Shown here piece by piece: positions 1-64,000 of a stretch of DNA of 64,000 nucleotides (positions are counted from its first letter, which is position 1; the number at the start of each line of letters is the position of its first letter). The position numbers and the translations under genes were made by a program. The DNA comes from Corynebacterium vitaeruminis (GTDB lineage: Bacteria; Actinomycetota; Actinomycetes; Mycobacteriales; Mycobacteriaceae). A model generated the notes under the pieces. The model was not told where the DNA came from, made no database searches, and saw only the letters and a list, made by a program, of their open reading frames with translations. Location of the stretch: positions 1-64,000 of the forward strand of contig NZ_JVVM01000022.1 of the NCBI RefSeq assembly GCF_001054325.1, written 5' to 3'.

Positions 1-159
1 TGTGGGGTGGGTGCTGCGCGCCCCTTTTTTTTACACCCAACAGTAAACGGGAGTCACTTATTTGGCGCGTTTTATTCTTGGGTGTGTTATTAATCCTGCG
101 CCGAGCTGTTTGTCGGCGTTCGTTTTATTTCTATACGCGGCCGGCTGTATCTTTAGAAC

Positions 160-930
160 ATGCGTGTGGCAATCGTTACTGGAGCATCTCGCGGTATAGG
201 CGCCGCATTTGCCAACCATCTTGGCGAGACACGTCCTGACGTAGATGAAATTTGGTGTATTTCTCGTAGCTGCAAGGATGGTTCTTTCAGCAAGAAGGCC
301 GGGGGTTTTCCTAATCAAGGTCCGCGCTTCCGTTATCTTCGTCTAGACCAGTCCGATGAAGATTTCGGGGATAAGCTCCAGAGCTATGTTAAGCAACAAC
401 ATGCGACGATAGTTTATTTAATCCTCAATGCTGCTTACGCGAATTTTGGCGATATTAATCGCCAAGACTTTGCCCACGTTAATCAAATGATTCAGACGAA
501 TATTCGTGGAACAGTCGCAGCGGTCTATTCCCTTAGAGATCTATTCGAGAAGAATAGCCATATTATTCTGGTTTCATCGATCTCTACTGTAGCTCCGACG
601 CCGGGATTAGCGGTATACACGGCATCGAAGGCATTTATTCGACATTGGGGGATTAGTCTGAGGGAGGAATTAAAACCTTATGGGGTAAGTGTCACCATCT
701 GTTACCCGGGAAAGGTTGAGACTAAGGCTCTCCGGGACGTCGTGAAGCAGTCGGGGTCGGTGAAGCTGCGTCTTATGCCGAACCAGAACCTCAAGTATTT
801 CGTGCAGCGCACGTTGTGTGCGGCGGAGCGGGGGCAAGCGGAAGTGGCACCTGGTATTTATGGCCTGGTAATGGCGCTGTTTAAGGTTTTACCGAGACGT
901 GCGATTGCCCGTATGGGAAGTTTGGTCTGA
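160..930 (+). CDS. SDR family NAD(P)-dependent oxidoreductase
   Basis: A 256-residue short-chain dehydrogenase/reductase. The cofactor motif TGASRGIG lies near residues 7-14, an LNAAYAN segment occupies the usual NAG position, the catalytic serine is in VSSIS (about 138) and the YTASK motif (about 151) supplies the Tyr and Lys. Length fits a classical soluble SDR; the substrate cannot be told. The ATG at 160 has no Shine-Dalgarno sequence, but TATCTT lies 6 bp upstream, so a leaderless transcript is likely. The gene is visibly AT-richer than most of the window, which suggests transfer. The next gene is 91 bp downstream on the same strand. Confidence 0.85.
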   Translation: MRVAIVTGASRGIGAAFANHLGETRPDVDEIWCISRSCKDGSFSKKAGGFPNQGPRFRYLRLDQSDEDFGDKLQSYVKQQHATIVYLILNAAYANFGDINRQDFAHVNQMIQTNIRGTVAAVYSLRDLFEKNSHIILVSSISTVAPTPGLAVYTASKAFIRHWGISLREELKPYGVSVTICYPGKVETKALRDVVKQSGSVKLRLMPNQNLKYFVQRTLCAAERGQAEVAPGIYGLVMALFKVLPRRAIARMGSLV

Positions 931-1021
931 GGCCCACGTAAGTTCGCAGTATCAAACTTTTGTTTAACCCCCTGGGTCTAGCCTATTTAGAAACCGGTGT
1001 TAGCTGAGTAGGCTACGGAGT

Positions 1022-1465
1022 ATGCGTAAGTTATTCACTGCTGCTTCGGTCTACCTCGGTTTTGGTCTACTCTCCGGCGTTTTTTATCGTGAATTCACCC
1101 GTGCGATGGATTTCACGGATAAAACGCAGCTCAATACGCTGCACACGCATTTCCTTGTCCTCGGCACAATCTTTTTCCTGCTTGCATTGGCATTGGATGG
1201 CCAATTTAATATCTCAGCAATCAAGGGCTTTGATCGCTGGTTCATCATTCAGAATGTCGGCATTGTTTGGACGATTGGCATGATGGTGGCAAATGGCATT
1301 GTCCACGTTGTTTCCGGCCCAGAGGCCTGGGGTGCGATGTACTCGGGAATTGCAGGCCTTGGTCACATTATTCTGACAGTTGGCTTTGTGTGGTTCTTTG
1401 TACTGCTCAACAAGGCGCTCAAGATTCGTGAGCGAGATATCCGCAAGGCCAACGCGGCCGCGTAA
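1022..1465 (+). CDS. DUF2871 family membrane protein
   Basis: A 147-residue polytopic membrane protein with four hydrophobic stretches (about residues 5-20, 42-60, 75-98 and 105-130). The conserved histidines of a short THF motif and of the VHVVSGPE segment fit the DUF2871 family as I remember it; the biochemical role is unknown. ACGGAG sits just before the ATG at 1022. It is followed by a terminator hairpin shared with the convergent ABC permease gene. Confidence 0.7.
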   Translation: MRKLFTAASVYLGFGLLSGVFYREFTRAMDFTDKTQLNTLHTHFLVLGTIFFLLALALDGQFNISAIKGFDRWFIIQNVGIVWTIGMMVANGIVHVVSGPEAWGAMYSGIAGLGHIILTVGFVWFFVLLNKALKIRERDIRKANAAA

Positions 1466-1529
1466 ACGTCCAGCGGAAATGCCGAAGCCGGATAACTGAT
1501 TCGGCGAAGACATTCAGACGAAATAGGAA

Positions 1530-1565
1530 ACCCCGTGCAGAACCAGTATCTGCACGGGGTACTTT
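1530..1565. terminator. bidirectional hairpin terminator
   Basis: ACCCCGTGCAGA (1530-1541) pairs perfectly with TCTGCACGGGGT (1549-1560) around a 7-nt loop. T-containing tracts follow on both strands. It lies between two convergent genes. Confidence 0.8.
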
Positions 1566-1578
1566 GATGTAATGGCGA

Positions 1579-4203
1579 TTATTCGTCCGCAATAGCGGCT
1601 AGGGGTGGCGTCTTCGCGGCTTTCTTACCAGGGCCGAGAGCAGCGACAACGCCCACAAGCACGGAACCAAACAGCATGAAAACAATCTGCAGCCACGGCA
1701 CCGCGATAGTACTAAGACCCTCATCCTTCAGCACGGTCAGCAGTGACCAGCCGAGGAACAAGCCGAGCACAATACCCATAACCGTCCCGAAAATGGAGAT
1801 CTCCACAGACTCCAGGCGAATCATGCGGCGAATTCCTGAGCGCTGCATGCCGACGGCCCGAAGCATACCTATCTCCTGGCGGCGCTCGACAACCGAGAGC
1901 GCCACAGTATTGATAATGCCCAGAATGGAAATGATGACCGCCAACGCCAGCAGAGCGTAGACGATTCCCAGCATGACATCGATAGAGGCATTAGCCACGC
2001 CCGCAAACTCCTTAGCAGTCATCACCTGCACTATGAGGTAGTCCGCAACGGCGTCGCTAAGCTTCTGTTTCATCTCAGCCATAGCGTTGTCATCTGCAGC
2101 GATGGAATCGGAAACGTCCACGTAGGTCTGGAACGGCAACAGGTGACTGCTCTTAATATGCTTTTGGGTGGTTTTGTAGGACAACATAATTGACTGACCT
2201 GGATCACCAGTGTCAGCAAAGATGCCGGTGACGGGGAGCAGCGTTACGCCGCTCTTGGCAACTACTGCGAGTTCAGTGGCAACGTCCCAACCGTTCTTTT
2301 TCGCCGTTGATTCGCTGATGACAATGCCAGCATCCGGCTTCGCCAGGTCAAGGGATCCCCGGATGGCACGAGTGCCGTACCACTTGCCGACGTTGGAGTT
2401 GAACACCGACACATTGCTAGTTTCCTGTCCGACTTCCGTTTGTTCGCTGTCGGAAGCCATCATCGTGTCGGCCTCTGCGGGCGAGACAACCATCAGCGCA
2501 CCAATCGACAAGGTCGCGGTGTCCTCGACGCCATCGGTGTCCTTCACCGCATCCTCGACCCCGATGGGGAGAGCTGAATGGGCGCTCAGAGGCGGAGAGA
2601 GCATAAAGTCAGCCGTCAGATTGGTCTCTGACCATTCATTGACCGCCGCCTTCATGGATCCGCCGAACATGCCAATCACGGTCACCAGCGCAAGTCCGAG
2701 AGTCAGCGCGAACGACGTGGTTCCCGTCCTACGCGGGTTGCGGTGGGAGTTCGTCGCCGCCAGCTTGCCGACGGCTCCAAAAGGCGCACCCACAATGCGC
2801 CCCAACCCTCCGATTAGAGGCTTGGACAGCGCGGGGCCGACAAGCCAGACGGAGGCAACGGCCAACACCGCTCCGGTGCCAACGCAAATGGCGCGGATCT
2901 TGGTTTCCGCATCATTCCACTGCAGTGCCAAGACGATGATGGCGATGGCAGCAGCTGCCAGCATAGTGCCGGTCCGGGTACGCTGACTGAGACCATTGTC
3001 AGTAGTTTGATCCCCAGAGCGCATGGCCTCCACAGGTGGAACGGCGCCAGCTCGGGCGGCTGGGGTCCAGGCAGCAATCATGGTAATTGCGACGCCGACA
3101 ATGAGGGGCACGATGACTGCCATCGGTTCGAATGTCAGACCGTCGCCGGGCATGGAGATATTCATTGCATCGAGGAGCATGAATAATCCTTGGCTCAGCC
3201 CGAATCCCGTGATTACACCGAGTGTGGAACCGATGAGGCCGACAATGAATGCCTCCAAGAGGACGGACGCGGTGAGTTGTCGTCGTGAAGCACCTAGGGC
3301 GCGGAGAAGCGCGAATTCCTTCATGCGCTGAGTGACCAGCATGGTGAAGGTATTAGAAATGAGGAAGATACCGACCAACAGACCGATGAGACCGAAAGCG
3401 ATGAGGAAGTAGTTGACGAAGCTCAGGGCGGAGGAAACGCGTTCGGAGGCCTCGTCGGCGAGTGTGGAACCGGCCTCTACCTTGAGCTCGGGGAATGCGG
3501 CCGCGATGTCGCGGATGAGAGTGGCTGCGTCGGTGGTGGAATCGGCGGCGAGAGTGAACATATCCACGTGACGGTCTCTGCCGTAGAGCTCGCGCCATTG
3601 ATCTTGAGTGAAAAATACTGCGAGATAGCCGGTTTCGTCGATGGAGGTATCAGCGATGCCAACGACCTTCACCGTCGCCCGCTCGAGGCGGGTGGCCACC
3701 TTGATTTCAGTGCCGACGTGGAGGTCGCCGAGTTCGGCGGTAGTCGGGTTAATGACCACCTCACCGGGTGCTTCCGGCACGCGCCCCTCGGTGACCGTGA
3801 CCTTGTTGCCCACCGCTTCGAGCGCGGGATAGTAGGGAAGACCCATCGATGGCGAACCATTGGTCTGAATCGGCTTGCCGTCGGCTCCCGTGGCCGTGAT
3901 GCTATTGCTGGGGTTGCCAATGTTGAGGCCGCGCACCCCGGGGAAGTCCTCGATTGCTTGCTCAGTTTCTTGGGTGAGCGCACCGGGATTGTCAGCTGGG
4001 GCCGTCACCACCACATCGACGCCGTCATAGGCGGTACTGAGCGCGCCCTTAAAGGCCTTGTCCAGCGAAGATGTGAACACAAATGCGCCGGTGATGAAGG
4101 CTGTACCCAGCACGACCGAAATAATCGTGAGCACGAGGCGTAGCTTGTGTGAGGTAATATTGCGCCAGGCGACGCGGCCGAGCGTGGAAGACGATGATGC
4201 CAT
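1579..4203 (-). CDS. ABC transporter permease, FtsX/MacB type (two-module)
   Basis: An 874-residue permease with two FtsX-like modules. An N-terminal membrane anchor (about residues 15-45) is followed by a MacB-like periplasmic domain, then three transmembrane segments near 270-400. A further membrane pair and a second extracytoplasmic domain follow, and the last three segments lie near 740-860. Proteins of this type use ATP hydrolysis in the partner to move lipids, lipoproteins or peptides at the outer face of the membrane rather than to import solutes. The partner ATPase ends 21 bp upstream on the same strand, so the two form an operon. Substrate unknown. Confidence 0.88.
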   Translation of the reverse strand: MASSSSTLGRVAWRNITSHKLRLVLTIISVVLGTAFITGAFVFTSSLDKAFKGALSTAYDGVDVVVTAPADNPGALTQETEQAIEDFPGVRGLNIGNPSNSITATGADGKPIQTNGSPSMGLPYYPALEAVGNKVTVTEGRVPEAPGEVVINPTTAELGDLHVGTEIKVATRLERATVKVVGIADTSIDETGYLAVFFTQDQWRELYGRDRHVDMFTLAADSTTDAATLIRDIAAAFPELKVEAGSTLADEASERVSSALSFVNYFLIAFGLIGLLVGIFLISNTFTMLVTQRMKEFALLRALGASRRQLTASVLLEAFIVGLIGSTLGVITGFGLSQGLFMLLDAMNISMPGDGLTFEPMAVIVPLIVGVAITMIAAWTPAARAGAVPPVEAMRSGDQTTDNGLSQRTRTGTMLAAAAIAIIVLALQWNDAETKIRAICVGTGAVLAVASVWLVGPALSKPLIGGLGRIVGAPFGAVGKLAATNSHRNPRRTGTTSFALTLGLALVTVIGMFGGSMKAAVNEWSETNLTADFMLSPPLSAHSALPIGVEDAVKDTDGVEDTATLSIGALMVVSPAEADTMMASDSEQTEVGQETSNVSVFNSNVGKWYGTRAIRGSLDLAKPDAGIVISESTAKKNGWDVATELAVVAKSGVTLLPVTGIFADTGDPGQSIMLSYKTTQKHIKSSHLLPFQTYVDVSDSIAADDNAMAEMKQKLSDAVADYLIVQVMTAKEFAGVANASIDVMLGIVYALLALAVIISILGIINTVALSVVERRQEIGMLRAVGMQRSGIRRMIRLESVEISIFGTVMGIVLGLFLGWSLLTVLKDEGLSTIAVPWLQIVFMLFGSVLVGVVAALGPGKKAAKTPPLAAIADE

Positions 4204-4224
4204 GGGGAGAGACGACCTGCCTTC

Positions 4225-5019
4225 CTAAAGATTCTCAATATCGGCCATGCGCGCCAAAATATCGGCGGGCGTGGGATTGCGAATCTCTCCAACTACACGA
4301 CCGTCAGCGAGAAATACCACGCGGTCTGCGTAGGATGCGGCAGTGGCATCATGCGTCACAATGACGACGGTCTGGCCGATGTCATCAACCGCATCGCGGA
4401 GGATTGTCAGCACCTCACGCGACGAATTCGAGTCCAAGTTGCCCGTTGGCTCATCGCCGAAGATGATCTCCGGCCGGCTGACAATGGCGCGTGCACAGGC
4501 GACACGCTGCTGCTGGCCACCGGACAGTTCCGAGGGGCGGTGCGTAAGCCGTTCATTCAGCCCGAGGCGCGTGGTGATTTCCTCAAACCACTGCTTATCC
4601 ACCTTCCGACCAGCGATATTGATAGGCAAGGTGATATTCTCCGCCGCAGTCAACGTCGGCACCAGGTTGAAGGACTGGAACACAAAGCCCAGGCGATCAC
4701 GTCGCAGCGCTGTGATCTCCTTATCCGACAGCTTGGACAGTTCCGTCGTGCCGATGTACGCGCTTCCCGACGTCGCGGAGTCCAAGCCGGCCATGCAGTG
4801 CATCAGAGTCGACTTACCCGACCCGGACGGGCCCATAATCGCGGTGAACTCACCGGCGGCAAAAGAGATATCGACATGGTCCAGTGCGGTAACTGCGGCA
4901 TTGCCGATGCCGTATTTCTTAGTCAGCCCCTCGGCATAGGCAGCTGCCTGCGGGGCGGAGTGCGCAGAAGAAGAACTAGAGGGATTTATAGCGGATGACT
5001 TTGCGTGCTTAGCAGGCAT
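4225..5019 (-). CDS. ABC transporter ATP-binding protein (LolD/MacB type)
   Basis: A 264-residue nucleotide-binding subunit. Walker A is GPSGSGKST (near residue 64), the signature is LSGGQQQR (near 165), and Walker B IIFGDEPTGNLDS follows with the DEPTGNLD sequence typical of the LolD/MacB/FtsE subfamily; the H-loop lies in IVTHD. The first 27 residues are a Ser/Ala/Lys-rich tail. It is the upstream gene of the operon with the FtsX-type permease, and the two surely work as an exporter pair. Confidence 0.92.
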   Translation of the reverse strand: MPAKHAKSSAINPSSSSSAHSAPQAAAYAEGLTKKYGIGNAAVTALDHVDISFAAGEFTAIMGPSGSGKSTLMHCMAGLDSATSGSAYIGTTELSKLSDKEITALRRDRLGFVFQSFNLVPTLTAAENITLPINIAGRKVDKQWFEEITTRLGLNERLTHRPSELSGGQQQRVACARAIVSRPEIIFGDEPTGNLDSNSSREVLTILRDAVDDIGQTVVIVTHDATAASYADRVVFLADGRVVGEIRNPTPADILARMADIENL

Positions 5020-5057
5020 GGGGAAAGGGCTTTCTTCTAATTACTTCTGATTAACGT

Positions 5058-6086
5058 CTAATTAATATCGGGCGCGGTGGGACTATCCGGCAGCGAAAGC
5101 GGGTTGAACACGCTACGGCGGGAATGAAACATTCGTTGTTCACCAGTCACGGGGTCGGCAAAACTCATTTCTACGCAAACCAGGTGCAGGGGTTCCGAGA
5201 TATTCTCGGCCTCCAGCGGCAGAATCTCCGGGTAGTACTGGTCACCCAGGATGGGAAAGCCCAGCTCACTCAAGTGCAGCCGCAGCTGATGAGTGCGTCC
5301 GGTGATGGGTTTCAATTGCCACAGCGCAACGCGGCCACTGTCGGCAGCGAGGCCGTCGGCGTCCGAAGGGACGTCGACAAGCGAAATGCGCTCGACAGTG
5401 GTGTGGGCGTTTGGCTCGCCCGCGAGAGTGTAGGCCTGCATCTGGCCTGCAATTTTGTGCTGTCGCGTGCGCAGCTCCAGCGGGGTTTCGGGCAGAGAAT
5501 TACTGACCGCGCCGGCAATGGGCGTGGGTGATGTCAGTGCGTGATAGCGCTTTGTAACCTCCCCAGATGCGAAAAGCCCCTGGTAGGAGCCGCGAACTTC
5601 GCGCCGGGCAGTGAAGATGAGCAACCCCGACGTCAGCCTGTCCAGGCGATGTGCCGGAACCAACTCCGGATTCCCCAGCTCCCGCCGCAGGCGCACCACC
5701 GCGGTCTCCGTAATGTGTCGGCCGCGCGGCATCGTTGCCAAAAACGACGGCTTGTCGACGACCACAAGGTTGTCATCCTGAAAGACGATCGGCATCGGCC
5801 CCGCGATTGTTCGCTCCGGTGCCGGGGTGCGGTAAAACCACATTTCGGCGCCGGGCTTCACCAGATCATCGGGGCTGTACGGCACCGAGTTTGCGCGAAC
5901 GACCAGCCCATCTGCAAAGCGCTTAGCTACAGCCGCTTCATCGTCGTCCGGATGGCGGTGCGTTTGACCTGCGATAGCGCCTGCGAGCAGATCCCACGCA
6001 CGGGTAGGAGCATCGCCGCGGCGCCCGGGAGCGGCGATGCGGGATGGGTTGAGCCCATCGCGAATGGGCAGTGGCATGCGACGCAT
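5058..6086 (-). CDS. RluA-family pseudouridine synthase
   Basis: Converts uridine to pseudouridine in rRNA or tRNA. The catalytic-Asp motif HRLDRLTSGLLIF and the RTHQLRLHLSELGFPILGD motif are both present, as in the RluA/RluC/RluD group. The open frame runs back to 6380, but those 98 residues overlap the stress-protein leader and look non-coding. I place the start at the ATG at 6086 (342 residues, MRRMPLPIRDGL); the ATG at 6077 is equally possible. The ABC ATPase starts 38 bp downstream. Which RNA site is modified cannot be told. Confidence 0.85.
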   Translation of the reverse strand: MRRMPLPIRDGLNPSRIAAPGRRGDAPTRAWDLLAGAIAGQTHRHPDDDEAAVAKRFADGLVVRANSVPYSPDDLVKPGAEMWFYRTPAPERTIAGPMPIVFQDDNLVVVDKPSFLATMPRGRHITETAVVRLRRELGNPELVPAHRLDRLTSGLLIFTARREVRGSYQGLFASGEVTKRYHALTSPTPIAGAVSNSLPETPLELRTRQHKIAGQMQAYTLAGEPNAHTTVERISLVDVPSDADGLAADSGRVALWQLKPITGRTHQLRLHLSELGFPILGDQYYPEILPLEAENISEPLHLVCVEMSFADPVTGEQRMFHSRRSVFNPLSLPDSPTAPDIN

Positions 6087-6383
6087 ACGGCTGACTTTAA
6101 CAGGTGCTCCGGATTCACCTGGTGTGCCAGCTGAGCTGCCAGCGCACGGTCGTATTGGTATCGCCCCTAATAGCGTAGGCGGACAACATTTTGACCTGTT
6201 GGTCTCGACATATTGGGGGTAGGGTGGAGGTGAAAGTAATAAAGGGGTTGGCTCGAAAGAGCTGACCATATAGCAACGCTTGTCCATTAAAATGGCGTCC
6301 AAGCAGGTGCGATAGGTGTAGCTGCGTTGCGGTCTGGCCGCGGAGAGCCAATTTTTATGGATCGCATAATAAGGAGGCAATCA

Positions 6384-7286
6384 ATGCCAAGGCAGAACAT
6401 CATTGTGTGCGCGGTCGATGGCTCAGAGGCGTCCAAGACCGCCGTCAAGTGGGCCGCTAACACTGCAGTGAAGCGCGGTGAGCCGCTCCGTCTGGTCAGC
6501 AGCTATTCAATGCCGCAGTTCCTCTACGCAGAGGGCATGGTTCCGCCGCAAGAGCTTTACGACGATCTTGAGGCCGAGACCTTGGAGAAGATTAACGAGG
6601 CCAAGAAGATTGCCCTCGACTTTGCCCCGTCGGTTGATGTCAGCCATCAGATTGAAGAGGGCAGCCCGATTGACATGCTGCTCGACTTGTCTGAGCAGGC
6701 AACCATGGTGGTTATGGGTTCCCGCGGTCTGGGTGGGCTCTCTGGCATGGTCATGGGTTCGGTTTCCGCAGCTGTTGTTTCCCACGCATCCTGCCCGGTT
6801 GTTGTTGTCCGAGAGGACAACCTGGTTACCGATGAGACCAAGTACGGCCCGGTCGTTGTCGGTGTCGATGGCTCCGATATTTCCGAAAAGGCAACGGAGT
6901 ACGCATTCCGTGAGGCCGATGCCCGCGGTGCAGAGCTAATCGCAGTTCACACCTGGATGGACATGCAGGTACAGGCTTCCTTGGCCGGTCTGTCTGCAGC
7001 TCAGAGCCAGTGGCAGGTTGTGGAAGAGGAGCAGAAGGCTCTGCTCGGCCACCGTCTGGAAAAGTACGCTAAGAAGTACCCGGATGTAGCCATCAAGAAG
7101 GTTGTTACCCGTGACCGTCCGGTTCGTGCACTGGCTGACGCATCGGAAGGCGCTCAGTTGTTGGTCGTCGGTAGCCATGGCCGCGGTGGTTTCAAGGGCA
7201 TGCTGCTCGGCTCCACCTCGCGTGCACTGCTGCAGGCTGCTGCCTGCCCGATGATGGTTGTCCGCCCGGAAACTGACGCCGCTTAA
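6384..7286 (+). CDS. universal stress protein, tandem UspA domains
   Basis: A 300-residue protein with two Usp domains (about residues 1-140 and 155-298). Each has the ATP-binding signature G-2x-G-9x-GS: GSRGLGGLSGMVMGS in the first and GSHGRGGFKGMLLGS in the second. Such ATP-binding tandem Usps act in stress survival. The start is fixed by AAGGAGG at 6371-6377, 6 bp before the ATG at 6384; a longer frame from 6327 is not credible. A roughly 300-bp leader separates it from the divergent pseudouridine synthase. Confidence 0.92.
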   Translation: MPRQNIIVCAVDGSEASKTAVKWAANTAVKRGEPLRLVSSYSMPQFLYAEGMVPPQELYDDLEAETLEKINEAKKIALDFAPSVDVSHQIEEGSPIDMLLDLSEQATMVVMGSRGLGGLSGMVMGSVSAAVVSHASCPVVVVREDNLVTDETKYGPVVVGVDGSDISEKATEYAFREADARGAELIAVHTWMDMQVQASLAGLSAAQSQWQVVEEEQKALLGHRLEKYAKKYPDVAIKKVVTRDRPVRALADASEGAQLLVVGSHGRGGFKGMLLGSTSRALLQAAACPMMVVRPETDAA

Positions 7287-7629
7287 AGCGCACTCCGAGG
7301 AGACTGAGAAAAGACGCGGTACCGGTCGTGGAGGTGCGTTTAGCGCCGAGAACAGAAACCGTTACCGAATATTTATAAGTAGAACCTAGCCGGTTTCCGA
7401 CATGTCTCGGAGGTCGGCTTCGGTTTATATAAATGGGGCCTCTCGTCTGCATAAACCCCGTTTTCATGCAGAAAGTACAGATCCTATAAGGGTTTTCCCG
7501 TGGTTATCCGACTGTTATCTCGCTAGTTTCCCAGTGGCCGAAATGGCCTGATAGTGCTTGCAGTAGGTGCAAGATATTTTGGAAAGCCTTATAGTTGAGT
7601 CAGAACGATTTCGGAAAGGAATATCTATC
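7287..7629. other. intergenic region, no gene seen
   Basis: These 343 bp lie between the stress protein and the small membrane protein. I see no convincing ORF. The inverted repeat CTTGCA-N5-TGCAAG at 7557-7573 sits about 57 bp before the next start and could be an operator. No clear terminator follows the stress-protein gene. Confidence 0.4.
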
Positions 7630-7923
7630 ATGAACGAGATTCTTCTTGCTGCCTCCTTTAGCCCCTCTCTGGGCTTCCTCGGTTGGATTATCATCGGTGG
7701 CCTTGCCGGTTGGATTGGTTCCAAGATTATGGGCACCGATGCTTCGATGGGTGTCACCCTGAATATTGTCGTCGGTATTGTCGGTGGCTTCCTCGGCGGT
7801 TGGCTGCTCACCCTGTTCGGCGTTGATGTCGCCGGTGGTGGAATGATCTTCAGCTTCCTTACGTGTCTGCTCGGCGCCGTGATTTTGCTGTGGATTGTCG
7901 GCCTGGTTCAGAAGCGTAAGTAA
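7630..7923 (+). CDS. GlsB/YeaQ/YmgE family small membrane protein
   Basis: A 97-residue, very hydrophobic, glycine-rich protein with three transmembrane segments (about residues 12-28, 38-58 and 64-90). The GGLAGWIGSKIMG segment and the later GIVGGFLGGWLLTLFG segment are typical of the transglycosylase-associated/GlsB family, linked to general stress in other bacteria. The ATG at 7630 follows GGAAAGGA with good spacing; an upstream GTG (7567) would add 21 polar residues and is less likely. A strong terminator follows. Confidence 0.85.
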   Translation: MNEILLAASFSPSLGFLGWIIIGGLAGWIGSKIMGTDASMGVTLNIVVGIVGGFLGGWLLTLFGVDVAGGGMIFSFLTCLLGAVILLWIVGLVQKRK

Positions 7924-7948
7924 ACCAACTAACTGAACAAACAGCGCA

Positions 7949-7981
7949 GGGCATCTCAATAACATTGAGATGCCCCTTTTT
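7949..7981 (+). terminator. rho-independent terminator after GlsB-like gene
   Basis: GGGCATCTCAAT (7949-7960) pairs with ATTGAGATGCCC (7964-7975) around a 3-nt loop, and a T run follows immediately. Confidence 0.92.
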
Positions 7982-8251
7982 GTTGTGCGGTTGTCGTGAA
8001 GTTGGCGTTCTGCGGTTGTCGCGACATCTGTTGGGGGCAGCAATCATCGCACGCTAAAGTAGGACTAGAGGCTGAAAGACTGACTAGTTTGTTCTTTTAC
8101 AAAATCACAGTCGCAGATACGCCTACAATGGAATATCACAGACTATGAACGCCCTGTTCAGTGTCGCTCAAGCATTGGCGCTATTGCCGGAATTTGCGAT
8201 AAAGCAGCTGCTAAAACAGGGTGCGACTTTGGAAGGACGAGAGGTACTGCC

Positions 8252-8872
8252 GTGGCAGAAGCGACAACGGGCAAGGGCGTAAAAGGCGGCCGCGCTTCCT
8301 CTCGCCGTCGTAACCGCCCCAGTCCGCGGGAGCGTCTCCTGGCATCAGCGACAGCTCTGTTTACAACGGAGGGCATCCGGGTTGTCGGCATTGACCGCAT
8401 CTTGCGGGAAGCTGATGTCGCCAAAGCCAGCCTGTACTCGCTGTTTGGATCCAAGGACAAGCTAGTCATCGCGTATCTGCAAGACCTCGACGCCAAATGG
8501 CGGGAGGCTTGGGAGCAGCGAGTGGCCTCGTTGGATACCCCGGCGGAGAAGATTCTCGCGTTCTTCGATCAGTGTATTGCGGAACAACCGGCGATTGACT
8601 TCCGTGGTTCACACTTCCAGAACGCAGCAAGTGAATATCCACGGCCGGAAACGGAGTCGGAGCAGGACATCCGTCAGGCCGCAGCCAATCACCGTTCCTG
8701 GGTTTGGCAACAGCTACACACGCTGCTGACTGAAAATGAATCTAGTATGCCGTCCGCTCACGCAAATATGCTGTTGCTCTACCTCGACGGCGGACTCGCG
8801 GGTGCCAAGATGTCCAAGGACTTGAACCCGCTGCAGATGGCGCGCGACCTGGCTCGTGACCTGGTCACGTAA
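8252..8872 (+). CDS. TetR/AcrR family transcriptional regulator
   Basis: A 206-residue one-component repressor. A basic N-terminal arm (KGGRASSRRRNRPSPRERLL) precedes the TetR helix-turn-helix (about residues 27-73, GIRVVGIDRILREADVAKASLYSLFGSKD). The rest is the helical ligand and dimer domain. The start is GTG at 8252, with GGAAGGACGAGAGG upstream. Its targets are unclear: the next gene (a YidC homologue) is convergent, so autoregulation or a remote target is likely. Confidence 0.9.
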   Translation: MAEATTGKGVKGGRASSRRRNRPSPRERLLASATALFTTEGIRVVGIDRILREADVAKASLYSLFGSKDKLVIAYLQDLDAKWREAWEQRVASLDTPAEKILAFFDQCIAEQPAIDFRGSHFQNAASEYPRPETESEQDIRQAAANHRSWVWQQLHTLLTENESSMPSAHANMLLLYLDGGLAGAKMSKDLNPLQMARDLARDLVT

Positions 8873-8926
8873 ATACTTAATTCCCTTTTTTTAACGCGCC
8901 CTAGTTCGCGCCTTTTTACTCACGGG

Positions 8927-10285
8927 CTAATCCCGGAAGCGTTTCCAGTCCGACTCCTTCGAGCCGGTGGCTTTCTTAACCATATTCTTCGTATTCTGGC
9001 CGAGCATGATTCCCAGGTTCTGCGCAATCAGGATTGGCTTCGGCCGTTTCTGTGCTTTTTGAGCCTTCTCGGCTTGTCGTTTCATGTCGTCCCGCACTTT
9101 AGCCAGGCCGGGAAGCGGCGGAACTATACCCGAGGAAATCTTCATATCCTGCGTCAGGGACGGCAAATTGTCCTGAGCGCCAGGCCGCATCTGGGTCACC
9201 ATGTAGCGAACCTTCGCAATTTTCAAAGCCTGGGCATATTCTTCTTCCTGTTTTGCTTTACGACGGTCCTGTGAAGCCTTCTCAATTGCGGCATATTCGC
9301 TCTTATACTGCTTCATCTTCCACGGAGCGAATGCGGATTTGATATAAAAGCGACGCTTGGCCTGCTTTAACTTCTTCTTTTCGTCCCGCTCCGATTCGTA
9401 TTCACCCTTTTGGTGGTTTTGCAGAGTTTGGAAATCGTCTGTGAGCGGGTAAATCTTCTCCACATGACGGGTAAGAATAATGTTTTGGGTCAGTGTCCAA
9501 AAGTTATTGGTGACCCAGTAGACAATTAGGGCCACGGGTGTTGGGCCAAAGAACCCCGCGAAAAGAATCATCAGCGGTGCGTAGATAAGCATTACGCGCA
9601 TGAATTTGCTGAGGAATACGCTGACGCTATTGGAATAGTCGAGAGTGCGCTGCAACCGGCGGTAGGAAACGACCAAGTTAAAACAGGTAAAAATGGCTGC
9701 TGCCACGATGCCGATAATGCAAAAAGTCAACAGCGAATCTCGATTGCCCCCGAGGATCTCCAGTTGCTCCTGGTTCATGCGCAGATACGCGGGTAGAGGC
9801 TGCCCCAAGAATGTCGCACTCAGAAAATTCGAGATTTCATCCTTGGAGATAAATCCGACATTGTGAGATGCAGGCAGCCCGGGTCCCTCAGAGGCCTTCA
9901 GCATCTGTCGCAACATGCGAACCAGACCCATAATCACAGGAACCTGGACAAAGAGCGGTGCCAGCATAACGGAGGTCTTAATGCCCTCGTTCTTGCGCAT
10001 CTCCTTACTGGCGTAGTTGACGTATTGTGGAGAGTTCGGCTCGATGCTCCTGCGGTAGCGCTCCTTGAGCACAAACAGCTGCGGCCGCAGATTGGCCGTC
10101 TTACGCGCCGAGACATACTGCTGAAACGCGAGGAATGCCAGTGCGCTACGCACGGTAAACACCAGCAGGAAGAGGGATAGTGTCCAGGACAGGGAAGACG
10201 GCAGGTGAAGCACTGAGGCCAGCAAAAGGTGCCACACCTTAAGGACAAACGAGACCAGCCAAACAAATGGTTCCAAAATAACCAC
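8927..10285 (-). CDS. yidC2: YidC/Oxa1/Alb3 family membrane insertase (second copy type)
   Basis: A membrane insertase of about 452 residues. Hydrophobic segments lie near residues 5-28, 33-50 (before the positively charged YVSARKTANLRPQ region), 95-115, 160-185, 205-225 and 235-255. A long lysine/arginine-rich cytoplasmic tail of about 190 residues follows. No lipobox signal is present, as expected for the Gram-positive type. The GTG at 10285 has GGAGGA upstream (GGAGGAgtcggcccGTG) and is preferred over the TTG at 10306. The main corynebacterial yidC usually sits with rnpA/rpmH, so this one between lsr2 and tetR is probably a paralogue. The role of the basic tail, perhaps ribosome binding, is inference. 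Confidence 0.82.
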   Translation of the reverse strand: MVILEPFVWLVSFVLKVWHLLLASVLHLPSSLSWTLSLFLLVFTVRSALAFLAFQQYVSARKTANLRPQLFVLKERYRRSIEPNSPQYVNYASKEMRKNEGIKTSVMLAPLFVQVPVIMGLVRMLRQMLKASEGPGLPASHNVGFISKDEISNFLSATFLGQPLPAYLRMNQEQLEILGGNRDSLLTFCIIGIVAAAIFTCFNLVVSYRRLQRTLDYSNSVSVFLSKFMRVMLIYAPLMILFAGFFGPTPVALIVYWVTNNFWTLTQNIILTRHVEKIYPLTDDFQTLQNHQKGEYESERDEKKKLKQAKRRFYIKSAFAPWKMKQYKSEYAAIEKASQDRRKAKQEEEYAQALKIAKVRYMVTQMRPGAQDNLPSLTQDMKISSGIVPPLPGLAKVRDDMKRQAEKAQKAQKRPKPILIAQNLGIMLGQNTKNMVKKATGSKESDWKRFRD

Positions 10286-10383
10286 GGGCCGACTCCTCCA
10301 TGTCAAGGACTAGAAAAGAAAGACAACCGGATAAGCCCGGTGTGCCGATTCCAGCCGCTATCCTAGCGACTCGAATCACGTGC

Positions 10384-10433
10384 CCCAACTTAAAACAGGG
10401 TCCCGCTGAGACGGAACCCTGTTTTAAGTTGGG
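10384..10433 (-). terminator. long hairpin between lsr2 and the yidC paralogue
   Basis: CCCAACTTAAAACAGGGT pairs with ACCCTGTTTTAAGTTGGG over 18 bp, and the pairing continues past one mismatch around an 8-9 nt loop. It starts about 50 bp after the lsr2 stop. No T run follows, so it may be an I-shaped actinobacterial terminator or an mRNA-stabilising structure. Confidence 0.65.
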
Positions 10434-10482
10434 AAAGCTGGATGAAATCCAGCGGAAGGTAAGCGAACCTGGGGAGGGGGAA

Positions 10483-10839
10483 CTAATTAGCGCTCTCGTA
10501 CTTTTCAATAATGTGCTTCGGCAGAGCACCACGATCCGCTACATCCATGCCGTTCTCTCGTGCCCACTGGCGAATCTTACGATTGCGATCACGAGCCTCA
10601 GCGGCATTGGGGTTAGCGGCGGAAGAGCGCTTACGTGGAGCCACAACCGTGCTGTGGTCAATAGATGCCTTCGCAATATACGGTTCTAATACCTGCTCGA
10701 ACTTCTCAGCATTTTCCTGAGAAAGGTCGAGAATATAGTTTTTTCCACGGAAGGAAAAACGAACGACTTGGTGATCCGCGGAATCAAGCGGAGTCCCATC
10801 GAGGTCGTCGATGTACTGAATTAGCTCGCGGCGTGCCAT
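10483..10839 (-). CDS. lsr2: Lsr2-family nucleoid-associated protein (H-NS-like)
   Basis: A 118-residue xenogeneic-silencer homologue. The N-terminal oligomerisation domain (MARRELIQYIDDLDGTPLD, about 1-60) is joined by a basic linker (VVAPRKRSSA) to the C-terminal DNA-binding domain, IRQWARENGMDVADRGALP (about 88-106). Lsr2 binds AT-rich DNA through an RGR hook in this domain; here the codons read CGT GGT GCT, so the hook is RGA and the second arginine is missing. The upstream region is AT-rich, which fits autobinding. A single gene closed by the hairpin at 10384-10433. Confidence 0.9.
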   Translation of the reverse strand: MARRELIQYIDDLDGTPLDSADHQVVRFSFRGKNYILDLSQENAEKFEQVLEPYIAKASIDHSTVVAPRKRSSAANPNAAEARDRNRKIRQWARENGMDVADRGALPKHIIEKYESAN

Positions 10840-11072
10840 AGAATCCCTGTCTAAACTTGGTGCTGAACTTGCAATAATGAAGAAAGCTTACGGTGAAACT
10901 TCAATACCGTGATACTTCAAACAATATCAAGTCCTATTTTCATTCCCCCACAGTATAAGTGCAAAGAATTTTAATGTCCATTGACGATAATTAAGTTAGA
11001 TTGTGCAACTTATATTAAATACATGGTTTGTTAATAATTGGATTAATAGTGCAGGGTAATTGAGAAAATTAA
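10840..11072. promoter_or_regulatory. AT-rich lsr2 upstream region
   Basis: A markedly AT-rich non-coding stretch between lsr2 and the PhoD terminator, with runs such as AATTAAGTTAGATTG and TTATATTAAATACATGG. It is probably the lsr2 promoter and a place where Lsr2 would bind its own control region. I cannot fix a transcription start. Confidence 0.45.
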
Positions 11073-11105
11073 AAGACGGCCCTGCGTAATAAGCAGGGCC
11101 GTCTT
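11073..11105 (-). terminator. rho-independent terminator after phoD
   Basis: AAGACGGCCCTGC pairs perfectly with GCAGGGCCGTCTT around a 7-nt loop. On the minus strand it is followed by TTTAATTTTC. Confidence 0.9.
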
Positions 11106-11183
11106 AGACAGCAGTTATGCTACCGAGGGCAGTGTAGGATGCGCTCTCGGTGATCGTCGTAAAGCGAAAGGGTGGGAGGGCGA

Positions 11184-12956
11184 TTAAGCCTGAGTCATGC
11201 CCTGACCAGGCTTGCCGCGATAGGTAGCGGCAACGTAAAGTGGCTGGTTCGGCTCCTCCTTGACCTCGACGAGGCGGTACTCAGCAGTAACGTCCTCGCG
11301 GCCGAAGTAGACAGCGGCGTAGCCGTGGCGGTCGAACTCGAGGTAGTTGACGTACGGGTTTGCAGCTTTGAGACCAGCGGTAGCAGCCAGGGAAATCGGG
11401 TTGTCCTGAGGCAGCATCACGATGTCGTCGACGTTCGGGGCGCTGACGGAAGTACAGACAATCTCAATGGCGGCAATGCCGCCACTCGGGTACTGGCCCG
11501 GAACCTTCGGCACGTTGCAGCTCCAGGAAGAGTGGATGTCGCCGGTGAGGAAGACAACGTTGTCGTAGCCTTCCTTATCCATGATGTCAATCAGCTTACG
11601 ACGTTCAGCAGCGTAGCCATCCCACTGATCCAGGTTGTACGGCAGACCGTCCTGCGGCAGGCTCAGCAGCTCGGTGACAGCGCGAGTGGCCTCCGGATCC
11701 AGCGGCGGAACCAGGCACTGGGTGAACATGACCGAGTTACCCACGACACGCCACTTTGCGCTCGAGGAACGCCACTGGCCGAGCAGGTAGTTAAACTGCT
11801 CAGAGCCGAGCATGGTGCGATTCTCGTCATCGGTCTGGCCAGCGCGGATGAACTTCAGCTGCTCGTCGCGGTAGGTGCGCAGATCCAACATGGTCAAATC
11901 TGCGAGATCGCCAAAGCGGAAGCTGCGGTAGAGCTTGCCACCCTTGGAGAACGGGACAGCGCGGACCGGCAGCCACTCCAAGTAAGCCTGGATAGCGGCA
12001 TCGCGGCGGGCAATGTAGTCGCCCTCGGTCTCCGGGTCGTGGTTCTCGGCACCACTGCGCCAGTCGTCGTTGGCGACCTCATGGTCATCCCAGGTCACAA
12101 TCCACGGCTTTGCGCGGTGAGCTTCCTGCAGGTCTGCGTCGGTGCGGTAGGTGGCGTAGCGCAGACGGTAGTCAGCCAGAGAGATAATCTCGTGAGCCGG
12201 CTTGTGGTCACGAACCGGGCCCTTGCCGGCGTAGCCACCGGCCTCGTACTCATAGATGTAGTCGCCGACACACATGATGATGTCGATGCGGTCATTTTCC
12301 GCCATATCGCGGTAAGCGGAGAAGAAACCGCTCTCCCAGTTAGCGCAGGAAGTCAGCGCGATACCCAGGTGATCCGGCGAAGAGTTCACCGGCGGAGCAG
12401 TGCGGGTCTGACCAACCGGGGAAACCTGACCAGCGTAGTCACCAGCGGTGACAGTAAAGCGGTAGAAGTAGTAGGAATCAGCGGAAAGACCCTTGACATC
12501 AATCTTGACGGTGTTGTCAGCATCCGGGTCGGTGTTCAGGGCACCAGAGGCAATGATGTTGCCGAAGCCCTCATCGGAAGCGACTTCCCACTTCAGGGCA
12601 ACCGGACGGCCCTGGTTAGCACCTGCGGTATCGCCTGGGTGCGAGGTTACGCGGGTCCAGATAAGAACGGAGTCCGGCAGCGGATCGCCGGAGGCCACGC
12701 TGTGCTGGAAGACCTGGAAACCACCGGATTCACCAGTATTAGCTGGAGACTGTGGCTGGGATTCGACATTTGCCGCCGCATTGGTAGCGGTTGCCAGGCC
12801 GATAGCGCCGGCTGCGGCACCGGTAGCACCGGCGCGCAGTACGGTACGACGAGAAGGGGTAAAAGGCTTTTGGGCTGTTGCGTCGCTATTCGAGACCACG
12901 CCGTTCGGGTTCGAGGCTGCAGTCTGAGAATTATCTGAAGATGGCATAGCCCTCAT
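11184..12956 (-). CDS. phoD: PhoD-family alkaline phosphatase, Tat-exported
   Basis: A 590-residue secreted phosphodiesterase/phosphatase. The N-terminus has a twin-arginine signal (SRRTVLRAGATGAAAGAIG, about residues 35-55), as PhoD enzymes are exported folded with their metal cofactor. After a PhoD_N fibronectin-like domain (about 80-180) come metal-ligand motifs: GVGDYIYEYE-like (CVGDYIYEY), WDDHEVANDDW, and FLTGDIHSSW. It releases phosphate from phosphodiesters and monoesters outside the cell. GAGAGG precedes the ATG at 12956. A terminator follows, so it is monocistronic. A palindrome upstream (12998-13015) may be an operator. Confidence 0.93.
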   Translation of the reverse strand: MRAMPSSDNSQTAASNPNGVVSNSDATAQKPFTPSRRTVLRAGATGAAAGAIGLATATNAAANVESQPQSPANTGESGGFQVFQHSVASGDPLPDSVLIWTRVTSHPGDTAGANQGRPVALKWEVASDEGFGNIIASGALNTDPDADNTVKIDVKGLSADSYYFYRFTVTAGDYAGQVSPVGQTRTAPPVNSSPDHLGIALTSCANWESGFFSAYRDMAENDRIDIIMCVGDYIYEYEAGGYAGKGPVRDHKPAHEIISLADYRLRYATYRTDADLQEAHRAKPWIVTWDDHEVANDDWRSGAENHDPETEGDYIARRDAAIQAYLEWLPVRAVPFSKGGKLYRSFRFGDLADLTMLDLRTYRDEQLKFIRAGQTDDENRTMLGSEQFNYLLGQWRSSSAKWRVVGNSVMFTQCLVPPLDPEATRAVTELLSLPQDGLPYNLDQWDGYAAERRKLIDIMDKEGYDNVVFLTGDIHSSWSCNVPKVPGQYPSGGIAAIEIVCTSVSAPNVDDIVMLPQDNPISLAATAGLKAANPYVNYLEFDRHGYAAVYFGREDVTAEYRLVEVKEEPNQPLYVAATYRGKPGQGMTQA

Positions 12957-12997
12957 TACAGTACCTCTCAGTTCATGACGCCATCGGTGGAAAAAAT

Positions 12998-13015
12998 TAC
13001 CCCGATACGGGGGTA
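12998..13015. promoter_or_regulatory. GC-tract palindrome upstream of phoD
   Basis: TACCCC-N6-GGGGTA lies about 42 bp before the phoD start. The spacing and GC tracts resemble operators of CsoR-type regulators, but it is a resemblance only. Confidence 0.35.
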
Positions 13016-13025
13016 TAAAGAGCGA

Positions 13026-13061
13026 AAGCGCGACTATTGCTGCTCAACAACAGTCGCGCTT
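13026..13061 (-). terminator. terminator after the coiled-coil protein gene
   Basis: AAGCGCGACT (13026-13035) pairs with AGTCGCGCTT (13052-13061). On the minus strand TTCGCTCTTT follows. It lies 47 bp after the stop at 13108. Confidence 0.75.
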
Positions 13062-13107
13062 AAGTCGACGCGTCTAGGCTTACGGCCTTAATCCGAACCG
13101 GTCAGGT

Positions 13108-13887
13108 TTACGCGCCCAGCTCCGAAATGATCTGGCGATCCAGCGAATCCAGCTCTGCGGTAATGGAGTGGTGCGCGCGGCGACGCTGCTCTGGAGTCAT
13201 CTTCTCGGCGGCGCTAATGGCATCAGCCATGACATCCAGACGCGAGTTAGCATCCTTGATAAAGCCGTCAGTGCCCTTGGCGCCCGACTTACGCAGCTCT
13301 GTCAGTGAACCGCGAGTGGCCTCAATGCGGGCGAGTAGCGGTGCACCGTGCCCCTGGTAGCGAGCGGCATCGTCAGCGGAAACGCCGAACTTCTGCGCTG
13401 CCGCTGAGTGCTCACGGCGCTGAACGGCAGTGATGGCGCGGTAAGCCAGCGGAACCAGAACCGGCACCAGCAGGCGTGCGCCACCAATCCACGACTTTGC
13501 CTTGTCCTTGGTGAAGCCCTGGTTGCGCTGCTGTTCCAGAATCTTCTCGGCCATCTTGGTCTGGTGACGCTGCTTGGCGGCCAGTGCCTTCTTCTCGTCC
13601 TTGGCACTTGCCTTGCGCATCTTCTCCGCGCGCTTCAGAGCACGGTTTTCCAGCTTGAGTTCCTTCTTACTGAGCTTTTCCTCAGAACGAACGCGGTCAG
13701 CGGCCTCCTTCAGCTCTAACTTGTGCTGGTGCTTCTGGTCGCGCTTCGCGGCCTTGACCTCAGCCTTGTGGGCCTTGCGATTAAGTCGAGCTGCGTGGCG
13801 AGCCTCTTCCTTGGCCTTCGCCTTGGCAGCCTTAACCTGCTTGGCGGTTTCGCGCCGACGCTCACGGATGTCACCCAAGAAGCTCAT
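13108..13887 (-). CDS. conserved coiled-coil protein (DUF6474-like)
   Basis: A 259-residue protein. Residues about 5-135 are an extremely Lys/Ala/Glu-rich helix (AKQVKAAKAKAKEEARHAAR and onward), almost certainly a long coiled coil. A short hydrophobic stretch (WIGGARLLVPVLVPLAYRAI, about 137-157) could be a membrane anchor. The C-terminal 100 residues form a second helical domain. It resembles the DUF6474 proteins of Corynebacterium and relatives; no function is known to me. The ATG at 13887 has GAAGGA upstream. Confidence 0.7.
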   Translation of the reverse strand: MSFLGDIRERRRETAKQVKAAKAKAKEEARHAARLNRKAHKAEVKAAKRDQKHQHKLELKEAADRVRSEEKLSKKELKLENRALKRAEKMRKASAKDEKKALAAKQRHQTKMAEKILEQQRNQGFTKDKAKSWIGGARLLVPVLVPLAYRAITAVQRREHSAAAQKFGVSADDAARYQGHGAPLLARIEATRGSLTELRKSGAKGTDGFIKDANSRLDVMADAISAAEKMTPEQRRRAHHSITAELDSLDRQIISELGA

Positions 13888-14060
13888 TTTTTCCTTCGCC
13901 TAGTTGCTCGCAGATAGTTCCTCCGGAAAGGCGGGGCGGAAAACCCTTGACCCCAACCGCACCAGAGTGCGCTTGCCAGATGCAGTGGCTGCATCACGAT
14001 TCTTGCCATCCCAGCTTAACGTGAAACTTCCTACCGAGTGGCGATACGCTAATTCTCATT

Positions 14061-15881
14061 GTGACTGATTCATCCGTTTCGCGCCCGCTTCTCCACGCGA
14101 GCGACCTCATCGGCTGCCGCTATCGGCTGAGCCTCGACCTCCGCGAGGGTCGGCTTGTCGAACCCGCTTCCCACCACGAACACCGCTTGCCGACGTCCAT
14201 CGCGTCCATCCCCGGCCTGTACACCGTGACCCCGGGGGCGGACGCACACCTGGATACCCTCGAGGCCATCGCCCGTGGAGAAAACATCATCGCCGGTGGC
14301 GTGCTCATGCATGAGCGTCCTATTCCCGGTGGGGTGTACTCGGGAATCGACGAGATTTGCCACCCAGATCTGCTGGTCAAGGTTGATGATGTGCCACAGA
14401 CGACCTCCCCGACGTATATGCCGGTGCTTGTTGTCACACGGCACCTGCTTTCTGCGCGCAAACAGGGCCGGCGGCGTAAGCCGTCGTCAAGCAATGCGGC
14501 GCGTGCGGCGGCGATGCAGGTACGACTGTTGGGCGTTGATCGTCTTGGGCGTGATGGCGTGATGGGGCGGACGTTGCGTCAGGCGATGGTCGTCACGGAC
14601 GAGTGGAAGTTGCGGCATTACGGACCTGACGCTGTGAAGCTCGGACAGGCGGCCGCGATACTGCATCGGTTGGGCGTGTGCTGTGGCTTGGTAGGGGCGA
14701 TTAGCGCCACTGGAATGAACCTGGATACACGGCATATCGTGATTGCCGATGAGGGCTCGCGCGTGGCGTCGTACCGTATGGCGTTGCGGGACGCGCGCGA
14801 TGCCGTCGCTGCCACTCAGGGGCGACCGTCACGGTTTACGCCGGGGATCTGGCCGCTGGCGCCGCGGCGTATTCGAGAGTGTCGAACCTGCCGTCACCAC
14901 GACTCCTGCTTCGACGAGCTGACCGCAAGTGACGACATTTCCCTCCTCCTACCAGGCGATAAGTCGATGCGGCTGCGCAGCGTAGGCATCGACACGGTCA
15001 CGGCACTGGCGCAGGCGAGTACCAACACTCCGCACGTCAGCAAGGAGCAGGTGTGGATGGCGCGGGCACGGCTTGCCGACGTCGACGCGCTCCGGGTAAC
15101 CGCCAAGACATCGGCCCCGCGTGGCGATGTTGAGATGGACATCGATATGGAGGCCTACCCCAATGACGGCGCCTACCTGTGGGGAACATGGGTGCCTGGA
15201 GAGGACTACCGCGGATTCATCACCTGGGAGCCGCCGGGGCCAGAAGGACTCGGTGGCGCAGCGGAGGCCAGGAATTTTGCCATTTTCTGGGATTACCTGA
15301 TGGGGCGCCGCAATGCAGCGCACGAACAGGGCAAGACCTTTCGCGCCTATTGTTGGGCGGCGGAGGGCGAGAACTACTGGCTGCGTCAGAGTGCGAGACG
15401 TTTTGGTGGGCAGGAATTTGTGGTGCCCGCAGATACGGCGGATTTGGCCACGGGCGAGGCGGCTGGTTCCGGCTCCGAGGTAGGAGGCCCCACAAAGATT
15501 GTGCGGGTGCCTACCCGCGAAGAGGTGGACAAGTTCATTGCCTCGGCTGACTGGGTGGACATGCTGAAGGTCGCCCGCCGTCAGATTCTCTCTACCGTCG
15601 GCATGGGGCTTAAAGTCGTGGCCCCGTGGTCGGGCTTCCACTGGCGCGATGCCGATGTCGATGGCGAGGCGTCGCTGGACCTGTATCGCATTGCGACGGC
15701 CACCGATCTCGACTTTGTCGCGGAACAGTCCTTTGAAAAGCTCACACAAGCCGAGGCTCGCGCCATGCTACTGCGCTACAACGGTGATGACTGCCGCTCG
15801 GTTGCCCACGTCCGCGACTGGCTGGAGTCACAGCGCGCGGCAGCAGATCTGCCGCATGGCGATGACCTGCCGGTGCCTTAG
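14061..15881 (+). CDS. TM0106-family RecB-like nuclease
   Basis: A 606-residue putative nuclease. The N-terminal half resembles a RecB/Cas4-type domain. Cys19 (DLIGCRYRLSLD) and the cluster CRTCRHHDSC (about residues 273-282) match the one-plus-three cysteine pattern that binds an Fe-S cluster in AddB/Cas4-like nucleases. The C-terminal part (about 365-600) looks like an RNase H-fold DEDD domain: it opens with a DGAYLWGTWVPG segment and closes with LLRYNGDDCRSVAHV. Starts at GTG 14061. The gene stands alone and its stop lies 5 bp from the stop of the convergent hydratase. Cellular role unknown; DNA repair is inference. Confidence 0.8.
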   Translation: MTDSSVSRPLLHASDLIGCRYRLSLDLREGRLVEPASHHEHRLPTSIASIPGLYTVTPGADAHLDTLEAIARGENIIAGGVLMHERPIPGGVYSGIDEICHPDLLVKVDDVPQTTSPTYMPVLVVTRHLLSARKQGRRRKPSSSNAARAAAMQVRLLGVDRLGRDGVMGRTLRQAMVVTDEWKLRHYGPDAVKLGQAAAILHRLGVCCGLVGAISATGMNLDTRHIVIADEGSRVASYRMALRDARDAVAATQGRPSRFTPGIWPLAPRRIRECRTCRHHDSCFDELTASDDISLLLPGDKSMRLRSVGIDTVTALAQASTNTPHVSKEQVWMARARLADVDALRVTAKTSAPRGDVEMDIDMEAYPNDGAYLWGTWVPGEDYRGFITWEPPGPEGLGGAAEARNFAIFWDYLMGRRNAAHEQGKTFRAYCWAAEGENYWLRQSARRFGGQEFVVPADTADLATGEAAGSGSEVGGPTKIVRVPTREEVDKFIASADWVDMLKVARRQILSTVGMGLKVVAPWSGFHWRDADVDGEASLDLYRIATATDLDFVAEQSFEKLTQAEARAMLLRYNGDDCRSVAHVRDWLESQRAAADLPHGDDLPVP

Positions 15882-15885
15882 AGCT

Positions 15886-16731
15886 CTAACCACGCGCCCA
15901 CGTGCCGCGCCGGGCGAACTTCGGTGAGACCTTCTTCATTGCAGCATTGCGGATAATGGCCGTGTTCTTGCGGGCCAGCAGCAGCAACTGCTGAGTGCGC
16001 TCGGCGCGGAATGTAGAACGCGGGGAGCGGTGCACATCGCGGAAGAGGCGTTTCGTCGCCGCCAGCTGATCCGGCGAGCGCGTCGCCAGCTGGGCTAGCT
16101 TCTCCTTGGCTAGCTCAAGTGTGGCAGTTTCTGTCTCCACGGCCCACGTCGCCAGACCAATCTCAGTGGCGTCCTTGCCACTGAGCTCCTCGCCGGACAT
16201 GGTCAGCCAACGCGCAGTATCGGCGCTGACTTCATCGAGAATGGTTCGCATGCCCGACATATCCGGAATCAGACCCCACTTCGCTTCGAGAATCGGCCAC
16301 TTGGCGTCGTTCGTTGTGATCCGGAAATCGGCACCCAGCGCAATCTGTAGACCACCGCCGTAGCAATGCCCATGTACCGCCGCAATGACCGGCACCGGCA
16401 GGCGTCGCCAGTCCCAGCAGGCGCGCTGGAACAGGTTGGTGCCGTGAATATCAGGGACAAATGAGCGCAAAACACGCGAGGGCTTCTTAAACGCTGAGGC
16501 GAAATCGAGTCCAGCGCAAAATGACTTGCCTTCGCCCCGCAGGATTACACCTCGCAAATCGCGGTCGGCTGCCAGCTTCCGGGCGACGGCGGACAGCTCG
16601 GTCAGCATCTCAAGGGTTAGACCGTTGAGCTTATTTCCGCGGTCCAAACTGACGACGGCGATTTTCGCCGTCTCTGCATCAGCCACGGCGAGGTTTTCAT
16701 AGGTGACGGTGACGTTATTGCTGGTGCTCAT
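15886..16731 (-). CDS. enoyl-CoA hydratase/isomerase family protein
   Basis: A crotonase-fold enzyme of about 281 residues. SFCAGLDFASAF gives the first oxyanion-hole region and HGHCYGGGLQIALGADFRI the second; the EAKWGLIPDMSG segment supplies the usual active-site region. It probably hydrates or isomerises an acyl-CoA; the substrate is unclear. I start at the ATG at 16731 (MSTSNNVTVTYENL); the ATG at 16737 and the TTG at 16770 are alternatives and none has a clear ribosome-binding site. The gene is separated from sodA by two hairpins. Confidence 0.88.
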   Translation of the reverse strand: MSTSNNVTVTYENLAVADAETAKIAVVSLDRGNKLNGLTLEMLTELSAVARKLAADRDLRGVILRGEGKSFCAGLDFASAFKKPSRVLRSFVPDIHGTNLFQRACWDWRRLPVPVIAAVHGHCYGGGLQIALGADFRITTNDAKWPILEAKWGLIPDMSGMRTILDEVSADTARWLTMSGEELSGKDATEIGLATWAVETETATLELAKEKLAQLATRSPDQLAATKRLFRDVHRSPRSTFRAERTQQLLLLARKNTAIIRNAAMKKVSPKFARRGTWARG

Positions 16732-16811
16732 GGGCATTAACGCTAAACGACGGCCACGGGTACTGCCCAAGAAATACCAAAAGTCGTCTGAATCAGGGCA
16801 TAAGAAACCGA

Positions 16812-16889
16812 CCCGCTGAGGGTAAACCCGTCAGCGAGCCGGTAAGCCATCTTTAGCGCGCGGCAGGGACGCGTAAAAAGGCCGCGCGC
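16812..16889 (-). terminator. double hairpin after sodA
   Basis: GCGCGCGGC/GCCGCGCGC (16856-16864 with 16881-16889) and CGCTGA-GGG/CCC-TCAGCG (about 16814-16836) lie one after the other, and GGTTTCTTAT follows on the minus strand. They lie 13 bp after the sodA stop. Confidence 0.65.
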
Positions 16890-16901
16890 TGTTAGCCAAG
16901 A

Positions 16902-17498
16902 TTACTTGGCAGCTGCGAACAGCTCTGCAGCGTAATCCCAGTTGAAGACGTTCCAGACAGCCTTGACGTAGTCAGCCTTGACGTTCTTGTACTGCAGGTA
17001 GAAAGCGTGCTCCCACATATCCAGCAGCAGAACCGGCTTCAGGTTGATGGACAGGTTGCCCTGCTGGTCAGTCATCTGCTCAATAACCAGGCGCTCTGCG
17101 ATGGTGTCGTAACCCAGGACGGCCCAGCCGGAGCCCTGCAGGCCCAGAGCAGCAGCGTTGAAGTGAGCCTGGAACTTCTCGAAAGAGCCGAAGTCGCGCT
17201 CGATAGCCTCAGCCAGCTCACCAGTCGGCTGGCCGCCACCGTTCGGGGACAGCAGCTTCCAGAACAGGGAGTGGTTGGTGTGGCCACCCAGGTTAAAGGC
17301 CAAATCCTTGGACAGGCCGGTAACAGCTGCGAAGTCGCCGGACTCGCGAGCAGCGGCGAGCTTCTCCAGTGCAGCGTTTGCACCATTGACGTAATTAGCG
17401 TGGTGCTTGCTGTGGTGCAGCTCCATAATCTCGCCGGAGATGTGCGGCTCCAGAGCGTCGTAAGCGTAATCCAGCTCAGGAAGTTCGTACTTAGTCAT
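16902..17498 (-). CDS. sodA: superoxide dismutase, Mn/Fe type
   Basis: A 198-residue cytosolic enzyme that dismutates superoxide to peroxide and oxygen. The metal ligands are in the family positions: His27 (MELHHSKHH), His in [12 protein letters not shown] (about 75), and Asp and His in [15 protein letters not shown] (about 160-164). Full length for the family. The AGGAGGAAT before the ATG at 17498 is a good ribosome-binding site. Monocistronic, with hairpins downstream. Metal specificity, Mn rather than Fe, is inferred from corynebacterial relatives. Confidence 0.96.
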
Positions 17499-17634
17499 TA
17501 GGAAAATTCCTCCTCAACACGTTTTTAGGTTGTGCCGTCGATGGTACTCAAGATGTGAAGATGCGCAACCATTTAAGCAATATAATTAGTGCGAAATTCG
17601 CGGAAAGCGCTGTTCAGGAGTAATTGTCACAAGT

Positions 17635-19611
17635 TTATGAACGTGGTGGCTGATTGCGGCGAATCCACTTACTCACGCGCTTGAAGCGCATTCCGGCCGC
17701 GCCACCCAGGTCGTCGGCAAGCGGAATATCGAGAATGGATGCCCACGTCGGCAGCATTTCTTCCTCGTAGCGGTGACCGTGGCCACCCGGGACAGTGACG
17801 GACGCGAGGCCGTCGATAAGCACCTGCCAGAAGGTGACGAACGGGTACCAGCGCATGGAGGGCAGTACGTCACGGCCGACGCGCTCGGCAAGCCAGTCGG
17901 GGCGACGCCAGGCCAGCGGGTAATCCCACCACACGATGGGGTCGGAGGCATGCTGCAAGAATGCGACGCGCGGGAACTCCCACGGTCCGAACTTGGTGCC
18001 ATAGAAGGAGTAGTACAGCTCGTCGGGGCGCGTAGCGAAGCGGATGTTGCGACCCTCGTCGATCACCGGAGCGATTTCCGGGGAACCCTTTGTACGACGG
18101 TGCGTCAGCTCTTTCCACATCGCGGAGAACTGTGGTGCGCCAGTCCAGACGGCACCGTCGACACGCGCGAGCATGTCGGCGGAATTCTCGAATGCGCCGA
18201 GACCGCCGAATCCGCCGAGGGATTCACCGGCGACATAGACCTTTGGCCGGTCGTTTTCCGGCATCTTGTCCACTTCCTGCAACACCCGGTGAATAAGCGT
18301 GTGACCGGCTGCGAGTGGAGTTTCGTGGTCCGTTAGCCAGGCCACTGGAGAGGGGAGGTCGGAGTACTGCAGAGCGACGGTGGCGCAGTTGCCAAGCGTC
18401 AAGAACTCTGCGGCCTGCGCCGACCATGGTGGCACCCAACCAGTGCCGGTAGTGGTGAAGACAACTAGGTGATCACGCCGGAATGCGCCAGTGCGGTGCA
18501 TCTCGCGGATGATGAGCTCCGCTTGTTCCCGCAGCGAACGGCCGGGCACCTTGCCCGCATAAATGCGGATAGGCTCCTGCAGTTCGGAGAGTGGCTTGCC
18601 GGTGACCGCTGCCAAGTCGCGGGCACGGGGGCCTTCGGCGACGAAGACGCGCCCCTCGGCGCCAAGTGCGTGCCACGGCTCCAGCGACCACGGGCTACCG
18701 GAACGCTCTGGCTCCCACGGCTGCATGCGGCCGGGAACGACCAGCGTGTTCAGGTAGTGAGACTTCTTGGCAATGGATTCGAAAGTCCGACGGATGAGCA
18801 GTCGATCAATGCTGGCGGCCACGGCGCCACCGACGATGGCGCCGCTGAGGACTGGGGCGAGACCGCGGGGCAGCCAGGGGCGGAGGTTGTCCCGCAGCAA
18901 GTCATAGCCGCGGTTGGCTAAAGCGGTTAGGCCTCGGGTGGTCAGGTAGAGACCGCTGGCAATGATCGTGGAGGCGAGTTGGCTACGTGCGGACTCCTGC
19001 TCATCCTTGCCCACCAGTCGGCCGATTTCGCGCTGCTGGGAAATGGAACGCAGCCACAGCGCCGCGGTGGTGGCCGTGGTGGCCACATGCCAGGTCACAG
19101 CCAGCGCGCGTTCGTGCCGGGGAGCCAGCGCAAAGCGACTGAGTGGAGTGGTGGCCAGACGCCGCATCGTCGTGTTGTAGCCATAGCCGACGGCCACACC
19201 AGTAACATGGCCCGCCAGCTGTGCCAGGAAAGTCACAGTAACGGTGGCCGTTCGCGTGCGCGGCATCAGCGAGGGGCTAAAGGCAGCCCAGGACGCAATT
19301 TCTGCACCAATCAAACCGGGGTTTGAAGGAATGCCCGCCCGTAGTGCGCTGCGGATAGTGCCAGGGCCGGTACCTAGGAGCCGTTCGCGAAAGACCTTCG
19401 CGGCCATCAGGCTACCGGTGCCAACTGCGCCCAGCGCTTTGGCTGTGCCAGCTGTGCCGGTTATTCCTGTAATTCCTGTTCGCGCTGCTCGTGCCGCTTG
19501 CACTGTCCTGGCGGTCGCGATTGGCTGAGCTGCAGCTGTGTTGCTCGTAGACGCAATCGAGGGCGCAATTGAAGTAAATGCGCGACGCAGGAATCCCATG
19601 ACTCCCATCAT
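17635..19611 (-). CDS. membrane-anchored alpha/beta-hydrolase family protein (Abhydrolase_9 type)
   Basis: A 658-residue protein. The N-terminal part (about residues 10-290) is Ala/Gly-rich with several hydrophobic segments and matches the membrane N-terminal domain seen in this actinobacterial family. The C-terminal part (about 300-640) is an alpha/beta hydrolase with nucleophile motif AGESLGGFGG (Ser near 467), aspartate region HASDPIVWWDYPLAW and a late histidine in PGGHGHRYEEE. Substrate unknown; an envelope lipid is a guess. GAGGAAAA precedes the start codon. The first 60 residues contain tandem Thr/Ala/Gly repeats (GITGITGTAGTA). Confidence 0.8.
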   Translation of the reverse strand: MMGVMGFLRRAFTSIAPSIASTSNTAAAQPIATARTVQAARAARTGITGITGTAGTAKALGAVGTGSLMAAKVFRERLLGTGPGTIRSALRAGIPSNPGLIGAEIASWAAFSPSLMPRTRTATVTVTFLAQLAGHVTGVAVGYGYNTTMRRLATTPLSRFALAPRHERALAVTWHVATTATTAALWLRSISQQREIGRLVGKDEQESARSQLASTIIASGLYLTTRGLTALANRGYDLLRDNLRPWLPRGLAPVLSGAIVGGAVAASIDRLLIRRTFESIAKKSHYLNTLVVPGRMQPWEPERSGSPWSLEPWHALGAEGRVFVAEGPRARDLAAVTGKPLSELQEPIRIYAGKVPGRSLREQAELIIREMHRTGAFRRDHLVVFTTTGTGWVPPWSAQAAEFLTLGNCATVALQYSDLPSPVAWLTDHETPLAAGHTLIHRVLQEVDKMPENDRPKVYVAGESLGGFGGLGAFENSADMLARVDGAVWTGAPQFSAMWKELTHRRTKGSPEIAPVIDEGRNIRFATRPDELYYSFYGTKFGPWEFPRVAFLQHASDPIVWWDYPLAWRRPDWLAERVGRDVLPSMRWYPFVTFWQVLIDGLASVTVPGGHGHRYEEEMLPTWASILDIPLADDLGGAAGMRFKRVSKWIRRNQPPRS

Positions 19612-19720
19612 GGCAAAATTTTTTCCTCGGGGTTATGTATCCCGCGCCAGTTGGCTGTGCAACGCGTAACCTGTGGAGTGTCGCAACTTTTCCGAATCGG
19701 TTGAGAAGGATCCGAGAGCT

Positions 19721-20668
19721 ATGAAGCTATCCACAGGAAATAAGGTTGTGCTCATCGGTGCTGGCGACGTGGGCGTGGCATACGCGTACTCGCTAGTCAA
19801 CCAGGGCACTGTCGACCATTTGGCCATCATTGACATCGACGAGAAGAAGACGATGGGCAACGTCATGGACTTAAACCATGGCGTCGTGTGGGCATCGTCG
19901 CGCACCAAAGTCACCCAGGGCACGTACGCCGACTGTGACGACGCCGCGCTGGTGGTCATCTGCGCAGGCGCAGCACAAAAGCCGGGCGAGACTCGCCTAC
20001 AGCTGGTGGACAAGAACATGAAAATCATGAAGTCCATCGTCGATTCCGTTATGGCCAGCGGTTTTGATGGGCTCCTGCTGATTGCCTCCAACCCCGTCGA
20101 CGTACTCACCTACGCCGCTTGGAAGTACTCCGGGCTGCCACACAATCGTGTCTTCGGCTCCGGCACCATCCTGGACACCGCACGTTTCCGCTACATGCTG
20201 GGTGAATACTACGATGTTTCCCCGATGAGTGTGCACGCTTACATCATCGGTGAACACGGCGACTCCGAGCTGCCAGTATTGTCCAGCGCCAATGTCGCAG
20301 GCGTCGGCCTGTCCAAGAGGCTCGCTGCCGACCCCGCGCTTCACGACGAGCTGGAGAACATCTTTATCCGAACCCGTGATGCCGCCTACGAGATTATCGA
20401 TGCCAAGGGCTCCACTTCTTACGGAATCGGTATGGGATTGGCCCGCATCACCCGCGCCATTTTCCAAAACGAAGAAGTAGCTCTGCCGGTCTCCGCATAC
20501 CTGCAGGGCGAGTACGGTCATGAGGACGTTTTTATCGGCACACCAGCCATTGTGAACCGCCGAGGCATTCGACGTGTTATCGAGATTGAGCTGGATGAAT
20601 ACGAAAAGAAGCAGTTGGACAAGTCTGTTCAGACTCTCCGTGAGGTGCAGGACCCGTTCTGGAAGTAG
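19721..20668 (+). CDS. ldh: L-lactate dehydrogenase
   Basis: A 315-residue NAD-dependent enzyme reducing pyruvate to L-lactate. The Rossmann motif [16 protein letters not shown] lies at about residues 9-24; the loop KPGETR carries the substrate arginine, SNPVDVLTY follows, and the catalytic histidine is in [10 protein letters not shown]. The ATG at 19721 has GAGAAGGA about 11 bp upstream; the frame from 19673 adds 16 unrelated residues. The long pyruvate kinase gene follows by 138 bp on the same strand. The same ldh-pyk2 pair is known in C. glutamicum, where it serves pyruvate overflow under oxygen limitation. Confidence 0.96.
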
Positions 20669-20806
20669 GTGCCGGTAGCGAAAGTAGATGTCTTCTCGAC
20701 ATGCGCTTTCGGCCATCTCATTTGAGAATGAGAGTGCCTACCTTTCATTGACCCGCGTGGCCGACTCTGGCCGACGCTTCGTCTTAAACACAGGAGTGCT
20801 TTCTCT

Positions 20807-22768
20807 ATGGCAGCGCAGAGCCCTCAAGCCCCAGCAACTGACAACATTGAAAGCGATGCGGGCGTACCGCGTCTGGATGACCTCATCAGCAAGGTCACTG
20901 ACCTGATTACAGAGTTGGACGACGTCTCGGCGGAGGCATCTGCATTACTTTCAGATGTGCCGGAAGAGCGCCGTCGCCATGCGGAAAACCTGCTGCACTA
21001 CGCACACCTGCGCACAATTGACATTCGTGAGCTGCAGAACAGCCTGCACGACCTCGGCGTGACCAGCCTGACTACGGTGGAGACTTTCACTCGAGGCCGC
21101 CTCGAGCTAGCTCTCAACGCGCTGTTGGCACTGGCGGGCCGAACCTCGGGTATCGATGTTGCCCGCATCATCGCTGATGATGCGGGCGCGGATATCGCTC
21201 TGGATAACAATGCCACCGAGCTATTCGGCCAGGAGCGCGAGGATGTCACTTCGCACATCATGGTGACCCTGCCAGCCGAGGCTGCCGACGATGCCGAACT
21301 GGTCGAAAACTTCGCTGTCGCCGGTATGGATCTCGCCCGTATCAACTGCGCCCACGACGGCCCTGAGCAGTGGCGTCGCATGATTGACAACGTCAATGCT
21401 GCAGCTGAGAAGGTCGGTCGCCGTATTTTCGTGTCCATGGATCTGGCTGGCCCGAAGCTGCGCACCGGCGACATCGAACCGGGGCCCCGCGTGGGCCGTG
21501 CTCGCGTTATGCGTGACGACGCCGGCACGGTTATCGCCAAGTCCAAGATTTGGCTGACACCCCGTCTGGACGAGAACCCTAAGCCAGCTCCGAGCGATCT
21601 GCCGGGTCGCCCAGCTCTGCCGTTAGAAGCAGATCAGGGTTGGTTGGAGCAGCTGCAGCTCGAGGACGTCATCACGCTGCATGACTCCCGCTCGGCCAAG
21701 CGTCACTTCACCGTTGTGCGCATCGACACCGACGCCGAGGGCGAGGTCGAGGCTGTCCTTGCCGAGGGCGAAAAGAACGCCTGGATCGCCGAGGGCACAC
21801 ACCTGCGCAGCAACTACGAGGTCACGCGCGCTGGTGGTGTGCCACCGACCGTGCAAAAGCTGCGCTTCTACACCGGTGATGAGTTTATTCTCACCAGCCG
21901 CGAGGAAATCACCACCATTCCACGCACAAATGACGAGATTCCTCGTGTCTCCTGCTCGCTGCCGTCTGCCGTGGCAGCTCTGAAACCGGGCGATCCGGTA
22001 CTTTTCGACGACGGTGCACTTGGCGCTGAGGTGGTTGAGGTCTCCGAGACGTCGTCAAGCGAAGATAGTCACGTCGATGCCCGGCTGCGTGTCCTGCGTA
22101 CGAAGCCGAATGGTCAGCCGCTGGCGGCGCATAAGGGCATCAATCTGCCGAACACCGACCTGCCGCTCAATTCGCTTACCGACGAAGACATCGAGCACCT
22201 GCGCTTCGTGGTGGAGCATGCGGATATCGCTGCGGTGAGCTTTATCCGTACGCAGGAGGATGCAGAGTACGTCTACAAGGTGCTCGACGAGATTGCGGCA
22301 GAGCATGAGGCTGAGGGGCGTGAGGATCTGGCATGGCGGGCTCGTAACCTGGGCATTGTGCTGAAGATTGAGACGATTCCGGCGTTCCAGAATCTGCCCG
22401 GAATTATCATCACCAGCATGAAGCGCGCCAAGTCCGGTCTGATGATTGCTCGCGGTGACCTGGCTGTGGAGCTGGGCTTCGACCGCATGGGCGAGGTTCC
22501 AGGCCAGATTCTGACGCTGGCGCAGGCAGCCGGTGTGCCGACCATTCTGGGTACTCAGGTGCTGGAGAACATGGCAAAGGCGGGCCTGCCGTCTCGCGCG
22601 GAGATTACCGACGCGGCCTTCGCCCTGCGTGCTGAGTGCGTGATGTTGAACAAGGGTCCGCACATCACCGAGGCCATCGCCATTTTGAACAACCTGGCAC
22701 GGAAGATGGGTCGCTCGCAGCGCAAGAGCCGCATCATGCTGCGGAAGATTCGCAGCTGGTCGGACTAG
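20807..22768 (+). CDS. pyk2: long-form pyruvate kinase (Pyk2-like)
   Basis: A 653-residue homologue of pyruvate kinase with an N-terminal helical extension of about 135 residues. The core has MVTLPAEAADDAELVENFAVAGMDLARINCAHD (substrate region), SMDLAGPKLRTGDIE, and VLKIETIPAFQNLPGI with the catalytic-lysine region; MIARGDLAVELGF and GTQVLENMAKAGLPSRAEITD close it. The usual C-terminal allosteric domain is short or absent. This is the type next to ldh in C. glutamicum, reported there as a second pyruvate kinase. CAGGAG precedes the ATG. ATP formation from phosphoenolpyruvate is inferred from that homologue. Confidence 0.88.
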   Translation: MAAQSPQAPATDNIESDAGVPRLDDLISKVTDLITELDDVSAEASALLSDVPEERRRHAENLLHYAHLRTIDIRELQNSLHDLGVTSLTTVETFTRGRLELALNALLALAGRTSGIDVARIIADDAGADIALDNNATELFGQEREDVTSHIMVTLPAEAADDAELVENFAVAGMDLARINCAHDGPEQWRRMIDNVNAAAEKVGRRIFVSMDLAGPKLRTGDIEPGPRVGRARVMRDDAGTVIAKSKIWLTPRLDENPKPAPSDLPGRPALPLEADQGWLEQLQLEDVITLHDSRSAKRHFTVVRIDTDAEGEVEAVLAEGEKNAWIAEGTHLRSNYEVTRAGGVPPTVQKLRFYTGDEFILTSREEITTIPRTNDEIPRVSCSLPSAVAALKPGDPVLFDDGALGAEVVEVSETSSSEDSHVDARLRVLRTKPNGQPLAAHKGINLPNTDLPLNSLTDEDIEHLRFVVEHADIAAVSFIRTQEDAEYVYKVLDEIAAEHEAEGREDLAWRARNLGIVLKIETIPAFQNLPGIIITSMKRAKSGLMIARGDLAVELGFDRMGEVPGQILTLAQAAGVPTILGTQVLENMAKAGLPSRAEITDAAFALRAECVMLNKGPHITEAIAILNNLARKMGRSQRKSRIMLRKIRSWSD

Positions 22769-22907
22769 TAGCTTAGTTATTGGCTGAACTGGTAGTCGGG
22801 CTAATTTAGGTAGGTTAGGGGAGCGCACCTAAAAACACCGCGGGCGAAATGACTGCGGAAGAAAGCCGGCCACGCGCGAGAGACGCGAGAGAGGAGCCCT
22901 GCGGAAG

Positions 22908-23786
22908 ATGTCTAATGAACAGGCAGAAAACGCGGGGTGGGCCGTGCCGCCGCCGTCTCCAAAACAGCACATGCAGCAGATGCCGCCACAGGTGGTGATG
23001 CCACCGCAGCAGGCTTGGCAACCACCTGTGGCGGATTCGACCATCACCGGTGCGACACCGCGCTGGAAGGCCGATGAGATTATTCGCAAGCGCGCGGACA
23101 GTGTCTTTCGGTGGGCGATGAGTGGCGCCGGGGTTTTCGCCGCATTTGCCGTGTTTGTCTGGATGAGCATTCTGAGTCCAGGTCAGGATCTGGTGGTTTC
23201 CCTCCTCGGCGAATTGGGAGCATGGGCTTTCGGTCTCTGCGGAATGGTTTCCCTGATTGGCCTGGGTTTTTCGGTCTACAAGACCCTCCAGGCGCTGGGC
23301 GACCGCGCCACTTATGCCCGCCCACTGCTCTCTCGCACGGCAACCGATGTGCGCACAATGCACATGTGGCCAGTGCGCAACATCACAGGGCCGGTAGCGG
23401 CTCTGGCAGAGACAGGAGTCACTGCCGTGATGGGGCCAGGTCGCTTTATCTGGTATCTGGCCTGTGTTTTGTGGCCACTTGCAGTGGGTTGGTTCATCGC
23501 CGCCGACGTATCCCGGACGTACTTTCAGGCCGGAATCATCACCGTTTTGGCCTGTATCGCCACTGCCCTTACGGCGCGGCTACTCCGCTATGTGTTGGCT
23601 CCCGAGGAAGTACATCGCAACATTCCCGTTGGGGCCGGTCGCGAGCGCACTCAGCCCGGTTTCTGGTCCAAGGGCTTCATCCCCAGCGAAGCTACCGATG
23701 AGCAGGGGGAGGCGGGCGCAATGGCCGTCGACAAGCAGCTTTTCGAAGGAACGGCGAGCGATTTCGTCGACGATTTTTATAAGTAG
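22908..23786 (+). CDS. four-helix membrane protein of unknown function
   Basis: A 292-residue protein I do not recognise. Residues 1-45 are Pro/Gln/Met-rich and polar (MPPQVVMPPQQAWQPP), as in many corynebacterial membrane proteins with disordered cytoplasmic tails. Transmembrane segments lie near 66-88, 95-118, 180-202 and 208-228; the C-terminal 60 residues are soluble. GAGGAG lies 11 bp before the ATG at 22908. It follows the pyruvate kinase gene at 139 bp and precedes the DUF5926 gene at 48 bp. Confidence 0.75.
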   Translation: MSNEQAENAGWAVPPPSPKQHMQQMPPQVVMPPQQAWQPPVADSTITGATPRWKADEIIRKRADSVFRWAMSGAGVFAAFAVFVWMSILSPGQDLVVSLLGELGAWAFGLCGMVSLIGLGFSVYKTLQALGDRATYARPLLSRTATDVRTMHMWPVRNITGPVAALAETGVTAVMGPGRFIWYLACVLWPLAVGWFIAADVSRTYFQAGIITVLACIATALTARLLRYVLAPEEVHRNIPVGAGRERTQPGFWSKGFIPSEATDEQGEAGAMAVDKQLFEGTASDFVDDFYK

Positions 23787-23834
23787 CCGAGGCAGTCGCG
23801 AAGTACGGGCGGCGAATAGGTATTCTGTGGCCTT

Positions 23835-24752
23835 GTGGGAAAGAAAACTCGTAAGAAGAATAATCAGGCCCCGGAGGGCATGAGCCGTCGCCAGGCGAAG
23901 CTGGCCGCCCGCGCCGCTGAGCGTGCGGCACTGCTGGGCAATCCGCGTCCTTTCAAGGACTACGATGAAGAGGCCGACATCGTGGCTGTTCGCGAGTTCG
24001 CCCCGGCTGTGGTCATTCCGGTCACGGTTGCTGGCGCCGAGCGTGACATCAAGCTCTGCACCGTGCTGCCAGGTGGCGTTGCCGCACTGACGCGCGCCGC
24101 TGACCAGGGCAATGAGGCTTTCGTCGCGCTGCAGACGCAGGCTCGCACCAATGACGGCGCTGCAGATCTCTCCCGTGCGCTGGCATGGGCTCGCGACGCA
24201 GAGTCGGGTCAGCAGCTCTCCGCCGCCACCGACGGCGAGGCCGCACCGCTTACCGACGTTCTGACCGCCGTGGATCTCGACAACATGGAGGTCCACCAGG
24301 ACTTTGAGTGGTGGATTCCTGAGGGCACCGAGCGCACCCCAATGATTGAGCAGAACCTGGCCGTGGCTAACGACGCAGTTTTGCCGTCGTACCGCCTGGA
24401 CGCGAAGGTCGCTGGTGCTGTCTGGTGGATTGATCCGGGCGAGCGCGCTCACATCCGCTGGGTGCGTCGTGAAGATGAGAAGCCGCTGCTGGATGCCTTG
24501 GCACGCGTGCACGCTGCGGACAACCTCTCGCTGGGCGAGGGCACGAAGTTCGCTGGTGTCTTCCGTACCGATGGCGTGCTGGTGCCGGTCTGGGACCTGG
24601 ACAACACCAAGCCGTACGACCACTGGACTGCCGCCGTGGAAGAGGCCGACAAGCGTATCGCTGAAGCGCTGGCCAGCGAAGAGCCCCTGACCGCCGAGGA
24701 GCGCAAGTCCCGTGAGACCATCGTGTCGCGTCAGGTGACCATTCGGAACTAG
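23835..24752 (+). CDS. DUF5926 family protein
   Basis: A 305-residue soluble protein. A short basic N-terminus (GKKTRKKNN, then GMSRRQAKLAARAAERAALL) precedes a conserved acidic domain of about 260 residues, with the aromatic patches FEWWIPEG and GAVWWIDPGERAHIRW. This matches the actinobacterial DUF5926 family as I recall it; the function is unknown. Starts with GTG at 23835. A terminator follows that it shares with the convergent LCP gene. Confidence 0.7.
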   Translation: MGKKTRKKNNQAPEGMSRRQAKLAARAAERAALLGNPRPFKDYDEEADIVAVREFAPAVVIPVTVAGAERDIKLCTVLPGGVAALTRAADQGNEAFVALQTQARTNDGAADLSRALAWARDAESGQQLSAATDGEAAPLTDVLTAVDLDNMEVHQDFEWWIPEGTERTPMIEQNLAVANDAVLPSYRLDAKVAGAVWWIDPGERAHIRWVRREDEKPLLDALARVHAADNLSLGEGTKFAGVFRTDGVLVPVWDLDNTKPYDHWTAAVEEADKRIAEALASEEPLTAEERKSRETIVSRQVTIRN

Positions 24753-24789
24753 ACGGTTAGGCAGCGAGTCCTAACTAGCTTGAAGAGCT

Positions 24790-24832
24790 AACGCGTGTGA
24801 CCCAGCGAAAAGCTGAGCCACACGCGTTGTTT
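24790..24832. terminator. terminator between DUF5926 and LCP genes
   Basis: AACGCGTGTG (24790-24799) pairs perfectly with CACACGCGTT (24819-24828), with a second inner pairing AGC/GCT. GTTTGTCT follows on the plus strand. The genes on both sides are convergent. Confidence 0.8.
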
Positions 24833-24872
24833 GTCTCTATGACGCCAGAAGCTGTTTTTAGCTATCTTTTGG

Positions 24873-26408
24873 CTACCTCAGCTCCGCAAAAAGCGTTGGA
24901 GCTTCAATTTCGTCCCAGAGCAGCACATTGCCCGCATAATCGGTATCCATGGCGCCTGAGGTGGGCACGGTAAGGGAATCGGCACCGAAGAGCATGCGCA
25001 ACAACAGCCAGTTTAGATGCCAGACATGGTCACCATCGCCGACAAACATGGCCTTAGTGCCGGCATTGGCCAGGCGAATCCAGCGGTAGGGGTTAAGCCA
25101 CACTGCGGGCGACTTCAGCCGTCCCATCAGCGCACCCATAAATTCACGTTGCCGCTGCACGCGGTCCAAGTCTCCCTGCGCGGTAGCGCGCGTGCGCACG
25201 TAGCCCAGAGCACCAGCGCCATCGAACTTCTGGCAACCAGCCTGAATATTCAGGCCCGCCAGCGGATCGTCAATGGCTTCTTCAGGGCACATCTCGATGC
25301 CACCGACAGCGTCGACGACACCGGCGAAACCACCAAAGCCAATCTCGGCATAGTGGTCGATGTGAATTCCGGTGTTCTTCTCTACAGTGTCGATGAGCAG
25401 CTGGGGCCCACCAAACGCGAACGCCGCATTGATCTTGTTTTTGTCATTGCCCGGGATATCCACGAAGGAATCACGCGGGATACTGACCAACTTTGGCTTA
25501 CCGAACACCGGAATGTGGGCAATCATGATGGTGTCAGTGCGCTGGCCGAAATCACCACTGCCCGTCGACAGCTTGGCAGCATCTTCCTCCGACAAGCCCG
25601 TACGAGAGTCCGAACCGACGAGCAACCAGTTAGAAGCCATCGTGTTGGAAGGGCGGTCCGCCAGTCCAGAGAAGGCATCCACTCTGGTCAGACGGATATC
25701 GACAAGCGCCATCATGGCAACGAGGAAGATGACGAGAACTAGGACAATCGACTTAAAGCGCATGCGAGGGAGCCGAATGCGTGGCATGCGGAAACCAGAC
25801 CTGGCACCGGCGCTGCCACGATTGCCACCACGACCGCCATTTCGACCGCCGCGGTCAGAGCCCGCTGTCTGTGAGGCGCCGTAGTAGTCCTGCGACGAAC
25901 CCCGCGAGGAAGGACGGAACTCCGCATCCGGGTTATAGCCGGGTGGGGGGAACCTCGGATCGCTGCCGGGGCGATAGTTATCGGCACGACCGACGCCTGC
26001 GCGGTTCATCGGCGGACGGGACTCAATACGCGTTTCGTCCAGTGGCGCCTGCCGAGGCGCAGGTCGCCTATGCGACGCCTGTTGACGTTCAGGTTGCTGG
26101 CGGGCTACCGGTCGGCGCGGTGTTTGCTGGCGCTCAACTGGCTTACGTTCCGCGTGGCGACGTTTCTGTTGAGGCATGGGCCTGCGAGGAGACGTAGGCA
26201 CAGGACGAGCTGCCCCTTCCCGAGAAGAGGAGCCGGGGCGGGGAGGGATGGGCCGTCGTGAAGCGCCACGCGAATCGGCCTCACGGGGGCGGGCATGCTT
26301 CGGCGACGCCTCGTCCACACGGCGGTAGATGGGGCGGCCATAGCGATCTTTAAGCGGCCGACCGTATCGGTCGCGGGCAATGCGCGAGTCGTCGAAGTTG
26401 CCTTCCAT
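24873..26408 (-). CDS. lcpB: LytR-CpsA-Psr (LCP) family envelope ligase
   Basis: A type II membrane protein of about 511 residues. The first 215 residues are a Pro/Arg/Gln-rich cytoplasmic tail opening with two RYGRP repeats. One transmembrane segment follows (FKSIVLVLVIFLVAMMALVDI, about 218-238), then the LCP domain (about 255-480) with VGSDSRTG, DTIMIAHI, IPRDSFVDIPG and YVRTRATAQGDLDRVQRQ. LCP enzymes join arabinogalactan to peptidoglycan; gene position suggests the LcpB orthologue. The ATG at 26408 has no ribosome-binding site, but TATTCT lies 8 bp upstream, so the mRNA is probably leaderless; GTG 26438 is less likely. Confidence 0.88.
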   Translation of the reverse strand: MEGNFDDSRIARDRYGRPLKDRYGRPIYRRVDEASPKHARPREADSRGASRRPIPPRPGSSSREGAARPVPTSPRRPMPQQKRRHAERKPVERQQTPRRPVARQQPERQQASHRRPAPRQAPLDETRIESRPPMNRAGVGRADNYRPGSDPRFPPPGYNPDAEFRPSSRGSSQDYYGASQTAGSDRGGRNGGRGGNRGSAGARSGFRMPRIRLPRMRFKSIVLVLVIFLVAMMALVDIRLTRVDAFSGLADRPSNTMASNWLLVGSDSRTGLSEEDAAKLSTGSGDFGQRTDTIMIAHIPVFGKPKLVSIPRDSFVDIPGNDKNKINAAFAFGGPQLLIDTVEKNTGIHIDHYAEIGFGGFAGVVDAVGGIEMCPEEAIDDPLAGLNIQAGCQKFDGAGALGYVRTRATAQGDLDRVQRQREFMGALMGRLKSPAVWLNPYRWIRLANAGTKAMFVGDGDHVWHLNWLLLRMLFGADSLTVPTSGAMDTDYAGNVLLWDEIEAPTLFAELR

Positions 26409-26539
26409 GACAATTAAGAATAGGCAACGACAGTGCACTTAGAGAACCGAGACAGCAATACAAATGTTGGTAGTGCTGGCATTAGCGTGCATACGAGGTA
26501 CTGAAAGAGGTAGGGGACGAAGAAGAATATGCTGGAAAT

Positions 26540-27349
26540 ATGTCCGCAATGAACCAGAACAACGAACGTGTAATCAACGAGTCGGATGTTTATGTCAAGA
26601 GCCGACATGGTGTCCCTAGGGATTTCTTCGCCTGTGAGGCGGCGGGGCTGGGTTGGCTGCGCGAGGGCGAAACTGACGGTGGTGCGCGCGTCGTGGATGT
26701 GCTGGACGTGAACGGGCATGCTCTGACATTGCGTCGAGTTCAGTCGACGGCACCGGATCCGCAGGCAGCGTACGAGTTTGGAAAATCGTTGGCTATTACC
26801 CACAATCTGGGCGCCGCTGGCTGGGGCGCCGGCCCCGATGGCTGGGAGGGACACGGCTACTTCGGTCCACTGGATCAGCCGCTGCAGATGGACCTGACTC
26901 CACGGGAAAGCTTCGGTGAATACTGGGCGAAAGGACGTCTGCTGCCTGCGCTGGGAAAGTTGGAAAACTCCTACAATAACCGCCAGCTAGATGTCTTTGA
27001 CCAGCTCATTGACCGACTCTTGGCTGGAGATTTCGACAACGAGACAGACGCTGCACGTGTCCACGGTGACCTGTGGTGGGGAAACCTCATGTGGGATGCA
27101 GATGGCGCGATTTTGATTGATCCCGCGGCGCACGGCGGAGCCCGCGAGGAGGATCTGGCGCTGCTGGCGCTATTCGGGGCAACGCACTTCGACGAGATCT
27201 TGCGTGGCTATGAGTCCGTACATCCCGTGCCGGGATTCGCGGAGAGCTGCGAACTCCACCAGCTCTATGCCGTGCTCATGCACGCAGTGCTATTTGGTGG
27301 CGGATACGCCGGGCAGGCGGCGGCAATGGCGGCGAAGTACGTGCGCTAG
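26540..27349 (+). CDS. fructosamine kinase family protein
   Basis: A 269-residue aminoglycoside-phosphotransferase-fold kinase. The catalytic-loop motif is [12 protein letters not shown] (about residues 178-189) and [17 protein letters not shown] (about 195-211) carries the metal-binding Asp, both diagnostic of fructosamine/ketosamine kinases. It probably phosphorylates glycated amines so that the sugar falls off. The gene is divergent from lcpB, and its stop overlaps the stop of the convergent amidase by 3 bp. Confidence 0.88.
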
Positions 27350-28728
27350 CCGGCGCTAGAACCCTCCAGCACGCTAGCAATCTCCAGCAGCTCTGCCTCA
27401 CCACACCGCACCGCACCGATGTTGACGCTGGTGGCGGGGAGCTCCGCGCTGGCACCGCTGGAGCCCGGCAGAGTAATCGGCACTGACACGCTTGCCCACC
27501 CAGTCAAATTCCACAGTGACAACCACGGTGTCCACCGGGTTTGCTCGTCAAAGTCCTCCCACGGCGCCAACGCAGAGAAATGCCCAATACGTGGCGGATC
27601 AAACGCCAGCGTTGGCGTAATCACCGCATCGACTTCCCAACGCGATCGAATCGCGCCGGGCAGAGCCATCCGCTGCTGATGTGTCGCCGCCGCCTCCGCT
27701 GCGGAAATCTCCTGGCCACAGGCGCGAATCCACTGCACGATCTCGGAGTAGTCCGCGCGCGGTAATTTCGTGGCCATTCGCGTGATGGTCCGTCGAAAGA
27801 TCTTGAACACGTCCGGACCTGCCGGGTCATAGGGGCTAGCTACGTCCACCACGTCGTACCCGGCGTTGGCAAGACGGTCAGCTGCCGCCCACGCACCGTT
27901 TGCCCATCGCTTATCGACGTCCACCTCAGCATGAAAAGGGCTGACAGTAACACCGATGCGAAGGGGGCGCTGGGACCGTCGGAAAGCATGCTGGGTTGGG
28001 GAAAGTGGCAACCCGGCCAGCAGCGCTGCGTCATCGACTGTGCGAGTGAGGAAGGCAGGCGTGGAGAGATTCCCACCCGCAATATCGTGTGCTGGTTTCA
28101 GTCCGACGAGGCCACAGCAGGCGGCTGGCACGCGGATGGAGCCGCCACCGTCAGAGCCCAGAGCTGCGGGAACGACACCAGTTGCGACAGCCACCGCACT
28201 GCCGCCAGAGGAGCCGCCGGGAGTCCGCGGCGTGGTATCCGGCGGGCTAGACAGCTGATCAGGCGCGGTGAAGTAGGGGTTTTCCGGAGACGCGTAGCCG
28301 ATCGGTTCGGTGTAGGCCGTCATCCCGACCTCGGAGGTATGCGTGGTTGCCGTGAGAACGGCACCACGAGCCAGAAGTTTCGCCACTGGCTCGGAGGTTT
28401 CAGTGGCGGTGAAAGCCAAGTTGGTCGATCCCATTGTGCATTCGACACCGACGATGGTGAAGAGATCCTTGACCGCCACTGGAAGTCCCAGGAGGTCGCG
28501 CGGGAGACCGTGGCTAGCGCGCCGGGCGGATTCGGATTCAGCAGTGAGGCTGCGTACGCGGTCGACAGCGTGCTCGGCCAAGGACGTGACAATACCGAAA
28601 CGAGCGGGATCGGTCGCGGCTTCGTCGGCAAGCGGGGCGAATTCCGAAACGATTTCCGACACCGAGATTGCGCCACTGCGCACGGCTTCAGTGAGGGCAC
28701 GGGCGGGCATCTCGGAAGAAGAGGTCAT
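27346..28728 (-). CDS. amidase signature family protein
   Basis: A 460-residue amidase. The Ser-cisSer-Lys triad is visible: Lys in PVAVKDLF (about residue 84), cis-Ser in [14 protein letters not shown] (about 172) and the nucleophile in [22 protein letters not shown] (about 193). Related enzymes hydrolyse small amides or belong to GatA-like groups; without gatB/gatC neighbours a GatA role is unlikely. The open frame extends to 29562, but that part lies antisense to pheA. The start is therefore the ATG at 28728, only 33 bp from the divergent pheA start. Confidence 0.88.
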
Positions 28729-28761
28729 GCAATAAGTGTAGAAGCCCTCTAATCTGAGCTT

Positions 28762-29697
28762 ATGACGACGGTTACTTATTTGGGTCCTGCGGGCACATTC
28801 ACCGAGCAGGCGCTGTGGGATATGGCGCGTGCCGGGGAGATCGATCCGGCAGGGGAATCCGCAGTCGATGCGGTGCCGGTGGATAGCCCCGCAGCCGCGC
28901 TCGGAGCCGTGCGCCGAGGGGAGGCGGACTATGCCTGTGTCGCCATCGAAAGCAGTGTGGACGGCCCGGTCACACCAACGTTTGACGCCCTGACCGCTGG
29001 TCCGGAGCTGCAGGTTTTCCGCGAAACTGAGGTCGGAGTGGTGTTCTCCATCCTGGTTCGCCCCGGTACGGCGGCGGAGCAGGTGCGCACTTTCACGACA
29101 CATCCCGTGGCGTATCCACAGGTCAAACAGTGGGTGGATGCCAACCTTCCGGGTGTGGAAGTTCACCAGGCCAGCTCCAATGCGGCGGCGGCTCACCAGG
29201 TCGCGGAGGGCACCCACGATGCCTGCGCCGCCCCGGCTCGCGCGGGTGAGCTGCTCGGGTTGGAGGCGCTGGCCACTGAGGTCGCTGACGTGCGTGGCGC
29301 CCGCACCCGTTTCCTGCTGGTGGGACGCCCCGGCGTGCCGACACCGCGCACCGGCGCCGACCGCACCTCTGTCTCCTTCACACTGCCGAACCAGCCCGGC
29401 ACACTGATGCGCGCCATGAATGAGTTCGCAGTGCGACAGGTTAATCTCACCCGCATCGAGTCGCGGCCGACCCGCGAGCTCTTCGGCCTCTACCGCTTCT
29501 ACATCGACTGCAACGGCCACGTTGATGATTCGCAGGTTGCCGCCGCTCTCGCGGCACTGCACGAATATGCCGAAGACCTGCGTTATCTGGGATCCTGGCC
29601 GGTCGCTGAGGGTGGCCGGCGCAGCATTATGACCCCGCCACCGGACATCTCCCAGTCAATCGAATGGGTCGACGCACTTAAGGAAGGACGAAGGTAA
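28762..29697 (+). CDS. pheA: prephenate dehydratase
   Basis: A 311-residue enzyme converting prephenate to phenylpyruvate for phenylalanine synthesis. The periplasmic-binding-like catalytic domain (about 1-190) starts [17 protein letters not shown] and includes [11 protein letters not shown] and the TRFLLVGR motif. The ACT regulatory domain (about 205-285) has [11 protein letters not shown] and [10 protein letters not shown], so phenylalanine feedback is likely. No ribosome-binding site precedes the ATG, and TAATCT lies 6 bp upstream, so the mRNA is probably leaderless. It is followed after 5 bp by a histidine phosphatase gene, so the two are co-transcribed. Confidence 0.95.
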
Positions 29698-29702
29698 GAA
29701 AC

Positions 29703-30485
29703 ATGACACCCGCCGTGCCCGAAAATCCAGTTGGACAGCTGCCTTTCCTCGATGACCGCCCCGACCGTCCCGAATCTGTCATGCCGGTTGACTCGCAGCG
29801 CATCATTTTCATCCGTCACGGGCAGACCACAGGGAATATCAATCGCCGTCTGGACACCGCATTGCCGGGCGCACCGCTCACCGACCTCGGCGTGAGGCAG
29901 GCACGCAGTCTGGGACGCCTTTTGCTTCCCGACGTCCACAGAGTCGGTGACATCGTCACATCTCATGCCCTGCGTGCCCGCCAAACCGGTGCAGGCGCGG
30001 TTGCAAGTCTGCACCATCTCGGAGAGACGTCTGTTCGCATTCGCCACGAGGGTGGTCTTCACGAGATTCAGGCCGGTGACCTGGAAGGACGCAATGACCG
30101 CGATGCGCACATGGAGTACATGCGTGCCTTTTACCAGTGGCTCAATGGGGAGTTGGAGTACCGCCTTCCCGGCGGTGAATCCGGCGCTGACGTGCTGGAT
30201 CGCTACCTGCCGACGCTACAGCAGCTGCTGGAGCAAGCAGCAGCGGTAGACGGAGAATCCCAGAACAATGACCGCAAGGATGTCGTCATTGTCAGCCACG
30301 GTGCGGCCATCCGTCTGGTTGGGCAGTATCTGACCGGGGTGGATCCGGAATACGCACTGCGATACCGCATTGCCAATACCGAACGAATTGAGTTGGTTCC
30401 GAACGCTGCGGGCGTCGGCAAGCGTGCTGGCATTGAACCGGGCACGTGGGATGTGCGTCGCTGGGGCGACAACGAGTTGCCTTAA
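29703..30485 (+). CDS. histidine phosphatase (phosphoglycerate mutase-like)
   Basis: A 260-residue branch 1 histidine phosphatase. The phospho-acceptor motif is FIRHGQTTGN (about residues 35-44), and the second catalytic histidine is in VVIVSHGAAIRLV (about 197). A 30-residue N-terminal extension precedes the domain. The pheA stop is 5 bp upstream, and GAAGG at 29691-29695 gives the ribosome-binding site. Which phosphate ester it acts on is uncertain; the name gpm in annotations of this family is by similarity only. Confidence 0.88.
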   Translation: MTPAVPENPVGQLPFLDDRPDRPESVMPVDSQRIIFIRHGQTTGNINRRLDTALPGAPLTDLGVRQARSLGRLLLPDVHRVGDIVTSHALRARQTGAGAVASLHHLGETSVRIRHEGGLHEIQAGDLEGRNDRDAHMEYMRAFYQWLNGELEYRLPGGESGADVLDRYLPTLQQLLEQAAAVDGESQNNDRKDVVIVSHGAAIRLVGQYLTGVDPEYALRYRIANTERIELVPNAAGVGKRAGIEPGTWDVRRWGDNELP

Positions 30486-30519
30486 AGGGCAGCTAGGTGG
30501 CAACCGTTATTGTTGACAG

Positions 30520-31065
30520 TTACTGCTGGCCCTCCTGAATCTCGCGGCGCTTTTGAGCTGCCAGGCGGAGGCGGTCAGCACGACGCTTGGATTCCTCTTC
30601 GTTGATTTCGTTGAGGAGTTTTTCTTCGTCATCATTGATGTTCAGTGCAGCGCGCCCGATAAGGGCCACAGCCGCAGCGACGATAAAGCCGAGCCACGCG
30701 TTATCGATATCGGTGAAAAACATCAAAACGATAGTGATACATACGATAACGCCTGCAGCAGAGTCAACAATGTTGAGCTGACGGCCCTTTTTCATCAGAG
30801 TTTGCAACTCTTGATCGGCACTTTGGCGCTGCGGGGTAGCCGGGGCGTCCTGTGAGCTATCGGAAGCTACCTCAGCGGGGAGGTCTGCAAAGAGTGCTTG
30901 CAGCTGGCCGCGGGTTTTTGCGACAGCAGCAGCTTCGGTGCGTTTGGAAAATTCATTGATATCCAAGTAGCCATCAGCGAAATGATTGCCGAGACGCTCC
31001 ATAGCAGCGTTGCGGTCCCTATCGCCGACCCTGATTTCTGGCTTCTCGCTGGCGTTGTCGCTCAT
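30520..31065 (-). CDS. DUF1707 membrane protein
   Basis: A 181-residue protein. The N-terminal DUF1707 domain (IRVGDRDRNAAMERLGNHFADGYLDINEFSKRTEAA, about residues 10-55) is a short helical module common in actinobacterial membrane proteins. Two transmembrane segments follow (about 96-114 and 118-138), then a charged C-terminal coiled coil (about 140-181). Function unknown. It lies convergent to the histidine phosphatase. Confidence 0.8.
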   Translation of the reverse strand: MSDNASEKPEIRVGDRDRNAAMERLGNHFADGYLDINEFSKRTEAAAVAKTRGQLQALFADLPAEVASDSSQDAPATPQRQSADQELQTLMKKGRQLNIVDSAAGVIVCITIVLMFFTDIDNAWLGFIVAAAVALIGRAALNINDDEEKLLNEINEEESKRRADRLRLAAQKRREIQEGQQ

Positions 31066-31137
31066 GCGTCAAGGCTACAGGGAAGAAAGCTGCCGGGAAG
31101 AAGATGAGAGGGACGAGGCTGTGCAGGGGAGACGGAC

Positions 31138-31482
31138 TCATCCGTAGCCGAGGCGGTCCAGATCCTCTTCCTCGAGGCCGAAATAATGCCCGATTTCATG
31201 CAGGAGAGTGACCCGAATCTGCTCCACCAGATCCTCTTCGGTGTGACTGATGTGGCAGAGCATGTCGCGATACAAGCTGATTTGGTCAGGCGGACCCCAG
31301 TGGTTGTTGGAGCGCTCGGTCAGAGGTATTCCCTCGTAGAGACCCAGGAGTGTGGGCTCGTCGAGGTTATACGGGTGGACCTGGATGATGACCTGATCGA
31401 GCTGGTCGAGAAACTGCGTGGGGATGCGGTCGATGGCCTCATCGACAAGTGCATCGAACCGCTCCGGGTTAACGTCAACCAT
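31138..31482 (-). CDS. small zinc metallopeptidase family protein
   Basis: A 114-residue protein with the zincin motif HEIGHYFG (about residues 94-101), preceded by RVTLL, and a C-terminal glutamate-rich end (LEEEDLDRLGYG). It belongs to the short possible zinc metallopeptidase family found widely in actinobacteria next to septum-formation proteins. It follows the septum-formation gene at 57 bp on the same strand and is probably in its operon. Substrate unknown. Confidence 0.85.
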   Translation of the reverse strand: MVDVNPERFDALVDEAIDRIPTQFLDQLDQVIIQVHPYNLDEPTLLGLYEGIPLTERSNNHWGPPDQISLYRDMLCHISHTEEDLVEQIRVTLLHEIGHYFGLEEEDLDRLGYG

Positions 31483-31539
31483 CTATGGTGCTGCCTCGCA
31501 ACCTGTCGTACTTTCCTCTTGCCCTACTGGCCGACTGTC

Positions 31540-32787
31540 CTACTGGCCTGCGGGCGCGACTGCGTTATCCGCAGCGCCTGCGCCAGTATCGCCAGCACCG
31601 GCGTCACCGACGTCACCTGTGCCAGCGCCAGCGCCAGCGTCACCCTGCTCCTCCCGCAGTGGATTCCGCGGTGGCGGAGCCACGGGCGGCTGGCCGTCGA
31701 TAGTGAAGGACTCGTTAGCGTGGCCGTTGAGAGTGGAGAACCCGCCCTGGCCATTGTCCTTAATCAACCAGCAGTTCACACTGCGCGAGCCAGCATTGAG
31801 CGACTCCTGCGACAGTGATGTCCAAAATGGCAGCAGTGTGGAGTTGTACAAGGCATCATCGCCACCGAGGTAATTCTGTGCGAGAGTCACACACTGCTCG
31901 GCGAGCACATCATTTTGCTCCTGGTCAGTCGGGATATTCTCACCGAAGTGATCGCGAAGATTGACAATTCCAGTCGACTCCATCAGGTGATCTTCCACGC
32001 ACGGCACCTGGCGGATGGCGCCGTTTTCGTCCAATGTCACGCAGCGGCCGCCCTCGAAAACACGGGACTGGTCCTGTCCTGCTGCAGGACCGGACATGTG
32101 CGCCGTGTTGCCGTCTTCATCGACGATCTGGATACCGCACAGGAAGGTTCGGTCACCCTTTTCCCACTGGCTGGGCGAAGGAATAATCGGCGCCGTGATA
32201 AATCGACCGTCTGGGTCGTACTTGCCGTCCAGGTATTCAGTCACAGTCTCGCGGCACACGCCATTTTGCAGCGCCACCAAATTGTCCGCTGTCGGGTAGT
32301 TGGCAGTTTTGGCGTATTGCCCCGGATGTTCCTCGTAGTCGGCGAGATTCAGTTTCTTGGCGACCTCATAAGCGTGCGGCTGCTCGCAGGGAACAACGCG
32401 GAAGTCAGAAACATTCAAATCTTCTGCCAGGTTCCAGTCCAGGCAGTTGCCCGCGGTTGCGCTGGTGAACGCCGTCGTCTCCTTGTCAACGATGGTCGTC
32501 GTTGTCGACGATGACGCGCTTGCCGACGAACCCTTGCCCCCAAGTGGCCCGCTCGGTGGCTCGATGACTCCCGCTTGCAGCGCGAATGCCATGCCCGCGG
32601 CACCGACCAGCATTGCTGTCGACAAAGCCCGCATTCCCCAGCTTCCACGCGAGTTACCGGAAACGTCAGCATCGTTGCTGGCTGCGGGGGATGCACCAGC
32701 GCTGGCATCTGTTCCAGTACCGCTACCGGAGTCAGTGTCTGTGGCGGCAGCGTGCTCGCGATCCTGGTTCATATTGTCATCAGCCAT
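31540..32787 (-). CDS. septum formation family protein
   Basis: A 415-residue membrane-anchored protein. A cytoplasmic Ser/Ala/Asp-rich tail (1-50) precedes one transmembrane helix (MRALSTAMLVGAAGMAFALQ, about 54-76). The extracellular region has two septum-formation-type repeats with paired cysteines: NCLDWN...VVPCEQPHAYEV (about 115-140), then RCVTLDENGAIRQVPCVEDHLMESTG (about 248-273). It ends in a Gly/Ala/Asp low-complexity tail of about 35 residues. I start at the ATG at 32787 (MADDNMNQD) with GGGGG upstream; the longer frame from 32913 is not supported. A role in division is inferred from the family name. Confidence 0.8.
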   Translation of the reverse strand: MADDNMNQDREHAAATDTDSGSGTGTDASAGASPAASNDADVSGNSRGSWGMRALSTAMLVGAAGMAFALQAGVIEPPSGPLGGKGSSASASSSTTTTIVDKETTAFTSATAGNCLDWNLAEDLNVSDFRVVPCEQPHAYEVAKKLNLADYEEHPGQYAKTANYPTADNLVALQNGVCRETVTEYLDGKYDPDGRFITAPIIPSPSQWEKGDRTFLCGIQIVDEDGNTAHMSGPAAGQDQSRVFEGGRCVTLDENGAIRQVPCVEDHLMESTGIVNLRDHFGENIPTDQEQNDVLAEQCVTLAQNYLGGDDALYNSTLLPFWTSLSQESLNAGSRSVNCWLIKDNGQGGFSTLNGHANESFTIDGQPPVAPPPRNPLREEQGDAGAGAGTGDVGDAGAGDTGAGAADNAVAPAGQ

Positions 32788-32913
32788 AGTGACCCCCATT
32801 GTGCACTGGCAACGAGCCTGTGGACAAGGCAACGCCAAATGCGACAACGCCCCATAAGCGTTGGTTCTTTGGCGCCAATGCCCTGCCCGAGTTCGTTCGA
32901 AAGCTTTAAGCAC

Positions 32914-32919
32914 TACAAT
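32914..32919 (+). promoter_or_regulatory. -10-like element for the LysE gene
   Basis: TACAAT lies 37 bp upstream of the TTG start of the LysE gene. The hexamer 17 bp further upstream, GTTCGT, is only a weak -35. Confidence 0.4.
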
Positions 32920-32955
32920 AGTCCGGTATTTGTTCGCTACCCGAGGACACGAGTC

Positions 32956-33606
32956 TTGACCTGGACTGCACTACTCAGCCTGCTGGGCGTCCACATTATT
33001 GGTATGGCCTCACCAGGGCCTGACGTCTTCTTAATCCTGCGCCTTGCCACCAAATCCCGCAAGCACGCCATCGCAGCGGTTGCGGGTATCAGTACTGGTG
33101 CCACTATCTGGATGACCCTCACAGTGTTTGGGTTCGCAGCTGTCATCACCGCCAATCCTTTGCTGATGGGCGTAATCCAGCTTGTCGGTGGCTGTTATCT
33201 CATTTACATGGGCATCAGTATGGCCAAGGCAGGCATCAATACCCTCCGCGAACTGCGCGCCGGTGCCGCACCAGCGCTGGGAAGCGAGGCGCTCCGGTCG
33301 CCGAAGGCAACGTTCCGCCAGGGCTTTTTCACCAACATGTCGAATCCGAAGATTGTTCTCTTCCTCACGGCAGTGCTTTCACAATTCATTCCCGCAGGCG
33401 CATCCGTGGGGACGCTCGTGCTTTGTACGCTGGTGCTAATCGCCTCCCAAATCGCTTTCTTCCTATTTATCGCGATCGTGGTGTCGACGGATGCCGTCGT
33501 CAAGCGAATGGTGCTGGCAGGGCCGTGGATTGACACCGTTGCCGGCGCAATCTTCCTCGTCCTCGGCACGCTGCTGGTCGCTTCAGGAGCGGAAGCGGCG
33601 CTCTAA
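32956..33606 (+). CDS. LysE/RhtB family amino-acid exporter
   Basis: A 216-residue membrane protein with six hydrophobic helices. It has the family N-terminus with [13 protein letters not shown] (about residues 17-29) and a [18 protein letters not shown] segment (about 120-137). It probably exports an amino acid or related metabolite. I choose the TTG at 32956, because GAGGA lies 8 bp upstream and this gives the normal family length; longer frames overlap the divergent septum-formation gene. Confidence 0.88.
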
Positions 33607-33653
33607 CATGCCTTGTGCCTGCTTGCCGACGTAAACCAGGTACTCTGGGGGAC

Positions 33654-34916
33654 GTGATTGATCTCAAATTTCTCCGCGAAAACCCTGAAGTAGCCCGCGA
33701 GTCCCAGCGCACCCGTGGTGAGGATCCGACATTGGTCGATCAGCTGCTGGAAGCTGACGCTAAGCGCCGTGAGGTTATTGCCTCCACGGACGCGCTGCGT
33801 TCGGAGCAGAAGGGCTTCGGTAAGAAGATTGGTCAGGCGTCGAAGGAAGAGCGCCCGGCCATGCTGGAGAAGGCCAAGGAGCTTTCCGACGCCGTGAAGG
33901 CAGCCGAAGCGGAGCAGAAGGAAGCTGAGGCTGAGGTCGAGCGTCTGCAGTACCTGATTGGCAACATCGTTACCGGTGCGCCCGCCGGTGGCGAAGATGA
34001 CTTTGTCGTGCTGGAGGAAATCGGTGAGATTCCACAGTTCGACTTTGAGCCCAAGGACCACCTGGACCTCGGTGAGTCGCTGGGGCTTATTGATATGGAG
34101 CGTGGCGTCAAGGTCTCCGGTTCCCGCTTTTACTTCCTGACCGGCTACGGTGCCATGCTGCAGCTGGCCATGATGAACCTGGCTGCTCAGAAGGCAATTC
34201 AGAACGGTTTCCAGCTGATGGTGCCGCCAGTGCTGGTTCGTCCGGAGACCATGTCGGGTACCGGCTTCCTCGGTGCGCACTCCGATGAGATTTACTACCT
34301 GCAGGAAGATGACCTCTACCTGGTCGGTACCTCGGAAGTCGCGTTGGCCGGCTACCACTCCAACGAGATTATTGACCTGTCGGAGGGGCCACGTCGCTAC
34401 GCGGGTTGGTCTTCCTGTTTCCGTCGTGAAGCGGGCTCTTACGGCAAGGACACCCGCGGTATTCTGCGCGTGCACCAGTTCGACAAGCTGGAGATGTTCT
34501 CCTACTGCCCGCCGGAGCAGGCGGAGGAAGAGCATCAGAAGCTGCTGAACATGGAGCGTGAGATGCTGGCCGCGGTTGATGTTCCGTACCGCATCATCGA
34601 TGTTGCTGGTGGTGACCTGGGTGCATCCGCTTCCCGCAAGTTCGATACCGAGGCGTGGGTGCCGACTCAGAACACCTACCGCGAGCTGACCTCGACTTCG
34701 AACTGCACGACCTTCCAGGCTCGTCGTTTGAAGACCCGCTACCGCGATGCCGATGGCAAGTCCCAGTACTGCGCCACCCTGAATGGCACGCTGGCCACGA
34801 CGCGCTGGCTGGTCGCTATTTTGGAAAACCACCAGCAGGCCGATGGTTCTGTGGTGATTCCGGAGGCTCTGCGTCCGTTCATGATGGGCAAGGAAGTTCT
34901 CGAGCCGGTTAAGTAG
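33654..34916 (+). CDS. serS: seryl-tRNA synthetase
   Basis: A 420-residue class II synthetase charging tRNA-Ser. The N-terminal coiled-coil arm (about 25-105) binds the long variable arm of the tRNA. The catalytic core shows motif 2 ([23 protein letters not shown]) and motif 3 ([18 protein letters not shown]), with the serine-binding TSEVAL segment between. The start is GTG at 33654 ([17 protein letters not shown]), 7 bp after TACTCT. A 31-bp perfect inverted repeat follows. Confidence 0.97.
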
Positions 34917-34942
34917 GTGCGGCCCCGACACAGCCACACACT

Positions 34943-35014
34943 CACTTCACGACACCTATGGCACCTCATGCCAGCTGTGGAGGTGGCATGAGGTGCCATA
35001 GGTGTCGTGAAGTG
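34943..35014. repeat. 31-bp perfect inverted repeat after serS
   Basis: Arms at 34943-34973 and 34984-35014 are perfectly complementary over 31 bp around a 10-nt loop. No T run follows on the plus strand. It may act as the serS terminator, or it may be part of a non-autonomous mobile element near the IS110 remnant. Confidence 0.85.
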
Positions 35015-35086
35015 CCCTAGGGGGGTGTCCCTATGTTCTTGCCAAGCCTAAATCGGAGTTTTTAAGTGAAACTCTTAGGGGTAGGT

Positions 35087-35310
35087 TTAGGCATGGTTAT
35101 TGGGCCCATCAACTGGTGTTGGTGGGCCTGATTTTCGTGTCACAGGAGCAATTCCTGCATAGGCGGCCAGGTGGCCAGAGGATGCGAAGTCGGATCCATC
35201 ACCGATGGAAAGCAAGATCTGTGCTGCGGTCTTGATACCGATTTCCGGCATACTCGATTCAAGGCCTCGGAGGCAGGGAAATCCTCCAGCATGCTGTCGA
35301 CCTGGCCGGC
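35087..35310 (-). pseudogene. IS110-family transposase C-terminal remnant
   Basis: On the minus strand, MPEIGIKTAAQILLSIGDGS and the following HLAAYAGIAPVTRKSG segment match the transposase_20 (IS116/IS110/IS902) domain. Just upstream, the matching sequence QVDSMLEDFPASEAL is in another frame, so a frameshift lies at about 35251-35265. The N-terminal RuvC-like domain and the final part are missing. From 35310 to 35463 I see nothing else. Confidence 0.8.
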
Positions 35311-35463
35311 GATAGGTTCGCGTCGGCTCGCTGGGTTCGCGTGGGCTGGGCCAATTTTCAATTCCCAAGACGTAGCTGGGGGGGGCTGCGCTAAAAAGTA
35401 GGTGGGGGATTGAGCCAATAAATTGTCACGAAGCCGGTAAAAAAGAGGGCGGATAACAGCAGC

Positions 35464-36087
35464 ATGATTGAACCAGGAAAAACTTCTCTCGAAGTTGATT
35501 GCAAGTTTGGCCACAACAGCATTCTTGGTGAAATCACTGCGAAAGTCGGTGCGGGGGAATTCGTCAGTATCACCGGCCCAAATGGCGCTGGAAAAACCAC
35601 GTTGATCAGCACCATTGCTGGTGAGATAGAGCCAATCGAAGGTACTGTGCGAGTTGCTTGCGAGGGCGAAGAAACTTTCGTTGATCCGTCAAGCCCGCAA
35701 GGCGCTGGCTGTGTGACCAGCATTTCTGATCCAGCATTTCTACCGGACCTCACGCTTGGCGAGCACATTAGCCTGGTTTCACTGCGCGCAGGTGTAGACA
35801 TGGATACGCTGCTGAGTCGGTTGGAGCCTTGGCATGTCACCGAGCTGCCCAACACGTTGCCCAGTCGGCTTTCGAGTGGTCAGAAGCAGCGGGCAAACTT
35901 GGGAATTCAATTGGCGGTCGCGGCTCCGATTGTGGTGTTGGATGAGCCCGAGCGACACCTCGATAGGGATTGGACTCAGCTGCTGTGCACGCAGCTTCGT
36001 CACATGGCGCAGTCTGGGGCCACAGTGATTGTGGCATCGCATTCGCCATGCCTCATTGAGGATGCAGACAGGGAGATCCGGTTGTGA
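35464..36087 (+). CDS. ABC transporter ATP-binding protein
   Basis: A 207-residue nucleotide-binding subunit. Walker A is GPNGAGKTT (about residues 39-47), the signature LSSGQKQR (about 138) deviates slightly from LSGGQ, Walker B is VVLDEPE (about 157) and the H-loop is ASHSP. It lacks the full DEPxxxLD form, having DEPERHLD. Its stop overlaps the start of the permease-like gene by 4 bp (GTGA), so translation is coupled. It lies directly after the IS110 remnant, in an AT-richer accessory stretch. Confidence 0.88.
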   Translation: MIEPGKTSLEVDCKFGHNSILGEITAKVGAGEFVSITGPNGAGKTTLISTIAGEIEPIEGTVRVACEGEETFVDPSSPQGAGCVTSISDPAFLPDLTLGEHISLVSLRAGVDMDTLLSRLEPWHVTELPNTLPSRLSSGQKQRANLGIQLAVAAPIVVLDEPERHLDRDWTQLLCTQLRHMAQSGATVIVASHSPCLIEDADREIRL

Positions 36088-36980
36088 GTTTCGCAGGCTT
36101 TACGATGGATCTACCGAGCGCCTACCAAATAGCGGGAATTGTCGGCATTGTTTTATTGCTGGCCATCCTTGCGGAACGAATGGCTCCGCTGAGGTCCGTT
36201 GACCGCGACCGCTGGGAATGGGAGTATCGCCCCGCACGTCGATTTCCCGGCATTGACCGCGATGGCTGGCTCCAGGTGCTGGTGTTCACCGTATTTGGGT
36301 TCGGCATTGGCGGGGTTTTCCGATATGTCCTTGGGGTTGCACGACCACGTCGTTTGGCGACGGTGCTTTCTAATGGCGTGACACAATCGATGACTCGTGT
36401 GACCCTGATGTTCTTTAATGCGGAGCTGGCATCGAATATTTACGCTGCTTCCTGGCTGCGGAATGCCAAGGTCAAGGAGCGGTCGTTCGCGCAAACTTCC
36501 TTGCCGGTGTTGATGCTGCGCAGGCTGGTGCGGCGTGGGTATATCCCGTTGCTATTTGTTGCGATTGCATTGGCGGAGTTTTCGGTTGTCCCGCTGATTG
36601 GAAATGGTGGGCGCACACTTGTACTACTCTGCTGGGCGGTGCTTGCCTCTGCAGTATGGCGGGCGACTAGGCTCGAAGCGCCAGGTCAGCTGCCGTGGCG
36701 AGTGGCGATACTGAGCGTTGTGACCGTCCTGGGAATGGCCGCACAATTCCTTCCAGGAATGCCGATGAGCCCCATGTATTCCATGCTGTGGGCTGCCGTG
36801 GCAATTGTTTATTGCGCGCTTGTCCGAGGAAAGCCGCGGGAGACTAATGATTTTTCCTCGATTGAGATTGGTTTGGGCGCACCATTAGAAATGGGCAAGC
36901 TGGGGTATTGGTTTTCCGGCGGTCTTGCGATTATTCCGGCTATTGCATCGGAATTGATGGCGATTGCGCCGATTATGTAG
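36084..36980 (+). CDS. ABC transporter membrane subunit, unassigned family
   Basis: A 298-residue polytopic protein with about seven hydrophobic segments (near residues 10-32, 55-80, 150-170, 175-192, 206-224, 232-250 and 275-298). I do not recognise its family; the tight 4-bp overlap with the ATPase gene makes it the partner subunit. GTG start at 36084. Function unknown; export of a peptide or antibiotic, or self-protection, are guesses from the PadR-linked context. Confidence 0.75.
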   Translation: MSFAGFTMDLPSAYQIAGIVGIVLLLAILAERMAPLRSVDRDRWEWEYRPARRFPGIDRDGWLQVLVFTVFGFGIGGVFRYVLGVARPRRLATVLSNGVTQSMTRVTLMFFNAELASNIYAASWLRNAKVKERSFAQTSLPVLMLRRLVRRGYIPLLFVAIALAEFSVVPLIGNGGRTLVLLCWAVLASAVWRATRLEAPGQLPWRVAILSVVTVLGMAAQFLPGMPMSPMYSMLWAAVAIVYCALVRGKPRETNDFSSIEIGLGAPLEMGKLGYWFSGGLAIIPAIASELMAIAPIM

Positions 36981-37066
36981 GAGCTGCGGCTACAATGCTC
37001 CGACTAAGCGGTCGGGTTGCGTCGGCGGGAAAAGGGGAATCCTAGGCGGAGAGGCAACGTCTTCTA

Positions 37067-37094
37067 CTAGGAGCTGTTGGCCTACAGCTCCTAG
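37067..37094. terminator. hairpin between convergent genes
   Basis: CTAGGAGCTGT (37067-37077) pairs perfectly with ACAGCTCCTAG (37084-37094) around 6 nt. It lies between the permease-like gene and the HAAS-type gene. No T run follows. Confidence 0.6.
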
Positions 37095-37185
37095 CTGTGA
37101 AGTACTTCGATTGCAATAGCGAGCAGGCCGGTGCTGACGGGCTGCGGAGTAACGCTTTGACCTGCCCGAATTACATCGACATGGT

Positions 37186-38028
37186 TTACGACACCCCAGT
37201 TTTCTGCCACGTGGCCTTCAGCCCAGCTCTGAGTGGCAGTGCAAGGCATGCGGCCGAAGCCGCGACCGATGCCACTGCAACGCCAGCTTGGATTAGAGCC
37301 GGATTGAGTTTGGAGTTTTCTTCCGTGAGAACGCCGATCAGCTGAGATGGCGCAATTGTGCTTGCGAGCGCGCCTAGGGACGCGACGCGCAGAGTATCTT
37401 CGCGGTCATCTGCCTTGAGCAGCGAAGCAGCTGAGAATCCAGCTCCGACTGTAGAAACCACGAAGGGAAGAAGCAGAGTTTCCTTCGGTGCTGTCTTTTG
37501 AACTGCCTCGCTGTTTAGCTTCCATTTTGTGTGGACTTCGGAAGGCAACTGCTTCCAGGACATGGCCAGTGCGACTCCGTGCGCAACCGTCACGGCTGCG
37601 GGGAGAAAAGCGGTCGCCTGCAGTGCGCGAGCCGGAATTTCAGAGATAACCTCACCGTCAATATCGTCCGGGCGGACAACGCCCAGCTTGGTCGCTACTG
37701 CAGCCCAATTGATAGACCAGCCGAAACCCAGCAGGTGAGGTTGGAGGATCCGCGGGTCGTCCACGTTCCACAGGGAAGCGCGACCTTGCTTGGAAAATAC
37801 CCGAAGCGGTTTGGAGAGGTACCTACGCAAGGTGCTTGGTTCTCCAACTTGTTCGGCTACGCAATTGGCGTAGTCGGTCGCCGTTCCCAGCTCTTCGGCC
37901 AGGTCCGCGTGGACGTCGTTAAGCTCTTGCAGAAGACTCTCCTGCTCGGCGATGATCGCCTTACGTTGTGCGTGCGATATGCCGATTTCGCGCAGTTTGT
38001 GGTCAATGGCGGTGAGGTAGGTGTTCAT
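37186..38028 (-). CDS. HAAS/DUF1700-type membrane protein, PadR partner
   Basis: A 280-residue protein. The N-terminal helical domain (MNTYLTAIDHKLREIGISHA, then the conserved EELGTATDYANCVAEQVGEP segment, about residues 1-68) resembles the HAAS/DUF1700 module that accompanies PadR regulators. The rest holds four hydrophobic segments (about 130-152, 180-205, 210-235 and 245-270). The ATG overlaps the padR stop by 4 bp (ATGA), so the two are translationally coupled. Probably a membrane partner of the regulator; its signal is unknown. Confidence 0.8.
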   Translation of the reverse strand: MNTYLTAIDHKLREIGISHAQRKAIIAEQESLLQELNDVHADLAEELGTATDYANCVAEQVGEPSTLRRYLSKPLRVFSKQGRASLWNVDDPRILQPHLLGFGWSINWAAVATKLGVVRPDDIDGEVISEIPARALQATAFLPAAVTVAHGVALAMSWKQLPSEVHTKWKLNSEAVQKTAPKETLLLPFVVSTVGAGFSAASLLKADDREDTLRVASLGALASTIAPSQLIGVLTEENSKLNPALIQAGVAVASVAASAACLALPLRAGLKATWQKTGVS

Positions 38029-38360
38029 TGGGGCTCCTCGGAAAATAGTGCGGTCATGTCGGCGGATAGATCGATGAAGTCCTGATGTAGCTGCGTGAGT
38101 GTTTGCTGTCCTTTGTCTGTTAGTGAGTAGTACTTGCGGGGCGGCCCCTTGGGGGATTCCTCCCAGCGATTGCTAATCAAGCCGTTGGTGGTAAGCCGCG
38201 AGAGTAGGGGGTAGACGGTTCCTGCGGGCGCGCTGAGGTGGGGGTAGGCGTTGAGCTTTGCGACGAGTGCCGCGCCGTAGACTTCTTCGCGAGAAATCAG
38301 CTTGAGAATGGCGAGCTCAAGTACCCCTTTTTTCAGTTGGGTTTGTGGGCGTTTGGGCAT
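38025..38360 (-). CDS. PadR family transcriptional regulator
   Basis: A 111-residue winged-helix regulator: KKGVLELAILKLISREEVYGAALVAKLN is the first part of the wHTH and GTVYPLLSRLTTNGLISNRWEESPKGPPRKYYSLTDKG its recognition helix and wing, followed by a short dimerisation helix. Usual for short PadR-s2 proteins. It is the first gene of a two-gene operon with the HAAS-type protein. A good promoter with repeated boxes lies upstream, which suggests autorepression. Confidence 0.92.
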   Translation of the reverse strand: MPKRPQTQLKKGVLELAILKLISREEVYGAALVAKLNAYPHLSAPAGTVYPLLSRLTTNGLISNRWEESPKGPPRKYYSLTDKGQQTLTQLHQDFIDLSADMTALFSEEPQ

Positions 38361-38428
38361 GGCGTTGTGCTTTCTTTTCGGCGGTAGAAGGAAGCTGTTC
38401 GAGCAGAAGCCTTTTCATACCTAGTACC

Positions 38429-38468
38429 TTGTAATGCCAACTATACCCCCGGTAGTTTGTATTGCCAA
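38429..38468 (-). promoter_or_regulatory. padR promoter with repeated operator-like boxes
   Basis: On the minus strand TTGGCA (38468-38463), a 17-bp spacer and TATAGT (38445-38440) form a near-consensus promoter. Two boxes, TTGGCAATACAA (38468-38457) and TTGGCATTACAA (38440-38429), repeat 28 bp apart, one over the -35 and one just past the -10. Confidence 0.65.
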
Positions 38469-38514
38469 GTACTGCATGCCTATGCCACGTAGAGAGAACA
38501 GAACAAAGAAAAAT

Positions 38515-38546
38515 GAGGGGCAATTGTCAAAAGACAATCGCCCCTC
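38515..38546 (-). terminator. rho-independent terminator after secreted hydrolase gene
   Basis: GAGGGGC-ATTGTC pairs with GACAAT-GCCCCTC around AAAA with one internal mismatch. ATTTTTC follows on the minus strand. Confidence 0.85.
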
Positions 38547-38617
38547 TTCCCACCGGGTTAGCTCTATGAAGAACTCGTAACAGCTAGGAAGCGGTTCGGT
38601 TCCTATTTAGCGCTCAA

Positions 38618-39790
38618 TTAGATGCGCGCATCAAGCCAGGCAATAGCCGTCGCAATGGCCTCGTGCTGTGCCGGTTCATTGAATACCTCGTGGAACTGGC
38701 CTTCGAACTCAATCAGCTGCTTGTCGGTGGACGAGATACCGTTGTACCAGTCGCGCGAGAAGAACGGTGGCACAATCTCGTCCTGGCCACCCATCATGAC
38801 CAGGGTCGGCTCAACGAAGTCGACGGAGTTGGTGCCGTTGTAGGTGGCGGCAAACGCCATTTGTTGAGCCATGCCGAGCGAGAGCTTGGAGTTATTGTAC
38901 GGATCAGTGCCGTATTCATCACGCACTGCCTGGGAGGAAGAGGTTTTCGCACCCAGCGGGTTGCCAACCTGAATCAGGTCAGTGCCCGGCAGCGATGGGA
39001 CGCGCATCTCGGTACGGTTCGGTACTTCCTTGAGCATGCGCGTGTTGAAAGTAGTCATGTCCTGGAACGGCAGACGCTGGTAAATCGTCGGCTGTGCTTC
39101 GCGCTCGACATCGGTCATGGCTTCTGGGGTAATCGTTTCGCCTTTTTCAGTGCCGCCGTAGGGGTTGAAAAGAGCGCCACCGCCATTGGCGACGATGCCG
39201 TCGACACTGCCTGGGTACTTGATGCCGTGGAAGTCCACAGCAAGACCGCCCATGGAGTGGCCGAGCAGGAAGGTCTTCGTGCTCGGGTTCTCCGTCTTGG
39301 CCTTCTCTACAAGCATGTGCAGGTCATCGACAAGCGAGTGGAAATCATCGATGTGGCCACGAGCAACTGGAGTGCCCTCAACCTGGCCCGTGTGGCCGTG
39401 ACCGCGGTGGTCGAGGCGGTAGACGTTGTAGCCGGCGTTCAGAAGCTTGCCGGTTACCCACTCGTAGCGACCCAGGTGCTCTGCAGCACCATGCACGACG
39501 ACGACAGTGGCCTTGGCGTTCGGAATGGTGTTGGACTTCCAGTAGATCTGAGTGCCCTTGCCATCCTCCGAGGTCATGTAGCCGTCGGTCACTGTAACGT
39601 GGCGACCGTCAACTGTAGTGGTCGGCGCCGGGGTAGTTGGCAGTTCGACCATCGCAGTGGACTGAGGGTCAGGGGTTGGCTCCAGCGGGTTTTTAATGAA
39701 ATCCGTTGGGGCTGCTGATGCTGCCGGAGTGGCCAGTGCCAGCGTTAGGGCGGTGGTCACACTCGCAGTGAAAATCGATGCGCGACGCAT
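38618..39790 (-). CDS. secreted alpha/beta hydrolase (lysophospholipase-like)
   Basis: A 390-residue secreted serine hydrolase. A Sec signal peptide (MRRASIFTASVTTALTLALA, cleavage probably near residue 27 after AASA) precedes a linker and the alpha/beta hydrolase domain. That domain has the oxyanion segment VVVVHGAAEHLGRYE, the nucleophile motif LLGHSMGGLAVD (Ser near residue 175), the Asp region MMGGQDEIVPP and the final His in FEGQFHEVFNE. This is the monoacylglycerol lipase/lysophospholipase type. GGAGG lies 23-28 bp before the ATG. The neighbouring glpDFK genes suggest glycerol released from lipids, an inference. Confidence 0.88.
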   Translation of the reverse strand: MRRASIFTASVTTALTLALATPAASAAPTDFIKNPLEPTPDPQSTAMVELPTTPAPTTTVDGRHVTVTDGYMTSEDGKGTQIYWKSNTIPNAKATVVVVHGAAEHLGRYEWVTGKLLNAGYNVYRLDHRGHGHTGQVEGTPVARGHIDDFHSLVDDLHMLVEKAKTENPSTKTFLLGHSMGGLAVDFHGIKYPGSVDGIVANGGGALFNPYGGTEKGETITPEAMTDVEREAQPTIYQRLPFQDMTTFNTRMLKEVPNRTEMRVPSLPGTDLIQVGNPLGAKTSSSQAVRDEYGTDPYNNSKLSLGMAQQMAFAATYNGTNSVDFVEPTLVMMGGQDEIVPPFFSRDWYNGISSTDKQLIEFEGQFHEVFNEPAQHEAIATAIAWLDARI

Positions 39791-39828
39791 GATTGCTCTT
39801 TTCTATTTTCAATCGAGGAGGTGTAAGT

Positions 39829-39857
39829 GATTATAACAATTTTATTATAACAATTTT
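39829..39857 (-). promoter_or_regulatory. tandem 14-bp repeat upstream of secreted hydrolase
   Basis: ATTATAACAATTTT occurs twice (39829-39842 and 39844-39857), 15 bp apart. On the minus strand each copy carries TATAAT, so one may serve as a -10, and the pair may be an operator. It lies 39 bp before the hydrolase start. Confidence 0.45.
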
Positions 39858-39888
39858 GCTCGGAAAAATCGGTATGATTTTTCCGAGC
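39858..39888 (-). terminator. hairpin after glpK
   Basis: GCTCGGAAAAATC (39858-39870) pairs perfectly with GATTTTTCCGAGC (39876-39888) around 5 nt, 11 bp after the glpK stop. The T run is on the plus strand side; on the minus strand AAAATTG follows. Confidence 0.6.
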
Positions 39889-39898
39889 TTTTACGGGG

Positions 39899-41455
39899 CT
39901 ACTCGGGCTTCGGTGCCTCCTCAGCATCCCCATCCTCGACCCAGCCGTAGGTGCGCTCAACAGCACGATTCCACTGGTGGAACAGACGATCGCGTTCTTC
40001 GGCCTCCATCTTCGGACGCCACTTCTTGTCGATTGTGATGTGAGCCTTGACCTCGTCCAGGCTCGACCAGAAGCCAACGCCCAGACCTGCGCCGTATGCA
40101 GCACCAAGAGCCGTGGTTTCAATGTTGTTCGGGCGCGTGACAGTGACATCCAGGATGTCGGACTGGAACTGCATGAGGAACTCGTTCATGGTCATGCCGC
40201 CATCAACGCTCAGTGTCGTGATGTCCGTGCCAGATTCTGCGACCATGGCGTCGAGAACCTCACGGGTCTGATAAGCAGCGGCTTCCAGCACAGCGCGGGA
40301 GATGTGGTTGCGGTTGACGAAACGAGTCAGGCCAACGATGACGCCACGGGCGTCTGGCTGCCAACGAGGGGCGAAGAGGCCAGAGAAGGCCGGCACGATG
40401 TACACGCCACCGTTGTCCTTGACGCTCTTTGCCTTGTTCTCGATGGAAGCGGCATTTGGAATCATCTGCAGCTCGTCACGCAGCCACTGAACAAGAGCGC
40501 CACCCATGGAGACAGAGCCCTCGAGGGCATAGACCGGCTTCTCGCCGTCGACCTGGTAGCAGACAGTGGAGATGAGGCCGTGCTCGGACCACTTCGGGTT
40601 CTCACCGGTATTCATCAGCATGAACAGGCCAGTGCCGTAGGTGTTCTTGGTATCGCCCTCGCCGAAGCAACCCTGGCCGAACATAGCGGCCTGCTGGTCG
40701 CCGAGGATACCTGTAATGGGCAGACCAGACAGAGCATCGCGGGCTCGAACCCGGCCGAAGTTGCCTACCGACGGGCGGATGTCCGGCAGCATCGACATGG
40801 GAATGCCAACCTCACGGCAAATATCCTCATCCCACTCGAGGGTCTTGAGATCCATCAGGAGAGTACGGGAAGCATTGGTGACATCCGTTGCGTGGACTGC
40901 AGATTCGCCGTTGTTGCCCTCTGCGCCGCCGGTGAGGTTCCACAGCAGCCAAGTGTCGATGGTGCCGAAGAGCAGGTCGCCAGCCTCGGCCTTTTCGCGA
41001 GCGCCCTCGACGTTGTCGAGAATCCAGCGCACCTTCGGTCCAGCCGGGTAGGAGTTGATGCGCAGGCCCGTGGTCTCACGCCAGCGGTCCGCGCCCTCAT
41101 CCCCCATGAGCTCCTTGCAGATGGTATTCGTGCGGGTGTCCTGCCAGACGATGGCGTTGTAAACCGGTTCACCAGTGTGCTTGTCCCAGACGACCGTGGT
41201 TTCGCGCTGGTTGGTGATACCGATTGCGTCGATGTCCTGGGAGGAGATGTCGCCGTCAGCGAGAGCTTCGCTGACTACGCGGCGGGTGTTGGTCCAAATC
41301 TCCTGAGCGTCGTGTTCGACCCAGCCCTCTTCCGGGAAGATCTGCTTGTGCTCCATCTGAGCGACAGTGACGATCTCTGCGTCATGGTTGAAGATGATGC
41401 AGCGGGTGGAAGTGGTTCCCTGGTCAATGGCGAGGACGTATTTGCTGTGCATCAT
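39899..41455 (-). CDS. glpK: glycerol kinase
   Basis: A 518-residue FGGY kinase that phosphorylates glycerol to glycerol-3-phosphate. The N-terminal phosphate-1 motif is [17 protein letters not shown] (about residues 6-22). The FGGY signature regions are [18 protein letters not shown] and [19 protein letters not shown]. Length fits the family. AGGAG lies 8 bp before the ATG at 41455. Last gene of a glpD-glpF-glpK series on the minus strand. Confidence 0.97.
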
Positions 41456-41539
41456 GGGGGATACTCCTAGCGAAATTGTGTGTAGATGTGAGTTTTCAGA
41501 CTTGCGCTATTTTATTGTGCGATTACTCTCATATTCCCG

Positions 41540-42289
41540 TTATCCGATGGCAAAGGCAAGAGCGCCTGCAGCCACGGCTGCCAGCATCGGTGCGACGATT
41601 GGAACCCATGCATAGGCCCAGTTCGGATCGCCCTTGCCCTTAATTGGAAGAACGAAAGCGTAGGCCAAACGGGGGCCGAGGTCACGAACCGGGTTGATGG
41701 CGTAACCGGTCGGGGAACCAAGGGAAAGGCCAATCGACACAATGATGAACGAGACACCGAAGTAGGTCAGCGGACCAAGTTCGCCGCCGGCTGGGCCGAA
41801 CAGGATGAATGCGAGCAGAACGAACGTCGCGATGAACTCGGTGACGGCATTCCAGAAGTTATTTGGATGAACCGGTGCGGTGAAGAAGTTGCCACCGGTC
41901 TCGGCATTTGCATTGGTCGGGTTGCCGTTGTCATCGACACCATTGGCGTCGAACAGCTGCTTAAATGCAGCCCAAGCGAGGATAGCGCCAACGAATGCAC
42001 CCAACAGCTGACCCGTGACGTAGTACGGAACCAGGTCCCATCCCACGGTGCCGTTGAAGGCCAGCGCGACGGTTACCGCTGGGTTCAGGTGCCCACCGGA
42101 TACGTCGGCAATAGATGCACCAGCGAAAACGGCCATACCCCAACCAAAGGCAATGCCCAACCAACCTGCATTTGCAGCGCGAGTTGTCCGGAGGTTGATA
42201 GAGGCACAGACTCCGTTACCGAGAAGCATCAGAATGGCGGTTCCGAAAAACTCCCAGAGGAATGCCTGGGATCCTGTGATTGTCTCCAT
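41540..42289 (-). CDS. glpF: glycerol facilitator, MIP/aquaporin family
   Basis: A 249-residue channel with six membrane helices. The two NPA-type half-helices are NPAVTVAL (about residue 68) and NPVRDLGPRLAYAF (about 205); the Asp and Arg after the second motif are typical of glycerol facilitators rather than water channels. It lets glycerol enter for GlpK, whose gene starts 84 bp downstream. Confidence 0.94.
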   Translation of the reverse strand: METITGSQAFLWEFFGTAILMLLGNGVCASINLRTTRAANAGWLGIAFGWGMAVFAGASIADVSGGHLNPAVTVALAFNGTVGWDLVPYYVTGQLLGAFVGAILAWAAFKQLFDANGVDDNGNPTNANAETGGNFFTAPVHPNNFWNAVTEFIATFVLLAFILFGPAGGELGPLTYFGVSFIIVSIGLSLGSPTGYAINPVRDLGPRLAYAFVLPIKGKGDPNWAYAWVPIVAPMLAAVAAGALAFAIG

Positions 42290-42371
42290 GAGATGTAGAA
42301 ACTCTCTGTGAGTCGTGACCGGGCAAGGTCACGATGAATCTTGCAACGTAGAATTCTTTAGGTATAAGAAA

Positions 42372-42404
42372 TGCCGGCGAGAAACTATTTTTCGCCGGCA
42401 CTTT
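42372..42404 (-). terminator. hairpin between glpD and glpF
   Basis: TGCCGGCGA (42372-42380) pairs perfectly with TCGCCGGCA (42392-42400), and the inner AAA/TTT pairs extend it. TTTCTTATACC follows on the minus strand. It sits after glpD, so glpFK is partly or wholly a separate transcript. Confidence 0.75.
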
Positions 42405-42536
42405 TATTTCGACCCCATCAGCCCTTTGAAGTGCGAAGCCGTTCTCCAAGAAGGAATCTATTTCGTTGTGGCTACAGCGCTGGTGGCCATTCAAGAGCTA
42501 ACTCGTATGGCCACCTAGGGGAGGGTGGGAAATGAA

Positions 42537-44273
42537 CTAGCGGTCGAGGCTGACGTCGACGTCTGCGCGAGTCTCCACTGCGTGGGCTGCAATCTCGTTA
42601 GCGGCCTTGTCGGTCAGTTCATGCTCAGCTGCCAGGGTTGCTTCGACGCGCTCGATGAAGACCTTGATTTCCTTCTCCATCGTCTCCTTGTCCCAACCCA
42701 GAGCTGGGGCAACCAGTTCCGCGGTGGCCCGGGCGCTGTCGACGCCACGGTGTGCGTACTCCATGGAGACACGCAGGCGGCGCTCCAGGATGTCGTCGAG
42801 GTGCATTGCGCCTTCGTGGGTCACTGCATAGAGAACCTCAGCGCGCATGTACTGCTCAGCGGCCTGCAGCGGCTCGAGCAGGGACTTGTCCTCGGCTGCC
42901 GGAGCCAGAACCTCGTAGATGAGGGAGCCGTAGCGGTTGAGCAGGTGCTCGACCTGCTTTTCGGTGATACCGAACTGCTTGGCCAGCTCTGCCTTCTGGT
43001 TGTTCAGTGCGTGGTAACCATCAGCGCCGAGTAGCGGGACATCAGCGGTGACGGACTCCGGTACCTTACGTGGGACATCCTGGACTGCAGCGTCAATGGT
43101 ATCGGCACCGATGACGCGGTAGGTGGTGTACTTACCGCCTGCGACGGAGACCATGCCCGGAGCAACGTGGGCAACAGCGTGGTTGCGGGAGAGGTTGGTG
43201 GTGGAGTCGGAGTCACCTTCCACCAGCGGACGCAGACCCGAGTAGACGCCGACGATGTCGTCGTAAGTAATCGGACGACGAACCTTGGCGTTGACGTGAT
43301 CGAGGATGTAGTCGATGTCAGCGCGGGTAGCTGCTGGGTTGGCCAGGTTCATGGTCCAGTCGGTGTCGGTGGTACCGATGATCCAGTACTCACCCCACGG
43401 GATAACGAACAGGACGGACTTCTCGGTCACGAAGGTCATTGCCACCGAGCCCTCGAGAGCGGACTTCGGAATAACAATGTGGACACCCTTGGAGGTGTGG
43501 ACGCGGAACTTGCCGGTGACGCCAGCCAGCTTCTCAATCTCATCGGACCAAATACCAGTGGCGTTGACAAAAACGTTGCCGCGGATGGTGGTGGTAGCGC
43601 CGGTGTCGGTGTCGAGGAGCTTTGCACCGACGATGCGCTCGCCTTCCTTGACGAAGTCGACAACCTGAGTGGAGGTGCGGACATCAGCGCCGAAGTGAGC
43701 GGCGGTACGCAGGACGGTCATGGTGTGACGGGCATCGTCAACCAGGGTGTCGTAGTAGCGAACGCCACCGACCACTGCGTCTTCCTTCAGGCCCGGAGCC
43801 TGCTTCAGGGTTCCCTTGCGGGAGTAGTGCTTCTGCATCGGCACCTGCTTGGCGCCACCCATGACGTCGTAAAGGAAGAAGCCGGATGCCATGAACGGGC
43901 GCTCCCACACACGGTGAGTCAGTGGGAAGACGAAGCGCAGTGGCTTGACCAGGTGCGGCGCCAAGTGCGACATGGACAGTTCGCGCTCGCGCAGGGATTC
44001 GGCAACCAGGCGGAAGTCCAGCATCTGCAGGTAACGCAGACCGCCGTGGAACATCTTGGAGGAGCGGCTGGAGGTACCGCCTGCGAAGTCGCGGGTTTCA
44101 ATGACTGCAGTCTTCAAACCACGGGTAGCGGCGTCGAGCGCAGCGCCAGCGCCTACGGAACCGCCGCCGATAATGACGACATCGTATTGCTCGTTACCGA
44201 ATTTCTCCCAGGTCTTTTCGTGCTGTTCCTTGTTTAGAACTGCAGATGGGGCGAGAGATGAAGAGGACGACAT
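42537..44273 (-). CDS. glpD: aerobic glycerol-3-phosphate dehydrogenase
   Basis: A 578-residue FAD enzyme oxidising glycerol-3-phosphate to dihydroxyacetone phosphate and passing electrons to menaquinone at the membrane. The FAD motif VVIIGGGSVGAGAALDAATRG lies at about residues 29-49. MFHGGLRYLQMLDFRLVAESLRER and YYDTLVDDARHTMTVLRTAA follow, and the C-terminal DAO_C domain begins near 440. The start is the ATG at 44273, with GGGAAGGA 7 bp upstream; the frame to 44339 is not supported. Confidence 0.96.
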   Translation of the reverse strand: MSSSSSLAPSAVLNKEQHEKTWEKFGNEQYDVVIIGGGSVGAGAALDAATRGLKTAVIETRDFAGGTSSRSSKMFHGGLRYLQMLDFRLVAESLRERELSMSHLAPHLVKPLRFVFPLTHRVWERPFMASGFFLYDVMGGAKQVPMQKHYSRKGTLKQAPGLKEDAVVGGVRYYDTLVDDARHTMTVLRTAAHFGADVRTSTQVVDFVKEGERIVGAKLLDTDTGATTTIRGNVFVNATGIWSDEIEKLAGVTGKFRVHTSKGVHIVIPKSALEGSVAMTFVTEKSVLFVIPWGEYWIIGTTDTDWTMNLANPAATRADIDYILDHVNAKVRRPITYDDIVGVYSGLRPLVEGDSDSTTNLSRNHAVAHVAPGMVSVAGGKYTTYRVIGADTIDAAVQDVPRKVPESVTADVPLLGADGYHALNNQKAELAKQFGITEKQVEHLLNRYGSLIYEVLAPAAEDKSLLEPLQAAEQYMRAEVLYAVTHEGAMHLDDILERRLRVSMEYAHRGVDSARATAELVAPALGWDKETMEKEIKVFIERVEATLAAEHELTDKAANEIAAHAVETRADVDVSLDR

Positions 44274-44724
44274 TTTCCAATCCTTCCCGGTGGGGGCGTT
44301 GATTTTTCGTCGAAGAGAATTTCTCGGCTCACGGCTCACGTTACCAAAAAATCGCCTACTTGTAAGCGCTAACCTACGGTTACGTAGATATAAACAATGG
44401 GGTGAAAAGCCAAGAAAATCGCGCCTGAAATGTTGTCCGATTTTCCGCAGGTAGATGGCTATGTTAATAGAGGTTTACTGCTTTTAGAATAAAAGTCGGC
44501 TGGCGATAGAAACCCCCATAATGGGGGTGCCAAAGATGGCTAATGGGTGGACAGTGGGTGCATGTCGGGTGCGTGGTGTATGTGAGGGCGACGGCTCGGG
44601 CTGCGCTCGGATTTACACATGGATATTGGTCTGTAACGACATTTATTCGCGAGTATCAGGCGAGTGTTAGATACCGACGCATATTGCCCCGCTAAGGGGT
44701 GCGAAAGATTGTAGAGTAAAAGCC
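44274..44724. promoter_or_regulatory. divergent control region of glpD and the acyltransferase gene
   Basis: A 451-bp non-coding region. TGTAAGCGCTAACC (44361-44374) resembles a LacI-family or CRE-type operator, and CTACG-N4-CGTAG (44374-44387) is a second inverted repeat touching it. ACCCCCAT-A-ATGGGGGT (44512-44528) is a perfect GC-tract palindrome. Towards the acyltransferase, TAGAGT lies 6 bp before its ATG. Confidence 0.55.
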
Positions 44725-46386
44725 ATGTTCAAGGATCCTGTGTACTTTACGATTATCGGATTGGCGCGCACCGTCTTCTTTGCCCAAGGTTTGAAGTTCA
44801 CCGTTAAAGGCTGGGAAAACGTGCCGAAGGACTCTGGCGCTGTTCTGGTTACTAACCACACCGGATACATGGACTTCACCTATGTCGGTATTCCTTTCCG
44901 CAAGTACCGCCGTTATGTCCGTTTTATGGCGAAGAAGGAAGTCTTCGATCACTCGGTCGCAGGACCAATCATGCGTGCCTGTAAGCACATTCCGGTCGAC
45001 CGCACCGACGGCTCCAAATCCTTCGAAGAGGCTTGCAAGAAGCTGGAAAATGACGAGTTGGTAGGCATCTTCCCGGAGTCGACTATCTCGCGCAGTTTCG
45101 AAGTCAAGAATTTGAAATCCGGCGCAGTGCGTATGGCGCAGCGCACCGGCAAGCCCATCATCCCCGTGCTGATTGTGGGATCCCAGCGCGTGTGGACAAA
45201 GGGGCACCCCAAGCATCTCGGACGCAGCAATACTCCGATTCATATTACGGTTTTGCCACCGTGGCACCCGGAGGGAGATCCGGTAGAGGAAACCGAGAAG
45301 CTGCACGAAATCATGGATCAGGGCGTTCGTCAGCTCTGGGACGAGTACGCAGCTGAAGAAGGGCCACTGCCGAAGGGCGCCTACTGGGTGCCGGCACGTC
45401 TCGGCGGTGGCGCGCCGACTTTCGAAGAGGCACAGGAAGAAGACCTCAAGGTCGAGGAAGAGCGTCAGCGCATCCGTCATTTGCGCAGTGACTTGGCCGC
45501 TTTTAAGGACAAGCTGGCTGAGTCCGCACGTGAATTTGGCGATAGCGCACGTGAGTTCGGCGATAAGACGAAGCAGCAGTTCAGTGGGGCTTCGCAAACG
45601 ATGAGTCAAACCATGAGCGCGGAGTCCGCTCGCCGAAAAGAACAGACGACCGCCTTGTTGACGCAGTTCCGTCAGTCCGTGGAACAGATGGCTGACGATG
45701 TCGTCGCCGGCGCCAAAGAGAGTAAGGACTCCGTGCGCGCTGCCACGGATTCGATGCGCGTAACATTCCGCGAAACGTACGTGCAGCTCGAGAAAGCCTC
45801 CGCCTCCGGTGTCGAACAGACCCAGCAGAGCGTCTACCGTCTCATCGGTCAGTCGAAGATGATTCGCGACAAGCTTCCGCAGCGCTTGAACAGGCTCATC
45901 ACCGCCCAGCCGGAGACGTTCATCTTCGATTACCCCGCATCGCTTGCCGACGACGCGGGCAACATCAGCGAAGAAACCATGAATGTCTTGCAGCAGCTCG
46001 GCGATGCCGGAGCCACAATCGTCGTTCTGCACGAACCGGGAGATAAGCCGAATCTGTCGGCTTTGGAGTCCCTTGACCTGCAGGTCGTGGAACTTCCGGA
46101 GGACGCCAGCAAGATGGACGTCACCAATGCGGTGGCGAGCATACTGCGCAAGCAGACTCGCAAGGAAGAGACCGCGATGCTCTTTGCCGGTCGCTCGAAC
46201 TTTGAGGAGGCAACACAGCGCGTCGGCATGCCGGTGGTTATGGCCGATGCGGACTGGTCCCTGCTGAAGAACGCAGATTGGGTAATCGACACTGTCGAGC
46301 ATGGGGGAGTAATCGCGACCCTGCAGTTGTTGCACGACCGGTTCTGCGACGACGGTGAAGATGACAACAGTGAGGACGGCAAGTAG
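44725..46386 (+). CDS. 1-acylglycerol-3-phosphate acyltransferase-like protein with degenerate HAD domain
   Basis: A 553-residue three-part protein. Residues 1-230 are a PlsC-type acyltransferase: NHTGYMD (HX4D) near 43, then FPESTISRSF in place of FPEGT, and IPVLIVGSQ. Residues about 230-390 are charged and helical with SAREFGD repeats, probably coiled coil. Residues about 395-550 resemble a Cof-type HAD phosphatase, but motif I reads FDYPASL, lacking the second aspartate, and the GDxxND motif is GRSNFEE. The acyltransferase probably acts on phospholipid precursors; the HAD part is likely inactive. The next gene, 6 bp downstream, is an intact HAD. Confidence 0.85.
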   Translation: MFKDPVYFTIIGLARTVFFAQGLKFTVKGWENVPKDSGAVLVTNHTGYMDFTYVGIPFRKYRRYVRFMAKKEVFDHSVAGPIMRACKHIPVDRTDGSKSFEEACKKLENDELVGIFPESTISRSFEVKNLKSGAVRMAQRTGKPIIPVLIVGSQRVWTKGHPKHLGRSNTPIHITVLPPWHPEGDPVEETEKLHEIMDQGVRQLWDEYAAEEGPLPKGAYWVPARLGGGAPTFEEAQEEDLKVEEERQRIRHLRSDLAAFKDKLAESAREFGDSAREFGDKTKQQFSGASQTMSQTMSAESARRKEQTTALLTQFRQSVEQMADDVVAGAKESKDSVRAATDSMRVTFRETYVQLEKASASGVEQTQQSVYRLIGQSKMIRDKLPQRLNRLITAQPETFIFDYPASLADDAGNISEETMNVLQQLGDAGATIVVLHEPGDKPNLSALESLDLQVVELPEDASKMDVTNAVASILRKQTRKEETAMLFAGRSNFEEATQRVGMPVVMADADWSLLKNADWVIDTVEHGGVIATLQLLHDRFCDDGEDDNSEDGK

Positions 46387-46392
46387 TTCGAA

Positions 46393-47226
46393 GTGACCGA
46401 GAGACTACATCCGCTACTCGTAGCTTCGGATATTGACGGAACGTTCATTGACTCACGGGAGCGGGTAACACCGCGTCTGCGGCAAGCCGTCGCCCGAATG
46501 CTCCGCCGCGGAACCCCGTTAGTGCTGGCCACGGGAAGGCCGGCTCGATGGTTGCAACCAGTGCTCGATCAGCTTCCCGTTCGGCCGCTGTGTGTATGCG
46601 CCAATGGTGCGGTGATTTATGACTCCAGCCGTGATGAAGTGGTTGCCGCCAACACGTTGAAGCCGGAGACGCTACGATACGTCGTCAAGCATGCGCGCGA
46701 AGCGACGCGATCCATCGGCGGAATCGGGATTGCGGCAGAGCGCGCTGGGACGTCGGCGAATGACGCCATCGATGAGCTTTTTGTGGTGGCGCCGTCCTAT
46801 GACCATGCGTGGGAATCGGATGAGCATGGTGAGCTTACTGAAGAGACTGTGCTGTCAGAGCCTGCGACCAAACTCTTGCTGCGTAACTCCGATGTGCACA
46901 GTGCACGGCTATATGAGCTGGTCGCCCCTGCAATTGACGCGAGCCTGGCGCACGTGACCTACTCCATGCCGGATGGACTGCTAGAGGTGTCCGCGCCGGG
47001 CGTGACCAAACGTGCCGGGCTGGAATATGTCTCTGAACTGGTCGGAGCAACCGCGAAAGATGTGGTCTGTTTCGGCGACATGCCCAACGATATCGAGATG
47101 CTGTCGTGGGCGGGCACGGGCGTGGCTATGGGTAACGCGGCTGACAATGTCAAGGAGATTGCAGACGAAATCACCGCCACCAATGATGATGACGGTGTTG
47201 CTCGTGTGCTGGAGCGCTGGTTCTAG
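46393..47226 (+). CDS. Cof-type HAD-IIB family hydrolase
   Basis: A 277-residue phosphatase with all HAD motifs: ASDIDGTFID (catalytic DxD, about residues 12-21), VLATGRP, a cap domain, and CFGDMPNDIEMLSWAGTGVAMGNA. The late cap-side lysine lies in VTKRAGLEYV. GTG start at 46393, only 6 bp after the acyltransferase stop, so the two are an operon. Substrate unknown, perhaps a sugar or lipid phosphate. Confidence 0.9.
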   Translation: MTERLHPLLVASDIDGTFIDSRERVTPRLRQAVARMLRRGTPLVLATGRPARWLQPVLDQLPVRPLCVCANGAVIYDSSRDEVVAANTLKPETLRYVVKHAREATRSIGGIGIAAERAGTSANDAIDELFVVAPSYDHAWESDEHGELTEETVLSEPATKLLLRNSDVHSARLYELVAPAIDASLAHVTYSMPDGLLEVSAPGVTKRAGLEYVSELVGATAKDVVCFGDMPNDIEMLSWAGTGVAMGNAADNVKEIADEITATNDDDGVARVLERWF

Positions 47227-47257
47227 CTAGCCTTGCGGTTTTCACCCCGCTAGCTAG
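47223..47257. terminator. hairpin between HAD gene and PGRP amidase
   Basis: CTAGCTAGC (47223-47231) pairs perfectly with GCTAGCTAG (47249-47257), with inner GCGG/CCGC pairing. It lies between convergent genes and has no clear T run. Confidence 0.55.
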
Positions 47258-47302
47258 CTCACCAGCGCCCCGGCCGTGTCTGCTTCAGGTCTACTGCAGC
47301 GT

Positions 47303-49819
47303 TTACTTCAGCTCGGTCTTGACTTCGCCGGTGGTGCGGTCGAAGGTGATCGAACCATTCTGGAACTCAGCGCGCTCGACGTTTCCATCGACCACCTGGG
47401 TCTTCGTTGGAGCGCCCAGCTTGCCGACCTCGAAGCCCTGGCGAGCCCACTCATCGGCAATCTTGCCCCAAATAGCGTGGGCGCCGGTGGTGTCGGAGTC
47501 GGTGATCACACCGTTGGAGAACTTCACGTAGCGCACGGCATCGGCCTGGCCAGCATTGTTCGCCACGGTGGAACCGCTCTGAATGCCGGACATTGCGTAG
47601 CCGAGGACAGAGCCCATTTCCTCGGTGACGTGGCGCCATTCGGCAGCCAGGTCGTTCTGCTCGTTAATCGTCATAATCTGATCAACCAGAACTGGCAGGT
47701 CAGCGATCGACGGACCATTTTCAATCGAGCGTCCGACGGCACCCAGAATCGCATCGGCGGTCTGTCCCAGACCAGGCGCACCTAGCATGCCCAGCGCGGA
47801 GGCCAACATCGAACGTGCACCCGCGACTGCCTCCAGAGCCTGTGCCTTCTGCTGCTCGTGCGGTGCGCTCGGCGAGGACGGGGAGTCAGGTGTGGTCAGG
47901 GAAGGGGAGTCGCTCGGCTCGCTTGCCGACGGCGTGGAGGGTTCAGCCGTAGCGGTGCTACTGGTGCTCGTAGCGTCGGTTGGCTCCGAAGTAGTCGAGG
48001 TGGCCGAGGTGGTCGACTCGGTGCTAGATGCGCTCGAGGACTTCTCGGTGCTCGACGTGGTGGAAGCGCCCGCGGATGCCGAGGTGGTCGAGGTGGTCGA
48101 GGTGGTCGACTCGGTGGTCGATACCGTTGAAGAAGTGGTACCCGACGCATCCGATGTGGCGGAGGTGGTCGGCGAAGTCGAATCAGTAGAATCGGTCGAT
48201 TCGGTCGACTGCGAATCTGCGTCTTCGGCGGTCTTATCGCCCTTTTCATCCTGCGGAACGAGGAGGTCAATCAGACCGTTGGGGCCCTCATTGTCAATCT
48301 TTCCGCTGGTCAGACTGTTGTACTTCTTTTCGGCAATCGAGCGGATCTTGCCCATCTGGGCGTAGCCAGCATCACCTGGGCAGGTGGTGTTACCAACATC
48401 GCGGTGCGCGAAGATGGTCGGCAGAGTGACCTGCTTGCCGTAGCCGTGCTTGGAGTAGCTGGTGCCACCCGAAGTCATCTGAATCTGGCCGGTCGGCTTG
48501 ACGCCGGCGACCTTCAGACGCCAACCAATCATGTTGCCCACGGAGTTCAACGCAGCCTCACTCGGGGCAACCGAGGTGTAGTTACCCATCATGGAGATGC
48601 CGAAAGTACCGGTGTTAAAGCCACCTGCATGGGCGCCCTGAACGTTCTTGTCCAGGCCACCGTAGCGGCCCTCGAAGATGTTGCCGTACTTGTCGACCAG
48701 GGCGTTGTATCCGATGTCGCACCAGCCCAGAGTCTGTGCGTGGTACTGGTAAATGCCGCGGACGATGCCAGCGGACTGGCTCTCGGTGTAGTTGTTTGAA
48801 CCAGCGGTGTGGTGCACGGTGGCACCGACCAGCTTGCTGTCGTAGTCCGCGCCCTTGCAGCGGTTCTTCTCGTTGGCACCCCAGCCGGCACGGGTAATGA
48901 CCTTCGGCATGCCCGTGACGTTCTTGGCATCCACAATTGGATCGATGCCGGATGCGGCAGCCTGGCCGTCGATAAGCACTGCGTCGACCTGGTCGATTGG
49001 CAGCTCATCGGCGACCGGCTCGATGTCAGTCCACTTCACAGGGAGGTTCGGCGACTCCAGATTTGCGGTGCCGGTAACGCTCTGGGTAGCCGAGTCATCG
49101 AGTGCGTCCTCAGGGGCGGCATCCGGAGTCTGCTGGTTGTCGGAAGTGGCATCCTCAGCGGCCTTGGCAACATCCTTGGCCGCATCCTCAGCGGATTCCT
49201 TTGCATCCTCCACGGCCTTCTTGGCGCCCTCGGCGTTAACCTCATCGAGGTTAATCTTGGACATGTCCAGCTTTTCGGCACCCTTGATGTCCTTCAGGTC
49301 CACACCGGAACCGGGGCCGAAGATATTGAGTCCGTGGGTGGAAACCTGAACACGCTTGGTCGGCTCGATGTAGACGAGCTCCGTTCCGTTCAGGCCGTTG
49401 CCGTTGCCCTCAGCGGGATATTCCGGGTCGACGCTGAACCAATCGGACCAGGAGCCGTCGGCGCGCTCAGCGCGGACGAAGCTGGCGATATCAGGGTCAC
49501 CGGCCCAAGTCAGTGCAAACTGGGAAAACTCGGTATCGGAGGTAATTTCCTTGACGACACCGCGGTTGGGATGAGCCTCGTCGGCAAGCGACTGCGTTGC
49601 AATCGCTGCGTCTTCAACGAGAACGGAGACGCTGTCTGCAAGCGACTTGCTCTGGACAACGGGATCGATGGGGCTGGCGCCATTGTCCTCGATGAGGTCA
49701 TAAGCTGCTCCAGCGCCGACAACGACGACTGGTGTCAGGGCAAGGGTCGCCACGGCAGCGAGTACCAAGGATTGCTTGGCACCTGCGCGGCGATTAATGC
49801 GGCGGCGGCGACTAAACAC
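47303..49819 (-). CDS. PGRP-type N-acetylmuramoyl-L-alanine amidase with LGFP repeat
   Basis: An 838-residue secreted protein. A basic N-terminus (MFSRRRRINRRAGAK) and hydrophobic core form a Sec signal or anchor (about 14-40). After an N-terminal domain (about 45-275) comes the PGRP/amidase_2 domain (about 300-500): zinc ligands in VHHTAGSNNY and HRDVGNTTCPGDAGY, and the YNALVDKYGNIFEGRYGG signature. A Ser/Thr-rich linker of about 130 residues (535-670) and a C-terminal LGFP-type repeat region (about 755-838) follow. LGFP repeats often tether corynebacterial proteins to the envelope. It probably cleaves the peptide from muramic acid. Confidence 0.88.
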   Translation of the reverse strand: MFSRRRRINRRAGAKQSLVLAAVATLALTPVVVVGAGAAYDLIEDNGASPIDPVVQSKSLADSVSVLVEDAAIATQSLADEAHPNRGVVKEITSDTEFSQFALTWAGDPDIASFVRAERADGSWSDWFSVDPEYPAEGNGNGLNGTELVYIEPTKRVQVSTHGLNIFGPGSGVDLKDIKGAEKLDMSKINLDEVNAEGAKKAVEDAKESAEDAAKDVAKAAEDATSDNQQTPDAAPEDALDDSATQSVTGTANLESPNLPVKWTDIEPVADELPIDQVDAVLIDGQAAASGIDPIVDAKNVTGMPKVITRAGWGANEKNRCKGADYDSKLVGATVHHTAGSNNYTESQSAGIVRGIYQYHAQTLGWCDIGYNALVDKYGNIFEGRYGGLDKNVQGAHAGGFNTGTFGISMMGNYTSVAPSEAALNSVGNMIGWRLKVAGVKPTGQIQMTSGGTSYSKHGYGKQVTLPTIFAHRDVGNTTCPGDAGYAQMGKIRSIAEKKYNSLTSGKIDNEGPNGLIDLLVPQDEKGDKTAEDADSQSTESTDSTDSTSPTTSATSDASGTTSSTVSTTESTTSTTSTTSASAGASTTSSTEKSSSASSTESTTSATSTTSEPTDATSTSSTATAEPSTPSASEPSDSPSLTTPDSPSSPSAPHEQQKAQALEAVAGARSMLASALGMLGAPGLGQTADAILGAVGRSIENGPSIADLPVLVDQIMTINEQNDLAAEWRHVTEEMGSVLGYAMSGIQSGSTVANNAGQADAVRYVKFSNGVITDSDTTGAHAIWGKIADEWARQGFEVGKLGAPTKTQVVDGNVERAEFQNGSITFDRTTGEVKTELK
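48081..48109. repeat. 9-bp tandem repeat in Ser/Thr linker
   Basis: GAGGTGGTC is repeated three times head-to-tail (the last copy followed by GA) within the low-complexity linker. Its multiple-of-three unit keeps the frame if the copy number changes. Confidence 0.8.
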
Positions 49820-49902
49820 GGTAATAACTCCTGGGTGATAGCTGGAAACTGGGTGCTATGCCACAAATGTGATGTGGTTATGCGGACTTTTCTTGGGGCG
49901 AT

Positions 49903-51408
49903 TTAGTTCTGGGGCGCAAACCAGGCCTGCGTAGCTTCGGCAGGGTTGGCTGGCAGGGAATCAGTTAGGAACTCGCCAAGAACCTGTCCTGGTGTGGGCG
50001 TTTCCACGTTTCCGAGGGAACCGCCGTTGTCGCCCTGTTCACCGGTGCCCGGAATCGGCGGAGTGCTGGTGGCCTCTCCGCCCTGGTTATCCGAATCCGC
50101 AGAGCGGCCGGTAATACCCAATCCGCCTGTGCCGTCGAACTTGGCCTTTGCTGCTGCGCGGATGTCGTCCATCTGCTGGTAGCCGAAGTTGCCCGGGCAC
50201 GAGGTGTAGCCGGTGTCGCGGTGACCGAAGATGGCCGGGAGGTTCACGGTCTGACCGGAGCCGTAGCGCGCCTTCGAGTAACCGGAGCTGGTCAGCGCGG
50301 CGGTGGACATCGGATCGACGCCACCGACCTTCATGCGCCAGCCGACCATCTCGCCAAGTGCGGTGATGGCAGCATCCGGAATCTGCAGCTGGTCGTGGTT
50401 GCCCATGACCGAGATGCCGAAGGTGCCGTTGTTGAAGCCACCTGCGTGCGCGCCCTCGATGTTCTTGTCCAGGCCACCGTAGCGACCCTCGTAGATGTTG
50501 CCGTATTTGTCGACCAGCGCGTTGTAGCCTACATCGCCCCAGCCCAGCGTCTTTGCGTGGTAGGCGTAAATGCCGCGGACAATGGCCGGGCCCTGCGACT
50601 CCGAGTAGTTATTGGAGCCCGCGGTGTGGTGGATGCAAGTGCCCTTGAAGGTGCTGTAAGAGCTCGGGCCGCTGCGCATGGACTCATCTGCGCCCCACGC
50701 TGCACGACTAATCACCTTCGGTGCACCGGCAATCGACGACTCGTACGCAACCGGCTGAATAACCTCGCCAACCTGCTCCACACCGTCGATGAAAACTGCC
50801 TGGACAGCATTGAGGGACAATGCTGCCGAAGCGCTGACAATGTCCTGCAGGGCACCGCCGATAGTGGCGGGGTCAAGGTTGTCGATACCAATGATGCTGC
50901 GCGGATCCAGCCCCTCGAGGAGGTTCAGTCCGACAGTCGACACCTGCACACGCTTGGTGGGCTCAACGAACAGCAGCTCAGTGCCGGACTGTCCGGAGTT
51001 GTTCATCGGACCGTGGGAATCAGCGTGAAACCACGGGCCAAAGCTGCCGTCTTCGCGCTCGGCGCGGACGTAGAGCTGCAGATTGTCATCGCCCGGCCAG
51101 GTCAGTGCGAACTGGGAGAACGGTTCGTCGCGGGTGATGTCCTTCACGAATCCGCGAAGCGGGTGCAGGGCGTCGGTAATGGTATGCGTGCCGACGGCTG
51201 CGTCGTCAATCATCATCGTGACACCGTCAACCAGCGGCGATGTCGAGATCTTGGCCGCGATGGGGCCAGTGCCAGGGCTTTCAACCAGGGTAGGAGCCTG
51301 GCGGATACCCCATGTAGCTAGGGGAGCTGCGGCAGTAGTAGCTGCCAGACCATAGAGGAAGGTGCGGCGGCCCATCGACGGGGCATTGATGCGACGGCGA
51401 GTTGGCAC
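49903..51408 (-). CDS. PGRP-type N-acetylmuramoyl-L-alanine amidase, Tat-type signal
   Basis: A 501-residue paralogue of the downstream amidase. The N-terminus has a twin-arginine-like signal (MGRRTFLYGLAATTAAAPLA, about residues 12-31). The PGRP domain (about 235-425) has zinc ligands in IHHTAGSNNY and HRDTGYTSCPGNFGY, and the YNALVDKYGNIYEGRYGGLDKN signature. The first 230 residues also align with the sister protein, including the SQFALTWPGDD and VEPTKRVQVST segments. No LGFP repeat; the C-terminus is a short Gly/Pro-rich tail. It precedes the sister gene by 83 bp and is probably co-transcribed with it. Confidence 0.88.
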   Translation of the reverse strand: MPTRRRINAPSMGRRTFLYGLAATTAAAPLATWGIRQAPTLVESPGTGPIAAKISTSPLVDGVTMMIDDAAVGTHTITDALHPLRGFVKDITRDEPFSQFALTWPGDDNLQLYVRAEREDGSFGPWFHADSHGPMNNSGQSGTELLFVEPTKRVQVSTVGLNLLEGLDPRSIIGIDNLDPATIGGALQDIVSASAALSLNAVQAVFIDGVEQVGEVIQPVAYESSIAGAPKVISRAAWGADESMRSGPSSYSTFKGTCIHHTAGSNNYSESQGPAIVRGIYAYHAKTLGWGDVGYNALVDKYGNIYEGRYGGLDKNIEGAHAGGFNNGTFGISVMGNHDQLQIPDAAITALGEMVGWRMKVGGVDPMSTAALTSSGYSKARYGSGQTVNLPAIFGHRDTGYTSCPGNFGYQQMDDIRAAAKAKFDGTGGLGITGRSADSDNQGGEATSTPPIPGTGEQGDNGGSLGNVETPTPGQVLGEFLTDSLPANPAEATQAWFAPQN

Positions 51409-51676
51409 GGTAAAAGCTCCAAAAAATGGGGTACAGGGTTATCAACCCGGGACTCCCCCGGGGTCGAGTGGAAGGAAAGTTGCAAAGCAACGGAAAATAC
51501 TGAGAAGGATGTTACCAGTGTGACTAAAAAAATCTAGTGAGACCCCTGTGTTTCCTCGTTAATTTTGAGAAAATTATCAAATAATGTGACCAAAAGAACG
51601 TTGGGCGGCACTCACGTGGACGTCGTAAAGCCCGCGTGTACACCCGCAAACCGGATGGAAATGCAATAGGTTTTAA

Positions 51677-52933
<1,257 letters not shown>

Positions 52934-52969
52934 TTTGCCGCTTGCGGCGTCCGCACTAGTATTGCGCGA

Positions 52970-53908
52970 GTGTCGCGTAAGAAAAGCCAAACCGAGATTC
53001 TCCAGCAGGGGACTGGGCAGGTTCCCCAACAAGGGCCATTGCTGCAGGGTGTGAACAGGTTTCTCACCCTGCCGGTGGCGCCCGTAATTCTGGTCCTCAT
53101 CGGTTCTCTTGGCACCCAGACCGCGGCCGTGCTGGTCACGGACATGCTTTCCACGGTCGGCGCGCCGGGCATATCGGGCCTTCGTATGAGCGCCGCGGCC
53201 ATCATCATGGTGGTCCTGTTCCGCCCGAAGCTGTCCGGAATGACCCGCGCCCGCGCCATCAACATCGTGGTCTACGGCGTCGCCATGGGCATGATGAGCA
53301 TGATGGTGTACGCAGCCATCGCCCGCCTCCCGCAGGGCGTTGCCGTCACCATCGACTTCCTCGGCCCCTGTGTCGTGTCCTTCCTGGGGCTGAAAATGTG
53401 GCGCTCTCGCCTGTGGGCCATCGTCGCTTTCATCGGCGTCGCTCTGATTGCCCAGCCCTCCAATGACCTGGACCCTGTCGGCATTGGTTACGCCGCAATC
53501 GGCGCGATCTTCTTCGGCGCTTACACGCTCTTTTCCGCTCGAATGGGCAGTTCGGAGGGCGGTGGCATGCCGGACCTGGCGCTGTCAGTGGTCGTCGCAG
53601 CAATTGTGCTCGCGCCCTTCTCAGTTTCCGCCGCACCGCTTGTCGACGGTTCGATGTGGGCCACCATCGTTATTTCTGGGTTCATTGGCGCTGTCATTCC
53701 CTACGTGATGGACACCATCGCTGCGGGGATTGTCTCAGCAGCGGTCGTCGGCACGCTCTTTGCACTGGACCCGGTCATCGGTGCAATCCTGGGTTGGGCG
53801 TTTTCCGGTGACCGAGTGACCTGGTCTATGGCGCTGGGCATCGTGTTGATTGCGGCGGCTGGCGCGATTATTACCTGGCGCGGGGCGCGGGAGTCGCGTG
53901 TTCGGTAA
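52970..53908 (+). CDS. EamA/RhtA-type metabolite exporter
   Basis: A 312-residue DMT-superfamily transporter with about ten hydrophobic helices in two EamA halves (about residues 35-165 and 170-305). Similar RhtA-like proteins export amino acids. Polar N-terminus of about 30 residues. GTG start at 52970, 37 bp after glf. After its stop, at 53921, the first of two direct repeats begins. Confidence 0.85.
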   Translation: MSRKKSQTEILQQGTGQVPQQGPLLQGVNRFLTLPVAPVILVLIGSLGTQTAAVLVTDMLSTVGAPGISGLRMSAAAIIMVVLFRPKLSGMTRARAINIVVYGVAMGMMSMMVYAAIARLPQGVAVTIDFLGPCVVSFLGLKMWRSRLWAIVAFIGVALIAQPSNDLDPVGIGYAAIGAIFFGAYTLFSARMGSSEGGGMPDLALSVVVAAIVLAPFSVSAAPLVDGSMWATIVISGFIGAVIPYVMDTIAAGIVSAAVVGTLFALDPVIGAILGWAFSGDRVTWSMALGIVLIAAAGAIITWRGARESRVR

Positions 53909-53920
53909 TTAATTACGTGC

Positions 53921-54035
53921 ACGGTCGAGTAATAAACAACTTCAAACAACTCGAAACAACTATCCGGACCTGCATTGATGTGCTGATTTTGGGCGAGTTT
54001 TGCAGCGAGTTGTTACAGAGTTGTTTGAAACAACT
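53921..54035. repeat. direct repeat copy 1 with AAACAACT boxes
   Basis: A 115-bp copy about 90% identical to 55777-55890 (10 mismatches and one gap by my count). AAACAACT lies at 53934, 53944 and 53954, exactly 10 bp apart. AGTTGTT is inverted at 54008 and 54019, AAACAACT is at 54028, and a further copy just outside is at 54039. Confidence 0.92.
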
Positions 54036-54051
54036 GTAAAACAACTTTTGG

Positions 54052-54057
54052 TAAACT
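54052..54057 (+). promoter_or_regulatory. probable -10 of Schlafen-type gene
   Basis: TAAACT lies 6 bp before the ATG at 54064 and there is no ribosome-binding site, which suggests a leaderless transcript. The last AAACAACT box ends 5 bp upstream, so a bound regulator would block the promoter. Confidence 0.5.
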
Positions 54058-54063
54058 GGGACC

Positions 54064-55776
54064 ATGCTCGATTCGGCGTTTGAGGTTGTAGAGGAAGCAC
54101 TGTCGGCGATTGAGACCGGAGACAGCGCCGGCAGTTGGGAATCCCAGGTATTGGATTTCAAAGAAGACCCTGCTGTCCATCCAAAGAGCAAGAATCCCGA
54201 TGCAGGGTTAGTGGAATTTCTTGTCGACGAGGTTATTTGTTTTTCCAACGCTGACGGTGGTGTTTCCTACATTGTCCTCGGTGTTAATGACAAGCAATCG
54301 GGGCCCGCTGCGTTCACTGGAACTGATCGCTCATGTGATTGGTTGGTGGAAAAGATTTACAGCAAGACGCAGCCTCATATCCAAGTTGAAGCTTTTGAAA
54401 TTGAGCGCTGCGGTAAGCGCCTGATTGCCTTGCGCATTCCGCGGGGGATGGCGCTGTATCAGCGCTCTAAAGGTCAAGCAAGTAAACGTGTCGGTAAAAG
54501 TTGTGAGCCTTTGGGGGAGGACGAGCGCCGTCGCATTCACCTCTCCCGTTCGAACCCGGACCTAAGCGCTACTGTTTCGCGACGGGGGACTGAAGATTTC
54601 GACTCTCAAGCTATTGAGCAGGCTAAAAACCTTCTTGCCAACCGGAAGCATGCTTTGGGTGACGGCTCGCCCGTGCCTCAGACAGGTCTTGAGCTTTGTA
54701 GTGAGTTGGGATTGCTTACGGCCGACGGTGGGCTAACATTTGCGGCGGAAATCCTCTTCATGCAGCCACTTCATAACCGTACGGTAGTGCGGCATCTTCT
54801 CCGCAACGTGCCGAGTGGAGATCCAAAAGTAACTGAGATTTCTGCACCATTGATTACCGCCTCTGAGCAGCTACGTGTGTTGATTAAGGCTCACACATCG
54901 CAAGAAATTGCGCGAGTGCAACTTCCGAATGGGCAAGAATTTCCTATTCCGGCGTTTCCAGCGACCGCGGTAGACGAAATTATTTCCAATGCATTCGCTC
55001 ACCGTGATTGGGGAGCAACCACGGCAATCGTCGTTGACCAGTCCCCGACCAGCCTAACTGTGTGGTCTCCGGGTGGTCTCCCCGTAGGAGTGCCGGAAGA
55101 GAGGATTCTGACTACCCAATCGATTCCACGCAACCCGATTCTGATGGGTGCATTGCGGCAGTTGGGGCTTGCTGAAGAATCTTCACGCGGCTTTGACCGT
55201 ATGTGGGTTTCTATGCTCGCTAGTGGCAGGCAAGCCCCCAGTTTGAATGCTGATGGGCCGTTTGTTGAGGTCATGTTGCCTGCCGGAAACGTAGATTCGG
55301 GTTTTATAAAGTCGCTGTTTCTGTTGCGCGCCGAATTCGGAGAGGCGATTTTCAACAGTGTGAATGGACTCTTGGTGGCACGTCATCTAGCCAATAACCA
55401 GATTCTAATGACATCCACGGCCGCTCGACTCATGCAAGTTTCGGAAGCGCAGGCCCAAGAAACCTTGGGATGGTATGCAAACCAGGGCTTCCTGGAACCA
55501 TTGAGAGATGCCCCGGAATGGATACTGTCCGCCCGAGCTCGAGCGGCCTTTGAAGAAAAAGATTCCACAGCGATTGCAGCCGTGACGACAGAGGACTGGA
55601 TTATTGCTCAGCTGCGCGAAGGACAGTCCTTAAACGCTCGTGAAGTTGCAAGTGAACTAGGCGTAGAGCGTGAGTCAGTGAGCCGCATTCTTCGCCACCT
55701 CCGGGATTTGGGCAAAGCGAAAATTGCCGACGGCAGTCCAACGCGAGGCCCGAGTGTCCGTTGGGTTTCTGCGTAG
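54064..55776 (+). CDS. Schlafen/AlbA_2-domain ATP-binding regulator (RecG-like C-terminus)
   Basis: A 570-residue protein. Residues about 25-165 are an AlbA_2/Schlafen-type domain: QVLDFKED, then FLVDEVICFSNADGGVSYIVLGV, and IPRGMALYQRSKGQASKRVG. Residues about 300-400 look like a HATPase_c_4-type fold: AVDEIISNAFAHRDWGATTA, then TVWSPGGLPVGVPEER, NPILMGALRQLG and ESSRGFDRMW. Residues about 520-560 form a winged helix (LNAREVASELGVERESVSRILRHLR). Such proteins are annotated as ATP-binding transcriptional regulators. It is flanked by two direct repeats, so self-regulation and mobility are plausible. No partner gene is seen. Confidence 0.88.
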   Translation: MLDSAFEVVEEALSAIETGDSAGSWESQVLDFKEDPAVHPKSKNPDAGLVEFLVDEVICFSNADGGVSYIVLGVNDKQSGPAAFTGTDRSCDWLVEKIYSKTQPHIQVEAFEIERCGKRLIALRIPRGMALYQRSKGQASKRVGKSCEPLGEDERRRIHLSRSNPDLSATVSRRGTEDFDSQAIEQAKNLLANRKHALGDGSPVPQTGLELCSELGLLTADGGLTFAAEILFMQPLHNRTVVRHLLRNVPSGDPKVTEISAPLITASEQLRVLIKAHTSQEIARVQLPNGQEFPIPAFPATAVDEIISNAFAHRDWGATTAIVVDQSPTSLTVWSPGGLPVGVPEERILTTQSIPRNPILMGALRQLGLAEESSRGFDRMWVSMLASGRQAPSLNADGPFVEVMLPAGNVDSGFIKSLFLLRAEFGEAIFNSVNGLLVARHLANNQILMTSTAARLMQVSEAQAQETLGWYANQGFLEPLRDAPEWILSARARAAFEEKDSTAIAAVTTEDWIIAQLREGQSLNAREVASELGVERESVSRILRHLRDLGKAKIADGSPTRGPSVRWVSA

Positions 55777-55890
55777 ACGGTCGAGTAATAAACAACTTCA
55801 AACAACTCCAAACAACTTTCTTGCCTGCATTGATGCACTGATTTTGGGCGAATTTTGCAGCGAGTTGTTTAGGAGTTGTTTGAAACAACT
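55777..55890. repeat. direct repeat copy 2 with AAACAACT boxes
   Basis: A 114-bp copy beginning on the base after the TAG of the regulator gene. AAACAACT lies at 55790, 55800 and 55810, AGTTGTTT is inverted at 55863 and 55874, and AAACAACT is at 55883. The palindrome TAGGAGTTGTTT-G-AAACAACTCCTA (55870-55894) is perfect over 12-bp arms. The flanking genes are convergent, so it has no obvious promoter to serve. Confidence 0.92.
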
Positions 55891-55905
55891 CCTAGCCACC
55901 CGGCC

Positions 55906-57880
55906 TTATTCAGCCGCGTCCACGAACGTCGATACGAGGTATCGGTTGATGTCGGAACGGTTGATGATTCCCACAACCGTGCCGTCATCAGCGACGACAG
56001 GAGCCTTCTTCAGGTGCTTATCCGCGAGCACCGAAGAGATGTGCCCAAGGTCGTCGTGGACATTCACCGTGATTACCGGCTTGGTGGCAATGGAGGAAAT
56101 CGGGCGGTTAAGCACCTCGGCGACATCAGTTCCAAACTCCGCCGAATCGTTGTGCGCCAACAGTGCGTACGGAGTCGTGAATGCGGGAACGGAGTCGCCA
56201 ATCACATCCAGCACGTCGCCGTCCGAGACAAAACCCGCCAGCTTACGGCTGTCTTTCAGTAGCGGTACGCCGGAAATTCGCTTATCGACGAACATGTGGA
56301 GCCCCTGACGAATCGTGTTATTCGGTAACAAGAAGTAGATGTCTTCCTGCATCAGCTTGGCAACCAAAGAATCGGATGCCAAGGAAGTAGCCTCCTGGTT
56401 GCTGGTCTCTGCGGCGGTGCCTGCGACATTGTTGGACACCTTCGCGCGGGTGCCGGTCCAGCCAAGAACCACGGCGATTGCTGCCAGCACGAAGAGGACT
56501 GCGCCAACGACGAGGAAGCCGCGATTCGCGGCATTGGCAGAGTCGGCAGCCCCGGCGCCAGAAGCCACGAACGCGCCGTAGATGCCGGTTGAGAGCGCGG
56601 TACCGACACAGCCCGCCACCTGGAATGACGTGGAGAAAATAGTGACACCGTGCGGATTCAACGAGCGGGGGAGTGCGGACAAGGAGAAAGACTGCACTGG
56701 CCCGATAGCGAGAGCCGAACCCAGGATGGCGGGCATATACAGCAGGGTAATAAGCCACAGGGTGTCTTGGCCCATTGCCCACGCGGTGGTCAGCGAGAAT
56801 ATGGCCATCAACAGCATGCCGAGTGGCAGGATGATTTTCGCGCCCTTGGAGTCATAAATCTTGCCTGCAACTGGGCCGAAAATGACTGCCAACAGAATTG
56901 CTGGGAACAACACGAGGGAAGCCTGCAGGCCAGTAGCTCCCTGAATCGACTGCAGGTGCATCGGAACCAGGATGTTCATGGAGAAGACGATGATCAGCGC
57001 GATGACATTAATGATCACGCCCGCAGTGAACGGGAAAACGCTGAGCGGCTTAAGGTTGACCAGCGGGTCATCGATGGAATTCTGGCGCTTCACAAAGAGC
57101 GTAAGCGTCGCGATGCCGATGACCAGCGAAACGACAGCCACCAGCTTTGCGGGGCTGAAGATAGTGGAAATGCCGTAGAGTAGGCCGAGCAGCGCGATAG
57201 CCACCAAGGTCACGGAAGGCACATCAAGAGTTGCCTTGACGTTCTCAGAGATGTTGTACGCGGTGGTCATGCCGATGATGAACACAAATCACCGCCAGAA
57301 TGGTGAACGCCCAGCACAGGGCGCGCCACGACGAAAACTCCAGAATCATACCGGAAGCCAAGATAGCGATCGACGGGCCCAGCGTCGTCATAGCGCCCAT
57401 GAGTCCCATGAAGGTACCCAACCTCGGGCGCGGAGCCACGGTCAGAACAATCATCATGCCAATCGGCACGAGCAGGCCAGTACCTACGGACTGGATGACG
57501 CGTCCGATAAGGAGCACCGCGAAATTGGGTGCGGTAGCGGTGATGATGCCACCGATGATCCACGTCGAGGTCGTTATTAAGTACAGGGGTTTCGTCGTAA
57601 AGCGACGGATGAAGAACCCGGCGGTCGGCGTCATCACAGCTGCGCCCAATATATAAGCCGTGGCCAGCCACTGAACGGCAGAAACGCCAATGTTGAAGTC
57701 GGCCATGATCCGGGTGAAGCCGACGTTGAGGAAAGTTTCGTTGAAAGTAGCGATAAAAGCAGCCAGCGCGGCCGCAAACATAATAGTCAGCGACCTACTT
57801 TCTACAGTAGGTGCAGCTGGAGTGGCAGGTGCTGTAGGCGCTGTAGACGCATCAGAGCGCGCCGAAGGAGACGTAGCCAT
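55906..57880 (-). pseudogene. MFS drug-type transporter fused to CBS pair, frameshifted
   Basis: Two adjacent frames make one protein of about 656 residues. 57880-57286 encodes the first five helices (FNETFLNVGFTRIMADFNIG, then AYILGAAVMTPTAGFFIRRF) of a DHA2-type MFS transporter. 57285-55906 encodes the remaining helices and a C-terminal pair of CBS domains (LVAKLMQEDIYFLLPNNTIRQ onward, then VITVNVHDDLGHISSVLADK). On the minus strand ATTTGTG appears where ATTGTG would join A-V-I to V-F-I-I. An extra T at about 57286-57288 therefore breaks the frame. ATG 57880 has AGAGAGG. Fusion of MFS to CBS is itself uncommon. The break is either a real mutation or a sequencing error. Confidence 0.8.
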
Positions 57881-58302
57881 GAAGCCTCTCTAAATCGAAT
57901 GAACAGGAATGGCTTCGGTGGCGTAATCAGATTTACGTGCGGTCTTCTCCGGGATTACACCCGGGCCATCTCCGGGGCGAGGCGGTAACTCAGTCGGGGA
58001 TACTCTTCGAGCGGAGATAATAAATAGGGCCACACAACATGTCTCGTATTCCAGGCCGGAAGACACTATACTGGAATTCTGTAGTGTGCGACGATAGCGA
58101 GTTGACCAGTCAGACTAGTGAAAACCAACTCGACGGTCCCGCCGAAAGGTGGGGTTTCGACGTGTTCTTCTGGAAAATACCGGTGAATGCGGGTAAGTTC
58201 GTCTGAGATTTACTATTTCTTAAGGCAGTTCTTTGAAGAGGAAACACGCCTGATAGTTCCCACCGGCTGTGGGGAGTCGCACATTGTGAGGAGAATGCAC
58301 AC
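57881..58302 (+). promoter_or_regulatory. long structured leader region of the first mycolyltransferase
   Basis: A 422-bp non-coding region. CGAGTTG (58098-58104) can pair with CAACTCG (58126-58132). Right after it CCCGCC-GAAA-GGTGGG (58138-58153) forms a stem closed by a GNRA tetraloop. The distance to the GTG, about 150 bp, suggests a long 5' UTR. No terminator for the MFS gene lies here because that gene reads away. Confidence 0.5.
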
Positions 58303-59316
58303 GTGAAAACCACCTCTACTTTCCGTGGTTGGCGCCGAAAGGTTGCAGCCGTTGCGTCCGCAGTAGCTGTAGCTGCGTCCGCATTTACTATGGCACCGGC
58401 TGCGAGCGCCGCTGGTGACCGAGGTTCGCTGCGCCCGGGTTGTGAATGGGATTCGTACAAGTACTTCACCCAGAAGTGCCGGGTTTATTCGCCAGCCATG
58501 GACCGCACTATTCCGGTCCAGATTGTGGCCTCTGCCAATGGTGGTAACAAGGCCCTCTACCTGCTTGACGGCCTGCGTAGCCCGGTTGACGCCTCGGACT
58601 GGGTAGAGCGCGGTAACGCCCCGCGTACTTTTGAGGGGTCTAACATTAACCTTGTTATTCCAGGTGGCGGCGGCGGTAGCTTCTACACCGACTGGATTCG
58701 ACCGACGGTTGGGCCGAACGGGCCAGAGGTAAACAAGTGGGAGACCTTCCTGACTCAGGAACTGCCGGTCTACCTTGAGCGTGAGTTCGGCATTTCTCGA
58801 ACTGGTAACTCTGTGGCGGGTCTGTCCATGGGTGCTTCCGCTGCGCTGTCGCTGGCATACAATCACCGTGATCAGTTTGGTCAGGCGCTTGCATTCTCCG
58901 GCTACCTGCACACCACTGCACCGGGTATGCACACCGCAATTGAAATCTCTCAGCGTTCGGCCGGCTACAACTCCATCGATATGTGGGGTGCCCCAATGTC
59001 GAAGGAGCGTGTCCGCAACGATCCGTACCTGAACGTCGAGCGGATGAAGGGACTGGACCTGGTTATCACCTCGGCGAATGGTGTTCCGGATGAGGTTCGT
59101 GACCCGAAGAATCTCTACCGTGCCATCCCGAAGGCCGGTGGCGTTGCGCTGGAATCCCTGGCGCACCTGTCCACCCGTGAGTTCGAGCTGCGTGCTCGTA
59201 CCTCTGGTCTGGATGCCACCTTCGAATACGACAAGACCGGTGTCCATGACTGGCCGACCTGGGAGCGCAACCTGCAGAACTCCAAGGCCCGCATCGAAGG
59301 CTTCCTCGGAGCTTAA
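58303..59316 (+). CDS. cmt: Ag85-like mycolyltransferase
   Basis: A 337-residue secreted esterase-family protein that moves corynomycolates between trehalose monomycolate and arabinogalactan or trehalose. The N-terminal signal peptide (WRRKVAAVASAVAVAASAFT, cleavage near ASA-AG at about 36) precedes the mature domain. Active-site landmarks are GGGGGSFYTDW (the SFYSDW-type region of Ag85), the nucleophile motif VAGLSMGASAALSLAY, an Asp/Glu region and HDWPTWERNLQ with the catalytic His. GAGGAG precedes the GTG at 58303. A terminator follows. Confidence 0.95.
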   Translation: MKTTSTFRGWRRKVAAVASAVAVAASAFTMAPAASAAGDRGSLRPGCEWDSYKYFTQKCRVYSPAMDRTIPVQIVASANGGNKALYLLDGLRSPVDASDWVERGNAPRTFEGSNINLVIPGGGGGSFYTDWIRPTVGPNGPEVNKWETFLTQELPVYLEREFGISRTGNSVAGLSMGASAALSLAYNHRDQFGQALAFSGYLHTTAPGMHTAIEISQRSAGYNSIDMWGAPMSKERVRNDPYLNVERMKGLDLVITSANGVPDEVRDPKNLYRAIPKAGGVALESLAHLSTREFELRARTSGLDATFEYDKTGVHDWPTWERNLQNSKARIEGFLGA

Positions 59317-59335
59317 AACTACAAACTGAACTGAC

Positions 59336-59378
59336 AGCCCTATGCGTAGCAGATAATCCGCAGCGCATAGGGCTTGTT
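59336..59378 (+). terminator. terminator after first mycolyltransferase
   Basis: AGCCCTATGCG (59336-59346) pairs perfectly with CGCATAGGGCT (59364-59374). TGTTAC follows. Confidence 0.8.
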
Positions 59379-59514
59379 ACATTCCGGGCTGTCACTAGCG
59401 TGGCAAACAGAGGCAATCCGCTACTGGCACTAGGATGCTATGAGACAGAAACGTCGGTAACTTATCGGCGGCAACATCCCCGGTAGACCTTTCGGAAAGT
59501 GGTTGATACGTCTC

Positions 59515-61575
59515 ATGGCATCACAGCCTGAACAAAAGCGGACACATACCCCGACAACGTCGTCAAGCCTTGCCGTTGAACGCCTGCAGCGGATTTTGCT
59601 GCCAAAGTTGGGTGAGCCGCGTGATGTCCGCTCGCTCTACTTGGTTGAGCCGGAGACTAACGCCGGTCGTGTGCAAGCGCATTCACGCACGTCAGCCACC
59701 ATTCCGGCGGGCGATGAAGTCAGTTTCGAAACCTATTTCAATGCTTTTCCGGCCAGTTACTGGCGCCGGTGGACGAATCTGGACAATGTTGTCCTGCGCC
59801 TGGAGCTGTCTGGCACAGCGCGCGTGGATATCTACCGTTCGAAGATTGATGGCGCTCGCATCGCTGTGACGGGCGAGGTTGTCGGTGACCTGGGCGCTGC
59901 TGCTGAAGGCGCAGAAGCCAAGGTGGACGGCAAGGATGTCCACGTCTGCGAAATCCCAGTACCGCTGACGCAATTTGAAGACGGTGGCTGGATCTGGTTC
60001 GACCTGACCTGCGAGACGGACGTAGTGATCCACTCTGCAGGTTGGTACTCCGATATCGAGGCGCCGAGCCAGACGTACCCGGACGGCACGGAGCATCCGG
60101 CACCGGAGGGGCGCGTCACTATCGGCATCCCGACGTTTAATCGCCCGACCGATGCGGTTGCTGCACTTGAGGCACTGTCCTCGGATCCGGAAGTCGATGC
60201 CATTATTGACACTGTTTTGATGCCTGACCAGGGCACCAAGCACCCGGCAGACGAGCCTGGCTTTGATGCTGTTTCCGAGCACTTTGGTGATCGTCTGCGT
60301 ATCTTCCCGCAGGGAAATCTCGGTGGCTCCGGTGGTTACTCCCGCATTATGTATGAAGCCTTGGGGGGTCCGGACTCCGATCCGAAGCGCGCGACTGATA
60401 GCCCGTTCATCCTCTACATGGATGATGACATCGCTATCGAACCGGATTCCATCCTCCGTGCGGTCGCCGTCGGCCGGTTCGCGAAGTCCCCGATGTTGGT
60501 CGGCGGTCAGATGCTGAACCTGCAGGAGCGCAGCCACTTGCACTCGATGGGTGAGGTTATCGGTCGCCATGACTTCATGTGGACTTCCGCGCCACACGTC
60601 CACTATGACCACGACTTTTATGCGCACCCGTTGCGTGACCGTGGGGAGCACGGCACTAACGCAACCGGTGAGGTCGTTGATTCGAAGGATCTTCACCGTC
60701 GCATCGACGTCGAGTTCAATGGTTGGTGGATGTGCCTGATTCCGCGCGTCGCCGCTGAGAAGATCGGTCAGCCACTGCCGCTGTTTATTAAGTGGGACGA
60801 TGCCGAATACGGCCTGCGCGCAGGCAAGGCAGGCTTTCCGACGGCCACGTGGCCGGGCGTCGCAATTTGGCATATGGCCTGGTCGGATAAGGACGATGCC
60901 ATTGACTGGCAGGCGTACTTCCACCTGCGCAACCGCTTGATTGTCGCGGCTCTTCAGCACGAGGGCGATGCTGCCGGTATCGTGCGTTCCATGCGCAAGG
61001 CCACTTTCAAGCACCTCCTGTGCCTGGAGTACTCCACTGTTGCCATCCAGAACGAAGCCATGAAGGACTTCCTGGCAGGTCCGGAGCATCTGTTCGACAT
61101 TCTCGAGTCCTCACTGCCGCGTATCAATACGCTGCGCAAGAGCTTCCCCGATGCGGTTGTGTTGCCGAGCGCAGGCGATCTGCCGAAGCCCTCCGGTATT
61201 CCGGGAGTGCCGACAAAGGATGTCGGTGGACGTCTGGGCAAGCTGAAGAAAGTCGGTTGGCTGGCCAAGGGGCTGCTTCACAGCGTGCGCCCGGAAAACT
61301 CTGAGCACCACGAGGTTCCGCAGGCGAACCTGGCGCCGCTGGAGGCTCGTTGGTTCTCCCTGTCGCGTCTGGATGGCGCAACGGTCACCACCGCTGATGG
61401 CCGTGGCGTGGTGTATCGCCAGCGCGACCGCGACAAGGCCAAGGCTCTGCTGGAGGAATCCTGGGAGCTGCAGAAGCAGGTGGAGGAGCGTTTTGAACAA
61501 ATGCAGGCACGCTACCGCGCAGCCTATGACCATCTGACCAGTAGGAAGGCTTGGGCCGATGTCTTCGAAAATTAA
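59515..61575 (+). CDS. glfT2: galactofuranosyltransferase GlfT2
   Basis: A 686-residue GT-A enzyme that polymerises the galactan of arabinogalactan by alternating beta-1,5 and beta-1,6 galactofuranose transfer. An N-terminal beta-sandwich (about 25-165) precedes the GT2 catalytic domain (about 185-430). Landmarks are FPQGNLGGSGGYSR, the metal-binding YMDDDIAIEPDS, and WDDAEYGLRAGKAGF followed by IWHMAWSDKD. The C-terminal part is helical. Start ATG 59515 (MASQPEQ); the upstream TTG at 59503 is less likely. It overlaps the PAP2 gene by 17 bp; glf supplies the donor sugar. Confidence 0.96.
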   Translation: MASQPEQKRTHTPTTSSSLAVERLQRILLPKLGEPRDVRSLYLVEPETNAGRVQAHSRTSATIPAGDEVSFETYFNAFPASYWRRWTNLDNVVLRLELSGTARVDIYRSKIDGARIAVTGEVVGDLGAAAEGAEAKVDGKDVHVCEIPVPLTQFEDGGWIWFDLTCETDVVIHSAGWYSDIEAPSQTYPDGTEHPAPEGRVTIGIPTFNRPTDAVAALEALSSDPEVDAIIDTVLMPDQGTKHPADEPGFDAVSEHFGDRLRIFPQGNLGGSGGYSRIMYEALGGPDSDPKRATDSPFILYMDDDIAIEPDSILRAVAVGRFAKSPMLVGGQMLNLQERSHLHSMGEVIGRHDFMWTSAPHVHYDHDFYAHPLRDRGEHGTNATGEVVDSKDLHRRIDVEFNGWWMCLIPRVAAEKIGQPLPLFIKWDDAEYGLRAGKAGFPTATWPGVAIWHMAWSDKDDAIDWQAYFHLRNRLIVAALQHEGDAAGIVRSMRKATFKHLLCLEYSTVAIQNEAMKDFLAGPEHLFDILESSLPRINTLRKSFPDAVVLPSAGDLPKPSGIPGVPTKDVGGRLGKLKKVGWLAKGLLHSVRPENSEHHEVPQANLAPLEARWFSLSRLDGATVTTADGRGVVYRQRDRDKAKALLEESWELQKQVEERFEQMQARYRAAYDHLTSRKAWADVFEN

Positions 61576-62149
61576 AGGCGATCCGTTCGGCGAGTCCGAC
61601 GTTCTCGTTAATATTCAGCACACGCTTAACGACGTCCCGGGTGTGCTCCCCACCGCGCGTGGCATGAGCTATTTCGGTGAGCACGCCCTCGGTTGGATGG
61701 GGCTCGCGGCTCTCGGAGCGGTGGTGGATAAGGAACGGCGCATTGGCTGGGCAAAGGTTGGTGTGGCTGCTTTCACCTCGCATGCGGCATCGGTGGTGCT
61801 TAAGCGCGTTGTCCGCCGCCCGCGTCCCCATGACCGTCGTATAGCGATTGGCGTTGGCACGCCGAGTAAGCTGAGCTTCCCGTCCTCGCACGCGACGTCG
61901 ACAACGGCGGCACTGGTGGGGATTGCAAAGTTGGGCTACCCGGCAGCTCCGGCCGTGGGGGTGCCGGCAATCATGCTCTCTCGCCTGGTGTTGGGAGTGC
62001 ACTACCCAACGGATGTCGCTCTTGGAGCGGCGCTGGGCACTGCCACTGCTCTTGCGGTGGACAAGATAGGTGATAAGGTCATCGAGCCGAAAAGGGCGCA
62101 GCATAATCAGGGTGGACAGCCCTCCACTGCGGAAAGGAATGCACAGTGA
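61559..62149 (+). CDS. PAP2 phosphatase (decaprenylphosphoryl-5-phosphoribose phosphatase type)
   Basis: A 196-residue membrane phosphatase. The three PAP2 motifs are present: KRVVRRPRP (about 81-89), FPSSHATST (about 107-115) and SRLVLGVHYPTD (about 141-152). In mycobacteria the homologue between GlfT2 and the UbiA-type transferase (Rv3807c) is thought to remove the 5-phosphate from decaprenylphosphoryl-phosphoribose on the way to the arabinose donor DPA. The start lies inside the end of glfT2 and its end overlaps the next start by 4 bp, so translation is coupled across the operon. Confidence 0.9.
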   Translation: MSSKIKGDPFGESDVLVNIQHTLNDVPGVLPTARGMSYFGEHALGWMGLAALGAVVDKERRIGWAKVGVAAFTSHAASVVLKRVVRRPRPHDRRIAIGVGTPSKLSFPSSHATSTTAALVGIAKLGYPAAPAVGVPAIMLSRLVLGVHYPTDVALGAALGTATALAVDKIGDKVIEPKRAQHNQGGQPSTAERNAQ

Positions 62150-63198
62150 CACAGGCGGAGAAAGATAACTTGGCCAATGTGTCGGCCAATCAGCGAGCAG
62201 CTTCTCAATCAAGGATTGGATCCGAGCCGCACACTTCCGGTATTGATGAGCCTGCGCACCCGCAGGGCCATCCGCCGAAGAACCTGCTGGACGGCATGAT
62301 CAAGGCACTTCGCCCGAAGCAGTGGGTGAAGAACGTCCTGGTTATCGCGGCTCCGCTGGCGGCCGGCAATGAGATTATGGACTCGGGACGTTCGATCGGC
62401 ACCCTGACCGTCGACATCCTGGTGGCGTTTGTGGCCTTCTGTTTGGCAGCATCGTCGATTTACTTGATTAATGATGCCCGCGATGTCGAAGCCGACCGCG
62501 CGCACCCGACCAAGCGTTTCCGTCCTATCGCCGCTGGTGTGTTGCCAGTGAGCATGGCGTACATCATGGCGGTTGCTCTGATTGTTGGTTCGATTGCCGT
62601 GTCCTGGATTGCCTCTGAGGGGCCGGGGCTGGCAATTGTCGTGGCTGTATATATTGCGCTGCAGCTTGGCTACTGCTTTGGTTTGAAGCACCAGCCGGTG
62701 ATTGATATCGCGCTGGTGTCCTCGGGATTCATGCTGCGTGCAATGGCCGGTGGTGTGGCCGCCAACATCAACCTGTCCCAGTGGTTCCTGCTGGTCGCCG
62801 CTTTCGGTTCGCTGTTCATGGCAGCAGGCAAGCGTTACGCGGAGCTGCTGCTGGCAGAGCGCACGGGCAAGAAGATTCGCAAGTCTCTGCAGGGATACAC
62901 CGCGACTTACCTGCGCTTTGTGTGGACACTGGCCGCGACTGCGGTGGTGCTCAGCTATGCGCTGTGGGGCTTCGAGATGGGCCGCGCGCCGGGCACTTCC
63001 TCCACTTCGGCCATTTGGTACGAGATCTCGATGGTTCCATTCACTGTGGCCATCCTGCGCTTCGCAGCTGATGTTGACCGCGGTGATGCGGGAAGTCCGG
63101 ATGAGATTGCGCTTAAGGATCGCCCGCTGCAGGCGCTGGCTGTGCTGTGGCTGCTGTCCATTGCCATCGCCGTCTACGCTGTTCCAGCTATGGGGTAG
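62146..63198 (+). CDS. ubiA: decaprenyl-phosphate phosphoribosyltransferase (UbiA family)
   Basis: A 350-residue integral membrane prenyltransferase-fold enzyme joining phosphoribosyl pyrophosphate to decaprenyl phosphate, first step of the arabinose donor pathway (Rv3806c type). The metal-binding motif is NDARDVEADRAHPTKRFRP (about residues 109-127), with a second Asp-rich loop in the C-terminal half. About nine membrane helices follow a polar N-terminus of about 55 residues. GTG start at 62146 by a 4-bp overlap with the phosphatase. A terminator closes the glfT2-PAP2-ubiA operon. Confidence 0.94.
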   Translation: MTQAEKDNLANVSANQRAASQSRIGSEPHTSGIDEPAHPQGHPPKNLLDGMIKALRPKQWVKNVLVIAAPLAAGNEIMDSGRSIGTLTVDILVAFVAFCLAASSIYLINDARDVEADRAHPTKRFRPIAAGVLPVSMAYIMAVALIVGSIAVSWIASEGPGLAIVVAVYIALQLGYCFGLKHQPVIDIALVSSGFMLRAMAGGVAANINLSQWFLLVAAFGSLFMAAGKRYAELLLAERTGKKIRKSLQGYTATYLRFVWTLAATAVVLSYALWGFEMGRAPGTSSTSAIWYEISMVPFTVAILRFAADVDRGDAGSPDEIALKDRPLQALAVLWLLSIAIAVYAVPAMG

Positions 63199-63219
63199 TT
63201 CTTCTGCTTTGGTTTTCTG

Positions 63220-63253
63220 AAAGCCCATGCATCGAGAGGTGCATGGGCTTTTT
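63220..63253 (+). terminator. rho-independent terminator after ubiA
   Basis: AAAGCCCATGCA (63220-63231) pairs perfectly with TGCATGGGCTTT (63240-63251) and is followed by TT. Confidence 0.92.
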
Positions 63254-63612
63254 GCGTCGAGATTGGGTTTAAGTGGCGCTGTGATTGTTGTTTCTATTGG
63301 GGCTCAGGGGGATGAGGGTAAGCCGGGGGTAGAAATTACATATTTGTAATTCCCTTAGTGGTGAACAGTGTTTGTGCCCGTCGGAGATATTTTTGTCAGC
63401 AAATGTCAGAAATGTTACGGAATGATTACGATTTGGACTTGGTTGTTGTGAATTGTTTGAGTATTGTTACGTAATCGAGATTCTCATGCGGGGTCTCCAG
63501 TTGGCGCGTCACAACTGGAAGCAGAAAAGCGAAAGCTCGCGTAAGCGACTGCCTCCGAAAAGTCTGGCGCGGAGGTAGGTCCGAAAGTAATCCGAAAGTA
63601 AAGAGGAGAACA
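63254..63612 (+). promoter_or_regulatory. control region and structured leader of second mycolyltransferase
   Basis: A 359-bp non-coding stretch. AATTACA-N4-TGTAATT (63334-63351) is a perfect inverted repeat that could be an operator. Two hairpins lie nearer the gene: TCCAGTTG/CAACTGGA (63496-63519) and CTGCCTCCG/CGGAGGTAG (63549-63578). A repeated TCCGAAAGTAA (63580-63601) precedes GAGGAG and the start. Confidence 0.5.
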
Positions 63613-64000
63613 ATGAGCTTTACTGCAGTGAGACACAACTTCACGGTGAAGGTCGTAGCTGTTCTTGTCGCGATTGCAATGCTGTTCGGCGGCATTATGC
63701 TCGCATCTGCAAATGATGCGAGCGCTGATCCAAACCGGGATCGACTGCGCCCAGGCTGTGACTGGGACCCATATAACTGGTGGGTTCAGTACTGCCAGGT
63801 CTTCTCGCCAGCTATGAACCGCAACATTCCGGTTCAGATTAAGGCAGCTACAGGTGGCGGCGATGCCTCCCTTTACATGCTCGATGGTCTCTGGGGCTTT
63901 AATCGCGGTGCATCCGGGTGGATCTGGTCGGGCCACATTGCCCAGACTTTTGTCAATGACAACATCACCTTGGTTGCCCCGGCTGCCGGCGATGGTTCCT
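63613..64000 (+). CDS. cmt: Ag85-like mycolyltransferase, partial at window end
   Basis: The first 129 residues of a second mycolyltransferase; the rest lies outside the window. A signal peptide (VKVVAVLVAIAMLFGGIMLA, cleavage near ASA-DP at about 38) precedes a mature start, DRLRPGCDWDPYNWW, that parallels RGSLRPGCEWDSY in the first mycolyltransferase. VFSPAMNRNIPVQIKA and LYMLDGLWG also match their counterparts, so the two are paralogues. GAGGAG lies 7 bp before the ATG. Catalytic residues are not in view. Confidence 0.92.
   Translation, partial: MSFTAVRHNFTVKVVAVLVAIAMLFGGIMLASANDASADPNRDRLRPGCDWDPYNWWVQYCQVFSPAMNRNIPVQIKAATGGGDASLYMLDGLWGFNRGASGWIWSGHIAQTFVNDNITLVAPAAGDGS

What the first reader, a model, noticed from the sequence alone, without database searches (positions are those of the whole stretch)
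53921..55890. Schlafen-type regulator boxed between two 115-bp direct repeats
Two copies of a 114-115 bp repeat, about 90% identical, enclose exactly one gene, an AlbA_2/HATPase-like/winged-helix protein. The right copy starts on the base after the stop codon, between convergent genes where no promoter is needed. The left copy runs into the gene's own promoter. The gene plus one repeat therefore looks like a 1.86-kb cassette that could be gained or lost by recombination between the repeats, leaving a single repeat. No transposase or integrase is present, so this does not fit any known insertion-sequence design that I can name.
Basis: partly seen in the sequence, partly recalled or inferred. 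Interest (0 to 1): 0.75.

Follow-up and report, generated by a model that had tools for sequence, protein, structure and literature searches.

The report
One-gene mobile cassette with end repeats
A single Schlafen-type gene in Corynebacterium appears to travel as a minimal mobile unit: it is bracketed by two copies of a DNA repeat that also carry what look like the binding sites of its own protein, and some related species keep only one repeat where the gene would be.

Summary
In detail: two ~115-bp direct repeats, 90% identical, enclose one gene (SLFN_AlbA_2, HATPase_c_4, winged helix). It recurs. 39 of 70 scored homologous loci, in 20 neighbourhoods (Corynebacterium, two Actinomyces), have their own pair (92-194 bp, 72-100% identical); the same geometry elsewhere in these loci gives 10 of 588. 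A diverged sister group (25-31% identity) shows it in 4 of 11. The right copy typically starts at the stop codon; the left ends ~18 bp before the start codon. Repeats are arrays of 7-bp boxes one helical turn apart. Boxes in the downstream copy change as little as upstream ones (1.7% against 23% in spacers). At the window's own site five relatives have one repeat and no gene, three of them sister to a species with the gene; five others have neither. In one species group the gene is 99% identical while left flanks are 83-96%. The cassette idea is supported. Best reading: a mobile one-gene cassette, probably anti-phage, whose protein binds both repeats; recombination between them leaves a solo repeat. 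Whether host recombination or the Schlafen protein itself does this is open. No circle, transfer or experiment was seen.

The parts
53921..54035 (+). Left (upstream) repeat U. Boxes AACAACT at 53935-53941, 53945-53951, 53955-53961; core GACCTGC 53967-53973; inverted boxes AGTTGTT 54008-54014 and 54019-54025; AACAACT 54029-54035 closing the palindrome
   Evidence: profile match 53934-54044. Box positions read
54040..54046 (+). Additional AACAACT box just inside the left repeat
   Evidence: Read
54052..54057 (+). Candidate -10 element TAAACT, 7 bp before the start codon
   Evidence: By eye; a TANNNT lies between the repeat end and the start codon in 34 of 37 boxed loci, a loose pattern without a chance control
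54064..55776 (+). Cassette gene, 570 aa: Schlafen AlbA_2, GHKL-type HATPase_c_4, C-terminal winged helix
55777..55890 (+). Right (downstream) repeat D, begins on the base after the stop codon. Boxes AACAACT 55791-55797, 55801-55807, 55811-55817; core GCCTGC 55823-55828; AGTTGTT 55863-55869 and 55874-55880; AACAACT 55884-55890
   Evidence: Box positions read
52970..53908 (+). Left neighbour, EamA-family gene; its 3' side is the left flank of filled and solo alleles at this site
55906..57880 (-). Right neighbour, MFS transporter with CBS domains, in two overlapping reading frames

Best explanation
A minimal mobile cassette. The unit is one gene plus one ~115-bp repeat; integrated, it reads repeat-gene-repeat. 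The repeat is at once the operator array of the gene (left copy) and the end of the unit (both copies). The winged helix of the gene's protein binds the boxes in both copies (inferred); at the left copy this sets the gene's own expression (inferred); at the downstream copy the boxes are kept by selection (comparative result), I think because both ends must be held together (inferred). Recombination between the direct repeats deletes the gene and one repeat and leaves a solo repeat (the product is seen, the event inferred). A solo repeat or a resident cassette can receive a cassette from another strain or species by recombination across the repeats (inferred). The cargo is probably a defence nuclease: Schlafen fold, conserved acidic residues, GHKL-type ATPase (inferred from family). 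Host homologous recombination suffices for loss and for gain at a solo repeat; how a cassette first reaches a repeat-free site is not explained.
For: Own repeat pair at 39 of 70 scored loci in 20 neighbourhoods, against 10 of 588 control placements. Upstream copy ends a median 18 bp before the start codon, downstream copy starts a median 0 bp after the stop, 37 loci. Four of 11 low-identity sister-group loci show the same geometry with other boxes. Single-repeat alleles at the window's site in G187, G146, G067, each sister to a species with the gene (G224 98/99, G154 100/100, G159 100/99), and in G153, G080. 21 of 24 candidate solo loci have a long repeat match and no trace of the gene. Repeat-free alleles in G053, G096, G117, G100, G061. 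Boxes changed at 5 of 287 positions downstream and 5 of 315 upstream, spacers 141 of 609 and 119 of 609. Same-strand neighbouring boxes 10-11 bp apart in 123 of 133 cases up to 12 bp. Gene DNA 99.1-99.3% identical among G188, G092, G062, G002; left flanks 82.8-95.9%, right 90.6-97.1%.
Against: 31 of 70 loci are not boxed; ten of these, by box counts, keep four or more AACAACT boxes upstream and 0 or 1 downstream, so the downstream copy is dispensable for keeping the gene. The EamA trees compare different species, not strains, so direction (loss or gain) is not fixed. No circle, junction read or recent insertion with readable target ends. Above 90% protein identity only 7 of 21 pairs have both within-locus identities above the between-locus value, so the pairs are not homogenised quickly. 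The window gene against G112/G224 is not more alike than the left flank (76-77% against 79-80%). In the window's closest relatives (G005, G006, G083) the MFS/CBS gene is missing together with the cassette, so larger blocks move or are lost too. Gene conversion could preserve downstream boxes in part.
Confidence: 0.66

Rival explanations
1. The Schlafen protein is itself the recombinase: it assembles on the box arrays of both ends, the ATPase domain gates the complex and the Schlafen nuclease domain cuts near the GAnCTG core, so the cassette excises and inserts without host help.
For: No other gene is shared by the 20 neighbourhoods within 1.5 kb; boxes conserved at both ends; a core-like motif on the same strand in 45 of 78 repeats against 6% of shuffles (12 of the 45 are a second copy at the right end); E26, D/E31 and D76 conserved in 41, 42 and 40 of 42 proteins; two diverged families share the plan.
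Against: No Schlafen protein is known to me as a DNA recombinase (recall); loss between ~115-bp repeats needs none; target ends and duplications unresolved; core in the second family only suggestive, 5 of 14 against 10% of shuffles, on the other strand.
Confidence: 0.22
2. No mobility: the two arrays are paired operators for DNA looping or a roadblock at the gene end, kept alike by gene conversion; solo repeats are operators of other genes or relics of gene decay.
For: Downstream boxes conserved; at least ten unboxed loci keep the upstream array alone; repeats stay alike on long time scales; several cassettes are visibly decayed in place (G100, L216; G039, L185).
Against: 20 neighbourhoods; clean single-repeat alleles with both outer flanks intact; gene more alike than flanks in one group.
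Confidence: 0.08
3. The gene is moved by unrelated transfer of larger segments or by target duplication as described for restriction-modification genes; the repeats are by-products.
For: MFS/CBS pieces travel or remain with the cassette in several genomes.
Against: The repeat is built of family-specific boxes and accompanies the gene at unrelated sites, so it is not copied from the target.
Confidence: 0.03
4. Chance or assembly artefact.
For: None found; the window genome is a draft of 35 contigs.
Against: 39 of 70 loci against 10 of 588 control placements, many in single-contig genomes.
Confidence: 0.01

Closest known systems
DIP2311 of Corynebacterium diphtheriae (PDB 3LMM; Pfam DIP2311-like_C)
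   Same: Best structural and sequence match of the protein (Foldseek E 3.9e-34; phmmer E 4e-33; Z 31.2 over 454 residues but rmsd 15.5). Loci of its low-identity group are also boxed in 4 of 11; two of those proteins match DIP2311-like_C.
   Different: About 25% identity, other boxes (CTAATCT type). The DIP2311 locus itself was not examined. Function described as unknown in PMC8780604 (one passage).
Schlafen RNases with minimal histidine kinase and wHTH near BREX loci
   Same: Same domain order as described in PMC12839542 (passages only).
   Different: There they sit beside BREX core genes; here the gene stands alone between repeats. PADLOC gave only weak matches to Argonaute-associated models.
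Insertion with long target duplication of restriction-modification genes (Nobusato et al. 2000; Furuta et al. 2010)
   Same: A defence-type gene between long direct repeats with no mobility gene (passages in PMC3031569 and PMC4978471; the original papers were not read).
   Different: There the repeat is a duplicated target; here it is a part of the element with family-specific boxes and moves with the gene.
LTR elements and their solo LTRs (analogy, recalled)
   Same: Terminal direct repeats that hold the promoter region; loss leaves a solo repeat.
   Different: One bacterial gene; no reverse transcriptase or integrase domain in it.
Integron gene cassettes and Xer-dif modules (analogy, recalled)
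   Same: One gene plus one recombination site as the unit.
   Different: No dedicated integrase gene found beside it in the window; the site is a ~115-bp operator-like array. attC and dif models were not run.

Membership tests
Schlafen (SLFN_AlbA_2) proteins | AlbA_2 domain | tested here: met
   PF04326 E 9e-15, 55.7 bits against cut-off 25.3; fold matches to SLFN11, SLFN13, SLFN5 and SAMD9 N-domains
Schlafen (SLFN_AlbA_2) proteins | Three-acid nuclease site (recalled from SLFN13) | tested here: inconclusive
   E26 in 41 of 42, D/E31 in 42 of 42, D76 in 40 of 42 aligned proteins; residue equivalence to SLFN13 is recalled and activity untested
DIP2311-like proteins | DIP2311-like_C (PF22168) and DUF5635 (PF18685) C-terminal domains | tested here: not met
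   Window protein: neither among the 25 families shown of 26 with E up to 1; L229 and L230 proteins have both. So it is a relative, not a DIP2311-like protein by these models
Insertion with long target duplication | Repeat derived from the target site, one copy in the naive site | tested here: not met
   The same box-built repeat accompanies the gene at 20 neighbourhoods; five alleles at the glf site have no R1 match. A strict pre-insertion site of recent age was not available
IS or transposon | Transposase gene and terminal inverted repeats | tested here: not met
   No transposase family above cut-off in the gene (only sub-threshold HTH similarity); ends are direct repeats
IS or transposon | Target-site duplication | tested here: inconclusive
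   Flanks of the available relatives too diverged
Integrative element with tyrosine or serine recombinase | Recombinase gene within the element | tested here: not met
   One gene only; no recombinase family hit
Integron cassette | attC site and IntI platform | not tested
   No attC model was run
Z-alpha domain | Z-DNA contact residues (recalled) | tested here: inconclusive
   Fold match Z 9.8 over 57 residues is common to winged helices; position 540 is T/S/G/R and 544 mostly R, unlike the recalled Asn and Tyr, but the equivalence rests on recall
Anti-phage defence system | Protection against phage | not testable with these tools
   Only weak PADLOC matches; one report cites a preprint on bacterial Schlafens in defence, not read

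The most novel reading that the evidence does not exclude
A new class of self-mobilising element in which one protein is at once defence nuclease, autoregulator and recombinase: a Schlafen-ATPase-winged-helix protein that binds ~115-bp terminal direct repeats made of its own operators and excises or inserts its own gene, with at least two families (AACAACT-type and DIP2311-type) that evolved different end sequences on one plan.
Probability: 0.22. Interest if true: 0.93.

Novelty: new variant of a known kind. Interest (0 to 1): 0.72.

Why it matters
69 of 242 Corynebacterium genomes searched carry this gene or a relative. If the reading is right, a probable anti-phage gene moves as a unit of under 2 kb with no dedicated mobility gene, and its operator doubles as its end. 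That would show how single defence genes spread and are lost, and gives a clean comparative system: filled, solo and repeat-free alleles at one site, and end boxes that can be matched to a DNA-binding domain. It also makes testable whether a Schlafen-GHKL protein can act on DNA ends. In the held library no paper had Corynebacterium, Schlafen and direct repeat together, and two searches on one-gene or defence cassettes with direct repeats each listed two papers, none matching by title and start of abstract. Subscription papers and bioRxiv are mostly not held, so prior description is not excluded.

Tried and rejected
Rejected: chance; target duplication as the source of the repeat; a repeat dispersed through the window's genome (two full copies only). 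Plasmids and phages: 1 plasmid record (31% identity, E <= 1e-20 limit) and 2 phage records (26 and 30%, E <= 1e-10 limit), so carriage by known plasmids or phages is not supported in those collections.

Led nowhere: the L107 site (repeats 100% identical) has no simple empty counterpart; related genomes differ there by other DNA. Target ends could not be read at the L137 and glf sites. The core in the second family is only suggestive. Strand of neighbour genes by longest ORF was unreliable (it got the window's EamA side wrong) and is not used. Of 39 more distant loci given to, 37 could be scored and 2 (L067, L080) reached score 55; their repeats were not examined. (order level) had matches in 10 of 298 genomes, the window's own among them; the nine others are 31-33% identical and were not fetched. 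One search scored 18 further loci: besides the four boxed, 14 did not reach score 55, among them L200 with boxes downstream only. The Z-alpha-like fold was not pursued. At the L137 junction G092, G117 and G080 have no repeat but carry a related cassette 3 to 20 kb away. Absence of repeats at the L137 junction is by eye; profile R1 does not model that box type.

Rows dropped before counts: L145 (cut by a contig end); L142 (score 265, but its repeat is not at the gene ends) removed from 40 to give 39. L044 and L049 are the same contigs as L105 and L115; none of the four is boxed, so distinct loci are 39 of 68. One search counted 17 overlapping pairs; one search repeated it with four independent pairs, each scored in both directions. 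A second gene copy in L134 was not scored.

Full report
WHAT IS THERE. The window lies in a Corynebacterium genome (inferred: named loci with 83-92% identical proteins are Corynebacterium). A left repeat (53921-54035) and a right repeat (55777-55890), 90% identical, bracket one gene, 54064-55776. The repeat has three AACAACT boxes 10 bp apart, a core (GACCTGC left, GCCTGC right), a spacer of about 35 bp, and inverted AGTTGTT boxes that end in a palindrome. The left copy leads into the likely promoter (candidate -10 TAAACT at 54052-54057, by eye). The right copy begins on the base after the stop codon and faces a convergent MFS/CBS gene.

THE PATTERN RECURS. The gene or a relative is in 69 of 242 Corynebacterium genomes at E <= 1e-30. 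I fetched 60 stretches around such matches and added the window and 10 named loci; 70 of these 71 could be scored for a direct repeat between upstream and downstream DNA. 40 of 70 reach score 55; L142 is not of this type, which leaves 39. The same geometry placed elsewhere in these loci reaches 55 in 10 of 588 placements, all in four loci. Repeats are 92-194 columns long and 72-100% identical. In 37 boxed loci with an intact ORF the upstream copy ends a median 18 bp before the start codon (range -206 to 130) and the downstream copy starts a median 0 bp after the stop (range -27 to 324). Two Actinomyces loci (L050, L051) are boxed, 93% and 92% identical. The 39 loci fall into 20 neighbourhoods, counted by me from the 'either flank' groups.

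A SECOND FAMILY. Of 18 further loci scored, 11 are 25-31% identical to the window protein. Four of the 11 (L229, L230, L233, L241; L241 only just, 56) reach score 55 with this geometry; three more (L228, L234, L203) exceed all 20 of their shuffles; four do not. The seven others of the 18 (35-44% identity) do not reach 55. The repeat of this group is different (CTAATCT-type boxes), and in L229, L230 and L233 the stop codon lies inside its first box. Pfam finds DIP2311-like_C, DUF5635, SLFN_AlbA_2 and HATPase_c_4 in the L229 and L230 proteins.

BOXES. Same-strand neighbouring boxes up to 12 bp apart are 10 or 11 bp apart in 123 of 133 cases. In four independent close pairs, each scored both ways, exact boxes changed at 5 of 315 positions upstream and 5 of 287 downstream, spacers at 119 of 609 and 141 of 609. 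A downstream copy that was a mere duplicate should not keep its boxes; gene conversion from the upstream copy could mimic this in part, though the spacers of the two copies do diverge. Box type differs between subfamilies (AACAACT, AAAGATATA, AACAATT, AAGAACT, TCGAAACT) and the two copies of a locus mostly share it, with mixed cases such as L128, L137 and L140. The loci with AAAGATATA or AACAATT boxes lie mostly in one clade whose winged helix carries an EAG motif: one event, not independent support for recognition. A core-like motif (at least 10 of 14 matches) is in 45 of 78 repeats, always on the same strand, against 6% of shuffles; in 12 of the 45 the best match is a second copy at the right end.

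SOLO AND EMPTY SITES. At the window's site G187 has the EamA side, one repeat and the MFS/CBS side; it aligns without gaps across both outer flanks of the filled G224 allele. G146 and G067 read likewise. An EamA DNA tree pairs G187 with G224 (98/99), G146 with G154 (100/100; G154 has gene and upstream repeat but only 19 matched bp downstream) and G067 with G159 (100/99; G067's EamA gene is broken and its row is 513 bases; G159's cassette gene is split). G153 and G080 hold one repeat between the glf-side flank and an MFS/CBS remnant. G053, G096, G117, G100 and G061 have both flanks of the G062 cassette 124-186 bp apart, no R1 match and no trace of the gene. In G005, G006 and G083 the EamA gene is followed directly by the esterase gene, without cassette or MFS/CBS gene. 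The sequence profile R1 (27 repeats) matches 72 of 242 genomes at E <= 0.01. Of 24 candidate solo loci that I fetched, 22 have a match over at least 80 of 113 positions, and 21 of these show no gene similarity at E <= 1e-3 in the stretch fetched. Six of the 21 were used to build R1; four (L196, L197, L198, L204) are weak, E 2.5e-7 to 1e-5. At the L137 junction ten relatives show no repeat by eye, and G100 keeps a repeat and the gene's 3' end, a decayed cassette.

EXCHANGE. Among G188, G092, G062 and G002 the gene is 99.1-99.3% identical in DNA, the left 3-kb flank 82.8-95.9% and the right flank 90.6-97.1% over 297-2875 bp. G062 against G033: gene 93.1%, left flank 78.3%. Window against G112 and G224: gene 77.1 and 75.9%, left flank 79.0 and 80.1%, so the signal is confined to the recent group. 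Both within-locus repeat identities exceed the between-locus upstream value in 22 of 24 pairs at 80-90% protein identity, 15 of 15 at 60-80%, 499 of 542 at 40-60%, 60 of 64 at 20-40%, but 7 of 21 above 90%. So copies of a pair become or stay alike only over times longer than the closest species splits. Pairs are not independent.

THE PROTEIN. AlphaFold2 with 42 sequences gives mean pLDDT 89.8. Best match is DIP2311, 3LMM, at large whole-chain rmsd (15-16 A), so domain arrangement is unsure. The N-domain matches Schlafen and SAMD9 domains, the middle histidine-kinase ATPase domains, the C-terminus winged helices. PMC12839542 (passages) reports Schlafen RNases with a minimal histidine kinase and wHTH linked to BREX loci in at least 1017 taxa and cites a preprint on bacterial Schlafens in anti-phage defence, which I did not read. 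At the glf site G141 has a gene with a weak, partial PD-T4-5 match (E 7e-7, 26.7 bits) and G155 an AAA ATPase gene: the spot takes other genes too.

MECHANISM. Seen by comparison: end repeats with the gene at many sites, solo sites, repeat-free sites, constraint on boxes at both ends, gene more alike than flanks in one group. Inferred: box binding by the winged helix, autoregulation, excision between repeats, gain through repeats, defence role. Open: the enzyme and the entry into repeat-free sites. Host recombination over ~115 bp is the economical choice; the Schlafen protein as its own recombinase is the bold one.

LIMITS. One genome per species; no reads; sister pairs are different species; junctions of a recent insertion unresolved; 31 of 70 loci not boxed.

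Noticed in passing
L225:4200-4950 (own genome C6, about 287100-287870); also L003: Array of different short palindromes spaced by a repeated unit (GTGCGCGCGTGGGGCTTAC-like), one of them AGTTGTTTCAAACAACT, the same box palindrome as the cassette repeat. It lies beside phage- or satellite-like ORFs (named by eye only); perhaps a set of operator decoys.
   Followed up: partly
window 55906-57880 (-): The MFS/CBS gene is split into two overlapping ORFs that each match parts of MFS_1: a frameshift near 57250-57285, real or an assembly error.
   Followed up: partly
G113:C17:73378-73698 (L141); L111, L105, L115, L117: Two or three tandem copies of the repeat upstream of cassette genes that lack a downstream copy.
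   Followed up: no
L186 (G016:C2:2703782-2705541): Two repeats enclose a transposase-like ORF (IS3-like by eye) where the cassette gene would be.
   Followed up: no
L210 (G141) and L212 (G155), glf site: The same intergenic spot holds other genes in relatives: one with a weak PD-T4-5 match, one AAA ATPase.
   Followed up: partly
L137:8948-9003: A stretch of about 40 bp matches many places in many related genomes, a separate dispersed repeat (query 4948-5011).
   Followed up: no
L043: A MAG labelled Actinomycetaceae carries a cassette gene 69% identical to the window's that groups with the window clade: transfer between families or a misbinned contig.
   Followed up: no
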